Part shown: one piece after another, positions 1 to 44,877 of the stretch
Position numbering within the stretch: position 1 is the first letter of the stretch
How the letters are laid out: every line of letters starts with the position of its first letter
Source of the DNA: Gemmatimonadota bacterium
Lineage (GTDB): Bacteria; Gemmatimonadota; Gemmatimonadetes; Longimicrobiales; Gaopeijiaceae
DNA: 44,877 nucleotides
Assembly: GCA_007126575.1 (NCBI GenBank)
Contig: SLBA01000138.1
Span: 1-44,877, forward strand
Direction of reading: 5' to 3'
Notes under the pieces: generated by a model
The model's database searches: none
Told to the model about the DNA's origin: nothing
What the model saw: only the letters and a program-made list of their open reading frames with translations
Translations under genes and position numbers: made by a program

Positions 1-1
1 C

Positions 2-168
2 TGGGAGCTGCCCGCCGCCGAGGCGCGTCGGTTCCTCGGCGCATGGTGCCGGTGGGCCATGGACAGCGGCTCGGGCCCCTTGAGCCGCTTCGCAAGAACC
101 GACGAAGCTCACCGGGACGGGGGGTCCTGCGCTGGTTCCAGTCCAAGATCTCCAATGGCCTTCTCGAA
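2..168 (+). pseudogene. ISL3-family transposase remnant (C-terminal part, frameshifted)
   Basis: Seen: frame 2 from base 2 reads WELPAAEARRFLGAWCRWA and then a PLSRFART segment up to about base 118. A one-base shift at the G-run 117-123 continues in frame 1 as GVLRWFQSKISNGLLE (121-168). Known: ISL3 transposases carry this order near their C-terminus, a W..WA segment, an ARTxxxHxDG segment and a GVLRWFxSxISNGLLEGLNS-type motif. The motif stops abruptly after GLLE at about 168, where the antisense GAF coding sequence begins. The element is therefore dead: cut at the window edge on the left, frameshifted in the middle and truncated on the right. No terminal inverted repeat is visible. Family assignment rests on remembered motifs. 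Confidence 0.7.
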
Positions 169-795
169 TGTCATCCACTCCCCGTCGACCAGGACGCTCT
201 TGGTCCACGAGCAGATGGTGGTCATCCCCCTGGTGTCGAGTCCCCCCTCATCGTCCTGCTGCACCGAATGCCGTATCAGCTTCGAGAGGCTCTGGACCGC
301 TCTCCGGGAAGAGATGCGAAGCTCCATCTGGTCCATGACGGCGCCGGCGAGTTGGGCGAGTGTGTGCTCGTCATCCACGGTGAAGCTCCGGGGCTCGAAG
401 TCGATGACATTGAGTGTGCCGAGACGGTGACCTTCGTGGGTCACGAGCGGCGCGGCCGCGTAGAACCTCAGGCCAGAATATCCGGCTACGAGGGGGTTGG
501 CGAGGGCCCTCGGATCGCTCAGTGCGTCGCGAATTACATAGGTGCCGGGACTGAACATGGCAGAGGCGCAGAGTCCCGGGTCTCTGGGGAGCTCCTCCGT
601 ATCGAGGCCGTGCCGGGACTTGAACCAGATACGGTCCTCGTCGACCAGCGAGACGAGCGCGATGCGTGTCCCGAAGATGCGGGCCGCGAGTGCCGTCAGT
701 CGATCGAAGGTGCCATCGGGCGGGGTGTCGAGAATTTCATGCGATCTGAGAGAGGCAAGGCGGACGGACTCTTGTACTGCGTCGGACTCCGACAT
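109..795 (-). CDS. GAF-domain protein, 3' end replaced by antisense transposase sequence
   Basis: 228 aa cytoplasmic protein. Residues 15-160 form a GAF domain of the type found in phytochrome-like sensors: RxxxILDTPPDxxFDRLTxLAA, then ALVSLVDEDRIWFKS, a CASAM segment and the RFYAAAPL...GTLNVID core. After a short helix comes an ICSWTKSVLVDGEWMTFEK segment (194-212). In related sensors this resembles the start of a small C-terminal module that runs on to an HGIS/HGICP motif. Here it breaks at F210 (bases 166-168), and the last 18 residues are antisense to the ISL3 remnant, so the native C-terminus is missing. The start is the ATG at 795 and its ribosome site is weak. No kinase or cyclase domain is attached. 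The GAF call is firm; the ligand is unknown. Confidence 0.8.
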   Translation of the reverse strand: MSESDAVQESVRLASLRSHEILDTPPDGTFDRLTALAARIFGTRIALVSLVDEDRIWFKSRHGLDTEELPRDPGLCASAMFSPGTYVIRDALSDPRALANPLVAGYSGLRFYAAAPLVTHEGHRLGTLNVIDFEPRSFTVDDEHTLAQLAGAVMDQMELRISSRRAVQSLSKLIRHSVQQDDEGGLDTRGMTTICSWTKSVLVDGEWMTFEKAIGDLGLEPAQDPPSR

Positions 796-850
796 TTGAA
801 CTCGCTCGATGAAGTATGTTTGTCGTTGTACCCCCTCCTCTCGCGAGACG

Positions 851-1105
851 TCAGAATGCGAACCCGATGTTCACCAGGCGGATGGTCGGGATGAAGCGCA
901 GGTCGAACGCCTCGTCCGAGGCGCCCAGCAACCGCTTGAGTCCGAACCCGACCCCGACGTAGAAACCGTTGGCTGCGCCGAGAAGCCAGCTGCGGTTCAC
1001 GTCGAAGCCGTAGCCGAAGAAGCTTCCGTACTCCGAAACGCCGGGTGCGCCGGCCTTCGCTCCGAACGCCCACCCGTCGAGGGAAGTGTCCCGCGAGTAG
1101 TAGCG
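851..1105 (-). pseudogene. Outer-membrane beta-barrel protein, C-terminal fragment (DUF3575-like)
   Basis: Seen: the minus strand from 1105 to the TGA at 851-853 reads 84 codons with barrel-like alternation: DGWAFGAKAG, then a GSFFGYGFDVNRSWLLGAA stretch, then FYVGVGFGLKRLLG, ending in NIGFAF. A terminal aromatic residue is the usual signal for barrel assembly in the outer membrane. There is no start codon: an in-frame TGA lies at 1106-1108 and the next gene ends at 1123. Only the last part of a longer gene therefore survives. The match to DUF3575-type proteins is from memory of their pattern. It lies next to the ISL3 debris, consistent with a deletion-prone spot. Confidence 0.65.
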
Positions 1106-1122
1106 TCAGAACACGTCTGCGT

Positions 1123-1977
1123 TCAGAACTCTGCCCGTGTGACGGTGGCGAGGAAGAAGGGCGCGTACTCGGGGGTGCCGTACATGTTGCCCAGCTCTAC
1201 TCGGACGGGAATCAGGAAGCCTCCGTGGCGACCCATCTCGAGCATCCGGCCCCCGAACGCCTGAAGGCGGTACGCCTTGTCGGGGTTGGCGTCGGTCCAG
1301 CGCAGGGCCTGCACCTCGATCAGGTTGCCTTCGGCATCGAGCATGATCTGCATCGGCTCGATGCCCTGCAGATCGATAAACCGGATCTCGGCGCTGTCGG
1401 GTCCGGTCTGCACCCATTCGGCGCCGAATTGCGGAAGCAGGCTGGCAGGCGACCAGACGGCCTCCAGCATCACCCGAGTGGCGGCGGCGCGCGCGTGGTC
1501 ATCGGTCCCGCCGACCCGCGCCAGCGGGATCATGCCACGCAGCCAGAACTTGGTCCAGCTGGTCACCGACCCGCCCTCGGCCATGTGGAAGCCGTCCGAT
1601 CCGGCAAAGCGCATCAGGCCCGAGCCGATCTCGGCCTTCCAGACGAAGCCGCGCGACGGGGGTGCGAGGATCTGGCGGGCCATCATGGGCATGGAGTTGC
1701 CATTCATGATGAAGCTGCCCTCCATCTCCAGTTGCACCACTCGCTGTAGCGGCGTGCCGGGCTCGATGGCACGAGCGAAATAGCGCCGCGCTACCTCGGG
1801 CAGATCCGCCACCATTGCAGGATCGTAGCGCGCGGGAGCACTCTCTCTCGTGGCTTCCAGCGCTGCCCAGACCGCACGCATCTGCGTCTGGTCCCGGGAG
1901 TGGAACCAGAGACCGAGGGATACCCCGGCTACGACGACCACCAGGAGTGCAAGCAGAAGTATCTTGAGGAAGGTCAT
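1123..1977 (-). CDS. DUF6544-type membrane-anchored protein
   Basis: 284 aa. One N-terminal transmembrane helix (about residues 3-26, rich in L, V and A) is followed by a soluble domain. Features include LPEVARRYFARAIEPGTP near residue 60, an EMEGSFIMN strand, W-rich segments (MAEGGSVTSWTKFWL), and a closing DANPDKAYRLQAFGG and FLIPVRVELGNMYG pattern. These match my memory of the DUF6544 family, whose function is unknown. The start is the ATG at 1977 with GAGAGGAT seven bases upstream. It appears to be a single-gene unit. The 206 bases upstream of it (1978-2183) show no gene or clear promoter. Substrate and role cannot be inferred from the sequence. Confidence 0.7.
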   Translation of the reverse strand: MTFLKILLLALLVVVVAGVSLGLWFHSRDQTQMRAVWAALEATRESAPARYDPAMVADLPEVARRYFARAIEPGTPLQRVVQLEMEGSFIMNGNSMPMMARQILAPPSRGFVWKAEIGSGLMRFAGSDGFHMAEGGSVTSWTKFWLRGMIPLARVGGTDDHARAAATRVMLEAVWSPASLLPQFGAEWVQTGPDSAEIRFIDLQGIEPMQIMLDAEGNLIEVQALRWTDANPDKAYRLQAFGGRMLEMGRHGGFLIPVRVELGNMYGTPEYAPFFLATVTRAEF

Positions 1978-2183
1978 GGGGTCGATCCTCTCGGGGGGTA
2001 CGCACAGCGATCAGCGTTTCGGGCCAGCTGCCCCGGCGGTCCAGAACGGGAGCAGCCCGAAGTTTGAAGCAGGCGGGTACGCGGACCCCCGCCGTGGTTG
2101 GGTATTCTCGCAATCTACGTTGGCCAGAACGCCATCCTTCACGCCATTGGGGTCCCCCGAGTCAGAGGGCCACCCTACCCCTC

Positions 2184-4061
2184 TCACCAGAGGATCACCT
2201 GATCCACCCGGAGGTCGAAGGCCCCAACTGCAGGGCCCGCCGAGATCACGATCCCGATGATCTCCGTCGGGTCCGCAGAGGGGAAGGCCGACCAGGGCAG
2301 GAAGACCTCCGCCCACTCATCCCCCACCGAGAACGGCTGTGACATGGGAACGGCCCCTCCTCCCTGTGTGAAGACGAAGACCTGGAACCCCGGGCCCTCT
2401 CCCCGGGCCTGGAAGGAGATCCCCGAGGTGGCGGAGAGGTCGGCGGCGGCCATGGGCTGAGGCCCGGGAGAGAGCATGGCACCGGCCCAGGGGAAGGGGG
2501 CGCCCGTCATCAGTTCCCCGGTAATCCGGAGGGCGTGACTCGAGCCCCCCGCCCCGCCTTCCACCACCTCCATGGTGGCCGTGGACGCCCCCCCGGCCAT
2601 TGCGTCGGAGGTCTCGGACCAGCCGGCCCCGAACCCGGTGGTTGGGGTCCCATCGTCAAAGTCACTCACCGGAATCACTCCGTTCACCATCTCCGGGGCC
2701 GGTGCCGGTGCCGATGCCTCTTCCACCAGGGTCGCCACCCTCGTCCGGAGTCCTTCATGGTCGAAGGCATGGCCCTCCTTCCATACGCCCACGATTCGTC
2801 GGGTGGCGGCGATGTCCCGGGTGGGGTCCCCGTCCACCAGCACCAGGTCCGCACGGGAGCCGGCAGCGATCACTCCCCTGCCCTCCAGATCGAAGGCCCG
2901 GGCCGGGATCGAGGTGGCGCTCCGAAGAGCCTCGAGGGGAGTCAGCCCCATCTCCACAAGGAGCTCCAGTTCCCGGTGCACACTGGCCCCGTGGGTGGTG
3001 CCGGGGTTGGGCGCGTCGGAACCGGCCAGGATGCGGACGCCGGCTGCGTCGAGGGCCTCGATGCTCTCCCGGATCGCCTCCCAGGAGGTACCGGGCCCGG
3101 CAGGGAAGCTGGAGCCCAGCGACTGGCGGGCCGGGGGCGCGAGGAGCGCCCCCACGGCTGCGTCTTCGAGGAGTCCTCGACCGCTGGCCACCCCGCGGAC
3201 GCTTTCCAGGACCGTCAGGGTGGGGACGACGAACATCTCCCGCGCGGCCATCTTCTCCGAGAGCGCCGGGGAGGGTGCCCGGTCGACCCAGATGTGGACC
3301 AGCCCGTCGGCCCCGGCCTCGAGCGCCCGGACGGCATCCTCCAGGGTGGCGACGTGGACGACGGCCTTGAGTCCGTGTCGATGCGACGCGGTCACCAGGG
3401 CCTCGAGGGTGGCCTGGTCCAGTGTATTCATGGTCGTTCCGTGGGTGCTCCCGTCCTCCAGGACGATCTTCACGTGATCGGCTCCCTCCTCGTTGCGGGT
3501 GGCGACCCAGTCCGCCGCTCCGTCGGGAGACTCCAGGGTGGGCACCGGCATGCCGTACTGGGTCCCGTGTCCCCCGGGGGCGGTCGCGAGGTACCCGGCT
3601 CCTCGGATGTCGGCCCTGTGGGAGGCTCGGCCCGCGGCCTCCTCCGTCCTCCAGCCCGCCAGGAGTTCCGGCTGGGTGAACATGTCCAGGTTGAGAGTCA
3701 CCCCGAAGGCGAGGGACTGGACCAGGACGTCGGGATCGAAGGTGTGGACATGCGCATCGATGAAGCCGGGCATAAGGGTGTGATTCAGACCCTCGACCAC
3801 GGGCATTCCCGGCGGGATCTCGATCCCGGCCCCTGCGTTTACGACCCGTCCATCCTGGATCAACACGGTCGACCCCTCCGTCACCTCTCGACCATCGAAG
3901 AGCCGGACGCCCTGTATGGCGAAGGTCGAAGAGGGGAGGGTGTCCAGCACGACCGCGAACGGACGGGCCCCCTCGGTGGTCGGCGCGGGTCCCGAAGGCG
4001 CCAGAGCGAACAGTGCCAGGACGGCCAGATACATGGGGGTGAGAAGGCTTGGAAAGATCAC
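2184..4061 (-). CDS. Secreted amidohydrolase fused to a CIA30-like domain
   Basis: 625 aa from a GTG start at 4061 that overlaps the XRE gene stop (GTGA). A hydrophobic signal segment is at residues 10-25; an ATG at 4034 is an alternative start. Residues about 45-470 are a metal-dependent amidohydrolase of the imidazolonepropionase-like group: PGFIDAHVHTF (H104, H106), a HVKIVLEDG lysine, VVHVAT histidine, GLVHIW and the LAGSDAPNPG aspartate, then the closing GSRADLVLVDGDP strand. Residues about 475-625 form a second domain (VSDFDDGT, GISFQARGEG, WAEVFLPWSAF, GIVISAG, FDLRVDQVIL) resembling CIA30, a galactose-binding-type beta-sandwich. It probably hydrolyses an amide or cyclic bond outside the cytoplasm; the substrate is unknown. 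It is the last gene of the set starting at 4653. Confidence 0.85.
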   Translation of the reverse strand: MIFPSLLTPMYLAVLALFALAPSGPAPTTEGARPFAVVLDTLPSSTFAIQGVRLFDGREVTEGSTVLIQDGRVVNAGAGIEIPPGMPVVEGLNHTLMPGFIDAHVHTFDPDVLVQSLAFGVTLNLDMFTQPELLAGWRTEEAAGRASHRADIRGAGYLATAPGGHGTQYGMPVPTLESPDGAADWVATRNEEGADHVKIVLEDGSTHGTTMNTLDQATLEALVTASHRHGLKAVVHVATLEDAVRALEAGADGLVHIWVDRAPSPALSEKMAAREMFVVPTLTVLESVRGVASGRGLLEDAAVGALLAPPARQSLGSSFPAGPGTSWEAIRESIEALDAAGVRILAGSDAPNPGTTHGASVHRELELLVEMGLTPLEALRSATSIPARAFDLEGRGVIAAGSRADLVLVDGDPTRDIAATRRIVGVWKEGHAFDHEGLRTRVATLVEEASAPAPAPEMVNGVIPVSDFDDGTPTTGFGAGWSETSDAMAGGASTATMEVVEGGAGGSSHALRITGELMTGAPFPWAGAMLSPGPQPMAAADLSATSGISFQARGEGPGFQVFVFTQGGGAVPMSQPFSVGDEWAEVFLPWSAFPSADPTEIIGIVISAGPAVGAFDLRVDQVILW

Positions 4062-4258
4062 GTTTCCTCCGAATCCTCGAAGAGTTCCTCGATGGGCATC
4101 TGGAAGACCCGGGCGATCCGAAAGGCCAGTGGAAGGCTCGGGTCGTAGCGGTCGTTCTCGATCGAATTCACGGTCTGGCGGGAAACGTCCAGGCGGTCGG
4201 CCAGGTCCAGCTGGGACCACCCCCTTTGGCTACGTAGTTCCCGGAGCCGGTTCTTCAT
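4058..4258 (-). CDS. XRE/Cro-type DNA-binding protein
   Basis: 66 aa, almost only a helix-turn-helix domain. MKNRLRELRSQRGWSQLDLA leads into the recognition part DVSRQTVNSIEN, followed by RYDPSLPLAFRIARVFQ and a short acidic tail (EELFEDSEE). This is the compact class of one-domain XRE regulators that often sit beside a small membrane protein. Here the ATG at 4258 overlaps the stop of such a gene by ATGA, and its own stop overlaps the amidohydrolase start by GTGA. All three are therefore probably translated as a unit. I infer that it binds the inverted repeat in the promoter at 4683-4724 and represses its own operon. Confidence 0.9.
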   Translation of the reverse strand: MKNRLRELRSQRGWSQLDLADRLDVSRQTVNSIENDRYDPSLPLAFRIARVFQMPIEELFEDSEET

Positions 4259-4653
4259 CGGTAGCGGAACCAGGTGATGCCCGACCCCACCAGCCACATG
4301 GACCCCATCCCAACCCAGATCCACCACACCGAGAGTCGGTCGAGTCCCGCCGTCTCCAGGAAGCCCACGGTGAGGACCAGGAGCGCGGACGCGGTGAATG
4401 CGAAGGCCAGGGCCTCGGTGAGCTGCTTTCGGGCGAGCTCGTCCATCCGCTCGAAGAACCGGAGGATCGCCCAGCCCGCCAGGATCGTGGGCACGAGGGG
4501 GAGCAGGCCCACGATCCAGCGCAGCTCGCTCGCCCGGTTGGAATCGATCCATCGGGCCACCGGGATCAGGACCAGCCCGTACAGAATCATGGCTCCGGCG
4601 AGTTCCAGAATGTATTGCCGAGAGGATCGGACATGTGCGGGCGTATCGGCCAT
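4255..4653 (-). CDS. Small four-helix inner-membrane protein, partner of XRE regulator
   Basis: 132 aa with four predicted membrane helices at about residues 13-31, 45-63, 80-100 and 107-127. A charged stretch between helices 2 and 3 (RFFERMDELARKQLTEA) should lie on the cytoplasmic side. No catalytic motif is visible. It is the first gene of the three-gene set, starting at the ATG at 4653 about 45 bases downstream of a good promoter. Pairs of a small multi-helix protein with a one-domain XRE protein are common in bacteria, and the membrane partner is usually of unknown function. Whether it senses a membrane signal and controls the XRE protein is inference. Confidence 0.75.
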   Translation of the reverse strand: MADTPAHVRSSRQYILELAGAMILYGLVLIPVARWIDSNRASELRWIVGLLPLVPTILAGWAILRFFERMDELARKQLTEALAFAFTASALLVLTVGFLETAGLDRLSVWWIWVGMGSMWLVGSGITWFRYR

Positions 4654-4682
4654 GGAGAGGGCTCCCAGGTATGGAAAGTGTG

Positions 4683-4724
4683 CTTGACACCGATGAGTCT
4701 ATGGCAACTCTTCGAAATGTCAAG
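4683..4724 (-). promoter_or_regulatory. Promoter with inverted repeat upstream of the membrane/XRE/amidohydrolase set
   Basis: On the minus strand a perfect -35 TTGACA (4723-4718) is followed after 16 bases by TAGACT (4701-4696), which matches four of six -10 positions. The -35 is one arm of an inverted repeat, CTTGACA (4683-4689) against TGTCAAG (4718-4724), with 28 bases between arms. An XRE dimer or tetramer bound to both arms would cover the promoter, so autorepression is a reasonable inference. Confidence 0.6.
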
Positions 4725-4780
4725 CGTCCTTTCCACCTTGAGTCCACGAGGCGTCGCGGTGACCCCTGCACCGACCATGC

Positions 4781-4820
4781 ACGGCAGGGCCTCCCCGGAA
4801 ATCCGGAAAGGCCCTGCCGT
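4781..4820 (-). terminator. Strong hairpin downstream of ompA
   Basis: A perfect 12-bp stem, ACGGCAGGGCCT (4781-4792) pairing with 4809-4820, has an inner CCGG/CCGG stem in the loop. It lies about 70 bases past the ompA-like stop and before the promoter of the next set. Neither side has a T-run, so it may act as a transcript-end stabiliser or a Rho-assisted terminator rather than a classic intrinsic one. Confidence 0.5.
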
Positions 4821-4891
4821 TACTGGAGCGTCAGGGCCCGAGTCCGGACCGGACCGCGTGCCCCCCAGCGCCCTCTCGAGTGCGTCCTGCC

Positions 4892-5908
4892 TTACTGACC
4901 GGGGTCGGCCACGAGGAGGCGGAACTCGCCGCGGCGGTTCGCTGCATCGGCCCGCTCACCGGGCCCGTCGATCACGAGGTCGTTCTCGCCACGTGTGGCG
5001 ATCTGGATACGTGAAGCAGCGACGCCCTGCGAGACCAGATACGCCCTGGTCGCTTCGGCCCGTCGAAGACCCAGCGCCATGTTGTAGGCCTCTGTACCCG
5101 GCTGGCTGGCGTAGCCGGTGATGACGATCCGCATCTCCGGATCACTCCGGAAGATCGCGACCTTGCTGTTCAGGATGGCCCGGGCGGCACTGCTCAGTTC
5201 CGAGGAGTCGTGCTCGAAGTGGATCACTTCGGCCATCGTCGCCGCATCGGAACCCGCACGAGCGTTCGCGGCAAGCAGGGCTCGATGCTCGGCCTCGATG
5301 GCGCGGAGGCGAGCCGTTTCGGCCGCGCTGACGGAGTCGGGGCGCTGCGTGGTCAGAGCCGCGGCGGGTCCCGGCACGTCCCGGGTGACCACCTGAGTGG
5401 TGGTGGGTGAGTGGCGGTAGATGGCCAGACCCGCCTGGATGCTTCGGTTGCCCCCACCACCCATGGACATGCGGTCCTGAATGGCGTCCACGCGAAGCGC
5501 AAGGTTGTCGTTGAGATCGAACTTCGCCCCCACCAGCCCGTGGATTCCGTAGCTGAGATGGAAGTTCGTGTCGAAGTCGTTGACCCCGGCGCCGATGAGC
5601 AGCGACGTCCGTCCCATCTTGAGTGGGACCGCGGTGACGCGTGCGTGCACCATGCCCACGTTCACGTCCTGGAGGCCAAGCGTGCGGCTTGCGGTGCTGC
5701 CCAGGCCATCGAACTCGAGCGACAGCCAGGGCAGGACGAAGACTCCGACCCGGCCACCTGCACCGAAGCTGTTGTTCATGTTGAGGCTGTTATCGAAGGA
5801 GGTGCCGGAGGCGAATCCTCCGAACTCGATCGTCCCCCGTTCCTGTGCTGTTCCGGGCATGGCGACTGCCAGCGCCGCGGTTACAATCATGATGGATCTG
5901 ATAAACAT
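4892..5908 (-). CDS. OmpA-family outer membrane protein
   Basis: 338 aa. Residues 1-20 are a signal peptide (MFIRSIMIVTAALAVAMPGTAQ). Residues about 24-180 look like an eight-strand barrel: GTIEFGGFASG, FGAGGRVGVFVLPWLSLEFDG, VHARVTAVPLKMG, KFDLNDNLALRVDAI. An Ala-rich linker with coiled-coil character (SAAETARLRAIEAEHRALLAANARA) follows. Residues about 225-335 are the peptidoglycan-binding OmpA domain, with VIHFEHDSSELS, RIVITGYASQPGTEAYN, LRRAEATRAYL and a closing RRGEFRLL. It probably tethers the outer membrane to the cell wall. The start at 5908 is chosen because AAGGAG lies seven bases upstream and the signal peptide begins there; a longer open frame to 6022 lacks both. Confidence 0.9.
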   Translation of the reverse strand: MFIRSIMIVTAALAVAMPGTAQERGTIEFGGFASGTSFDNSLNMNNSFGAGGRVGVFVLPWLSLEFDGLGSTASRTLGLQDVNVGMVHARVTAVPLKMGRTSLLIGAGVNDFDTNFHLSYGIHGLVGAKFDLNDNLALRVDAIQDRMSMGGGGNRSIQAGLAIYRHSPTTTQVVTRDVPGPAAALTTQRPDSVSAAETARLRAIEAEHRALLAANARAGSDAATMAEVIHFEHDSSELSSAARAILNSKVAIFRSDPEMRIVITGYASQPGTEAYNMALGLRRAEATRAYLVSQGVAASRIQIATRGENDLVIDGPGERADAANRRGEFRLLVADPGQ

Positions 5909-5972
5909 CTCGAATCTCCTTGAGTTTTCATGACCTTGTGACCTGGCGGTTCGCATCTGCTGTCCGCCGGGT

Positions 5973-6011
5973 GCGGGTCCGGCATTATGAAAGGTGTCGG
6001 ACCCGCTTTTT
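5973..6011 (+). terminator. Intrinsic terminator on the plus strand with no plus-strand gene before it
   Basis: GCGGGTCCG (5973-5981) pairs perfectly with CGGACCCGC (5998-6006). The stem extends to about 14 bp through further pairs including G-U wobbles, leaving the loop ATGAAA (5987-5992), and TTTTT follows at 6007-6011. The wobbles become C-A mismatches on the minus strand, so the structure is built for a plus-strand RNA. Both flanking genes run on the minus strand. The transcript it ends would be antisense to the ompA leader or an unannotated small RNA. Confidence 0.6.
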
Positions 6012-6025
6012 CCGTTACACATTGA

Positions 6026-6042
6026 GGAGGTCAGCGACCTCC
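6026..6042 (-). terminator. Hairpin just after the Ig-repeat lipoprotein gene
   Basis: GGAGGTC (6026-6032), three-base loop, GACCTCC (6036-6042): a perfect 7-bp stem starting 11 bases past the stop codon at 6053-6055. There is no T-run after it on the minus strand. It may mark the 3' end of the lipoprotein mRNA. Termination activity is uncertain. Confidence 0.35.
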
Positions 6043-6052
6043 AGCCTCATCT

Positions 6053-8371
6053 TCATGGGGTACAGTCCGTGACCGTCGTTTCGGTGACCGTCAGGTCGCG
6101 CTGCGACCATGCGTTCCCGTCGAACGCTCCCCGGGTGAAGGTGACGTCCGACGCGCTCGGACCCGCAAGGACAATTCCCTTGAGGGTGGAGTCGGTCATC
6201 GCCACACCGTCCCGGACCCACCAGGTCACGTTACACGCCTGCGCCCCGCCAGCCATGACCACGTCAAAGGAGCTGCCCGTGAGTGCACCGGTTCCGGTAG
6301 TGCCGATCTTGAAGAGCCAGGTGTCGGTTTCCCCTCCGTTCAGCGTAAGCAGCCCCGTGAGGGTCGCTGCGGAGTCGAAGCAGTAGACGCCGGGATCGAG
6401 GCTTTGACCCGCGAGGGTGCCGGTCAGCACCTCGTCACACGCGACCGGTTGCAGAGCCGCATACAGGTCGGAGAACTCGTCATATGCGGCAAGGGCCTCC
6501 GAAGTCGCTTCATGCAGGTCCCCCGTGAGGTCGCACGATGAATCGGTGAAGCTCCCCGAGGACGCTGCGAAGCCCACGTCTCCGGTGATGGCCCCTTCGG
6601 TACAACTCAGATCATTCAGGGTCAGCAGTCGGAAGTTCGCCGGCGCCGGCGGTGAGGCGTTCACTTCGACCGTCGCGGTCCCCGAAATGCTGCCGCTGGT
6701 CGCCGTGACCGTATGGTTGAAGGTTCCCGTCGTCGTCCCGGCGGTGAACACTCCGGTCGCGGAATCGATCTCACCCCCGCCATTCTCGACCGACCATACG
6801 GGTGTGATCGAAATCGGATTGCCACTCCCATCCTCGGCGGTCGCGGTGAACTGCTGGGTGTTTCCTACTTCAACCGTGGCCGGGTCCGGCGAGACGGTGA
6901 TCACCGCAGCCGAACCACTGGTCACGGTGACGGTCGCGGAGCCGAATACACCACCGCTCGTGGCCCTGACGGTGTTGGTGAAGGTCCCGGTCGTGGCTCC
7001 GGCGGTGAACACCCCGGTCGAGGCGTTGATCGTGCCGCCGCCATCCTCGACCGACCACACGGGCGTGATAGAAACCGAATTTCCATTCGCATCCACGGCC
7101 GCGGCAGTGAACTGCTGTGTCCCGTTGCTACCCACCGTGGCCGGATTCGGGGTGACGGTGATGACCGCAGCCGAGCCGCCCGTCACATTGACGGTCGCGG
7201 AGCCGGACACGCCACCACTCGTGGCCCTGACCGTGTTGGTGAAGCTGCCCGTCGTGGTTCCGGCGGTGAACATTCCACTCGAGGCGTTGATCGTGCCGCC
7301 GCCATTCTCGACCGACCACGCGGGGCTGATCGAAGCGGGATTGCCAGCCGCGTCGACGGCCGTGGCGGTGAACTGCTGCGTTCCGTTGGTGCCGATCGTC
7401 GCCGGGTTCGGGGTCACCGCGATGGCGACGGCCGGACCGGCCATTACCGTGACGGTTGCAGATCCAGAGAGACTACCGCTCGTGGCCCGAACCGTGTTGT
7501 TGAAGGTGCCCAGACTGGTTCCGCCGGTGAACACCCCGGTCGAGGCGTTGATCGTGCCACCGCCGCTCACCACGGACCAGGTGGCCGTGACCGGAACGAC
7601 GTTCCCCGACGCATCCACGGCTGTGGCCGTGAACTGCTGAGTCCCGTTGATGGGCATGAAGTGCGGGTTCGGGGAAACCGTCAGGGTGGCGGCCGGGCCG
7701 GGCACGACCGTGACCGTCGCGAATCCCGAAAGGCTGCCGCTCGACGCCTGCACGGTGTTGGTGAAGGTGCCTGCCGTCGTCCCGGCGGTGAACGCCCCCG
7801 ATCCGGAGTTGATCTGTCCTCCACCGTTCACGATGGCCCATGTGGGCGTGACGGGAACGGGATTGCCTCCCGCATCCACGGCTGTGGCGGTGAATTGCCG
7901 GGTGACGCCGATCCCCAGGGTGTCCGGGTTCGGGGTGACCACGATCGCGGCGGCCGGCCCGGCGATGATGGTGAACGAGGCGAAGGCCTCCCTGCCCCCA
8001 TGGCTCACCCGGACCGTGTTCGTATAGGTGCCGAGCTCGGTTCCCGCCCGGAAGAATCCTGCATCGTCGACCGTGCCTCCACCGTTCACCATCTCCCAGA
8101 GGGCGGAAGAGGTTGCACCGGGTCCACTGATGATGATCTCTCTTCCATCAGCGTCGAAGGCCCGAGCGGTGAGCTGCTGGGTGCCATGGATCGCCATGGT
8201 GGTCTGGTTGGGGGTCAGGGTGAGGCTGGCGATCGCACCGGGACCAACGGGCGAATGCACATCACAGGCTACGGATGTCAGGGTCACAAGTGCCGCCGCG
8301 ACGATCCACCGGATGGCCGGGAAAGGGGGACGCAGCGCTCGTCGCGTGCGTTTCATCGTTGGGATCTTCAC
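6053..8371 (-). CDS. Ig-repeat lipoprotein with C-terminal ice-binding-type (DUF3494) domain
   Basis: 772 aa. Start is GTG at 8371, with AGGAG seven bases upstream. The signal segment ends in a lipobox LTSVAC with C36, so the protein is probably lipid-anchored. Six Ig-like beta-sandwich repeats fill residues about 47-572. Each contains a V-T-P-N-P strand, GTQQFTATAVDAxGN, W-S-V-x-N-G-G-G and FTAGTTxGTFTNTVRATSG; repeats 2 to 6 are exactly 87 residues apart. Residues about 578-770 match the ice-binding-like DUF3494 fold: NFRLLTLNDLSC, GAITGDVG, GDLHEATSEALAAY, LDPGVYCFDSAATLTG, TWLFKIGTTGTGALTG, NVTWWVRDGVAM, FKGI-like LKGIVLAG. The repeats would hold the end domain away from the cell. It may be an adhesin that binds ice or another crystalline or polymer surface; ice binding itself is not shown. 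Confidence 0.85.
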   Translation of the reverse strand: MKIPTMKRTRRALRPPFPAIRWIVAAALVTLTSVACDVHSPVGPGAIASLTLTPNQTTMAIHGTQQLTARAFDADGREIIISGPGATSSALWEMVNGGGTVDDAGFFRAGTELGTYTNTVRVSHGGREAFASFTIIAGPAAAIVVTPNPDTLGIGVTRQFTATAVDAGGNPVPVTPTWAIVNGGGQINSGSGAFTAGTTAGTFTNTVQASSGSLSGFATVTVVPGPAATLTVSPNPHFMPINGTQQFTATAVDASGNVVPVTATWSVVSGGGTINASTGVFTGGTSLGTFNNTVRATSGSLSGSATVTVMAGPAVAIAVTPNPATIGTNGTQQFTATAVDAAGNPASISPAWSVENGGGTINASSGMFTAGTTTGSFTNTVRATSGGVSGSATVNVTGGSAAVITVTPNPATVGSNGTQQFTAAAVDANGNSVSITPVWSVEDGGGTINASTGVFTAGATTGTFTNTVRATSGGVFGSATVTVTSGSAAVITVSPDPATVEVGNTQQFTATAEDGSGNPISITPVWSVENGGGEIDSATGVFTAGTTTGTFNHTVTATSGSISGTATVEVNASPPAPANFRLLTLNDLSCTEGAITGDVGFAASSGSFTDSSCDLTGDLHEATSEALAAYDEFSDLYAALQPVACDEVLTGTLAGQSLDPGVYCFDSAATLTGLLTLNGGETDTWLFKIGTTGTGALTGSSFDVVMAGGAQACNVTWWVRDGVAMTDSTLKGIVLAGPSASDVTFTRGAFDGNAWSQRDLTVTETTVTDCTP
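6656..8233 (-). repeat. Six tandem Ig-domain repeats, 261-bp period
   Basis: The conserved VTPNP/VSPNP strand recurs at residues 53, 146, 233, 320, 407 and 494. The last five intervals are constant at 87 codons apart from the first at 93, and long stretches are nearly identical at DNA level. Repeat 1 is the most diverged, which suggests stepwise internal duplication of the later units. Confidence 0.85.
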
Positions 8372-8709
8372 GTGGATTCTCCTGAATCATTGGGTATCGT
8401 ACATCGGTCTCGATGACAGCTGAGGGGCCGGACCACGACGTATGGGTCAGCCACTTCTCTAGATCATGAAGTTCGCGGAAGCGGTGCCGTCTCTCTATCC
8501 GCTCATTGAGGTATAAGGGGGCGGTATGCCGGAGGCGCCGTGAGGCACCCGAATGGGCTACTTCGTTTTGGGGGGGAGTCGAAAACGATCGACCGATAAA
8601 AGCTTTCGACAACCGTCGAAACTGGGGAAAGGGAGGCCCGGGAACTCCCGACGGAGTGAGGACAACCGCTCGCCGGAGGTTTTTGGAGGGGTTCGAGGCT
8701 CTCCGGCGC
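8372..8709. other. Intergenic stretch (338 bases) with one small hairpin
   Basis: No convincing gene is seen on either strand. It contains the leader of the Ig-repeat lipoprotein, with its ribosome site at 8379-8383. A perfect hairpin TTTCGAC/GTCGAAA lies at 8604-8621, followed on the minus strand by GCTTTTA; it could weakly terminate the transcript from the gene ending at 8710. No riboswitch consensus was recognised. Confidence 0.5.
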
Positions 8710-9057
8710 TCAGGGGTCTGCCGGTTCGGCCCCGTCTCGGATCGGCATCGGAACGGAGATCTGGAACCTGATCCCCAGCGCCCTCAGACTGGCCTCGAGG
8801 CGTTGGTTCGACTCGAGGCTCGCCTCGGGGCTGGAGGTTACGACCATGACGTGGGTCACCTGTGGCTCCGCAACCAGGCGGGTCGTCCAGTTCCGGCCTT
8901 CCTCGTCGGCTTCTCTGCTCTCCCGAGCCAGGAGATCGCGGATCGCAGCCATGCGATGCTCCGGGTGTGGCGGGGTCATCTCGTAGCCATAGAGCCAGAG
9001 GGCACTCCCACCGAATGGCGCTGCGGTTCGGGCATCGGCTTTCCGGTCCTTCATCAT
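8710..9057 (-). CDS. Conserved-looking protein of unknown function
   Basis: 115 aa, soluble, no signal peptide. The clearest segments are ALWLYGYEMTPPHPEHRMAAI, a charged helix RDLLARESREADEEGRNW, a VTHVMVVTSSPEASLESNQRLEASL stretch and the strand GIRFQISVPM. An alpha/beta fold like a small sensor or receiver-type domain is possible, but I recognise no family. The start is placed at the ATG pair 9057/9054, where GGGAG lies four to seven bases upstream; the frame stays open to 9216, but that extension is low-complexity. It precedes the orphan response regulator's stop by about 190 bases on the same strand, so the two could be functionally linked. Confidence 0.55.
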   Translation of the reverse strand: MMKDRKADARTAAPFGGSALWLYGYEMTPPHPEHRMAAIRDLLARESREADEEGRNWTTRLVAEPQVTHVMVVTSSPEASLESNQRLEASLRALGIRFQISVPMPIRDGAEPADP

Positions 9058-9249
9058 GGCGCTCCCAGGCGGGCTCGAAGATTCACATGCTGGCGGGTCC
9101 TGCTTCGTGGCTCTCGGGTCTCCGCGACGGGGACCGGCTCTCATGTTGGGTACGGGAGCACTCGCACAGGCATGCACGGACTCTAGTGGAACCCCCGGGG
9201 GGTAGCCATCCCACAAATGGGTGGGGGGACCGGCAGGAGAGGGGTAGCC

Positions 9250-9900
9250 CTACTCGGTTTCTTCCTCGGCACCCTTGTGAAGGTACGCGGCGATCTGCAG
9301 GCGGCTGTGGAGCGCCAGTTTGTCCATCACGTTGCGGACGTGGCTCTTCACCGTATTCGGAGAGATCTCGAGGGATTTCGCGATGGCCTTGTTGCTCATC
9401 CCTTCGCCGATCAGGCCGACCACCTTGCGTTCCCGGGGGGTCAGATCGGTGGCCTCGCCGACCTCGTCCGCACCTCGCAGGACCGCTTCCTGCACGATCT
9501 GGGAGAACAGGGTCGAGGCCATCTCGGGAGGGAGAATGGTCCGTCCACCGGCCACCGACCGGATCGTGGCGAGGAGGTCTTCAAGGGTGGCGTCCTTCAG
9601 GACGAAGCCGGCGACGCCCGCGGTAACGAACTCGACCAGCTCCTCATGGACCGGGAGCAGGTCCATCACGATCACCTGGGTTTCCGGGAGCCCGTCTCGA
9701 ACCCGCTCGGCCAGTTCCAGGCTGTCCACACCTTCCAGGCCGGCGTCCAGAAGGAGGACCCGGGGGGCTGCTTCCCTCAGGGCGTCGATACTTCCACTCG
9801 CGGCAGAGTAGGTGACCTGGAACCCCGCCTGCTCGTTCAGCTTGAGGGTGAGCCCCTCACGCACGAGGCGGTTGTCCTCGATAATTGCGATCTGGATCAT
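9250..9900 (-). CDS. LuxR-type response regulator (orphan)
   Basis: 216 aa. Receiver domain 1-120: acidic pair E8-D9 in IIEDNRLVREGL, phospho-acceptor D52 in VLLLDAGLEG, and the conserved lysine in GFVLKDA. The usual Thr/Ser switch after the fourth strand is replaced by Asp in QVIVMDLLP, so signalling may be atypical. Residues about 150-210 are a LuxR/GerE helix-turn-helix: LTPRERKVVGLIGEGMSNKAIA, then ISPNTVKSHVRNVMDKL. It would bind DNA and control transcription in reply to a histidine kinase, but no kinase gene is in the window. Start ATG at 9900 has GGGAG six bases upstream. Confidence 0.88.
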   Translation of the reverse strand: MIQIAIIEDNRLVREGLTLKLNEQAGFQVTYSAASGSIDALREAAPRVLLLDAGLEGVDSLELAERVRDGLPETQVIVMDLLPVHEELVEFVTAGVAGFVLKDATLEDLLATIRSVAGGRTILPPEMASTLFSQIVQEAVLRGADEVGEATDLTPRERKVVGLIGEGMSNKAIAKSLEISPNTVKSHVRNVMDKLALHSRLQIAAYLHKGAEEETE

Positions 9901-10249
9901 CCGGCGCTCCCGGGAAGACGGTGGCGAATGTCGGGTTCGCGGCTCCACCACGCAGAGTGCACGGATGGTGACGACATTCCCTCGCTACCGTTCACGAAAG
10001 GTACAGGGATACCGGTGAGACTCAAACGCAGCACGAAGCGCCGAGGCCACCATTTCTGGAGCGTGTCCCCCGGAGATGGCGGGCCGGTGGCGTCGGAGCC
10101 GCAGGTATAGGCGAGGCCGGTGGGGCGGTTGCGAGTCGATCGTTTCCGACCTCCGGCACCGTGCCGACCGAACCCGCCCGGGCCGCTCCGCGAGCCGCCG
10201 CGACCGAACGGGGTTCGGCCCCGTTCCGTCGTCGTGAAGGAGGTGTCCG
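9901..10249. other. Divergent intergenic region (349 bases)
   Basis: This lies between the response regulator (minus) and a lipoprotein (plus) and should carry promoters for both. I see no clear -35/-10 pair. The only clear structure is a hairpin GAACGGGG/CCCCGTTC at 10206-10226 with loop TTCGG, about ten bases before the lipoprotein ribosome site AAGGAGG. It could affect translation or mRNA stability. No gene is supported here. Confidence 0.45.
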
Positions 10250-10978
10250 ATGGTGCCAGCGATCTTCCGCGTGAGTTCACTTCTCATGATCACCTGCGCC
10301 CTGACGCTGGTGGCCTGCGGGGAGCCGGCAGACGAGCCATTCGAGCAGAGGGCCGAGCCGGATCCGGCAGCCGCCGAGTCGGAACCCGGCGTGGCCACCC
10401 CCGATCCGGCCGACGACGAGGAGCCCATCCCGAGCGCCTTTCTGGCCGACGCACTCCACGACGTCGACCTGCCTCCTCCGGGTCAGTTCAGGCTGCAGGT
10501 GGCCGGCGAGCTGTTCGAGGGCCGTCTGGACGAGCCCTGCGGCTGGAGCATGCGTCAGAGCGAGGGTGCGAACCAGGACCGTTTCACGGCCGCCAGCGGG
10601 CAATGGACCACCGAGGATGGTCGGCGCATGACCTTCGACCTGCGCCGGTTCGTGATGTACGACGAGTTCTTCTGGAACCGGAGCCATGGCCACGAGGTCG
10701 ACCAGGTCACTCTGAGAGTTCGGGCGGACGAGGGGGGTAGTCTGCAACAGATCGAGGAGACCGCCTGGTCGCGCATGCACCTCCTTCGACCCGCTGCCGG
10801 TGACGAGGTCTCCAATCGCATGGGCGCGGGAGACATGCCGGCGATCCGGGTGGCCGAAGATGGGCTGCGGGCCACGGCGGCAGGAGAGCTCCAGGCATCG
10901 GACTGGGAGGAGCCGGATGCCTACGGCGAACCCCTGACTGGCGAGTTTTCCCTGGCGGTCCACTGCTCTGCGGATTGA
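10250..10978 (+). CDS. Lipoprotein of unknown function
   Basis: 242 aa. The signal segment SSLLMITCALTLVAC ends in a lipobox (LVAC), so the mature protein is probably lipid-anchored. It is followed by an acidic, Pro-rich linker of about 40 residues (EPADEPFEQRAEPDPAAAE). The folded part, residues about 75-240, has the strands QFRLQVAGELFEGRL and GDGRRMTF-like DGRRMTFDLRRFVMY, and ends EFSLAVHC. Two cysteines (in EPCGW and the final HCSAD) may form a disulphide. No family was recognised. Start ATG 10250 has a strong AAGGAGG six bases upstream. It converges with the YceI gene, 27 bases apart. Confidence 0.7.
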   Translation: MVPAIFRVSSLLMITCALTLVACGEPADEPFEQRAEPDPAAAESEPGVATPDPADDEEPIPSAFLADALHDVDLPPPGQFRLQVAGELFEGRLDEPCGWSMRQSEGANQDRFTAASGQWTTEDGRRMTFDLRRFVMYDEFFWNRSHGHEVDQVTLRVRADEGGSLQQIEETAWSRMHLLRPAAGDEVSNRMGAGDMPAIRVAEDGLRATAAGELQASDWEEPDAYGEPLTGEFSLAVHCSAD

Positions 10979-11005
10979 CCTCGAGGCCCGTTCGCACCCT
11001 TCGGC

Positions 11006-11755
11006 TCAGTCTCGCCGCTCGACCACAAGGTCCAGGTAGAAGTGGAATTCGTCGCGGTTCTGCACAGCACCGAGAAAGGCGCGATAGGGCTCGATTCCGA
11101 AGTCCGTGAAGCGGGTGTCTCCCATCGCCTCGATCCGGATGCGGTCGTCACCCGAGTCTTCGATCCGAGCCGAAAACTCCACCGTCACGGTCTCGTCCCG
11201 GAGCTCCACTTCGACCTCGATCCGAAAGGGGTGGTCGCCTGATCCCGTATCCTCGATACGGCCCGTCCGGAGTCGGATGCGGGGGTACTCCTCGGCTCCG
11301 AGCTGGCCCGAATCGAGCATCTCCTCACGTACGTCCTCGCGCTGACTCTCACTGATTTCCTGAAAGGGCTCGTCGAGAATCGTCAGTTCCACGAGTCTGT
11401 CCTGCACCCGAGTGCGAGCGTCGGGGTCGTCGATAACGAGATCCACGACGTCGAGTTCGAGCTCGAAGTGCGCCTCGGTCGGGTGATCCCGGTCGAAGGT
11501 GAGTCGCGTCTCGAACCGCTCGGCGTGGACCAGGTGATCGTGAGCGAGCCGGGCGGCCGGCCCCGCGCGCCGCGTGACGACCGCCACGAGGCTCTCGTCC
11601 TGCACCACCTGGAAGGTCGTGTCCCACACGGTGTGCCCCGAGGCCCGGACGGCGTCAGCCCCGTCGTCGATGCCTCCCTCGATCAGTCCCGCCCCCGCGA
11701 CCAGAACCAGCAGGGTGAAAGTGACCCGAGCCGTTCGTGAAGCCCAGTGGCGCAT
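11006..11755 (-). CDS. YceI-family periplasmic protein
   Basis: 249 aa with an N-terminal signal segment (TARVTFTLLVLVAGAGLIEG). The body follows the YceI lipocalin-like pattern: opening strands VWDTTFQVVQDESLVAVVTR, a HDHLVHAERFETRLTFD strand, DVVDLVIDDPDARTRV, the helical LDEPFQEISESQREDV segment, YPRIRLRTGRIE, and the closing RFTDFGIEPYRAFLGAVQNRDEFHFYLDLV. YceI proteins bind isoprenoid or lipid-like molecules in the periplasm. The start ATG 11755 has AAAGGAG six bases upstream and lies inside the end of the preceding hydrolase frame, a 101-base overlap. Confidence 0.85.
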   Translation of the reverse strand: MRHWASRTARVTFTLLVLVAGAGLIEGGIDDGADAVRASGHTVWDTTFQVVQDESLVAVVTRRAGPAARLAHDHLVHAERFETRLTFDRDHPTEAHFELELDVVDLVIDDPDARTRVQDRLVELTILDEPFQEISESQREDVREEMLDSGQLGAEEYPRIRLRTGRIEDTGSGDHPFRIEVEVELRDETVTVEFSARIEDSGDDRIRIEAMGDTRFTDFGIEPYRAFLGAVQNRDEFHFYLDLVVERRD

Positions 11756-12674
11756 GGTCGTCTCCTTTCGGCGGGATCGATTCAATTGAATCGTACCCCG
11801 TTCGGGCTCGATGCGAAAGCGAGGAGTCCTCGGTCCCCACCCGAAACCGGCCGTCCGAGGTCGCGGTGATCGACACCGTTCCGTCCCGATCGGTGCGCAC
11901 AATGGTGGCTCCGACCCCACGGTAGAGGGCCAGGGCCTCGTCGTGCGGGTGTCCGAACTGGTTCCCGGCTCCGACACCGATCACGACCGTCCGGGGGGCG
12001 AGGCGGCCGATCGCACCGGCCGTGTCTCCATTTCGCGAGCCGTGGTGGCTGGCCTTGTGCACCTCGACCGGTCCTTCGGGAACGTGACCCTCGTCTAGCC
12101 ACCACGCCCATTGACGTCCCTCGGCGTCGCCTCCCAGGGTCATGCGAAACGCGCCGAACCGGACCACGATCCCGACCGAGTTGTCGTTCAGGCCCCACGA
12201 CGCCACTCCCGGGGGAGGGAGGACGTCGAGGGCGACCGACCCAAGGGTGAGAGTCCGGGCCTCGGGCTCGAGCAGGCGGCTCCCCGCCTCGTGCACCGCC
12301 ACCAGGTACCGCTCGTAGGTCTGCGTGGTGTGGGGGAGGCCGTTGTCCAGGACCGAAGGGGGCCGGTAGGCCTCGATCACCGCGGCGAGCCCCCCGATGT
12401 GGTCGGCGTGCGGGTGCGAGGCCACCACCAGGTCGAGCGACTCCACCCCGAGTTCGCGCAGGTGGTCCAGGGCCGCGGTCCGTGAGGGGCCGCCGTCGTA
12501 CAGGACGGTACGCCCCTCGGGGGTGCGGATCAGGATCGCGTCCCCCTGGCCGACATCCAGGACGTGGATCTCGAGTTCGCCGGCCGGCTCGATGGGGCGG
12601 TCGGCCGGGATGGGGGCCGGGGGCGCGGCGCACGCACCCAGCACGAGCGCCAGAAGGCAGACCAGCCTGCCCAT
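11655..12674 (-). CDS. ComEC/Rec2-like metallo-beta-lactamase-fold lipoprotein
   Basis: 339 aa. Lipobox LGAC with C15. The domain starts ELEIHVLDVGQGDAILIRTPEG, the hallmark of the ComEC-type hydrolase, and has the metal motif SHPHADHIGG (H87, H89, D91, H92), LTLGGDAE and KASHHGSRNGD, then TVVIGVGAGNQFGHPH. It should be a secreted, membrane-anchored hydrolase, perhaps a nuclease or phosphodiesterase; unlike ComEC it has no channel domain. Family members usually end near residue 280. Here the frame runs on for about 60 more residues of low-complexity sequence into the YceI gene, so the tail may be a stop-loss extension. The ATG at 12674 lacks a ribosome site; a TTG at 12689 overlapping the DUF3006 stop is an alternative. 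Confidence 0.85.
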   Translation of the reverse strand: MGRLVCLLALVLGACAAPPAPIPADRPIEPAGELEIHVLDVGQGDAILIRTPEGRTVLYDGGPSRTAALDHLRELGVESLDLVVASHPHADHIGGLAAVIEAYRPPSVLDNGLPHTTQTYERYLVAVHEAGSRLLEPEARTLTLGSVALDVLPPPGVASWGLNDNSVGIVVRFGAFRMTLGGDAEGRQWAWWLDEGHVPEGPVEVHKASHHGSRNGDTAGAIGRLAPRTVVIGVGAGNQFGHPHDEALALYRGVGATIVRTDRDGTVSITATSDGRFRVGTEDSSLSHRARTGYDSIESIPPKGDDHAPLGFTNGSGHFHPAGSGRGGGTDRGRHRRRG

Positions 12675-12685
12675 GTGAAGAACGC

Positions 12686-12964
12686 TCAAAGGTCGAGATC
12701 CCCCGCCGGCCCACGCGGGATCGAATCCCTCAGCTCCCGCATCCGCTCCAGCCGCGCCCTCGTAGCGTCGGCATCGAGCCGGAAGCGGATCCCGCCATCG
12801 GGGCCGGACTCGGCTCTCAGGACATCGCCCTCGGAGGCCTCCCCGGGGAGCCATTCGGCCGGAACCACCAGCTCGCGCTCCCCGGCGCCGACCAGGACCG
12901 CGAAGGCCCCGTCCTCGATCCGGTCGAGGATCAGCGTTCGGTCACTCGGGATCGGGTCGGTCAT
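12686..12964 (-). CDS. DUF3006-like protein
   Basis: 92 aa, small soluble all-beta protein: RTLILDRIEDGAFAVLVGAGERELVVPAEWLPGEASEGDVLRAE, then a charged tail with RARLERMRELRD. The D-R-I-E-x-x-x-A-V-L opening, the PxxWLP-like segment and the G-D-V-L turn are the DUF3006 pattern. Known: DUF3006 genes are frequently found next to ComEC-like metallo-hydrolases, as here (12-base gap). Its biochemical role is not known to me. The start at 12964 is chosen because GGGAG lies nine bases upstream and the family pattern begins there. Confidence 0.8.
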   Translation of the reverse strand: MTDPIPSDRTLILDRIEDGAFAVLVGAGERELVVPAEWLPGEASEGDVLRAESGPDGGIRFRLDADATRARLERMRELRDSIPRGPAGDLDL

Positions 12965-13028
12965 CGCGCGTCGCTCCCAATGTGGATCCCAGCCTCGCCC
13001 CGGTCGCACAGGAGCATCCGGGCGGACG

Positions 13029-13883
13029 TCATGGGGTTTCGATGCCGTCGAAGAAGTCGAATATGGCCTGCACGTGCCGCGGGGTCCGCGAGATGATGGC
13101 CGTATGGTCGCCACCCTCGACCTCGATGTAGCGGACGTTCATGTCCAGCTCCGCCATGGCCTCTGCCCAGGCCCGGGCGATGGTCACCGGGACCAGGTCG
13201 TCGTCGGTCCCCTGGAGGAGGATGACGGAGAGGTGGCGGATCGCCCTGGCCCCCTCGGTCGGGTCGGAATAGATCGCCGGCGCCACCGGCGCGAGCCCGG
13301 CCCAGATGTCGGGGTAGGTCATGGCCAGGTGCAGGGTGCCTCCCCCACCCATGGAGTGGCCCATCAGGAAGATCCGGTCGCGATCGACGGGAAATCCCTC
13401 GAGGGTCCGCTCCAGGACATTCATCACGTCGAGTTCGCTGAGTTCCCCAAGATTCTCGGGGTCTTCCGGGCGTGCCCCCAGTCGGGCCTCGCGACCCGGC
13501 CTCACGCTGCCATACCATCCCCGTCGGTTGTATCCCATGGGGGCGACTACGAGGTAGCCCCGCGCCTCCGCCTCTTCCAGGATGCCCTCGTATCGCATGA
13601 CCTGCCCCGGGGTGGAGCCCAGTCCGTGCAGGAGTACGACGAGGGGCAGCTCGGAGTCGCCGTCATGGGCTCCGGGCACGAAGAGAGCATACTCCATCTC
13701 CTCGCCGGTGGGCTCGAAGTGGTAACTCCGGGTCTCGAGCTGTCCCACGACCGAGACCTGCGCGTGCAGGTGTCCTCCCGGTGCGTCACCCGGGTGGGGC
13801 CAGAGGACGAGAAGGAGCGCCAGGCACCCGGCCCGAGCGAGGGGGGACCGGAGTCGGGAATGTCTCATGCAGTGCCCGATCAT
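13029..13883 (-). CDS. Secreted alpha/beta-hydrolase (esterase/peptidase type)
   Basis: 284 aa. N-terminal signal segment (ARAGCLALLLVLWP). The fold of a feruloyl-esterase/PHB-depolymerase-like hydrolase is clear: ELPLVVLLHGLGSTP (oxyanion strand), YLVVAPMGYNRRGWYG, nucleophile S177 in FLMGHSMGGGGTLHLA, acid in LLQGTDDDLVP and base histidine in VEGGDHTAI. It probably cleaves an ester or short peptide in the periplasm or outside the cell. The start overlaps the upstream amidohydrolase stop by ATGA (13880-13883), so the two are co-translated. An internal ATG at 13868 is also possible. Confidence 0.85.
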   Translation of the reverse strand: MIGHCMRHSRLRSPLARAGCLALLLVLWPHPGDAPGGHLHAQVSVVGQLETRSYHFEPTGEEMEYALFVPGAHDGDSELPLVVLLHGLGSTPGQVMRYEGILEEAEARGYLVVAPMGYNRRGWYGSVRPGREARLGARPEDPENLGELSELDVMNVLERTLEGFPVDRDRIFLMGHSMGGGGTLHLAMTYPDIWAGLAPVAPAIYSDPTEGARAIRHLSVILLQGTDDDLVPVTIARAWAEAMAELDMNVRYIEVEGGDHTAIISRTPRHVQAIFDFFDGIETP

Positions 13884-15496
13884 CGCGGGTCGTCTCCCCG
13901 GTCGCTTCTCGCATCGCTCCCATCGCGCAGGAGCACCCGGCCGGGCACCGCACCGGTGAAGACTCCACCCTCGATGACGGGCACCCCGTTGACCAGCACC
14001 CAGACCATGCCCTCCGAGAGCTGATGGGGCTCCATGTAGCTCGCCGGGTCGTTCACGGCCTCGAGATCGAAGACCACCACGTCGGCGAACGCCCCGACCT
14101 CGAGCCGGCCCCGGTCTTCGAGTCCCATCGCCTCGGCGCCCACGGCGGTCATGCTCCGGATTGCGAAGGGGAGCTCGATCGCGCCCTCCTCGACCACGTA
14201 CTTGCGAATCTTCCGGGCGAAGGCTCCGTAGCCGCGAGGGTGCGGCATCCCTTCGCCGAAGACGGGCAGGACCCCGTCGGTCGAGGTCGCGGTCCAGGGC
14301 TGGCGCATGATCCGCAGGATGTCGTCGTCGTTCATGTTGTGCGACACCACGCCGGTGGGCGCCTCGATGCGGACGATGTCGATCGCCGCCTCGACCCCGT
14401 CCATCCCGTGGTCATCGGCATAGTCCTGCAGGGTCCGCCCCATGTACTCGCCCCCCGTGAACTGCAGTCGATCCGCCCCGCCCCGCCGCACCAGGTTCTC
14501 GGCGATCTCGGCGCGGATCCGCTCGGCCAGGACCGGATCATCGAGTCGCCCTCTCAGCCCTCCGTCTCCCTCGGCTCGGGACCAGGCGGGGAAGAGCGCG
14601 GCGACCATGCTGGTCTGTGACGCCGCGTAGGGATACTGGTCCGCCCATACGGGGAGGCCCTCATCGCGCGCCGCCTGGATCCGGGCCACGATCTCCTCGG
14701 AGTCCCCCCAGACGTTCGGGCCGAGCGCCTTGATGTGGCTCACGATCCCCACCACCCCGGTGGCGCGGGTGATGTCGATGATCTCCTGCACGGCGTTGAC
14801 GACCCCGACGGTGTAGTCGGATTCGTCGCGGATGTGGCTCGAGTGCATGCCCCCGAACTCGGCGGCCACCTCGGCCAGCGCGATCACCTCGTCGGTCTCG
14901 GAATAGCTGCTCGGGGTGTAGAAGAGCCCGGTCGAGAGGCCGAAGGCGCCGGCCTCCATTCCGGCCCGGATGATGGCCCGCATCTCGTCGAGCTCCTCGG
15001 GGGTGGGGGCGCGGTCGTGACTCCCGTCCATGGCCCGGGTGCGGGCGGTGTTGTGACCCACGAGCTGGGCGACGTTGACCCCCAGCCCATGCTCCAGGAA
15101 CTCGTTGCGCTGCTCGACCAGGTCCGCCGGGCTGCGTCCGTCGGCATTGACCACCACGGTCGTGATTCCCTGGGCGATCAGGGGCTCGGCGACGCTCCGC
15201 TCCTCGTCGCCCAGCGCCGCCTCGGCGTGCGAGTGCAGGTCGATGAAGCCCGGCGCCAGGTAGAGGGCGGTGGCGTCGATCACCCGGTCGGCCCGCGCCC
15301 GCGAGAGGGAGCCGATCGCCTCGATCCGGTCCCCCCGGATCCCGAGATCCGCCTCGAAGGGCTCCCCGCCCGAGCCGTCGATGATGGTTCCACCGAGAAT
15401 GACCGTATCATAGGGTGCATCGCAGGCGGCGAGGCCGCCCAGCAGGACGACGAGGATCAGGATGGGAATCCGGGACCGGATTGGCGGTCGACGCAT
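13880..15496 (-). CDS. D-aminoacylase/N-acyl-D-amino-acid deacylase-type lipoprotein
   Basis: 538 aa. Lipobox GLAAC with C25. Amidohydrolase of the D-aminoacylase group: YDTVILGGTIIDGSGGEPFEADLGIRGDRI, PGFIDLHSHAE (H88, H90), the LVGHNTAR segment, GAFGLSTGLFYTPSSYSETDEV, MHSSHIRDES, VSHIKALG, the metal aspartate in TATSTDGVLPVFGEG, and HPRGYGAFARKIRKYV. The closing FADVVVFDLEAVND strand is complete. It would release D-amino acids from N-acylated forms outside the cytoplasm, or act on a related amide. Start at 15496 follows a weak GAGAG. It is divergent from lemA (234 bases apart) and translationally coupled to the hydrolase downstream. Confidence 0.87.
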   Translation of the reverse strand: MRRPPIRSRIPILILVVLLGGLAACDAPYDTVILGGTIIDGSGGEPFEADLGIRGDRIEAIGSLSRARADRVIDATALYLAPGFIDLHSHAEAALGDEERSVAEPLIAQGITTVVVNADGRSPADLVEQRNEFLEHGLGVNVAQLVGHNTARTRAMDGSHDRAPTPEELDEMRAIIRAGMEAGAFGLSTGLFYTPSSYSETDEVIALAEVAAEFGGMHSSHIRDESDYTVGVVNAVQEIIDITRATGVVGIVSHIKALGPNVWGDSEEIVARIQAARDEGLPVWADQYPYAASQTSMVAALFPAWSRAEGDGGLRGRLDDPVLAERIRAEIAENLVRRGGADRLQFTGGEYMGRTLQDYADDHGMDGVEAAIDIVRIEAPTGVVSHNMNDDDILRIMRQPWTATSTDGVLPVFGEGMPHPRGYGAFARKIRKYVVEEGAIELPFAIRSMTAVGAEAMGLEDRGRLEVGAFADVVVFDLEAVNDPASYMEPHQLSEGMVWVLVNGVPVIEGGVFTGAVPGRVLLRDGSDARSDRGDDPR

Positions 15497-15730
15497 GCGA
15501 CTCTCGCTGTAGATCGGGGAGGGAGGCGACGAGGGACGAAGGCCAGAGTAGGTGGGGGCCCTCGACCCGGCAAGCCGGAGCGTACACGGGACCGCCCGTC
15601 CGGGCCGGGGTTCGGGGAGGCCTTCATTGCAGCGGCGCCCCCGAGGACCCATCTTCCGCTCGTCCGGCAGTCCCCCCCGGCGGTCACCCGTCCGGAAGCT
15701 CGAAATCTGGCTCGCACAACGGAGAACCCC

Positions 15731-16327
15731 ATGGCACTGACGATCCTGATCATTCTTCTGATCATGATGGGCCTTCTGGCCTTCTTCCTGATCAGCATGT
15801 ACAACCGGCTGGTGAAGCTGCGCGAGCGGTTTCGCAACGCCTTCGCGCAGATCGATGTGCAGCTCAAGCGCCGCTACGACCTGATCCCGAACCTGGTCGA
15901 GATCGCCAAGGGCTACATGAAGCACGAGCGCGAGACGCTCGAGGCCGTGATCCAGGCCCGCAACCAGGCAAGCCAGGCCGAGAAGAAGGCGGCGGCGAAC
16001 CCGGGCGATCCCGAGGCCATGAAGGGCCTCCTCGGGGCCGAGGCCGCGCTGACCGGCACGATGGGGCGTTTCTTCGCCCTTTCGGAGTCCTATCCGGACC
16101 TGAAGGCGAACGAGAACATGCTCTCGCTGCAGGAGGAGCTCTCGACGACCGAGAATCGGGTGGCCTTCGCCCGGCAGGCCTACAACGATGCGGTCATGCA
16201 GTACAACACCGCCCGCGAGACGGTGCCGACCAACATCGTCGCCAACGCCTTCAACTTCAGTCGTGCGGAGCTCTTCGAGATCGAGATCGAGTCGGAGCGC
16301 GAGGCCCCCAAGATCTCCTTCGACTGA
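15731..16327 (+). CDS. lemA: LemA family protein
   Basis: 198 aa. One N-terminal membrane helix (TILIILLIMMGLLAFFLISM), then a long helical domain with the LemA signature: YNRLVKLRERFRNAFAQIDVQLKRRYDLIPNLVEIAKGYMKHE, ENMLSLQEELSTTENRVAFARQAYNDAVMQYN and a closing FNFSRAELFEIE. LemA proteins are membrane-anchored coiled-coil bundles of poorly defined function and are very often followed by an M48 protease, as here (60 bases downstream). Start ATG 15731 has GGAG six bases upstream. Confidence 0.93.
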   Translation: MALTILIILLIMMGLLAFFLISMYNRLVKLRERFRNAFAQIDVQLKRRYDLIPNLVEIAKGYMKHERETLEAVIQARNQASQAEKKAAANPGDPEAMKGLLGAEAALTGTMGRFFALSESYPDLKANENMLSLQEELSTTENRVAFARQAYNDAVMQYNTARETVPTNIVANAFNFSRAELFEIEIESEREAPKISFD

Positions 16328-16387
16328 CCCCGGGGCTGAACCGGTGATGGCATTCGAGCAGAACCAAACGGCGATCCGGGTGGGCGC

Positions 16388-18364
16388 ATGAACTTCTTTC
16401 AGGCCCAGGAGGATGCGAAAAAGCGCACCCTCCTCCTGGTGGGGCTATTCGGAGCGGCCGTCCTCGGGATCATCGTGGCCGTCTACATCGTGCTCATGAT
16501 CGCCGGGGGGGTCACCCTCGGGACGAGTGCCGGCCTCGATCTCGGCGTCTTCGCGATCGTGGCGCTGGGCACGGGGGCGTTGATCGGGGGCGGGAGCTTC
16601 TTTCGCACGGCCCAGCTGCGCAAGGGTGGGCCGGCCGTGGCCGAGATGCTGGGGGGACGGCGCATCGACCCGGCCACCACCGACCCGGACGAGCGGCAGC
16701 TGGTCAATGTCGTCGAGGAGATGTCGGTGGCCTCGGGGATGCCGGTCCCCGCCATCTACGTGATGGACAATGAGGAGTCGATCAATGCCTTCGCCGCAGG
16801 CTATGGGATCCACGACGCCGCGGTCGCCGTGACCCGGGGCACCCTCGAGAGCATGACGCGCGACGAGCTGCAGGGGGTGGTCGCCCACGAGTTCAGCCAC
16901 ATCCTGAACGGTGACATGCGCCTGAACGTGCGGCTGATCGGGCTCCTCTTCGGGATCCTCCTGCTCACCGTTGTGGGACGGGGGATCCTTCGGGGCGGGA
17001 CCCGACGCGGGATCATGGTCGGGGCGTCCAGGCGGGGCGGTGGCAAGCAGGGGAGCGGAGTGGCGATGACCCTTGCCCTGGGGCTCAGCCTGATCCTCGT
17101 GGGCTACATCGGGGTCTTCTTCGGCAAGCTGATCAAGGCGGCGGTCTCGAGGCAGCGCGAGTACCTGGCGGACGCGGCGGCCGTCCAGTACACCCGGAAT
17201 CCCAAGGGGATCGCCGGCGCGCTCCAGCGCATCGGAGCGCACCCCAAAAAGGCGCGGATCGAGGACCATCATGCCGAGGAACTCAGTCACCTGTTCTTCG
17301 CCAACGGACTCGGCTCGGCGTTTTCGCGGGCTACGGCGACCCACCCCCCGCTCGAGGACCGGATCCGCCGGATCGACCCCTCGTGGGACGGCAGCTTCGA
17401 CGTGAAGCCGCGAAGGGACCGGTTGGAGCGCTCCCGATCCAAGGAGACCGCCGGGAAGGGGGGCGAGGAGCCCGGCGGATTCGGTGGCTTCGGGGGCTTC
17501 GGTGGTGGGGAGGGGTTCGGGCCCGAGGGGCTCACCGGTCTGGCGGCGGCCGCCTTCCTGCTCGGCTCGGTGGGCGATCCGCGCCCGGAACACGTGGCGC
17601 GGGCGAGTGCGATCCTCGGTCGGGTCCCCGAGAGCTTCCGCGAGGCGGTCCACGAGCCGGTGGGTGCGCAGGCGGCCATGCTCGTCCTGCTCGGTGGCGA
17701 CGATGCCCGGAGCCAGGACGCACGCCGACGGGTCGCCGATGGGGCGGTGCTCGAGCGGATCGAGGAGCTCGAGCCGCTCGCCGACGGCATCGCCCCCGAA
17801 GCCCGCCTGGCGCTGGTGGACCTGGCCCTGCCGGTCCTGGGCCGGCTCGAGGACGAGGCCGCCGCAGCCTTCCGATCGGGGGCCGAAGAGGTCGTTCGGG
17901 CCGATGGCGAGATCCGCTCCTTCGATTTCGCCCTGATGCACATCCTTTGGAAGCACATCGCCATCGGCCGGGAGCGTCCGGCGCGCGGCGGGGGCGGGGC
18001 GACCTCGCTCAAGGCGGTCCGCAGTGAGCTCCGGATCCTGCTTTCAGCGCTGGCCTGGGCGGGGGCCGACCATGAAGACGAGGCCCGGCAGGCATTCGGC
18101 GAGGGCCTTCAGGCCGTGGAATCCGATACCGGTGAGCTCACCCTCGCCGGAGAGACGGCCGTGGGGCTCACCGACCTGGACCATGCCCTCGACCGTCTCG
18201 AACGGGGTTCGCTCGAACTCCGGCGCCGGGTGCTCGAGGCCGCCGCGGCGGTGACCCTGGCCGACGGCGTCCTCCATGTCGAAGAGGCGGAACTCCTGCG
18301 AGCCGTGGCCGAGAGCCTGGAACTGCCCCTGCCCCCACTGATCACTCAGCCTCCCGGAGCGTAG
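16388..18364 (+). CDS. HtpX-like M48 metalloprotease with TerB-like C-terminal region
   Basis: 658 aa. Two N-terminal helices (about 14-40, 52-72), zinc protease motif VVAHEFSHILNGDM (H167, E168, H171), two further helices (about 180-200 and 226-250), and the third ligand E in SRQREYLADAAAVQYTRNP. Residues about 260-340 finish the protease domain (FSRATATHPPLEDRIRRI). A Gly/Phe-rich linker (GGFGGFGGFGGG) leads to about 230 more residues of helical repeats, including AAAAVTLADGVLHVEEAELLRAVAESL, a TerB-like pattern. It acts in the inner membrane, probably in quality control of membrane proteins. Typical HtpX is under 300 aa, so this is the long form linked with lemA. Confidence 0.9.
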   Translation: MNFFQAQEDAKKRTLLLVGLFGAAVLGIIVAVYIVLMIAGGVTLGTSAGLDLGVFAIVALGTGALIGGGSFFRTAQLRKGGPAVAEMLGGRRIDPATTDPDERQLVNVVEEMSVASGMPVPAIYVMDNEESINAFAAGYGIHDAAVAVTRGTLESMTRDELQGVVAHEFSHILNGDMRLNVRLIGLLFGILLLTVVGRGILRGGTRRGIMVGASRRGGGKQGSGVAMTLALGLSLILVGYIGVFFGKLIKAAVSRQREYLADAAAVQYTRNPKGIAGALQRIGAHPKKARIEDHHAEELSHLFFANGLGSAFSRATATHPPLEDRIRRIDPSWDGSFDVKPRRDRLERSRSKETAGKGGEEPGGFGGFGGFGGGEGFGPEGLTGLAAAAFLLGSVGDPRPEHVARASAILGRVPESFREAVHEPVGAQAAMLVLLGGDDARSQDARRRVADGAVLERIEELEPLADGIAPEARLALVDLALPVLGRLEDEAAAAFRSGAEEVVRADGEIRSFDFALMHILWKHIAIGRERPARGGGGATSLKAVRSELRILLSALAWAGADHEDEARQAFGEGLQAVESDTGELTLAGETAVGLTDLDHALDRLERGSLELRRRVLEAAAAVTLADGVLHVEEAELLRAVAESLELPLPPLITQPPGA

Positions 18365-18420
18365 TTCGGCCCGCGGGGGAGTAGGTCAGCCCGCCGGATA
18401 GTAGGTTGGGGCCGCCGGGC
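18361..18420. repeat. Three tandem 20-bp imperfect repeats at a convergent gene junction
   Basis: Units start at 18361, 18381 and 18401, each opening GTAG(G)T and continuing with a GCCCGCCGG-like core. The first two agree at about 15 of 20 positions. The array holds the stop of the M48 gene (18362-18364) and the stop and last codons of abgT (18386 onwards). It probably arose by slippage and has set where abgT ends. Confidence 0.6.
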
Positions 18421-19975
18421 CGACCGGAAGGCCGAAGCCGAAGACCCAGAGGTAGAAGGTGGCCACCCAGAAGATCAGGAAGAAGATCGTGTAGGGGAGC
18501 ATGATGGCGACGAGCGTTCCGATCCCGAGCTTCGTGTCGTAGCGGGCGGCGAAGGCGAGGATCAGCCCGAAGTACGACATCATCGGGGTGATGATGTTGG
18601 TGCTCGAGTCCCCGATCCGGTACGCCGCCTGGATCACCTCCGGCGAATAGCCGATCAGCATGAGCATCGGCACGAAGATCGGGGCCGTGATCGCCCACTG
18701 CGCCGACGCGCTTCCCAGGGCCAGGTTCACGAGGCAGCACATCAGGATGAAGGGGATGAAGACCAGGGGGTTGGTCAGCCCGATCGTCTGGAGTACATCG
18801 GCCCCCACGACCGCCGTGATGCTGCCCAGGTTCGTCCAGCCGAAGAAGCTCACGAACTGCGCCGCGAAGAAGACCAGGACGATGTAGAGCCCCATCGTGC
18901 TCATCGCCGACGACATCCCTTCGACCACCTCGCGATCCGAGCGCATGGTGCCCGCGACCCAGCCGTAGACGAAGCCCGGGATGAAGAAGAAGACGAAGAT
19001 CAGCGCGACCATTCCGCGCAGGAAGGGCGAATTGAGGACGTCCTGGGTTTCCGGGTTCCGCAGCACGCCCCATTCGGGAACGACCGCCAGCAGGAGGAGC
19101 CCCGTCAGGAAGAGGGTCGCCGCGCCCGCGGCCCAGAGACCCTGTACTTCCCGGCGGGTGAGCGGATCGGTCGAGGTCTCTCCGATGGCGTCGTGGTCGG
19201 CGTGGGTGTCGTCGTACAAGCCGAGCTTCGGCTCCACGATCCGCGCGGTCACCCACCAGCCCACGCCGGTCACCACGAAGGTGCTCACGATCATGAAGTA
19301 CCAGTTCACCGCGGGGTGGACCGTGTACTCGGGGTCGATGATCCGGGCGGCCTCTTCGGTGAGTCCCGCCAGGAGCGGGTCGACGGTGCCGATCAGGAGG
19401 TTCGCGCTGTAGCCCGCCGAGACCCCCGCAAAGGCCGCGGCGAGCCCCGCGAAGGGGTGGCGACCGAGGGCGTGGAAGATGACGGCCGCCAGGGGGATCA
19501 GGACCACGTAGCCCATCTCGGAGGCGGTGTTCGAGATCACCCCCGCGAAGACCACGGCTCCTGTGACCAGGTGCGGGGGGGCCTTCAGCACGACTCCGCG
19601 GATCATGGCAGAGAGGAGCCCCGACTTCTCTGCGACTCCCACGCCGAGCATGGCCACCAGCACCGTGCCGAGGGGGACGAAGCTGGTGAAGTTGACCACC
19701 AGGTTCTCGACGATCCGTCGCAGCCCGTCGCCATTCATGAGGCTGATCGCCACGATCTCGCCGGTCGGGCTCCGGCCGGGTGCCCCCTCGGGCCTGGGGT
19801 CGGACACGCTCAGGTCGAAGAGACCCGCGAGGCCGCTCACGAGCACCACGCCCACGGCGAAGAGCGCGAAGAGGGTGACCGGATGGGGCAGCAGGTTGCC
19901 CATCCGTTCGACGAAATTCAGGAAGCGGGTGAACCAGCCGCTCTGGGATGTGGTCTCGTAGTGGTTCGTGGCCAT
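18386..19975 (-). CDS. abgT: AbgT-family transporter (p-aminobenzoyl-glutamate type)
   Basis: 529 aa, about 12 to 13 membrane segments. AbgT-family pattern: LNFVERMGNLLPHPVTLFALFAVGVV, then VNFTSFVPLGTVLVAMLGVGVAEKSGLL, the hairpin motif GVISNTASEMGYVVLIPLAAVIF, FAGVSAGYSANLLIGTVDPLLAGLTEEAA and, late, ITAPIFVPMLMLIGYSPEVIQAAYRIGDSSTNIITPMM. Known members import p-aminobenzoyl-glutamate for folate salvage, and some export sulfonamides. Substrate here is not decided by sequence. No abgAB hydrolase genes are next to it, so it acts alone or with the peptidases nearby. Start ATG 19975 has no obvious ribosome site. Confidence 0.92.
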   Translation of the reverse strand: MATNHYETTSQSGWFTRFLNFVERMGNLLPHPVTLFALFAVGVVLVSGLAGLFDLSVSDPRPEGAPGRSPTGEIVAISLMNGDGLRRIVENLVVNFTSFVPLGTVLVAMLGVGVAEKSGLLSAMIRGVVLKAPPHLVTGAVVFAGVISNTASEMGYVVLIPLAAVIFHALGRHPFAGLAAAFAGVSAGYSANLLIGTVDPLLAGLTEEAARIIDPEYTVHPAVNWYFMIVSTFVVTGVGWWVTARIVEPKLGLYDDTHADHDAIGETSTDPLTRREVQGLWAAGAATLFLTGLLLLAVVPEWGVLRNPETQDVLNSPFLRGMVALIFVFFFIPGFVYGWVAGTMRSDREVVEGMSSAMSTMGLYIVLVFFAAQFVSFFGWTNLGSITAVVGADVLQTIGLTNPLVFIPFILMCCLVNLALGSASAQWAITAPIFVPMLMLIGYSPEVIQAAYRIGDSSTNIITPMMSYFGLILAFAARYDTKLGIGTLVAIMLPYTIFFLIFWVATFYLWVFGFGLPVGPAAPTYYPAG

Positions 19976-20052
19976 GGAGGCGGATCGGAATCAGGAGGGA
20001 CGAACGGGGTGGAGCGAATCTCGGGCAAAGGGGGGGAGGTGGACCCCTCGGG

Positions 20053-20547
20053 TCAAGGGCGCCCCGCGTGGCCCTCTTCGGGCCCAGGGTGCCCGAGAAC
20101 CCCGCCGATCCAGACGCCGAGCCCCCCCAGGAAGGGGAGGATCCACGAAACCCAGACCGGCTGAATCGCCACGGCCGCCGCCTCGAAGGGGCTCAGGTCG
20201 GGTGCCGGATCGACGACGGCGACGGCCTCGCCGGAGGCGGTGGTCTGCGTGATCGCCATCCATACCCCCAGGATGACGAGGACCAGAAGGAGGGAGACCA
20301 CCGCCGGGCGCGAGGCCGGACGGCCCCCGACCCGGGCCGCGACCCATCCCCCAAGGATCGCTCCCCCCAGGTTGAGGGGAAGGGTGCCGGCGAGCCAGGC
20401 CCCGGTCACGTCGGCGGTGCCCGGTTGGAAGGCCATCCCCTGCCCCAGGACCCACCACCAGAGGGTGAAGGTCATGACAGTCCACACGAAGATCGCGGCG
20501 TAGCCCGCGAAGGTCCCGAGCACCGTGCGCCACAGCATGGAATTCAT
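20053..20547 (-). CDS. Small multi-helix membrane protein, unknown function
   Basis: 164 aa with four predicted membrane helices at about 8-32, 48-70, 80-100 and 125-150. The first region is aromatic (GYAAIFVWTVMTFTLWWWVLG); the second is Gly-rich (LNLGGAILGGWVAARVGG). No charged catalytic motif is visible and no family was recognised. It lies between abgT and the TspO-like gene on the same strand, 58 bases after the latter, so all three may share transcripts. Confidence 0.6.
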   Translation of the reverse strand: MNSMLWRTVLGTFAGYAAIFVWTVMTFTLWWWVLGQGMAFQPGTADVTGAWLAGTLPLNLGGAILGGWVAARVGGRPASRPAVVSLLLVLVILGVWMAITQTTASGEAVAVVDPAPDLSPFEAAAVAIQPVWVSWILPFLGGLGVWIGGVLGHPGPEEGHAGRP

Positions 20548-20605
20548 GGGATGCGGTCCGGTCGGAGGATAATGGGTGAACGGCGAGCGACCGGCCTCGC
20601 TCAGT

Positions 20606-21157
20606 TCACGGGTTCAGACGCAGCAGCTCGAGAGCCCAGAGAAGGTCGAAGGCGACCCAGATCACATACGGCAGTAGAAGGATGGCGCTGAGACGTTCGC
20701 GCCGCCAGAGAAAGCCCGCAAGAAGGCCGATGACGCCGAGCAGGATCCCATGGCCGATCACCCCGAGCGCGAGCGCCTGGAACCCGATCAGCAGGGGGTT
20801 CCACGCCGTGTTGATCGCCATGGCGGTGACCGCGAGCGTGACGGCCGCCTTGCGCTCCGAGGCCCCGGGAAGCCGGGTGAGTGACCGGTAGATCAGGACG
20901 AAGAAGAGCGGGTAGTAGAGGAGCGCGACCAGCAGCGTCAGGACCTCCGGGGGCTGGAATCCCGGCCGGACCAGGGCCTCGTACCACTTCATGTCGACCT
21001 CGGCGGTGGTGAGCCACCCCAGGAGGCTTCCGAGCAGCATGAACCCGATGCAGGTGAGGGCGGCGATCCCCATCGCGCGCGTCTGCAGTTCGGTGGTGCC
21101 GGAGGGATACGTCGTCGGATCGGGGTTCGAGGACGGTGGATCGGTCGGAGCGCGCAT
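20606..21157 (-). CDS. TspO/MBR-like membrane protein
   Basis: 183 aa. After a polar N-terminal stretch of about 28 residues come five membrane helices. TspO pattern is visible: MKWYEALVRPGFQPPEVL (normally W-x-x-L-x-K-P-S-x-x-P-P), LLYYPLFFVLIYRSL, AINTAWNPLLIGFQ (normally LN-x-x-W-x-x-x-F-F) and ILLLPYVIWVAFDLLWALELLRLN (normally PYxxWxxFAxxLNxxIxxLN). Family members bind porphyrins or cholesterol and are linked to stress and tetrapyrrole control in bacteria. It is more diverged and less tryptophan-rich than classical TspO. Start ATG 21157, no clear ribosome site. Confidence 0.7.
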   Translation of the reverse strand: MRAPTDPPSSNPDPTTYPSGTTELQTRAMGIAALTCIGFMLLGSLLGWLTTAEVDMKWYEALVRPGFQPPEVLTLLVALLYYPLFFVLIYRSLTRLPGASERKAAVTLAVTAMAINTAWNPLLIGFQALALGVIGHGILLGVIGLLAGFLWRRERLSAILLLPYVIWVAFDLLWALELLRLNP

Positions 21158-21243
21158 GGTGTGCCGGGAAGGGGAGACGGAGCGGACGGAGCTTCATTCT
21201 ATCGAATCGTCGCATGCCCCGGAACCGTGCGGACCGATCGCCG

Positions 21244-23625
21244 TCAGGGGTCCGGGTACAGGGTCAGGCTGTACTCGGAGGGCCCGGGCTCCAGTCGTGC
21301 CGGGGTTCCGTCTGCCCATGCCCAGTGGCCACGCTGGTAGTACCTGGACATGGGGTGGCCGCTCTGCCCACCGGGCATCTGGAAGGTCGCCGTCTGGAAG
21401 TCACCCGGACGCGCGACCATTCGGAAGCTCTGCCCGTACGTCTGGCTGCTCGCACGCACCGTCCCGCTCCACCCCGGCTGTCGGTGATTCGGTAGATTCA
21501 GGAATCGCCCGAGGGCCGGAGAGATCTGTCCGAAGGGGTGCTGGGCGCTGAGTCGGTTGTCTTCGCCCCACGGGGTGGAGAGCCCATCACCGTCGGGGGA
21601 CTCGAGTGATTCGACGGCGAGCAGAAGGAGGCTCTGGATGTAGCGATCCCAGTCCGGATAGCCCTCCGGCAGGAGGTGTTCGGGCTGCTCCTCGAGGATC
21701 CGCAGCGCCGGTTCGTCCGACATCTCCCAGGTGTAGCGAAAGCCCGGAGCCTCGAGGCGGACCGGTGCGAGCAGGGGAGAGAGAACGCCGTTCAGCAGCT
21801 GGCTCCCGGTGCGAACCACCGCTCGAAAGTGAGGGGAGCCGGAGCCGGCATTGCCGTCCCAGTCACGAAGGTAGACGCGCAGCGAGTCCAGGCGCTCGTC
21901 CTCGGGGTCGTCGGGGATCGCGTCGAGCGCAATCTGCCGGAGGGGTTCGTGGAGGAGGCTCCGGGTGTCGAGCTGGAGCTCGTGGCTCGCGTCGATTCCG
22001 GTGCCGAAGCCCTCCCTTCCGGTCACATCGCGGATGCGGCTCGCCCGAGGGGACGGCATCCACTGGTGGGAAAGCTCCCGCGCCTCGGCAAGGGGAAGGA
22101 GCCGCTGGTTGGCCGTGTGGAGCCGGCCCGGCTCGTCGAGGATCACGACGGGGCGATCGTCCTCGCTGCGGACCCCGGCCCATCCCACCCCGGGCGTGGC
22201 GAAGGAGACGGGCCGGCGCCCCGAGAAGCCCTCTCGGAGGGGAAGAACCCCGCTCACCACCCAGCCGATGCGACCCTCGCGGTCCGCCATCAGGATCGAC
22301 AGTCCGGGCCCCCCGAGCTCGCGCAGCACCTGGACCAGATCCTCCATCTCCGCGCTCTCGAGAATCGCGAGTTGTCGGAGGGTGACCCCGCCGGGGTCGA
22401 AGGCGGGGGAGCGCAGGGCCAGGGGGACGTCGTCGTCGCCGGTGAAGAGGATCGGACCCCATCGGGTCTCGCGGGTCTGAAGGGTCCGGGAGTCGGCACC
22501 CCGGACCGCGAGCTGCTCGTCCCGCACCACCAGGGTGTCCCAGCCGCCGGGAACCCGGTAGCGGAGCGGATCGTCGGGATCGAGTTCGACCTCGACCAGG
22601 TCGGTCTGGTCGACGATCGCCGCCGTGACCCCCCAGGCGAGCCCTCGGGACATGCCGATGAAGACGCCGGGGAGGCCCGGAGGGCTCACCCCGAGAACCC
22701 GCGACTGCCCCCACTCCATCTGGACCCGGTACCAGATTCCGGGCACCGAGATGGCGAGATGGGGATCGTTCGCCAGGAGGGTGGATCCGTCCTCCCCCCG
22801 GATTGCCCAGGCGTTCGAGCCCCCGGGTTGGGGTCCGAAGTCGAGGGCGACCTCGGTCGGGGCCGGTCCGGGGGCGGTTGCGCTCCGGTTCCGCAGGTCG
22901 ACCACCTCGGGGCCGGGGATCGCAGCCGGCTCGTAGCCGCCCGTCGGGTCGTCGTCGCTGGCCCCGAGCACCGGCGCGTCGAAGCGCGACGCGTCGGGGG
23001 TCAGAAAGTCGGCGAGCTCGGCGGGCAGGACGTCGTAGAGTGGGCGAAGGTGTCGCTCGGATCGGTAGTGCGTCGATAGCCCGATGTAGAAGTAGAGGAA
23101 GCTGAGCATGGTGTCGACCGGCTCCCACGGCTCGGGGTGCACGCGCAGGACCAGGTACTCGGGCGGTCGTCGGGCGAGCGAGGAGAACCCGGCGTTCACA
23201 CCGTCGACGTACGCATCGAGTAGGTCACGCTCCGCGGGGTCGAGGTTCGCCAGGTGGAGTTCGGCCGCGCGGCGGTAGCCGTACGGCCGAAACTGTCGGT
23301 CGGAGGGCAGGGCGGGCTCGCCGACCAGCGCAGCCATCTCTCCCGAAACCAGGCGCCGGAGCAGGTCCATCTGGAAGAATCGGTCCTGGCCGTGCACGAA
23401 CCCCTGGCCGAAGACCGCATCCCGGAGCGTGGCGGCCCGAATGGTCGGAACGCCCAGCGAATCGCGGTTGATCGTCAGCTCGGCGGCAAGGCCCGCAGTG
23501 GTCAGCTCGCCCGACAGGGGTGGCAGGGAGCTCCGCACGAAGAACCACCCCCCGATCAGGGCTGCGAACACGAGCCCGACGACCCCGGCGCAGAGGCTGA
23601 AAAGGATGATGCCGAAGCGGCGCAA
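21244..23625 (-). CDS. Penicillin acylase-family amidase
   Basis: 793 aa, N-terminal nucleophile hydrolase. Signal anchor at residues 8-30. The alpha part has the family opening ITINRDSLGVPTIRAATLRDAVFGQGFVHGQDRFFQMDLLRRL-like segment, then a spacer of about 30 residues. Autocleavage would occur before S270 in QPGGSNAWAI, which becomes the catalytic serine of the beta chain (family form GSNNWAV). The beta part continues LLANDPHLAISVPGIWYRVQMEW, GVSPPGLPGVFIGMSRGLAWGVT. Probable role: periplasmic hydrolysis of N-acyl amides, penicillin- or acyl-homoserine-lactone-like. Start is TTG at 23625, three bases after the dehydratase stop, with GGAG eight bases upstream, so it is co-translated with that gene. 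Confidence 0.9.
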   Translation of the reverse strand: MRRFGIILFSLCAGVVGLVFAALIGGWFFVRSSLPPLSGELTTAGLAAELTINRDSLGVPTIRAATLRDAVFGQGFVHGQDRFFQMDLLRRLVSGEMAALVGEPALPSDRQFRPYGYRRAAELHLANLDPAERDLLDAYVDGVNAGFSSLARRPPEYLVLRVHPEPWEPVDTMLSFLYFYIGLSTHYRSERHLRPLYDVLPAELADFLTPDASRFDAPVLGASDDDPTGGYEPAAIPGPEVVDLRNRSATAPGPAPTEVALDFGPQPGGSNAWAIRGEDGSTLLANDPHLAISVPGIWYRVQMEWGQSRVLGVSPPGLPGVFIGMSRGLAWGVTAAIVDQTDLVEVELDPDDPLRYRVPGGWDTLVVRDEQLAVRGADSRTLQTRETRWGPILFTGDDDVPLALRSPAFDPGGVTLRQLAILESAEMEDLVQVLRELGGPGLSILMADREGRIGWVVSGVLPLREGFSGRRPVSFATPGVGWAGVRSEDDRPVVILDEPGRLHTANQRLLPLAEARELSHQWMPSPRASRIRDVTGREGFGTGIDASHELQLDTRSLLHEPLRQIALDAIPDDPEDERLDSLRVYLRDWDGNAGSGSPHFRAVVRTGSQLLNGVLSPLLAPVRLEAPGFRYTWEMSDEPALRILEEQPEHLLPEGYPDWDRYIQSLLLLAVESLESPDGDGLSTPWGEDNRLSAQHPFGQISPALGRFLNLPNHRQPGWSGTVRASSQTYGQSFRMVARPGDFQTATFQMPGGQSGHPMSRYYQRGHWAWADGTPARLEPGPSEYSLTLYPDP

Positions 23626-23628
23626 TGC

Positions 23629-26025
23629 TCAGGCTCCGACGGGCGTGGTGACCGGCCGGGTGGGGAGATCGGCCCGGGGCTCGATCCGGTCGATTGGGCG
23701 TCCGGGCTCCCAGTCGGTGACATATCCGGCCACGGCCGAAGCCGCGACCGAATAGGGCGAGGCCAGGTAGAGCTGGCCGGGGCCCGAGCGCCCGGGGAAG
23801 TTGCGGTTCTGAGACGAGACCGAGACCTCGTCGGGCGAGGCGGTGACCCCGGGACCGGCGTTGATGCATGCCCCGCAGCCGGGCTCGATGAACTCGGCGC
23901 CCGCCTCCTCGAAGAGGGTCAGGTAGCCCTTCCGGTCGCAGTATTCCCGGACCTCGATCGATCCGCACTGGATGTAGCAGCGAACATCGGGGTGCACCCC
24001 GAATCCCTGCCGGTCGCGGGCTTCGCGGAAGACCGTGGCGTACATGTCCATGTCTTCCTTCTTGCCCGCGGTGCAGGAGCCGGCGTAGGCGATGTCGATC
24101 CGGACCCGACCGCCATCGGCCTCGTCGCCCTCGAGCTCGTCGATGTAGCGGCCGTTTCCGGGGTCTCCCGGGAGTGCGACCATGGGTCGGATCGTCGAGG
24201 CATCGATCTCGATCACCTTCACGTACCGGGCCCCGGGATCCGAGACCATTCCCCGGCAGAGGGCGTGGGCCCTCTCCCGGTCCATGCCCCGCTCCTCGAC
24301 CATGAACTCGACGGCCTTCTCGTCGGCGGCCACGATGCCGGTGAAGGCGCCCACCTCGGCCGCCATGTTCGTCATCGTGGCCCGCTCGTCGATCGAGAGC
24401 GCCTCGACGGCCGAGCCGGCGTATTCGATGATCTGCCCGATCGCATGCCCGTCCCGGATGTAGGGGTGGCGCAGGATCTCGAGCATGTAGTCCTTGGCGG
24501 TCACGTTCCGGGCCGGGGTCCCCGAGACCACGACCTTGAACGAGGGCGGGACCTGCACCCGCACATCCTTGGTGATCCACGAGTTGAAGATCGCCGTGGT
24601 GCCGACCCCGAAGGCCACCGCCCCGATCGCGCCCGCGTGCGGCGTGTGGGAATCGGAGCCGATGATGAGCATTCCGGGCTCCGCGTATTCCTCGAGAATC
24701 TTGGAGTGGCAGATCGCTTCGGATCCCATCCGGTGTCCCTTCTGCTCGCCGTAGAGCTTGATCCCCTGGCGCTCGGCGAACTCCCGCTGCTTCACCTCGA
24801 GCTGGTTGGCCACATCGAGCAGCCCCTCCTCGATCCGCTCCTGCGTCATCGCCTTGTGCAGGAAGGTGAGGTGGTCGCGGAAGAAGAGGACGCTGTCGGG
24901 GTCGACCACCTTGCCGTCGAGCCCGACCTTCTCTTCGAAGAAGATCGCCGACATGGGCGTGACGTATTCGTGCGAAAACCGAATGTCGGTTCGGAAAAAG
25001 CCGGCATCGCCGGGCGCCACGCGCGGGACCCCGGTCCGGTCCGACGCGGCATCGACCACCCAGTGCCGGGCGAAGATCTTCTCGGCTAGGGTCATCGGGT
25101 GGTCGCCCGCGATCCCCGACCCCGCCGGCGCCCGGCCGGAGTGTGCGGGACCCGTTCGGTAGGCGGAGGCCTCGTCGTCTCCTTCGACGTAGCGCCCCTC
25201 GGTCATTGCCGCCGGGTTCGCGGGCTGCGAGGTCGCAGCCACCTGGCTTCCGACCGGATCCGAGGTGGTGTCGTCCTCGCCACTGCCCTGGAGCTCGCGG
25301 AGGTCGTCGGGGTCCTGTACCACCGCAGCAGTGTCGGCCGGGGTGGTGGGCCGGGCCCGCCCTCGGCCGGATTCGAGGCTGGCCGGGAGGAGCGCCGAGG
25401 TCCGACCCTGCAGTCGGGCGAGGTTGTACTCGAAGAGTCCACCGTACTCGATGATCTCGCGAGTGATCGCGTCCTTGCCCCGGGTGAATTCGGCGAGCTC
25501 GATCGGCTCCCCGGCCCGGATCCGTTCGATGACGCCGAAGTCGGTGGTGGTGAGGATCCCCAGGTTCTGGCAGTTCTCGTTGTAGATCCGCTCGATCGAC
25601 TCCGCCACCACGATCCGGATGCCGGCCATCAGCTCGGCGTAGGGCGACTGCTCCCTGGAGCTGCCCTTCCCCCGTCGCTTCCCCGCGACCGAGCAGACGA
25701 ACCCCCCGGCCTTCACACTCCCCCGGCTGATCGGAAAGCGGGTCTCGCCGGTCTCGGGGTCGGTGGTTCGCAGTCCCAGGTAGGGGAATTCGCCCAGCGT
25801 CTCGTCGTAGAAGTAGCAGATATACGCCGGCGTGATCTCGTCGGTCGAGATCTGGTCCCGGAGTCGCTCCCGGAGCGCGTCGGTGAGCTCGAGATCCGTG
25901 CGATCGAAGAGCTGAGACTCGACCTCGCGGGCGTCGTTCGACAGGAAGAGGACTCGACCGGGCATGCTCAGGGTGGCCGGTCGCTTCTCGACGGGGCGGG
26001 AGAGAAGATCCTTGGATGGCGACAT
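23629..26025 (-). CDS. Fused aconitase-superfamily dehydratase (LeuD-like then LeuC-like)
   Basis: 798 aa. Residues about 15-215 form the small swivel domain: GRVLFLSND, DQISTDEITPAYICYFYDE, ISRGSVKAGGFVCSVAGKRRGKGSSREQSPYAE, NCQNLGILTT. A poorly conserved linker of about 105 residues rich in E, D, P and G follows. Residues about 320-795 form the large catalytic domain: MTLAEKIFARH, FRDHLTFLH, IIGSDSHTPHAGAIGAVAFGVG, and the three 4Fe-4S ligands C651 (YAGSCTAGKKED), C717 and C720 (GCGACINAGPG). The order small-then-large is opposite to aconitase A. It hydrates or dehydrates a tricarboxylic or malate-type acid in the cytoplasm; the exact substrate cannot be read from the sequence. Start ATG 26025 with AAGGT four bases upstream. 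Confidence 0.85.
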   Translation of the reverse strand: MSPSKDLLSRPVEKRPATLSMPGRVLFLSNDAREVESQLFDRTDLELTDALRERLRDQISTDEITPAYICYFYDETLGEFPYLGLRTTDPETGETRFPISRGSVKAGGFVCSVAGKRRGKGSSREQSPYAELMAGIRIVVAESIERIYNENCQNLGILTTTDFGVIERIRAGEPIELAEFTRGKDAITREIIEYGGLFEYNLARLQGRTSALLPASLESGRGRARPTTPADTAAVVQDPDDLRELQGSGEDDTTSDPVGSQVAATSQPANPAAMTEGRYVEGDDEASAYRTGPAHSGRAPAGSGIAGDHPMTLAEKIFARHWVVDAASDRTGVPRVAPGDAGFFRTDIRFSHEYVTPMSAIFFEEKVGLDGKVVDPDSVLFFRDHLTFLHKAMTQERIEEGLLDVANQLEVKQREFAERQGIKLYGEQKGHRMGSEAICHSKILEEYAEPGMLIIGSDSHTPHAGAIGAVAFGVGTTAIFNSWITKDVRVQVPPSFKVVVSGTPARNVTAKDYMLEILRHPYIRDGHAIGQIIEYAGSAVEALSIDERATMTNMAAEVGAFTGIVAADEKAVEFMVEERGMDRERAHALCRGMVSDPGARYVKVIEIDASTIRPMVALPGDPGNGRYIDELEGDEADGGRVRIDIAYAGSCTAGKKEDMDMYATVFREARDRQGFGVHPDVRCYIQCGSIEVREYCDRKGYLTLFEEAGAEFIEPGCGACINAGPGVTASPDEVSVSSQNRNFPGRSGPGQLYLASPYSVAASAVAGYVTDWEPGRPIDRIEPRADLPTRPVTTPVGA

Positions 26026-26197
26026 GGATACCTTCGGCTGCGGTGGGCGTATCACACGGGTAAGACCCCGAACGAATCAGAAGCGGTCCAGCCCCTCAGT
26101 ATGTGGTGCGGGGCGGGGGGCGGCAAGCGACGGGACGTTTCTGAAGGGGGCTCGATCCATTACTCTGTGGGAGAACTCATTTGCCCGGGAGGCACCC

Positions 26198-27268
26198 ATG
26201 AACCGACCCAGCGGGGCGCGCGACCAGGAGCGCGGCCGGACGCACGAGCAGGGGCGCACCGACGAGCTCGGGGACACGCTGGATCGTCCCCTGCGCGACC
26301 TGCGCGTGTCGGTGACGGACCGGTGCAACTTCCGGTGCGTGTACTGCATGCCCCGCGAGGTCTTCGGCACCGACTTCGAGTTCCTGGCGCGCGAGCAGCT
26401 CCTCACCTTCGAAGAGATTCACCGACTGGTCGGAATCTTCGCCGGTCTGGGGGTCGAAAAGGTTCGGATCACCGGGGGAGAGCCCCTACTGCGCAGGGAT
26501 CTCGAGACCCTGGTCGGAATGCTCTCGACCATCGACGGGATCGACGACCTGACGCTCACGACGAACGCCTCGCTCCTGCCGAAGAAGGCCTCCGCGCTCG
26601 CCGCCGCCGGCCTCGACCGGATCACCGTGAGTCTCGACGCCCTCGACGACGAGGTCTTCCGGTCGATGACCGACCAGCCGGTCCCGGTCCAGCGGGTGCT
26701 CGACGGGATCGAGTCCGCGGCCCTGGCCGGGATGACCCCGGTGAAGGTGAACATGGTCGTGAAGCGCGGCGCGAACGAGGACCAGATCCCGAAGATGGCC
26801 GAGCACTTCCGGGGGACGGGACATATCCTGCGCTTCATCGAGTACATGGATGTGGGCAACACGAACGGCTGGCGCCTCGACGACGTCGTGCCCGCCCGGG
26901 CGATCCATGGCGCGATCCACGAGCGCTGGCCCCTCGAACCCCTCGATGCCCGCTACCCGGGCGAGGTGGCGACCCGCTACCGCTACCTGGACGGCGCGGG
27001 AGAGATCGGGATCATCTCGTCGGTGACCCGGCCCTTCTGCGCGACCTGCACCCGCGCCCGGCTCACGGCGAGCGGTGAGCTCTTCACCTGTCTCTTCGCG
27101 GGGAGTGGCCACGACCTGAAGGGGCCGCTCCGGGAGGGCCTCTCCGACTCCGAGATCGCCGGGCTCATCCGACGGATCTGGGGCCGCCGGACCGACCGGT
27201 ACTCCGAGCTGCGCAGCGAGGCGACGGTCGACCGGCCCCGCGTCGAGATGTCGCGCATCGGCGGATAG
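26198..27268 (+). CDS. moaA: GTP 3',8-cyclase MoaA (molybdenum cofactor synthesis)
   Basis: 356 aa. Radical SAM motif VTDRCNFRCVYCMP with C43, C47 and C50; SAM-binding VRITGGEPLLRRDL. The C-terminal second iron-sulphur cluster is in RPFCATCTRARLTASGELFTCLF (C-x2-C-x13-C), and the chain ends in the invariant IGG (MSRIGG) needed for the reaction. It converts GTP to 3',8-cyclo-GTP, the first step of molybdopterin synthesis. The first 28 residues are a charged extension. The start ATG 26198 is preceded by GGGAGG five bases upstream. No other moa gene is adjacent. It fits functionally with the MOSC protein at 43.1 kb. Confidence 0.95.
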   Translation: MNRPSGARDQERGRTHEQGRTDELGDTLDRPLRDLRVSVTDRCNFRCVYCMPREVFGTDFEFLAREQLLTFEEIHRLVGIFAGLGVEKVRITGGEPLLRRDLETLVGMLSTIDGIDDLTLTTNASLLPKKASALAAAGLDRITVSLDALDDEVFRSMTDQPVPVQRVLDGIESAALAGMTPVKVNMVVKRGANEDQIPKMAEHFRGTGHILRFIEYMDVGNTNGWRLDDVVPARAIHGAIHERWPLEPLDARYPGEVATRYRYLDGAGEIGIISSVTRPFCATCTRARLTASGELFTCLFAGSGHDLKGPLREGLSDSEIAGLIRRIWGRRTDRYSELRSEATVDRPRVEMSRIGG

Positions 27269-27313
27269 CCTGCCTCGACGAGGGGGGTGGCCGGCGACCG
27301 GAACGGCCGGAGA

Positions 27314-29218
27314 TCAGAACGGAAAGAGGAGCGGCACCAGCACCACCGTCACCACCAGCACCAGCGCCTGCAGCGCCACCCCCACCTTGAAGAAGTCCCC
27401 GAAGCGATAGCCGCCGGGCCCCAGCACCAGGGTGTTCACCGGCGAGGCCACCGGGGTGGCGAAGGCGGTCGAGGCCGCCACCGCGATCGTCATCATGAAG
27501 GGCTCGGGGTTGGCCCCGATTCCGGCCGAGAGCTGAAAGGCGATCGGCGCCAGGAGCACGGCGGTCGCGGTGTTCGAGATCACCTGGCTGAGCGCCGAGG
27601 TGAGCACGAAGAGCACGACGAGCAGGAGGATCGGCCCGGTTCCCTCCATCGCATCCGCGAGCTGGTCGACGATCAGCTGCATCCCCCCGGTGTTCTCGAG
27701 CGCCGTGGCCATCGGCAGGATCCCCGCGATCAGTACGACGCTCTCCCAGTTCACCGAGCGATAGGCGTCTTCGACGGTCACGCAGCGAAAGAGCACCATC
27801 GCGACGGCCGCCACGAGCACCGCGGTCACGGCCGGCACGACGCCGAAGGTCATGAGTCCCAGCATGCCGACGATGATCGCCACCGCCACCGGCGCGCGGT
27901 CGAGGGGCTGCAGCGCCGGTCCCATCTCGCGCGGGGCGAGTGTCACCACGAAGTTCCGGGTCTCGCGACCCAGGCGGCGGATCGCCTCCCACTCCCCCTG
28001 CACCAGGAGGGTGTCGCCGAAGCGGAGGGCCACATCGCCCAACTCCCCCTCGAGCAGCTCTCCCATCCGCTTCACCCCGATCACCGAGAGCTGATAGTGG
28101 TCGCGGAAGAGAATCTCCTTGAGCGTCCTGCCCAGGAGGCGGGAGCGGGGGGTCAGGAGCACCTCGGCGATCCCGGATTCTTCGGCGGTGGGGTCACCCT
28201 CCCGGGTCTCCTCGATGAGGCGGACGTGGCCACGGGATACCAGACGGGCAACCCCGTCGGGTGAGCCCTGCACGAGGAGCAGGTCGCCGGCGCGCAGGAC
28301 GGTGTCGGCGAGTGCGGGCTCCATCTCGCGGTCCTCCCTGGAGGAGGCGTCGGAGGAGCCCGCTTCGCGCCGGCGTCGATCGCGAATGCGACCGGGACGG
28401 AAGCGACCGCGCTCCCCGCTCTCGCGCAGCACCTCGAGCACCGTCAGCCCCAGCGAGCCCGCCCAGTCGAGCTCCTTCAGGCTGCTGCCGATCAGCGGGG
28501 AGTCGACCGGCAGGTGCAGCCGATGCAGCTGCGCCGGCAGCCCCCAGCTGCCCGCGAGCTCCTCGACCGACGGGTCGTCCTTGCCGGATGGAGCCCCCAC
28601 CGCCGGCCGATCCGGCAGAAGTCGCCGCCCGACGAGCGCCATGAAGGCGATCCCCACGATCACCATCGCGACCCCGATCGGGGTGAAGGCGAAGAGGCCG
28701 AAGGGGTCCCGGCCCATCGCCTCCAGGTGATTGCTCACCACGATGTTGGGAGCGGTCCCGATCAGGGTCAGCATGCCCCCCAGCAGAGAGGCGACCGAAA
28801 GGGGGATCAGCAGCTTCGACGGGGGAATGTCGCGGGCCCAGGCGAGACCCATCACGACGGGCAGCATGACCGCCACGGTGCCCGTCGAGCTCATGAAGCC
28901 CGAGAGGATCGCGACCAGGAGCATGATCACGATCAGGAGCCGGGTCTCGCTGTTGCCCGCGAGACGGGCCGGGAGCCGGCCCAGCGACGACGCCACCCCG
29001 GTCTGAAAGAGGCCGTCTCCCACCACGAAGAGGGCCGCGATCATGATCACGACCGGATCGGCGAAGCCCGCCAGCGCCTCTTCCGGACTCAGGATCCCGG
29101 TCAGGGTGAGGGCCAGCAGCGCCATCAGCGCCACCACGTCCAGCCGCAGGCGCTCCGACACGAAGAGCAGCACCGTGACCGCGAGGATTCCGTAGACGAG
29201 CAGGATCGAGCCGGTCAT
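27314..29218 (-). CDS. DASS/SLC13-type anion transporter with two RCK_C domains
   Basis: 634 aa. The N-terminal helices carry the SLC13/ArsB-like pattern: LRLDVVALMALLALTLTGILSPEEALAGFADPVVIMIAALFVVGDGL, a FMSSTGTVAVMLPVV segment and LIPLSVASLLGGMLTLIGTAPNIVVSNHL. Between about residues 205 and 400 lie two TrkA-C-type cytoplasmic domains (QLHRLHLPVDSPLIGSSLKEL and EVLLTPRSRLLGRTLKEILFR, ending GDTLLVQG). The second half repeats the fold with ALSQVISNTATAVLLAPIAFQL and a TAFATPVASPVNTLVLGPGGY motif. It probably takes up di-/tricarboxylates or sulphate with Na+. Start ATG 29218 has no ribosome site. It converges with moaA. Confidence 0.85.
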   Translation of the reverse strand: MTGSILLVYGILAVTVLLFVSERLRLDVVALMALLALTLTGILSPEEALAGFADPVVIMIAALFVVGDGLFQTGVASSLGRLPARLAGNSETRLLIVIMLLVAILSGFMSSTGTVAVMLPVVMGLAWARDIPPSKLLIPLSVASLLGGMLTLIGTAPNIVVSNHLEAMGRDPFGLFAFTPIGVAMVIVGIAFMALVGRRLLPDRPAVGAPSGKDDPSVEELAGSWGLPAQLHRLHLPVDSPLIGSSLKELDWAGSLGLTVLEVLRESGERGRFRPGRIRDRRRREAGSSDASSREDREMEPALADTVLRAGDLLLVQGSPDGVARLVSRGHVRLIEETREGDPTAEESGIAEVLLTPRSRLLGRTLKEILFRDHYQLSVIGVKRMGELLEGELGDVALRFGDTLLVQGEWEAIRRLGRETRNFVVTLAPREMGPALQPLDRAPVAVAIIVGMLGLMTFGVVPAVTAVLVAAVAMVLFRCVTVEDAYRSVNWESVVLIAGILPMATALENTGGMQLIVDQLADAMEGTGPILLLVVLFVLTSALSQVISNTATAVLLAPIAFQLSAGIGANPEPFMMTIAVAASTAFATPVASPVNTLVLGPGGYRFGDFFKVGVALQALVLVVTVVLVPLLFPF

Positions 29219-29402
29219 CGGGTCATTGTGGCAGGGGGCGTCCGGGAAAAGGGGGCTTCCAACCGCCCCGAAGATGTGGTGTCGGCCGGCAGGCTGCAAC
29301 GCTCGCCCGCCCGATCTCCGATCGGATCGGCGCTTGACGGTGGGGGGGCGGGATCCTTCTTTTCTCCGGGTACCACGATTCCCCCCCTCTCGGAGGCCTG
29401 TC

Positions 29403-30782
29403 TTGAGTCAACCCTCATCATCCTCGAATCCCTCTCCCGGTGCCGCACCCGCCCGGGAACTTTTCGGTACCAAGTGGGGCTTCGTCCTGGCCGCGGTGGG
29501 AAGTGCGGTGGGGCTGGGCAACATGTGGCGCTTCTCGTACGTCGCCGCCGAGGGCGGGGGTGCGGCCTTCGTGGTGGTCTACATCGCGATGATCGCGCTG
29601 CTCGGGGTTCCCCTGATGCTCTGTGAGCTCACGGTGGGGCGCCGCACGCACCTGTCACCGATCGGGGCGCTCCGGAACCTGGGCGGCCGCGCCTGGGTCC
29701 CGCTGGGGGTGCTCTTCGTCGTCACGGGCTTTCTGATCCTGTCGTACTACTCGGTGATCGCGGGGTGGACCCTGCGCTACGCGGCCGAGGCGGTCACCGT
29801 GGGCTTCGCTCCCGATCCGGGCGCCCACTTCGGGGCGATTTCCCAGGGGGCGGCGGCGGTCTACTGGCACCTCGCCTTCATGGTCCTCACGATCGGGATC
29901 GTGATGGTCGGAGTGCAGAAGGGCATCGAGCGCGCGGCGATGATCCTCATGCCGACCCTCTTCCTGATCGTGCTCGGGCTCGCGGTCTGGGCCTTCACCC
30001 TGGAGGGCGCGGCCGAGGGGTACGCCTTCTACCTGATGCCCGACTTCAACGAGTTGCTGGACCCCACGGTGCTCCGCCAGGCGATGGCCCAGGCCTTCTT
30101 CTCGCTCTCGCTGGGGATGGGGGCGATGCTCACCTTCGCCTCGTACCTATCGCGCGACACCGACCTGAACCAGGAGGCGGTGACGATCTCGTTTGCCGAC
30201 TTCGCGGTCGCCTTCGCCGCCGGGCTGGTCGTATTCCCGGTCATCTTCGCCCTCGGTCTGCAGGACCAGGTCTCGGAGAGCACGGTCGGCGCCCTCTTCA
30301 TCGCGCTTCCCGGCGCCTTCGAGGCGATGGGGGGTCCGGGTCGTGTGGTTGGGCTCCTCTTCTTCCTGGCGCTGGCGGTGGGCGCGATCACCTCGGCCAT
30401 CTCGCTGCTCGAGGTGGTTACCTCGTCGATCATCGACGAGTTCAAGATGGCGCGGAAGAACGCCGCCATCGGGATGGGTGTGCTCATTGCGCTGGCCGGG
30501 CTCTTCTCGGCCTTCAACACCGACGTGCTGGGGCTCGTCGATCAGGTGGCGGGAGACCTGTTCCTGGTGATCGGTGCGCTAGGCATGTCGATCTTCGTGG
30601 GCTGGTTCATGAAGGAGGACACCGCGGCCGAGCTGGCTCGGGGAGCCGGGGAGGGCTTCAAGGCGGTGATCCCGACGGTCCTGTTCCTCGTTCGCTGGGT
30701 GCTGCCACCGGTGATCGCCTTCGTGCTCTGGTTCGCGATGGGAGACGCTCTGGCCGCGATCGGGGACTTCTTCGGGAGCTGA
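29403..30782 (+). CDS. Sodium:neurotransmitter symporter family transporter (SNF)
   Basis: 459 aa, about 11 to 12 membrane helices. The opening is that of LeuT-type carriers: GTKWGFVLAAVGSAVGLGNMWRFSYVAAEGGGAAFVVVYIAMIALLG-like, where the unwound first helix binds Na+ and the substrate. Later segments include VPLMLCELTVGRR, ILSYYSVIAGWTLRY, the middle FFSLSLGMGAMLTFASYLSRD, and AITSAISLLEVVTS. It probably imports an amino acid with Na+. The start is TTG at 29403, chosen because CGGAGG lies six bases upstream and the residues before it are not transporter-like. A strong terminator follows at 30830. Confidence 0.9.
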   Translation: MSQPSSSSNPSPGAAPARELFGTKWGFVLAAVGSAVGLGNMWRFSYVAAEGGGAAFVVVYIAMIALLGVPLMLCELTVGRRTHLSPIGALRNLGGRAWVPLGVLFVVTGFLILSYYSVIAGWTLRYAAEAVTVGFAPDPGAHFGAISQGAAAVYWHLAFMVLTIGIVMVGVQKGIERAAMILMPTLFLIVLGLAVWAFTLEGAAEGYAFYLMPDFNELLDPTVLRQAMAQAFFSLSLGMGAMLTFASYLSRDTDLNQEAVTISFADFAVAFAAGLVVFPVIFALGLQDQVSESTVGALFIALPGAFEAMGGPGRVVGLLFFLALAVGAITSAISLLEVVTSSIIDEFKMARKNAAIGMGVLIALAGLFSAFNTDVLGLVDQVAGDLFLVIGALGMSIFVGWFMKEDTAAELARGAGEGFKAVIPTVLFLVRWVLPPVIAFVLWFAMGDALAAIGDFFGS

Positions 30783-30829
30783 TCCCCGGCGTCGGACCCG
30801 ACGCGGGGACCGGTCGAACGACGAACGAA

Positions 30830-30861
30830 GGCCCCGGGGCGAAGGCTCTCGCCCCGGGGCC
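30830..30861 (+). terminator. Terminator after the SNF symporter gene
   Basis: A perfect 13-bp stem: GGCCCCGGGGCGA (30830-30842) with TCGCCCCGGGGCC (30849-30861), loop of six bases. On the plus strand GTTTCG follows, a weak T-run. It lies 48 bases past the stop and between convergent genes, so it can serve both directions. Confidence 0.75.
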
Positions 30862-30921
30862 GTTTCGTATCCGGGCGCCACGCCGTTCGTGCGCGGCGAC
30901 TCGTGGTTCGGGTATCGTGGG

Positions 30922-33441
30922 TCAGTCACCCCCGGTGTGCGCCGGCACCTCGCAGACGCCCGTGCCGTCCTTGCAGCCCGGCTCCGAGAGCACCTTGTAG
31001 AAGAGCTCGTAGATCCGGCGGTACTGATCGACCCACGACGATGGAGTGACCATCCCGTGGTTCTCGGTGGGATAGACCGAGAGCTCCCAGTTCTCCTTGC
31101 CGAGCTCGATGAGTCGCTGCGTGAGCCGCACGATGTCCGAGAAGTGGACGTTGGTGTCGTACATCGGGTGCCCCATCAGCAGGTGACCCTCGAGTCCCTC
31201 GGCGAAGTAGATCGGTGACGACTGCACGTACGCCTCGGGGTCGTCCTGGGGCAGGTTGAGGATGTTCGAGGTGTAGCCCTGGTTGTAGTGGGCCCAGTCG
31301 GTCACGGAGCGCAGCGCGCCACCGGCGTGGAAGTACTCGGGCTCGGTGAACAGGGCCATGAGGGTGATGAAGCCCCCGTACGACCCTCCGTAGATCCCGA
31401 TCCGACCGGCGTCGACGCCCTCGTTGGCCTCGAGGTAGCGAACGGCGTCGACGTAGTCCGACAGGTCCGCCCCGCCCATGTGGCGGTAGATTGCGGTCCG
31501 CCAGTCCCGGCCGTACCCGGCCGAGCCCCGGTAGTCCACGTCGAAGACGGTGAAGCCCTGCGCCACGAGGTAGTGGTGGAACATGTACTCGCGGTAGTAG
31601 GTGGACCACCACTCGTGGACGTTCTGCAGGTACCCGGCGCCGTGCACGAAGAGTACCGCCGCGCCGTTCGGCTCGACACCCATGTCCGACGGCCGGTAGA
31701 TGCGCGCCGGCACGTCGATCCCGTCCTGAGCCGGGAACTCCACGATCTCGGCGTGGATCCAGGGGAAGTCCAGGAATTCCTCGGAGGGCGACGTCGTGAT
31801 CTGCGTCATCTCGGCCCCGGGCGCGAAGTCCATCATGAAGAGCTCGGGGGGCCGGGTCTGGGTGGAGTGCACCACGGCCACCCGGCTGCCGTCCGGCGAG
31901 ATCGTCCCGTTGAAGTTGCCGAGCCCCTCGGTGATCCGGGTCCGGTCGCTCCCGTCGAAGTTCATGCGGTACATGTGCTGCGAGTAGGGTGAGCCCTCGT
32001 TGGTCCGCAGGATGAAGTAGTCGCGCTGCTCGCGGATCTGGACCGAATGGACCTCCCAGTTGCCCGAGGTGAGCGCCTGCAGGTCGCTTCCGTCGGCGTT
32101 GATCGCGTAGAGGTTCGCGAACCGCTCCGCCTCGCTCACGAAGTAGGCGCGGTCCGAGTCCGGGAGCCACCCGACGCAGAACGAGCAGGGGCCCGCCACC
32201 CAGGCCGAGTCGGCCAGGTGGTGCAGCACCGTAAGGTCGCCGGTCGCGGCCTCGACGCTGAGCAGCCAGCGCTGCTTGTTGTCGATCGAGCTGGCATTCA
32301 GCAGACCGTAGGTGCCGGCGTCGTTCCAGCCCCGGAACTGCACGGACTGGATCTCGACCTCTCCCTCCCGCACTTCCTCGAGCTGGGAGGGCTCCCACGC
32401 ACCCGCGGGCTCCTCGAGCATGGCGTGCGCCTGGAGCACGTCGCCCACCTCGAGCCAGTGGATCGAGTCGGACCCGATCGCGTGGATCCCGAGCTGCGTG
32501 CGTCCGACCCCATCGCCCACCTTGGTGCGGATGGGGTTCGGAGAGGTGTAGCCGTCTTCGGTGATCCACTGCGGCACGACCACCTGCTCGGTGTTCGACG
32601 CGGATTGCGACGCCTGCACCGAGACGTAGCGGCCGTGCGGATCGATGTCGAACCCGCCGGGGTTGCCCCGGTCGCCCACGTAGGTGGTCTGGACCATCTC
32701 GGCCTCGCGCCGGAGCTCCTGGACCTCCTGCTGCGCCTCGCGCCGGGCGACCTGCCGCCGGATATGTTCGAAGAGCTCGAGCTGCTGGTCGCGCAGGAAG
32801 GCCCGATGGCCCTCGGGCTCCCGGTCCTGCGACGCGCTTCCGCTCCGGATGTCGGTGAGCTGCGTGACTTCGCCCGAGCTCAGCTCGAGCGCGAAGATCT
32901 GGCCGCCCTGACTGTAGTAGAGGCGCTCCCCGTCGGCCGAGAAGGAGACGTTCCCCTTGTTGTCGCGGGTGTTGGTCAGGCGCCGCACCGAGAGGTCCTC
33001 GCGATCGACCAGGTAGAGATCACCGCGCCAGGCGGTGGCCCGGTAGCGTCGATCGGGTGAGATGGCTCCCCCGGCGAAGGTGATCTGAAGAGAATCCGCC
33101 ACGAGCGGGTCGTCGATCAGCTCGGGCTCCCCTCCGGCGGCCGGGATCCGGTAGAGCTTCTGGTCGGCGTCCCACTCGTGCCCGTGAGGCAGCCACTGGA
33201 AGTAGACCCAGCGCGAGTCGTCGGTCCAGTTGATGCTCGACGGAGACTGCCCGACGATCTCGTTGCCTCGCATGAAGTTTAAGAGCGAGAGCTCGAAGCT
33301 GTGGGCGCGGGTCACCTCGGGCTCCCAGCTCGCGACCGGGTTGTCCTGGGCGGTGACCGGCGCGGCCGAGATGGCGGTTCCGAGCGCGGCGGTGCCGAGC
33401 GCTGCGGAGAGTACGGCGGCGTTGCGAATCCAACGGCGCAT
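30922..33441 (-). CDS. S9 family prolyl oligopeptidase / dipeptidyl-peptidase-like
   Basis: 839 aa. Signal peptide at 1-34 (AALGTAISAAPVTAQ). Residues about 80-560 are a beta-propeller, with repeated strands such as INWTDDSRWVYFQWLPHGHEWD, VSFSADGERLYYSQGGQIF and GTISPDGSRVAVVHSTQT. The peptidase domain has DGIDVPARIYRPSD, AAVLFVHGAGYLQN, FDVDYRGSAGYGRDWR, and the triad S687 (IYGGSYGGF), D762 (GHPMYDTNVHFSD) and H795 (TENHGMV). It would cut peptides, often after proline, in the periplasm or outside, feeding peptide uptake. Two extra cysteines near the C-terminus may form a disulphide. Start ATG 33441 has GAGGAG six bases upstream. Confidence 0.92.
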   Translation of the reverse strand: MRRWIRNAAVLSAALGTAALGTAISAAPVTAQDNPVASWEPEVTRAHSFELSLLNFMRGNEIVGQSPSSINWTDDSRWVYFQWLPHGHEWDADQKLYRIPAAGGEPELIDDPLVADSLQITFAGGAISPDRRYRATAWRGDLYLVDREDLSVRRLTNTRDNKGNVSFSADGERLYYSQGGQIFALELSSGEVTQLTDIRSGSASQDREPEGHRAFLRDQQLELFEHIRRQVARREAQQEVQELRREAEMVQTTYVGDRGNPGGFDIDPHGRYVSVQASQSASNTEQVVVPQWITEDGYTSPNPIRTKVGDGVGRTQLGIHAIGSDSIHWLEVGDVLQAHAMLEEPAGAWEPSQLEEVREGEVEIQSVQFRGWNDAGTYGLLNASSIDNKQRWLLSVEAATGDLTVLHHLADSAWVAGPCSFCVGWLPDSDRAYFVSEAERFANLYAINADGSDLQALTSGNWEVHSVQIREQRDYFILRTNEGSPYSQHMYRMNFDGSDRTRITEGLGNFNGTISPDGSRVAVVHSTQTRPPELFMMDFAPGAEMTQITTSPSEEFLDFPWIHAEIVEFPAQDGIDVPARIYRPSDMGVEPNGAAVLFVHGAGYLQNVHEWWSTYYREYMFHHYLVAQGFTVFDVDYRGSAGYGRDWRTAIYRHMGGADLSDYVDAVRYLEANEGVDAGRIGIYGGSYGGFITLMALFTEPEYFHAGGALRSVTDWAHYNQGYTSNILNLPQDDPEAYVQSSPIYFAEGLEGHLLMGHPMYDTNVHFSDIVRLTQRLIELGKENWELSVYPTENHGMVTPSSWVDQYRRIYELFYKVLSEPGCKDGTGVCEVPAHTGGD

Positions 33442-33535
33442 GGTCGACTCCTCATGGGGGTTTGCGGGATTGACTCCGGGGAAAATAGGGAGTCGTGCCC
33501 GTGAGGAAAGACCCGGGGCCGTTCGACCGCCGCGA

Positions 33536-34627
33536 TCAGTCCCCGAAATCGATCCCCAGCCGGCGGGCCGTGCGGACCACGTCGCCATCGACGGGGACTC
33601 TCTTCAGGTCCTCGACGGCCTTCTGCAGCGGTACCGCCCGCACCTCGTCGAGGTCGAGTGCGACCATGCACCCGAAGCTCTCCTGGTCGACAAGATCGAC
33701 CGCGGCGACCCCGAAGCGCAGGCTGAGTAGCCGGTCGTACGCCGTGGGCTGCCCTCCGCGCTGCAGATGGCCCAGGACGAGCGCCCGGGTCTCGATCCCC
33801 GTGGACTCCTGGATCTTGCCCGCCACCCTATCGGCCAGACCCCCGTACCGCGAAGAGCTGCCGGCGCGCTCCGGCTCGATGATCGAGGGGTCCCCCCCCT
33901 TCGGAGCGGCGCCCTCGGCGACCACGACGATCGCGTAGCCCGGGCCGTCGTCGACCTCGGCGCGCAGCCGCTCGCAGACGCGGTCGATCTCGAAGGGGAT
34001 CTCGGGGATCAGGATGGTGCTCGCGCTTCCCGCCAGACCCGCGTAGAGGGCGATCCACCCGGTGTGTCGGCCCATGAGCTCGACGACCATGACCCGGGAG
34101 TGCGCCTTCGCGGTGGAGTGCAGCTTGTCGATCGCGTCCGACGCGGTCTGCACCGCGGTGTGAAAGCCGAAGGTGACGCGGGTTGCCGCCAGGTCGTTGT
34201 CGATCGTCTTGGGGACCCCCACGACGGGGAGCCCACGGGCGTGGAGCTCCGAGGCGATGCGCAGCGAGCCGTCTCCCCCGATCGCGATCAACGCGTCGAG
34301 GCCGTGCTTGTGAAAGGCCGCGATCAGCTCCGGCGAGCGGTCCACCTCTTCGGTGCTCCCGTCGGCCAGGGTACGCGGCCAGCGCAGCGGGTTGCCCCGG
34401 TTCGTCGTTCCCAGGATCGTGCCCCCGAGGTGCGTGATGCCCCGGACCGAGCCCCGGTCGAGGGGGATGAGGCCGTCGCCCTTCCAGAGCCCTTCGTAGC
34501 CCCGCCGAATGCCCACAACCTCCCACCCCCGGTTCAGGGCCGAGAGCACCACGGCGCGGATGACGGCGTTGAGTCCGGGGGCGTCGCCCCCGCCGGTGTT
34601 CACTGCGAGTCGGAACGGTCGGGACAT
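33536..34627 (-). CDS. pfkA: 6-phosphofructokinase (group III-like)
   Basis: 363 aa, complete. VNTGGGDAPGLNAVIRAV (nucleotide loop), GTILGTTNRGNP, IAIGGDGSLRIA (residues 117-121), PKTIDNDLAATRVTFGFHTAV (139-145, with catalytic D143 and D145), VVELMGRHTGWIALYAGLAGSA, and LGHLQRGGQPTAYDRLLSLRFGVAAV. Known: Gly in the fourth position of GGDGS (not GGDDT) favours ATP as phosphate donor, whereas Lys in PKTIDND is typical of PPi-using or group III enzymes (E. coli has Gly). This protein has Gly plus Lys. It phosphorylates fructose 6-phosphate in glycolysis. Start ATG 34627; five 7-base repeats lie just upstream. Confidence 0.93.
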   Translation of the reverse strand: MSRPFRLAVNTGGGDAPGLNAVIRAVVLSALNRGWEVVGIRRGYEGLWKGDGLIPLDRGSVRGITHLGGTILGTTNRGNPLRWPRTLADGSTEEVDRSPELIAAFHKHGLDALIAIGGDGSLRIASELHARGLPVVGVPKTIDNDLAATRVTFGFHTAVQTASDAIDKLHSTAKAHSRVMVVELMGRHTGWIALYAGLAGSASTILIPEIPFEIDRVCERLRAEVDDGPGYAIVVVAEGAAPKGGDPSIIEPERAGSSSRYGGLADRVAGKIQESTGIETRALVLGHLQRGGQPTAYDRLLSLRFGVAAVDLVDQESFGCMVALDLDEVRAVPLQKAVEDLKRVPVDGDVVRTARRLGIDFGD

Positions 34628-34644
34628 CGGAGAGGTCTCCAGTG

Positions 34645-34679
34645 GGGGTTCGGGGTTCGGGATTCGGGATTCGGGATCC
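34645..34679. repeat. Five tandem 7-base repeats, GGG(A/G)TTC, upstream of phosphofructokinase
   Basis: Units at 34645, 34652, 34659, 34666 and 34673: GGGGTTC twice, GGGATTC twice, GGGATCC once, followed by a G-rich run to about 34696. The array lies in the 164-base divergent gap between pfkA and the DUF59 gene, about 18 bases from the pfkA start, in the leader or promoter zone. Copy number could vary. Confidence 0.85.
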
Positions 34680-34791
34680 GGGGGCGGGGGGCCGGAACGT
34701 GCGCATCGCCCGAGGTTACATTGAGATCCGGGCGAAGGCGAGTTTCCCGCCCGAGCTCCCTGCCTCAAACCCTCGAGGGCAAGCAAAGATC

Positions 34792-35091
34792 ATGGCCGCG
34801 ACCGAAAAAGACGTGCTCGACGCGCTGAAGACCGTTAAGGACCCCGAACTGAACCTCAACCTGGTGGTGCTCGGGCTCGTGTACGACGTCGACGTGCAGG
34901 GCACGCACGTTCTCTCGCACATCTCGCTCACCTCGCCCATGTGCCCGGTGGCCGAGCAGATCGTGCAGATGGCCGAAGACGCGATCCTGGGGGTCGAGGG
35001 CGTCGAGACCGCCAAGGTGCAGCTGACCTTCGATCCGCCCTGGACACCGGAGCGGATCAGCCCCCTGATCCGGTCGTCGCTGGGGCTGTAG
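34792..35091 (+). CDS. DUF59/MIP18-family protein (SufT/PaaD-like)
   Basis: 99 aa, a single DUF59 domain: KDVLDALKTVKDPELNLNLVVLGLVYDVDV, LSHISLTSPMCPVAEQIVQMAEDAILGVEGVE, VQLTFDPPWTPERISPLIR. The conserved DPE and the cysteine in SPMCP are present. Known: such proteins help iron-sulphur cluster or iron assembly (SufT, MIP18) and include the N-terminal half of PaaD. It lies 170 bases before paaA and on the same strand but outside the tight operon; the operator-like palindrome sits between. It may be a general SufT-type factor. The start ATG 34792 has only a weak GAGGG upstream. Confidence 0.85.
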   Translation: MAATEKDVLDALKTVKDPELNLNLVVLGLVYDVDVQGTHVLSHISLTSPMCPVAEQIVQMAEDAILGVEGVETAKVQLTFDPPWTPERISPLIRSSLGL

Positions 35092-35180
35092 TGCCCTGAA
35101 CCACCGGCAGCCGGCGGTATTCGGGTGCCCGAGGGGGGCTCCCGGCGGGCGAGGGGTCGTGCGGACGACGGCCTCTCCCC

Positions 35181-35203
35181 TTATATTCGAACGAGCGTTC
35201 GAA
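35181..35203 (+). promoter_or_regulatory. Operator-like palindrome over a -10 element, upstream of paaA
   Basis: TTCGAACG (35186-35193), two-base centre, CGTTCGAA (35196-35203): perfect 8-base arms, the size and symmetry of a TetR-family operator (GAACG-N2-CGTTC core). TATATT (35182-35187), five of six matches to the -10 consensus, overlaps its left edge. A bound repressor would block transcription of the paa operon, whose first start is 59 bases downstream. No TetR gene is in the window. Confidence 0.6.
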
Positions 35204-35261
35204 CGAATGACTCTGAGGCGCCCGCTCCGGCGGCGCCGTGAACCCAGACGGAGGAACACCC

Positions 35262-36200
35262 ATGGCTCCCTTCACCGACGAAGAACTCAAGGAGAAGGTG
35301 CACGACGGATACATCGTGGAATCGGTGGAGGAGATGACCGAGGGGTACCGCAAGGCGCTCGTGGTGCAGCTCACGGTGCAGGCCGACACCGAGCTGATCT
35401 CGGCGCCCGCCTACTGGATGGCCGCCCGGCACGCGCCCTCGACCAACACGCAGGTCTCGGCGCACGCGATCATCCAGGACGAGCTGGCGCACGCGAACAT
35501 CGCCTACCGGCTCCTCGAGGACCTGGGGGAGTCGCGTGAGGCGCTGGTGTACGGACGCGAGCCCCACGAGTTCAAGCACCCGTACGGCTTCGACCAGCCC
35601 CTCGACAACTGGGCCGAGCTGGTGGTGGCGAACGGCTTTTACGATCGAGCCGGGATCACCCTGCTCTCCGACGTCTTTCACAACACCTCGTACGGACCGC
35701 TCAAGCGGGCGCTGGTGAAGATCGACATGGAAGAGACCTTCCACCTGCGGCACGGCGAGGTCTGGATGCGGCGGCTGGCGAACGCCGGGGGCGAGGCGCG
35801 CGAGATGCTGCAGCGGGCCGTGGACTGGATGTTTCCCATGACGATCGAGTGGTTCGGACTCCCCGACGAGATGAAGCGGCACTCCGGTCAGCTCGACTAC
35901 AAGCTCAAGGGGATGACCAACGACCAGCTGCGGCAGACCTGGATGGCGGCCACCGTGCCCCTGTGCGAGCGGCTGGGGCTGGACGTGCCGGCGCACTTCA
36001 ACCAGGCGCTGAACCGCTTCGACCTGGAGTTTCCCTTCCCCTGCCGGTACGATCCCGACGAGAAGCGCTGGGCCTTCGACGAGGGCCAGATCAGCTGGGA
36101 CGAGGTATTCAAGCGGTGGAAGGGTCGGGGGCCGATGAACCAGACCTTCGTGGAGTCGATCCGGCGGTCGCGCTCGGAGGTGTCGGCATGGTTGAACTGA
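35262..36200 (+). CDS. paaA: Phenylacetyl-CoA epoxidase catalytic subunit PaaA
   Basis: 312 aa, ferritin-like di-iron oxygenase. Iron ligands are visible: E44 (QADTELIS), E74 and H77 (IIQDELAHANIAYRLLEDLG), and E158 with H161 (IDMEETFHLRHGEVWMRRL). The length equals the E. coli protein (about 309). It epoxidises the ring of phenylacetyl-CoA, or of a related aryl-CoA thioester, using O2, in a cytoplasmic complex with PaaC and PaaB. Start ATG 35262 has GGAGG seven bases upstream; an in-frame upstream GTG at 35238 lacks a ribosome site. It is the first gene of a six-gene coupled operon. Confidence 0.95.
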   Translation: MAPFTDEELKEKVHDGYIVESVEEMTEGYRKALVVQLTVQADTELISAPAYWMAARHAPSTNTQVSAHAIIQDELAHANIAYRLLEDLGESREALVYGREPHEFKHPYGFDQPLDNWAELVVANGFYDRAGITLLSDVFHNTSYGPLKRALVKIDMEETFHLRHGEVWMRRLANAGGEAREMLQRAVDWMFPMTIEWFGLPDEMKRHSGQLDYKLKGMTNDQLRQTWMAATVPLCERLGLDVPAHFNQALNRFDLEFPFPCRYDPDEKRWAFDEGQISWDEVFKRWKGRGPMNQTFVESIRRSRSEVSAWLN

Positions 36201-36646
36201 CGACACGATCGCCCGGGGGGGTGACCCTTCCGGTGGTCGAGGCGCCGAGTCCCGAGGACGCACTCCCGAAGCGGGTGACCTCGCACGCATCCGGGGGACG
36301 TGATGTGTGGTCGGAGCCGATGGAGGACGCGCCCGGGGACCCCGAGGCGGTGGTGGTCGAGCTGCTGCACGAGGTACTCGACCCGGAGCTGCCCATCAGC
36401 CTGGTCGACCTGGGGTTGATCTACGGGGTGGAGTTCGAGGCGGGACGGGTGCGGGTGGATCTGACCTTCACGGCGACCGCCTGCCCCTGCATGGAGTTCA
36501 TTCGCGAGGACGTGCGCGACCGGCTGATGCGCGAGTACTGGGTCGACGCCGTCGAGATCCGCGAGGTGTGGAACCCGCCGTGGACCCGCGAGCGGATCAC
36601 CCGGCGCGGCCGGGAGCAACTTCGGACGATGGGGGTGGGAGTCTGA
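36188..36646 (+). CDS. paaD: PaaD N-terminal half (DUF59 domain) as a separate protein
   Basis: 152 aa. About 50 polar residues, then a DUF59 domain: VVVELLHEVLDPELPISLVDLGLIYGVEFE, VDLTFTATACPCMEFIREDVRDRLM, REVWNPPWTRERITRRGREQLRTMGV. The C99-P-C101 site replaces the GCP of E. coli PaaD. E. coli PaaD goes on into a cysteine-rich zinc ribbon; this protein ends exactly where that would begin. The ribbon is encoded separately at 37670. PaaD is thought to help assemble the iron centre of the epoxidase. The start overlaps paaA by 13 bases with GGAGG seven bases upstream; an internal ATG near residue 45 (MEDAPGDPEA) is possible. Confidence 0.85.
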   Translation: MVELTTRSPGGVTLPVVEAPSPEDALPKRVTSHASGGRDVWSEPMEDAPGDPEAVVVELLHEVLDPELPISLVDLGLIYGVEFEAGRVRVDLTFTATACPCMEFIREDVRDRLMREYWVDAVEIREVWNPPWTRERITRRGREQLRTMGVGV

Positions 36647-36873
36647 TGGACGAGATCATCTACGATGTGTTCACCCGGAAGAGCCGGGGAGACACGCTGA
36701 CGCACGTGGGCTACCTGACCGCGCCCGACGAGGCGATGGCCCGGGTCTATGCCTGGACCACATACGACGAGGAGAACTGGTTCGAGATGTGTATCGTGCC
36801 ACGAAGCGCCATCATCCCGGTCAACCGCACCGACGGGCCCTTCGCGGCCGCCTCGCACGAGGTGAGCGCGTGA
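36646..36873 (+). CDS. paaB: Phenylacetyl-CoA epoxidase subunit PaaB
   Basis: 75 aa, shorter than E. coli PaaB (95). Pattern: YDVFTRKSRGDTLTHVGYLTAPDEAMARVYAWTTYDEENWFEMCIVPRSAII, matching the family form YEVFVRxxxGxxHxHVGSLxAxDxxxAxxxAR...xxxxWVVxxxxI. PaaB bridges PaaAC heterodimers into the larger complex and has no catalytic residues. The ATG overlaps the preceding stop (TGATG at 36644-36648), and GGGAG lies four bases upstream. The missing residues are from the C-terminus. Confidence 0.9.
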   Translation: MDEIIYDVFTRKSRGDTLTHVGYLTAPDEAMARVYAWTTYDEENWFEMCIVPRSAIIPVNRTDGPFAAASHEVSA

Positions 36874-37658
36874 GCGGGGTCGAGCCCGGGCTCCCGGAGA
36901 TGGATGACGCCGTCCGAACCGCCTTTCGCCGGCTCCTCCTGTCGCTCGCCGACTCCAAGCGGATCCTGGGGATCCGGTATTCGGACTGGCTTCTGGGGGC
37001 GCCCTCGATCGAGGCCGGGATCGCGGCATCGTCGATGGCCCAGGACGAATGGGGCCACGCACGGCTGCTCTACGCTTCGCTCAAGGACTTCGGCGACGAT
37101 CCGGTGGCGCTCGAACACGACCGACAGGCGGCCGAGTATGCCTCGATGGAGGCCCTCGACGCACCCTTCGACGACTGGGCCCGGGTGATCGCGGGCGCGG
37201 TGGTGGTCGATGGGGCGCTGGCGGTGGCGCTGCGTGCCGTGGCGGAGGGGGGCTACGAGCCGATCGAGGGACGGATCTCGAAGATGCTGGGCGAGGAGGC
37301 CTTTCACCGCTCCCTGGCCGAGGCGTGGTTCCGACGGCTGGCGGGCTCCGAAGAAGGCGCGCGTCGGCTGAAGGGGGCCGTCGAGGAGTGGCTCGCGCCC
37401 ACGCTCCGGGTGCTGGCTCCCGACGACCAGGGCCACCGCGCGCTCGTGGCGGCCGGGCTGACGGGGTCGGCCGCAGAGCTGAGAGCCCGGTTTGCGGAGC
37501 GGATCTCGCCCCTGCTCGAGCTGCTTTCGGTCGACATGCCCGAGCCGCTTGGCCTCGACGACTGGGACGAGGGACGTGGACGGGGTCCGGGCCATCCCGC
37601 CGAAGAGGCGGTCGAGCGCGCCCGGGGCGACCTGAACCGTGCGCTCTTCGTCGAATGA
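36870..37658 (+). CDS. paaC: Phenylacetyl-CoA epoxidase structural subunit PaaC
   Basis: 262 aa, ferritin-like. DSKRILGIRYSDWLLGAPSIEAGIAASSMAQDEWGHARLLYASL contains E60-x-x-H63, and ISKMLGEEAFHRSLAEAW contains E143-x-x-H146. In known complexes PaaC supports PaaA and is not the catalytic subunit; whether this one binds iron through these residues is open. The start is GTG at 36870, overlapping the paaB stop (GTGA), with GAGGTGA four bases upstream. The frame stays open to 36789, but that part lies inside paaB. Confidence 0.92.
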   Translation: MSGVEPGLPEMDDAVRTAFRRLLLSLADSKRILGIRYSDWLLGAPSIEAGIAASSMAQDEWGHARLLYASLKDFGDDPVALEHDRQAAEYASMEALDAPFDDWARVIAGAVVVDGALAVALRAVAEGGYEPIEGRISKMLGEEAFHRSLAEAWFRRLAGSEEGARRLKGAVEEWLAPTLRVLAPDDQGHRALVAAGLTGSAAELRARFAERISPLLELLSVDMPEPLGLDDWDEGRGRGPGHPAEEAVERARGDLNRALFVE

Positions 37659-37669
37659 GGAAGCCCGCC

Positions 37670-37858
37670 ATGAAAGATCCAGAGGCACGCCCCGACGTGA
37701 TCCCCGATCGGCCTCGCTGCCCCTTCTGCGAGGGGACCCGGACCGAGTTGCACTCCCTGTTCGGGAGTCACGCCTCGGTCAGCTCCTACTGGTGTCGCGA
37801 CTGCCGGAGCCCCTTCGAGTTCATGAAGTGGGGCGAATCCGGTGGAGACGGGTCGTGA
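37670..37858 (+). CDS. PaaD C-terminal half (zinc ribbon) as a separate protein
   Basis: 62 aa. RCPFCEGTRTELHSLFGSHASVSSYWCRDCRSPFEFMKW aligns by eye with the tail of E. coli PaaD, which has the form RCPRC...FGSTACKALYRCxxCxxPFDYFK. The zinc ligands C17, C20, C42 and C45 are all present; the extra cysteine of TACKA is absent (HASVS). It is a free-standing zinc ribbon located after paaC, separated from the DUF59 half by paaB and paaC. Start ATG 37670 has GAGGA eight bases upstream; an ATG at 37655 that overlaps the paaC stop (ATGA) would add five residues. It probably joins the DUF59 protein to rebuild PaaD. Confidence 0.85.
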   Translation: MKDPEARPDVIPDRPRCPFCEGTRTELHSLFGSHASVSSYWCRDCRSPFEFMKWGESGGDGS

Positions 37859-38241
37859 GCGAGAACGGTGGGAGCGGGGAGCTCGAGGAGTTCCGCGCCT
37901 TCCGGGAGCGGATGAACGAGCGGATCCTCGAGGCGGGAAATCTCGAGATCCGTCGGTTCTTCGCGCTCGACGAGCGGGTGTATCGCGATGGAGCCCTCGG
38001 CGCGTCGACCAAGGAGCTCCTGGGGCTCGTCGGGTCGCTTGTGCTGCGGTGTGACGACTGCGTGAGCTACCACGTGATCCGCTGTCGCGAGGAGGGGTGG
38101 AGCGACGAGGAGATCTTCGAGGCCCTCTCGGTCGGCCTGGTGGTGGGAGGATCGATCACGATCCCGCACCTCCGGCGGGCGGTGGCGCTGCTCGACGAGC
38201 TGCCGGCGGCTACTCCGGCTGGGGATCCCCCGGCGGAATGA
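37855..38241 (+). CDS. AhpD-like carboxymuconolactone decarboxylase-family protein
   Basis: 128 aa. KELLGLVGSLVLRCDDCVSYHVIRCREEGWSDEEIFEALSVGLVVGGSITIPHLRRAVALLDEL is a CMD fold. Residues E54, C66, C69 and H73 give E-x11-C-x2-C-x3-H, exactly the catalytic pattern of AhpD peroxidases (M. tuberculosis AhpD E118, C130, C133, H137). It is therefore likely a thiol peroxidase or disulphide reductase, not a decarboxylase. It is the last gene of the paa operon: GTG at 37855 overlaps the zinc-ribbon stop (GTGA), with GGAG seven bases upstream. It may remove peroxide formed by the epoxidase. Its 3' end overlaps the convergent gene by 32 bases. Confidence 0.88.
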   Translation: MSENGGSGELEEFRAFRERMNERILEAGNLEIRRFFALDERVYRDGALGASTKELLGLVGSLVLRCDDCVSYHVIRCREEGWSDEEIFEALSVGLVVGGSITIPHLRRAVALLDELPAATPAGDPPAE

Positions 38242-38806
38242 TCTCGATCTCTTCGAGGAAATCCTGAAGAGGCTGGAAGATCTCCTGGGCCCAGCTCGCC
38301 AGAATGCGAGCGGCTTTGCACGAGGGCTCGTCGGACCGACCGAGGTGGCGGGCGGCGGCCATTCCCAGCACCTCCGGCGATTCCTCGAGTGCATGGTGGT
38401 AGTCGAAATACCGGGCCGCGGCCCTCTGCTCGAAGATGGGCAGCTCAGCCGAGGTGATTCCCCGCTTCTCGAGGTCCTCGTAGATGGCGCGATGCAGGGC
38501 TCCGAGCACACACTTCACCGGATCGCCGTTCGTTCTCGGGTGGAAGACCTGGCGGACCGAGCGGACATGGGCCCACATCAGGTAGATGAGGAGCTCCTCG
38601 GTGGCTGAATCGCTCGGGACGCCCTCTTCGGTCGAAACCCCCAGGTCCGAGAAGAGCTGACTCGATTCGTTGGAGAGGAGGAGGTCGGAGAGGCTCTCCC
38701 AGACCATGTGTGCCACGTGCGCCCCGAGTTCCTCGCGGGTCATCGGCGCGCCCGGGCCGGGATCACCGAGGCGGGTCGCCCTTGCGAGTTCGGCGAATCT
38801 GGGCAT
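38210..38806 (-). CDS. Protein of unknown function, mostly helical
   Basis: 198 aa, soluble. Noted segments: LGAHVAHMVWESLSDLLLSNESSQLFSDLG, then ATEELLIYLMWAHVRSVRQVF, VLGALHRAIYEDLEKRGI, QRAAARYFDYHHALEE and WAQEIFQPLQDFLEEIEII. No motif identifies a family. Start ATG 38806 has AGGAG four bases upstream. It is divergent from a lipoprotein gene (150-base gap) and overlaps the end of the ahpD-like gene on the other strand. Confidence 0.65.
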   Translation of the reverse strand: MPRFAELARATRLGDPGPGAPMTREELGAHVAHMVWESLSDLLLSNESSQLFSDLGVSTEEGVPSDSATEELLIYLMWAHVRSVRQVFHPRTNGDPVKCVLGALHRAIYEDLEKRGITSAELPIFEQRAAARYFDYHHALEESPEVLGMAAARHLGRSDEPSCKAARILASWAQEIFQPLQDFLEEIEIIPPGDPQPE

Positions 38807-38956
38807 TGCTCTCCTGACGGGGGTAGGGGAGTTCGGGGTGGACGTTCCGGACCCCGGGAACTCTTTTCGGGCATTGGAGACTACATACACCTGTTCGATG
38901 CCGTCGGGCAAGAAAAAGTTTACCCACTCCGAATCCCTGACCCGGTTCATCCCTCT

Positions 38957-39703
38957 ATGAAAGCTTCGTCCAGACTTCTGGTTCTTGGGTTTTTCGCCAG
39001 TCTTCTCGTGACGGCGTGCGCCAGCGGCCCGGCGACGGTGCCGACCCCACGATCGGTCATCATCTTTTCCGGTGAGCGGATTCAGACCGATCGGGAGACC
39101 ATGGGCGAAGTCGACTCCTGGCTGCGTGTGCAGCGCGAGGAGATCGAGCGCAACCCCAGCTTCCTGATCCGTCTCCAGTCGACCACGAATCCGGGGTATC
39201 CCTGGCGGGACTTCGAGATCACCGGGGATACGGCGATCGTCTTCCTGCAGCAGACGGCGCGCGATGCCGAGGCGCCGTACCTGATCTACGCGCACCTGCG
39301 GCTGATGGCGTCGCGGGACGATCCGGCGGAGCTGGAGCCGTGGCTTCCCGAGGATGACCTGGGCAAGGAGGGGCTCGACCTGGAGCTTGCGATCCTGAAT
39401 CGGGTGGCCGATGTGTGGCTCCTGGGGCGATCCGTCTATGACACCCAGGCCTTCGGACCGCTCGACGAGATCATGTACGCACGGGAGGCGGGGTTCCTGC
39501 GCGAGCTCGTGCTCCAGGCGCGGCGGGACCGCTTCGCCAGCGAGCGCGAGGCCCACTTCGCGGCCGAGCCGGATCGGGAGTCCGAGTTCAGGAGCTGGCT
39601 GGAGAGGGTGTTCGAGCGCTCGGAGCCGGGGTACGCCGAGGCGGCCGAGGCGATCGAGACCGATGAGGAGATTCCCCCGGGACCGCCGGGCGGCGGCCGC
39701 TGA
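38957..39703 (+). CDS. Lipoprotein of unknown function
   Basis: 248 aa. Lipobox LLVTAC in the first 21 residues. The body is mixed alpha/beta: PRSVIIFSGERIQTDRETM, DSWLRVQREEIERNPSFLIR, DFEITGDTAIVFLQQTARDAEAPYLIYAHLRLM, and a long charged helix ELVLQARRDRFASEREAHFA, then an acidic Pro/Gly-rich tail. No family was recognised. The ribosome site is not obvious before the ATG at 38957. It converges with the small gene ending at 39716. Confidence 0.65.
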   Translation: MKASSRLLVLGFFASLLVTACASGPATVPTPRSVIIFSGERIQTDRETMGEVDSWLRVQREEIERNPSFLIRLQSTTNPGYPWRDFEITGDTAIVFLQQTARDAEAPYLIYAHLRLMASRDDPAELEPWLPEDDLGKEGLDLELAILNRVADVWLLGRSVYDTQAFGPLDEIMYAREAGFLRELVLQARRDRFASEREAHFAAEPDRESEFRSWLERVFERSEPGYAEAAEAIETDEEIPPGPPGGGR

Positions 39704-39715
39704 CCACGGTCCTTC

Positions 39716-40021
39716 TCAGGCGGGCCGAACAACCCAGGTGAGGTCGACGGGGACCCCGTCCCCCTCCTCCTCGATGTGCAGGTCGATCCGGCCGGACTCC
39801 CGGATCCGGCCGTCCGAGACCTTCCCTCCGGTCACCGGAAACCCCAGGACCCTCAGGCGGCGCTCCTCCCCTCGGGGACCCGTTGCGCTGAGGGTGGCCC
39901 CGCGAAGAGCACGCACCGTGGGGGGTGCCCCTTCGAGAAGTCGAAGTCGCAGGATTCGGCCCCCGTGCGGGTGGTCGAGGGCGTCGATGACCTTGAGTCG
40001 AGTCTGTCCCGTGTTCGCCAT
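39716..40021 (-). CDS. Small protein of unknown function, predicted beta-rich
   Basis: 101 aa. ANTGQTRLKVIDALDHPHGGRILRLRLLEG opens like a small beta-barrel, with further strands VRALRGATLSATGPRGEERRLRVLGF and GRIDLHIEEEGDGVPVDLTWVV. Residues G-G-K-V-S-D are reminiscent of a translation-factor-type barrel, but this is weak. The start is placed at ATG 40021 because sequence upstream (to 40120) is low-complexity. It is divergent from the decarboxylase gene, which starts 170 bases away. Confidence 0.5.
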   Translation of the reverse strand: MANTGQTRLKVIDALDHPHGGRILRLRLLEGAPPTVRALRGATLSATGPRGEERRLRVLGFPVTGGKVSDGRIRESGRIDLHIEEEGDGVPVDLTWVVRPA

Positions 40022-40190
40022 TGCCGCTACCGTGTGGCTCCGTGTGGGGAGGTCCGGATCCGCTCGCTGTGGATCGCGGGGATCCGACCGATTTGGGTTC
40101 GATCGAGGGCCCACAGGCATCGGCTGGGACCCTCGAACACCTTAGATGATGCGAGGGAGGGCGTCAACGACCTCCCGGAAGGAGCCGAGG

Positions 40191-41651
40191 ATGGAAGAGG
40201 CCGACGACGGCGTCGGAGAACTGCAGCTATCGCCGGAGGTGATGCGGGAGATGGGGTATCGCGCGGTGGACGCGCTGGTGGACCGGTGGGCCGAACTTCC
40301 CAACGAGCCGGCGTGGCGCGGCGGATCCCGAGCCGAGATGGACACCCGTCTCGGGCCCATCGCGCCCCCACCCGCGGGTCCGAGCGATCCCGAATCCGTG
40401 CTTCGGGAGGCGATCGAGTCGGTCCTGCCCGAGGCGGCGCGCATCGACCACCCCCGCTTTTTCGCCTTCATTCCCTCGGCCCCGAGCTGGATGGCCGTGC
40501 TGGGGGACTTCCTGGCCACGGGCTTCAACGTCTTTCAGGGCACCTGGCTGGCGTCGGCCGGCCCGAGCCGGGTCGAGCTCGAGGTCGTGGAGTGGTTCCG
40601 GAGTTGGGTCGGAATGCCCGAGGGCGCCGAAGGGGTGCTGACCAGCGGGGGCTCGGTGGCGAACCTGATGGCGGTGGTCATGGCGCGCGAGATCGCGGAC
40701 AGTCCGGATCGTCCCGTCGTCTACCTGTCCGACCAGGGGCACTCGTCGCTGCGCCGGGCCGCCCGGCTGGCCGGAATCCCCCCCGAGGGCATCCGCGTGC
40801 TCCCGACCGGCCCCGACCTGCTCCTCGTCCCCGACCGGGTACGTCGAGCCGTGGCCGAAGACCGTAGGGACGGAGCGGTGCCGATCCTGGTCTGCGCGAA
40901 CGGGGGGGCCACGAACACGGGCCGGGTCGACCCTCTCGCGGCGCTGGGCCGGATGGCGCGGGAGCTCGGGGTGCGCCTGCACGTCGATGCCGCCTTCGGA
41001 GGGTTCGCGGCGCTCACCGACACCGGGCGGGAGGCGCTCGACGGACTCGGAGAGGCCGACACGATCACCCTGGACCCCCACAAGTGGCTCTTTCAGCCCT
41101 TCGAATGTGGATGCCTGATGGCGAGGGAGCCGGGTGAGCTCACGTCGGTCTTCGGGGTGCAGGCCGAGTACCTCCAGGACACCGAGCTCGGAGACGACCA
41201 GGTGAACTTCGGGAATCGGGGCGTTCAGCTCTCGCGCACCTTCCGGGCGCTCAAGGTTTGGATGACGGTGAGGACGCATGGACTCGACGCGATCCGTCGC
41301 GGGGTGGACCACGGGATCCGGCTGGCCGAGCGTGCCGAAGCCCGGATTCGGGGCTCCGAGACCCTGGAGCTGCTCTCCCCCGCCACCCTGGGGATCGTGC
41401 TCTACCGGTTCGTGCCCGACGAAGACGATCCCGACGCGGTGGATCGACTCAACCGGACGATCCAGGAGCGCGTGATCGAGAGCGGCTACGCCATGGTGTC
41501 GTCGACTCGCATCGGGGGGCGCTACGCCCTTCGCCTGTGCATTCTGAATCCGCGCACGAGCTGGAGCGATGTCGAGGGGGTGCTGCGCCGGGTGGAGACG
41601 CTCGGGGCGGAGCTCTCGGGGCTCCCCGGCCGGAGCGTCGGGGCCCGATGA
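40191..41651 (+). CDS. PLP-dependent group II amino acid decarboxylase
   Basis: 486 aa. Fold-type I PLP enzyme: HPRFFAFIPSAPSWMAVLGDFLATGFN, TSGGSVANLMAVVMAR, H184 stacking on the cofactor (YLSDQGHSSLRRAA), VCANGGATNTGRVDPL, D266 in HVDAAFGGF and the PLP lysine K298 in TLDPHKWLFQPFECG. This matches the aromatic-L-amino-acid/glutamate decarboxylase group; the substrate (tyrosine, tryptophan, aspartate or another) is not decided. Start ATG 40191 has AAGGAG six bases upstream. The stop overlaps the next gene by ATGA. Confidence 0.9.
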   Translation: MEEADDGVGELQLSPEVMREMGYRAVDALVDRWAELPNEPAWRGGSRAEMDTRLGPIAPPPAGPSDPESVLREAIESVLPEAARIDHPRFFAFIPSAPSWMAVLGDFLATGFNVFQGTWLASAGPSRVELEVVEWFRSWVGMPEGAEGVLTSGGSVANLMAVVMAREIADSPDRPVVYLSDQGHSSLRRAARLAGIPPEGIRVLPTGPDLLLVPDRVRRAVAEDRRDGAVPILVCANGGATNTGRVDPLAALGRMARELGVRLHVDAAFGGFAALTDTGREALDGLGEADTITLDPHKWLFQPFECGCLMAREPGELTSVFGVQAEYLQDTELGDDQVNFGNRGVQLSRTFRALKVWMTVRTHGLDAIRRGVDHGIRLAERAEARIRGSETLELLSPATLGIVLYRFVPDEDDPDAVDRLNRTIQERVIESGYAMVSSTRIGGRYALRLCILNPRTSWSDVEGVLRRVETLGAELSGLPGRSVGAR

Positions 41652-42580
41652 CCGAGGAGCTCCGGGGAATTCAGGCCGAAGGGGAGTCCGGCGCCGCGCC
41701 TGCCGGGGAGCCGCCGGATGACCGTGCGCAGGTGTCCCCGGACGCGTCACGCGACGCATCCCGAGATGCACCGCAGGACGCACCGCCCGATCCCCCTCCG
41801 GGGGCCGAGGCTGCGAGGGGAAGGCTGCGGGTCGGGATGGTCCTGACGGCGGTGCTCGTGGCGATCTTCGTGATGGCCACGGAACTGTCGGTCCCCAACG
41901 CCATCGGCCTCTCCCTCTTCCTGTTGGCGTTTCCCGCGATCGCCTGGGCGCAGCTACCCCTGATGACCGAGGAGATGCTGGAGCGAATCCCGGTCTACCT
42001 CGGCTCGATCCTCTCGATCTCGCTCCTGGGCTTTCTGGGGCTGGGCCTGGGGGTCTGGGGCTTCGAGCCGGCCGACCTGGGGCTCGTCGGACTTCCGGTC
42101 GGGCCCCTGCTGGGCTGGGTGGTGGCGATCACCGGGGGGGCGCTTCTGCTCGGCAAGCTCACGGAGCCGCTGGACAAGGCGATCCACGGAGGGCCCCACC
42201 CGATCCTGCTGCAGCTCCTGCCCCGCACTCCCCGCGAGAAGGGGGTCTTCGGGGGGCTCTCGCTGGTCGCGGGATGGGGTGAGGAGGTCGCCTATCGCGG
42301 CTACGTCCCCGCGGCGCTCCTGCTGCTCGTCGCCGACCCCTGGGTCGCCATGGGGATCGCGGCGCTGGCCTTCGGGGGCCTCCACTCCTACCAGGGGGGG
42401 ATCGGGGTGGTGCGCACGGCGCTCATGGGCTTTCTTCTTGGGGTGCCGGTGGTGCTCACCGGGAGCATCCTTCCCAGCATCGCGGCGCACGCACTCGTGG
42501 ATCTGATCGCCGGTTTCGTTCTCGGTCCGCGGATCCTGCGCCGGGCGGGCATTTCTCTCGAACCTCAAGATGGGCAGTGA
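41648..42580 (+). CDS. CPBP-family intramembrane metalloprotease
   Basis: 310 aa. About 57 acidic, repetitive residues (PDASRDASRDAPQDAPPDPP) precede eight or so membrane helices. The catalytic motifs of the CPBP (type II CAAX) family are complete: GWGEEVAYRGYV (E212, E213, R217), FGGLHSYQG (H246) and IAAHALVDL (H281). Bacterial members are putative prenyl-protein or self-immunity proteases; function here is unknown. The ATG at 41648 overlaps the decarboxylase stop, so they are co-translated. Confidence 0.88.
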   Translation: MTEELRGIQAEGESGAAPAGEPPDDRAQVSPDASRDASRDAPQDAPPDPPPGAEAARGRLRVGMVLTAVLVAIFVMATELSVPNAIGLSLFLLAFPAIAWAQLPLMTEEMLERIPVYLGSILSISLLGFLGLGLGVWGFEPADLGLVGLPVGPLLGWVVAITGGALLLGKLTEPLDKAIHGGPHPILLQLLPRTPREKGVFGGLSLVAGWGEEVAYRGYVPAALLLLVADPWVAMGIAALAFGGLHSYQGGIGVVRTALMGFLLGVPVVLTGSILPSIAAHALVDLIAGFVLGPRILRRAGISLEPQDGQ

Positions 42581-42586
42581 TCTGAC

Positions 42587-43075
42587 ATGACTCTGGACTT
42601 TGCACTCATCGCCGATGCCGCCACCGTGGATGGGGGCGGCAAGCTCAGCGTGCTCGGAATCTTCGACCGGATCCGGGCCCGGGAATTTCCGGCACGGCAC
42701 GGCCGCATCGCCCTGGTGATGCGTCTCGCCGCCGGTCCCGAGGACGCGGGGGGCCACGAGGCCGACATCCGCATGGTCGATCCGAAGGGAGAGCAGGTGC
42801 TGCGGCTCGACGGCACCCTGCGCGTGGGAGAGGCGCCTCCCGGCGCTTCGGGCACCATCACGCGGGTGCCGCACGTGCTGAATCTCGACGGGATCACCTT
42901 CCAGGGGCCCGGTGTGTACGAGTTCGAGATCCGGATCGACGGAGAGCTCGTCTCGACGTTGCCCCTGACGCTCGAGGAGCTCCGCGACGATCGCCGCTTT
43001 CCCGGACCCGGATCCTCGCAGGGCCCCGACGGGGTCCCGGTGGTCTTCGCGCCGGGCGGCCCTGCCAAGGCCTGA
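42587..43075 (+). CDS. DUF6941-like protein of unknown function
   Basis: 162 aa, soluble. MTLDFALIADAATVDGGGKLSVLGIFDRIRAREFPA opens a beta-sandwich-like domain with IALVMRLAAG, EADIRMVDPKGEQVLRL and VYEFEIRIDGELVSTLPLTLEE. The start pattern (AxxADAA...GGKLSVLGIF) resembles DUF6941 proteins; role unknown. It starts 6 bases after the CPBP gene and ends 5 bases before the MOSC gene, so it is part of the same transcription unit. Confidence 0.65.
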   Translation: MTLDFALIADAATVDGGGKLSVLGIFDRIRAREFPARHGRIALVMRLAAGPEDAGGHEADIRMVDPKGEQVLRLDGTLRVGEAPPGASGTITRVPHVLNLDGITFQGPGVYEFEIRIDGELVSTLPLTLEELRDDRRFPGPGSSQGPDGVPVVFAPGGPAKA

Positions 43076-43080
43076 CCCGC

Positions 43081-43926
43081 ATGTCCCCCCGTGTGTCGTC
43101 GCTCACCCTGTATCCCCTGAAGGGCGCCGCGGGGGTTGCGGTGCAGGAGATGACGCTGGACGCGGTCGGGCCCGTCGGGGACCGCCGCTGGATGCTGGTG
43201 GACCCCGACGGGGTCTTCCTGAGCCAGCGCTCCACCCCGGCGATGGCGCTCCTGGCGACGTCGATCGAGTCGGACCGCTCGGGGTCGACCCGATTTCGGA
43301 TCACGCACCCCGACGCCCCCGGATCGGACGGGCCGCTCCTTCCGCTGTACCCCGCCGAACTCGAGGGGGAGCGCCTGTCGGTGGACATCTGGAGCGACCA
43401 GGTCACGGCCATCGCGCCCGATCCCGAGGCCGACCGATGGTTCTCGGCCGTGCTGGACCGGGCGTGCCGGGTGGTGCACCTGCCCGAGTCCTCGGTTCGA
43501 CCGACCGACCCGCAGTGGGCGCCGGGCGGTCGGGTGGGGTTCGCAGACGGGTATCCCCTACTCGTCGCCTCGGAGGCCTCGCTCGCCTCCCTGAATGCCC
43601 GACTGGCCGAGCCCCTCCCCATGAATCGATTCCGACCGAACATCGTGGTGACGGGGGTCTCGATGGCACACGAAGAGGACCATTGGCGCCGCATCCGGAT
43701 CGGGGCGGTCGACCTGGTCGGAGTGCGCGCATGCGGCCGTTGTGCGGTCACCACGGTCGATCAATCGTCGGGAGAGCGGGGGGTGGAGCCGCTGCGGACG
43801 CTGGCCGAATACCGGAAACATGGGAGCAAGGTGTATTTCGGGCAGAACCTCATGCACGACAACGCGGGTCGGCTTGCGGTGGGGGACCCGGTCCAGATCC
43901 TGGAGACGGCGGAGCCCCGCTACTGA
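43081..43926 (+). CDS. MOSC-domain protein (mARC/YcbX-like)
   Basis: 281 aa. Residues 1-110 form the N-terminal beta-barrel (VSSLTLYPLKGAAGVAVQEM, GDRRWMLVDPDGVFLSQR). The MOSC core runs from about 130 to 281, with DGYPLLVASEASLASLN, RFRPNIVV, and GVRACGRCAVTTVDQSSGERG; C221 aligns with the molybdenum-binding cysteine of mARC proteins. It may use the molybdenum cofactor to reduce N-hydroxylated compounds. The cofactor route is represented by moaA at 26.2 kb. Start ATG 43081 is 5 bases after the previous stop. Confidence 0.88.
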   Translation: MSPRVSSLTLYPLKGAAGVAVQEMTLDAVGPVGDRRWMLVDPDGVFLSQRSTPAMALLATSIESDRSGSTRFRITHPDAPGSDGPLLPLYPAELEGERLSVDIWSDQVTAIAPDPEADRWFSAVLDRACRVVHLPESSVRPTDPQWAPGGRVGFADGYPLLVASEASLASLNARLAEPLPMNRFRPNIVVTGVSMAHEEDHWRRIRIGAVDLVGVRACGRCAVTTVDQSSGERGVEPLRTLAEYRKHGSKVYFGQNLMHDNAGRLAVGDPVQILETAEPRY

Positions 43927-43934
43927 GCCGGGGC
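43914..43934 (+). terminator. Hairpin over the stop of the MOSC gene
   Basis: GCCCCG (43914-43919) and CGGGGC (43929-43934) form a 6-bp stem enclosing the stop codon. GAAATTG follows with no T-run, so its activity is doubtful. It separates the four-gene unit from the next pair. Confidence 0.3.
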
Positions 43935-44035
43935 GAAATTGTGGCCCTACCCTTGCAGAAACCTTCTTAAGACCGAAAGGTATTAGACAGACGAAGGTCC
44001 CCGACGGGCTGATCCCGCGTTTTCGAGGAGGCACA

Positions 44036-44458
44036 ATGATCCTCACCTGCAATTACGAGGAAGTCACGGCGCTGAGCCATGGCGCCCGTGCGTTCCTGGG
44101 CGATGATGCGCTCGATTCCGGGCAGGTGGCGGCCCCCTCGCAGGACCGTGGGGACGTCGAGGATCTCCTCCCGCGGCTCACCGGAGATCTGTCATTTCAC
44201 ACCCTGGCCGAGCAGCGCGAAGCCGAGCGCGGGGTGCGGGTCGTGGTCAACCACCTCCAGACCACCATGGAGGAGATGGTCGTGGCGACCCACCCGGCGG
44301 CCGAAGAGGCCGTGGCGGCCTACTTCGACTACGCCCATGCCCTCTCGGTCCTGGGCCGGCTCATGGAGCTCGGCGCCGAGATGGAGGCCATGGTCGAGGT
44401 CGTCACCGGGCGTCCGGCGCACGGCGAGCTGCTCCACACCTTTCGGTTCCCCGACTGA
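44036..44458 (+). CDS. Protein of unknown function
   Basis: 140 aa, soluble and mostly helical at its C-terminus. MILTCNYEEVTALSHGARAFL opens it, then a helical HTLAEQREAERGVRVVVNHLQTTMEEMVVATHPAAEEAVAAYFDYAHALSVLGRLMELGAEMEAM segment. No family was recognised. ATG 44036 has GAGGAGG six bases upstream, a strong site, so it is well translated. The next gene starts 4 bases after its stop, so the pair is a small operon. Confidence 0.7.
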   Translation: MILTCNYEEVTALSHGARAFLGDDALDSGQVAAPSQDRGDVEDLLPRLTGDLSFHTLAEQREAERGVRVVVNHLQTTMEEMVVATHPAAEEAVAAYFDYAHALSVLGRLMELGAEMEAMVEVVTGRPAHGELLHTFRFPD

Positions 44459-44462
44459 ACCC

Positions 44463-44777
44463 GTGAGCGCATCGCGGATCGAAGCCCTTCGGTCCATGCT
44501 CGAGCGCCGTCCCGACGACGCCCGCCTGCGCTTCGGCCTTGCCGTCGAATACCTCAACTCGGGTGATCTCGAGACCGGGGTGACCGAGCTCCGGCGGTAC
44601 CTGGAGACGGCCGACGACGAGGGCAACGCCTGGGGACGGCTCGCGGCCGCACTCGACGAACTGGGGCGCACCGACGACGCCCTCGACGCCTATCGTCGCG
44701 GGATCGAGGCGGCCCACCGGTTCGGCCATCCCACCATGGCCGAAGAGTTCGAAGAGGAGATCGACCGGCTCTCCTGA
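44463..44777 (+). CDS. Small TPR-repeat protein
   Basis: 104 aa, start GTG 44463 right after the previous stop. It holds about two to three tetratricopeptide repeats: ALRSMLERRPDDARLRFGLAVEYLNSGDLETGVTELRRYLE, and NAWGRLAAALDELGRTDDALDAYRRGIEAAHRFG. This is a protein-protein scaffold; no enzymatic domain is attached. It probably works with the co-translated upstream protein. The last 100 bases of the window after it are pyrimidine-rich and show no gene. Confidence 0.82.
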   Translation: MSASRIEALRSMLERRPDDARLRFGLAVEYLNSGDLETGVTELRRYLETADDEGNAWGRLAAALDELGRTDDALDAYRRGIEAAHRFGHPTMAEEFEEEIDRLS

Positions 44778-44877
44778 GCCTCCGCGGCCTCCTCCCCCCT
44801 CCCCCCGCTCCCCCCTTCCCCCGACTCCCCCAGCGGGTCATCTTCGGTCACCCGTCGACCCGAAGTCACCCGATCCC

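Follow-up and report, generated by a model that had tools for sequence, protein, structure and literature searches.

What does an ice-binding-type domain do at the end of a lipid-anchored stalk of Ig-like repeats, and does such a protein act alone? We addressed this question for a single DUF3494 gene in a 44,877-nucleotide stretch of Gemmatimonadota DNA (contig SLBA01000138.1, positions 1 to 44,877; hereafter, the window). Drawing on domain order, the lipobox pattern, modeled folds, a conserved gene pair, variable stalk length, and an exchange of tips, we slightly favor the reading that the gene encodes an exported lipoprotein with a DUF3494 tip on a six-Ig rod, and that this protein contributes the tip to a module conserved in Gemmatimonadota and made up of a stalked lipoprotein, an OmpA-family protein, and often a NarL-type regulator. 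The features of the locus are collected in Table 1.

Table 1. Coordinates of the stalked DUF3494 gene, its parts, and its neighbors in the window.
Feature	Coordinates	Strand	Basis or remark
OmpA-family partner: beta-barrel domain and OmpA C-terminal domain, directly downstream of the stalked gene	4892..5908	-	Pfam
14-pair inverted repeat within the 144-nt gap (5909-6052) between the stalked and OmpA-family genes	5973..6006	.	
Stalked DUF3494 lipoprotein gene, 772 aa	6053..8371	-	GTG start, AGGAG seven bases 5'
DUF3494 beta-solenoid tip with a short Pro-rich hinge before it, residues 573-772	6056..6655	-	Pfam profile and AlphaFold model
Asp759, presumed b-face column 2, row r5	6095..6097	-	
Asp742, presumed b-face column 2, row r4	6146..6148	-	
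Asp587, presumed b-face column 2, row r6	6611..6613	-	
Five Ig-like units, each exactly 87 residues, residues 138-572	6656..7960	-	Last unit: fold match
First Ig-like unit, divergent, residues 45-137 (93 aa)	7961..8239	-	
Signal peptide with presumed lipobox LTSVAC, residues 1-36, Cys36; then a DVH motif common to many stalked relatives	8264..8371	-	Lipobox pattern
Small conserved ORF, 168 aa, without Pfam match, between the regulator and the stalked gene	8710..9216	-	
NarL/FixJ-type response regulator, receiver and LuxR-type HTH; linked to stalked genes in relatives	9250..9900	-	

The stalked gene is the sole PF11999 (Ice_binding) match in its genome, and the Pfam profile covers residues 589–768 at 79.2 bits, against a cut-off of 28.7. 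Near the N-terminus, a basic and hydrophobic stretch precedes LTSVAC, which we take to be a lipobox by its fit to the usual pattern; this supports the lipid-anchor signal put forward in the preliminary description. A Pfam search with E-values up to 1 returned PF11999, Big_1, and HYR only, with no match to an RTX-type or type I secretion end. The NCBIfam model invert_tail (NF058595), which describes an anchoring domain at the C-terminus, scored 47.3 bits against a threshold of 37, with its best stretch spanning only profile positions 73–111 of 113 and lying within the Ig repeats, away from the C-terminus.

The open reading frame had been described as holding six Ig domains, five of them with an exact 87-residue period, and this was confirmed in three ways. 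The units are spaced by 93, 87, 87, 87, and 87 residues; Tandem Repeats Finder independently reported a 261-bp period (scores 996 and 987); and a full-length AlphaFold model shows six sandwiches in line (mean pLDDT 84.8, pTM 0.37, a value at which the relative placement of the domains is not fixed). Because the Big_1 score of the Ig units (24.8 bits) misses the Pfam cut-off of 34.9, the Ig label rests on fold. A separate model that covers the tip and the last Ig unit, with 47 sequences as input, reached a mean pLDDT of 95.1. In the structural comparisons, the last Ig unit matched Leptospira LigA (8gyr; Z 12.8, 1.7 Å over 85 residues), and the tip, predicted to be a beta-solenoid with one long helix (residues 624–640), matched AnpIBP (7bwy; Z 28.8, 1.5 Å over 188 residues). 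Z scores of the tip against AnpIBP, FfIBP (4nu2), IBPv (5uyt), and SfIBP_1 (6bg8) ranged from 24.8 to 28.8, in agreement with Foldseek. Both the Ig stalk and the DUF3494 tip are thus borne out by the predicted folds.

It had also been suggested that near-identical DNA repeats allow stalk length to vary between strains by recombination. The repeats are not near-identical: units 2–6 share 62–81% DNA identity with each other, unit 1 shares only 41–45% with the others, and no exact match between two units is longer than 34 bp. Variable length itself stands, since the stalk of a congener (G001, same genus) has five units and the range across the class is one to eight. Units 1, 2, 3, and 5 of G001 are 89–90% identical as DNA to window units 1, 2, 3, and 6, respectively; its fourth unit is 82% and 77% identical to the fourth and fifth units of the window. 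The congeners thus differ by the gain or loss of one internal unit. We rejected the possibility that the fourth G001 unit is a hybrid of window units 4 and 5 because the best split gains only 0.011 in identity, and we likewise discarded easy copy-number change within a strain, for which the units have diverged too far. Stalk length changes between species (five units in G001, six in the window), yet not through near-identical repeats.

The gene next to the stalked gene proved to be its most constant companion. Its product matched PF00691 at 65.2 bits (cut-off 27.2), with an OMP_b-brl match of 25.0 bits that falls under the cut-off of 28.7. An OmpA-family gene was present in all nine order-level DUF3494 genomes compared, each time sharing a contig with the DUF3494 gene (for G001, the contig bearing the end of the tip gene). 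The best match to the window partner adjoins the DUF3494 gene in the six closest genomes, namely G000, G001, G011, G017, and G019 (E < 1e-75) and G043 (a weaker barrel match). For G036, G044, and G046, the neighbor of the DUF3494 gene is not the best match but a weaker OmpA-family match, confirmed by Pfam in G036 and G046. A genome of the same genus that lacks a DUF3494 match (G002) has distant OmpA matches only.

Across the class, a scripted survey found an OmpA-family or barrel domain downstream on the same strand in 23 of 31 rows with a stalk versus 2 of 23 without (Fisher p 1.4e-6, which overstates the case because related sequences are not independent); the stalkless rows include two entries for one frame-broken gene, L019. 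With G001 and L139 added by hand, 25 of 32 stalked genes have an OmpA-family gene after them; the G001 partner starts 27 nt past the stop codon and the L139 barrel runs off its contig. The remaining seven stalked places (L136, L137, L138, L164, L165, L167, and L171) had no OmpA-family gene, and the scripted count excluded five rows with a truncated downstream end or one shorter than 700 bases (L053, L060, L160, L169, and L177). The stalked gene of G001 is itself split over two contigs (L052 and L053), and its last 38 codons share a contig with the OmpA-family gene. When the barrel is taken as the starting point, a DUF3494 gene adjoins 17 of its 19 best matches (E < 1e-34); the exceptions, G254 and G398:C290, have no DUF3494 gene alongside and a response regulator nearby instead. 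Among the weaker barrel matches, 14 regions were inspected, none with a tip or an Ig stalk; the upstream side was readable in 11 of them because three barrels (G175:C8, G175:C34, and G368:C11) sit at a contig end.

We noted a further association at the mature N-terminus of the lipoprotein. Among 25 stalked proteins with a lipobox candidate, 15 begin with CDVH, five with CEH, and two with CKDA, the other three being different or unresolved. The stalkless L133 also reads CDVH, with a close barrel next door, and the close barrel type adjoins all 16 CDVH proteins. This association may reflect shared descent or be a sign of contact. CDVH did not emerge as a general lipoprotein signal, in that none of its six other DNA matches in the genome is preceded by a signal peptide. 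RcsF threading through OmpA offers a model for a lipoprotein that passes through its partner barrel, but we rejected such threading here because only about eight residues lie between the lipid-bearing Cys and the first Ig unit. In the OmpA C-terminal domain, most relatives have a loop with the motif G[HYN]TD, which is replaced by GYAS in the window partner and those of G001 and G011 and by GFAS in G017 and G173:C5. The conserved Asp of this motif, presumably peptidoglycan-binding, is thus missing from these proteins. The inverted repeat between the two genes occurs once in the genome and is absent from the congener, where the gap is 27 nt. It was rejected as a terminator of the stalked gene, given that absence and a T-run on the other strand.

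Counting the window, 17 of the 32 stalked places have the response regulator alongside, with gene order and orientation not always the same; loci with stalkless tips only never have it as a neighbor. In G019 and G173:C59 it lies on the same contig, slightly farther away. This link is weaker than that to the OmpA-family gene because the same genome has three close regulator paralogues (53–56%). None of the paralogue loci (L190–L197, in G000 and relatives) has a second stalked DUF3494 gene. Homologues of the small ORF adjoin NarL-type regulators in several relatives, and also at paralogous places in the same genome. The reading of the G011 regulator (L056, about 1154–1809) changes frame at 1492, which may be a frameshift or an assembly error. 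Elsewhere in the window we noted a gene for an amidohydrolase with a C-terminal CIA30-type domain (2184–4220, minus strand) and five copies of a 7-base unit, GGGATTC (34645–34682).

Of 154 genomes in the order, 10 have a PF11999 match above the cut-off, and a query with the window tip found matches in 41 of 395 genomes sampled within the phylum; some of the 58 tip matches were not taken as separate loci and some are covered by a neighboring region. Trees of the OmpA-family partner and of the lipobox plus first unit both grouped the window, G001, and G011, with a support of 100/100. In the tip tree, the clade of the window and G001 also takes in G043, G225, tips of stalkless Gemmatimonadota proteins, and two proteins recorded under Pseudomonadota; the G011 tip lay apart from them among the classical ones. 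A branch of 0.66 leads to the pair of window and G001, whose composition is odd. A tree constrained to unite the three tips is worse by 135.9 log-likelihood units (AU p 1.3e-46). Because the trees of the stalk start and the OmpA-family partner place the window with G011 and the tip tree does not, we conclude that the tip was exchanged while stalk and partner were conserved. At two loci (L126 and L066), a stalkless DUF3494 gene stands directly upstream of the stalked one, which would give a second tip nearby. A 2003-residue protein of G272 (L134:2087–8095, minus strand) has twelve Big_1 stretches and a weak BLAST match to the window tip that Pfam did not confirm.

We then considered the surface with which the tip would meet ice. 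The b-face of DUF3494 proteins has two outward columns, one mostly Ala or Ser and the other mostly Thr, as set out for 50,669 sequences in the accessible part of PMC12337378. Positions in our tips were placed by strand pattern and the table in that source, without coordinates, and their outward orientation is thus inferred. So placed, column 4 of the window tip, read from row r6 to row r1, is S, T, T, A, T, T and fits a regular Thr/Ser face, whereas column 2 is D, D, D, G, A, A and does not fit the small-residue pattern. With three acidic residues at 12 face positions, the window tip reaches the highest count in a set of 47 tips, and 33 of these lack acidic residues there altogether. The congener G001 is acidic at the same three positions (E, D, D), which are mostly Ala, Ser, or Gly in relatives and in solved active proteins. 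In the alignments, row r5 is Ala in FfIBP, 5b5h, and IBPv versus Asp759 in the window, and an Asp at this row recurs in six further tips of the clade to which the window tip belongs. The same clade includes the stalkless L018, with Ala at all six column-2 and Thr at all six column-4 positions.

The window tip thus stems from a clade that includes very regular faces and has departed from them, and this departure makes ice a weaker candidate without eliminating it. Whereas the family and fold of what had been called an ice-binding-type tip stand, the step from there to ice binding is weakened by Asp587, Asp742, and Asp759 on the presumed b-face. Since that face has turned acidic, ice binding by the window tip is doubtful, and on sequence grounds we put its chances at about even; ice is the leading ligand for the DUF3494 family overall. 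Altogether, the anchor signal, the Ig stalk, the DUF3494 tip, and the variable length survive from the preliminary description, while easy recombination and the ice inference are weakened; the OmpA-family gene, the response regulator, and the exchange of tips had been missed.

How might the parts work together? We propose that the response regulator would switch on the pair of stalked and OmpA-family genes, which may be transcribed together, as the 27-nt gap in G001 suggests. The lipoprotein would be lipid-anchored and reach the cell surface, the OmpA-family protein would help to anchor or display it, and the tip would then stick to a solid or crystalline surface. In E. coli, an Asp after the lipid-bearing Cys is the rule for retention at the inner membrane, which may not be the rule in this phylum. 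The Asp at this position in the window protein counts against surface display because the E. coli rule would keep the lipoprotein at the inner membrane.

Two other accounts of the tip deserve attention. It may simply bind ice as the solved DUF3494 proteins do, with the stalk keeping the cell near ice or controlling ice at the cell surface and with the neighboring genes incidental. The tip fold is close to those of proven ice-binding proteins, very regular faces such as that of L018 occur in its clade, several named relatives come from records titled palsa and Baikal-deep, and Ig-bearing DUF3494 proteins have been interpreted as tethers in the part of PMC9957290 that we could draw on. Such an ice adhesin has to contend, however, with a column 2 that gives the window face the highest acidic count among the 47 tips, with the matching residues of the congener, and with the long branch to the pair, and it leaves the conserved gene pair without explanation; we therefore consider it possible but unlikely. 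Alternatively, the solenoid may have lost ice binding after its transfer onto the stalk, such that the acidic face now binds another repetitive surface, for example a mineral or a polysaccharide. Three Asp residues in one presumed column, acidity in the congener too, and the long branch and odd composition of the pair all point in this direction, and the DUF3494 family is said to include substrate-binding proteins (PMC12337378, in the portion available). The outward orientation of these Asp residues is nevertheless drawn from strand pattern and a published table, and the one in row r5, being shared with the six further clade tips, is not special. The record of the congener carries the prefix LCM1, as in a Thioalkalivibrio genome, which may mean a soda-lake mat ("LCM" is absent from the text of PMC6748926); those soda lakes, however, are poor in soluble calcium and magnesium according to the accessible text of the same paper. 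A repurposed tip is accordingly a tentative proposal that we would not bet on.

A more elaborate scheme, in which the regulator controls the operon, the OmpA-family protein anchors or displays a rod of variable length, the DUF3494 tips are exchangeable, and the acidic tip of this genus binds a ligand other than ice, would make the locus a regulated three-part adhesin; taken with all its parts, we find it improbable. A structural role in the periplasm or at the inner membrane, where the DUF3494 and OmpA-type domains would serve envelope integrity and not adhesion, would suit the Asp after the lipid-bearing Cys and the neighbor with its peptidoglycan-binding-type domain, but we regard it as very improbable given that a stalk of one to eight units is unlike a fixed periplasmic span and that the tip is the exchanged part, as in adhesins.

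The favored reading, a tip-bearing lipoprotein within a conserved module, bears on several wider questions. How diderm cells display lipid-anchored ice-binding-type stalks is not worked out in the papers that we found, and the conserved OmpA-family partner is a concrete candidate. The exchange of tips provides natural pairs, such as the window and G011, that differ only at the ligand-binding end. Within a single tip clade, the face has passed from regular to acidic; this makes the point at which DUF3494 stops binding ice testable, and it cautions against naming every DUF3494 protein an ice-binding protein. A linkage of DUF3494 with an OmpA-family gene and a response regulator was not found in the literature searched, from which subscription papers were mostly out of reach, so that its absence is unproven.

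Compared with known systems, the layout is adhesin-like and known in kind. The ice-binding adhesin of Marinomonas primoryensis (MpAFP/MpIBP), with about 120 repeats of 104 residues and a mass of 1.5 MDa, resembles the window protein in that Ig-like repeats carry an ice-binding(-type) domain (PMC4083281 and PMC5014055, in the parts available). It differs in its ice-binding domain, which is unrelated, and in its RTX features, in place of which the window protein has an N-terminal lipobox. The Ig-like units of Leptospira LigA/LigB (8gyr, 2mog) have a matching fold, and LigA is matched by sequence too, but these proteins lack a DUF3494 tip. Nearer in layout are DUF3494 proteins from Arctic sea ice, which combine a single DUF3494 domain with up to seven BIg domains and for which domain shuffling has been suggested and an adhesin role discussed (PMC9957290). 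They share with the window protein one DUF3494 domain and repeated Ig-like domains; the available sections of that account make no mention of lipoproteins, of an OmpA-family partner, or of Gemmatimonadota. AnpIBP, FfIBP, IBPv, and SfIBP_1 belong to the same Pfam family and have the same fold as the window tip, which is set apart from them by its acidic presumed face, by the extra Cys pair of its clade (C713 and C770), and by its place at the end of a six-Ig lipoprotein stalk. Against this background, what is new at this locus is the linkage of stalk, OmpA-family gene, and regulator, the exchange of tips on a conserved stalk, and the acidic presumed face.
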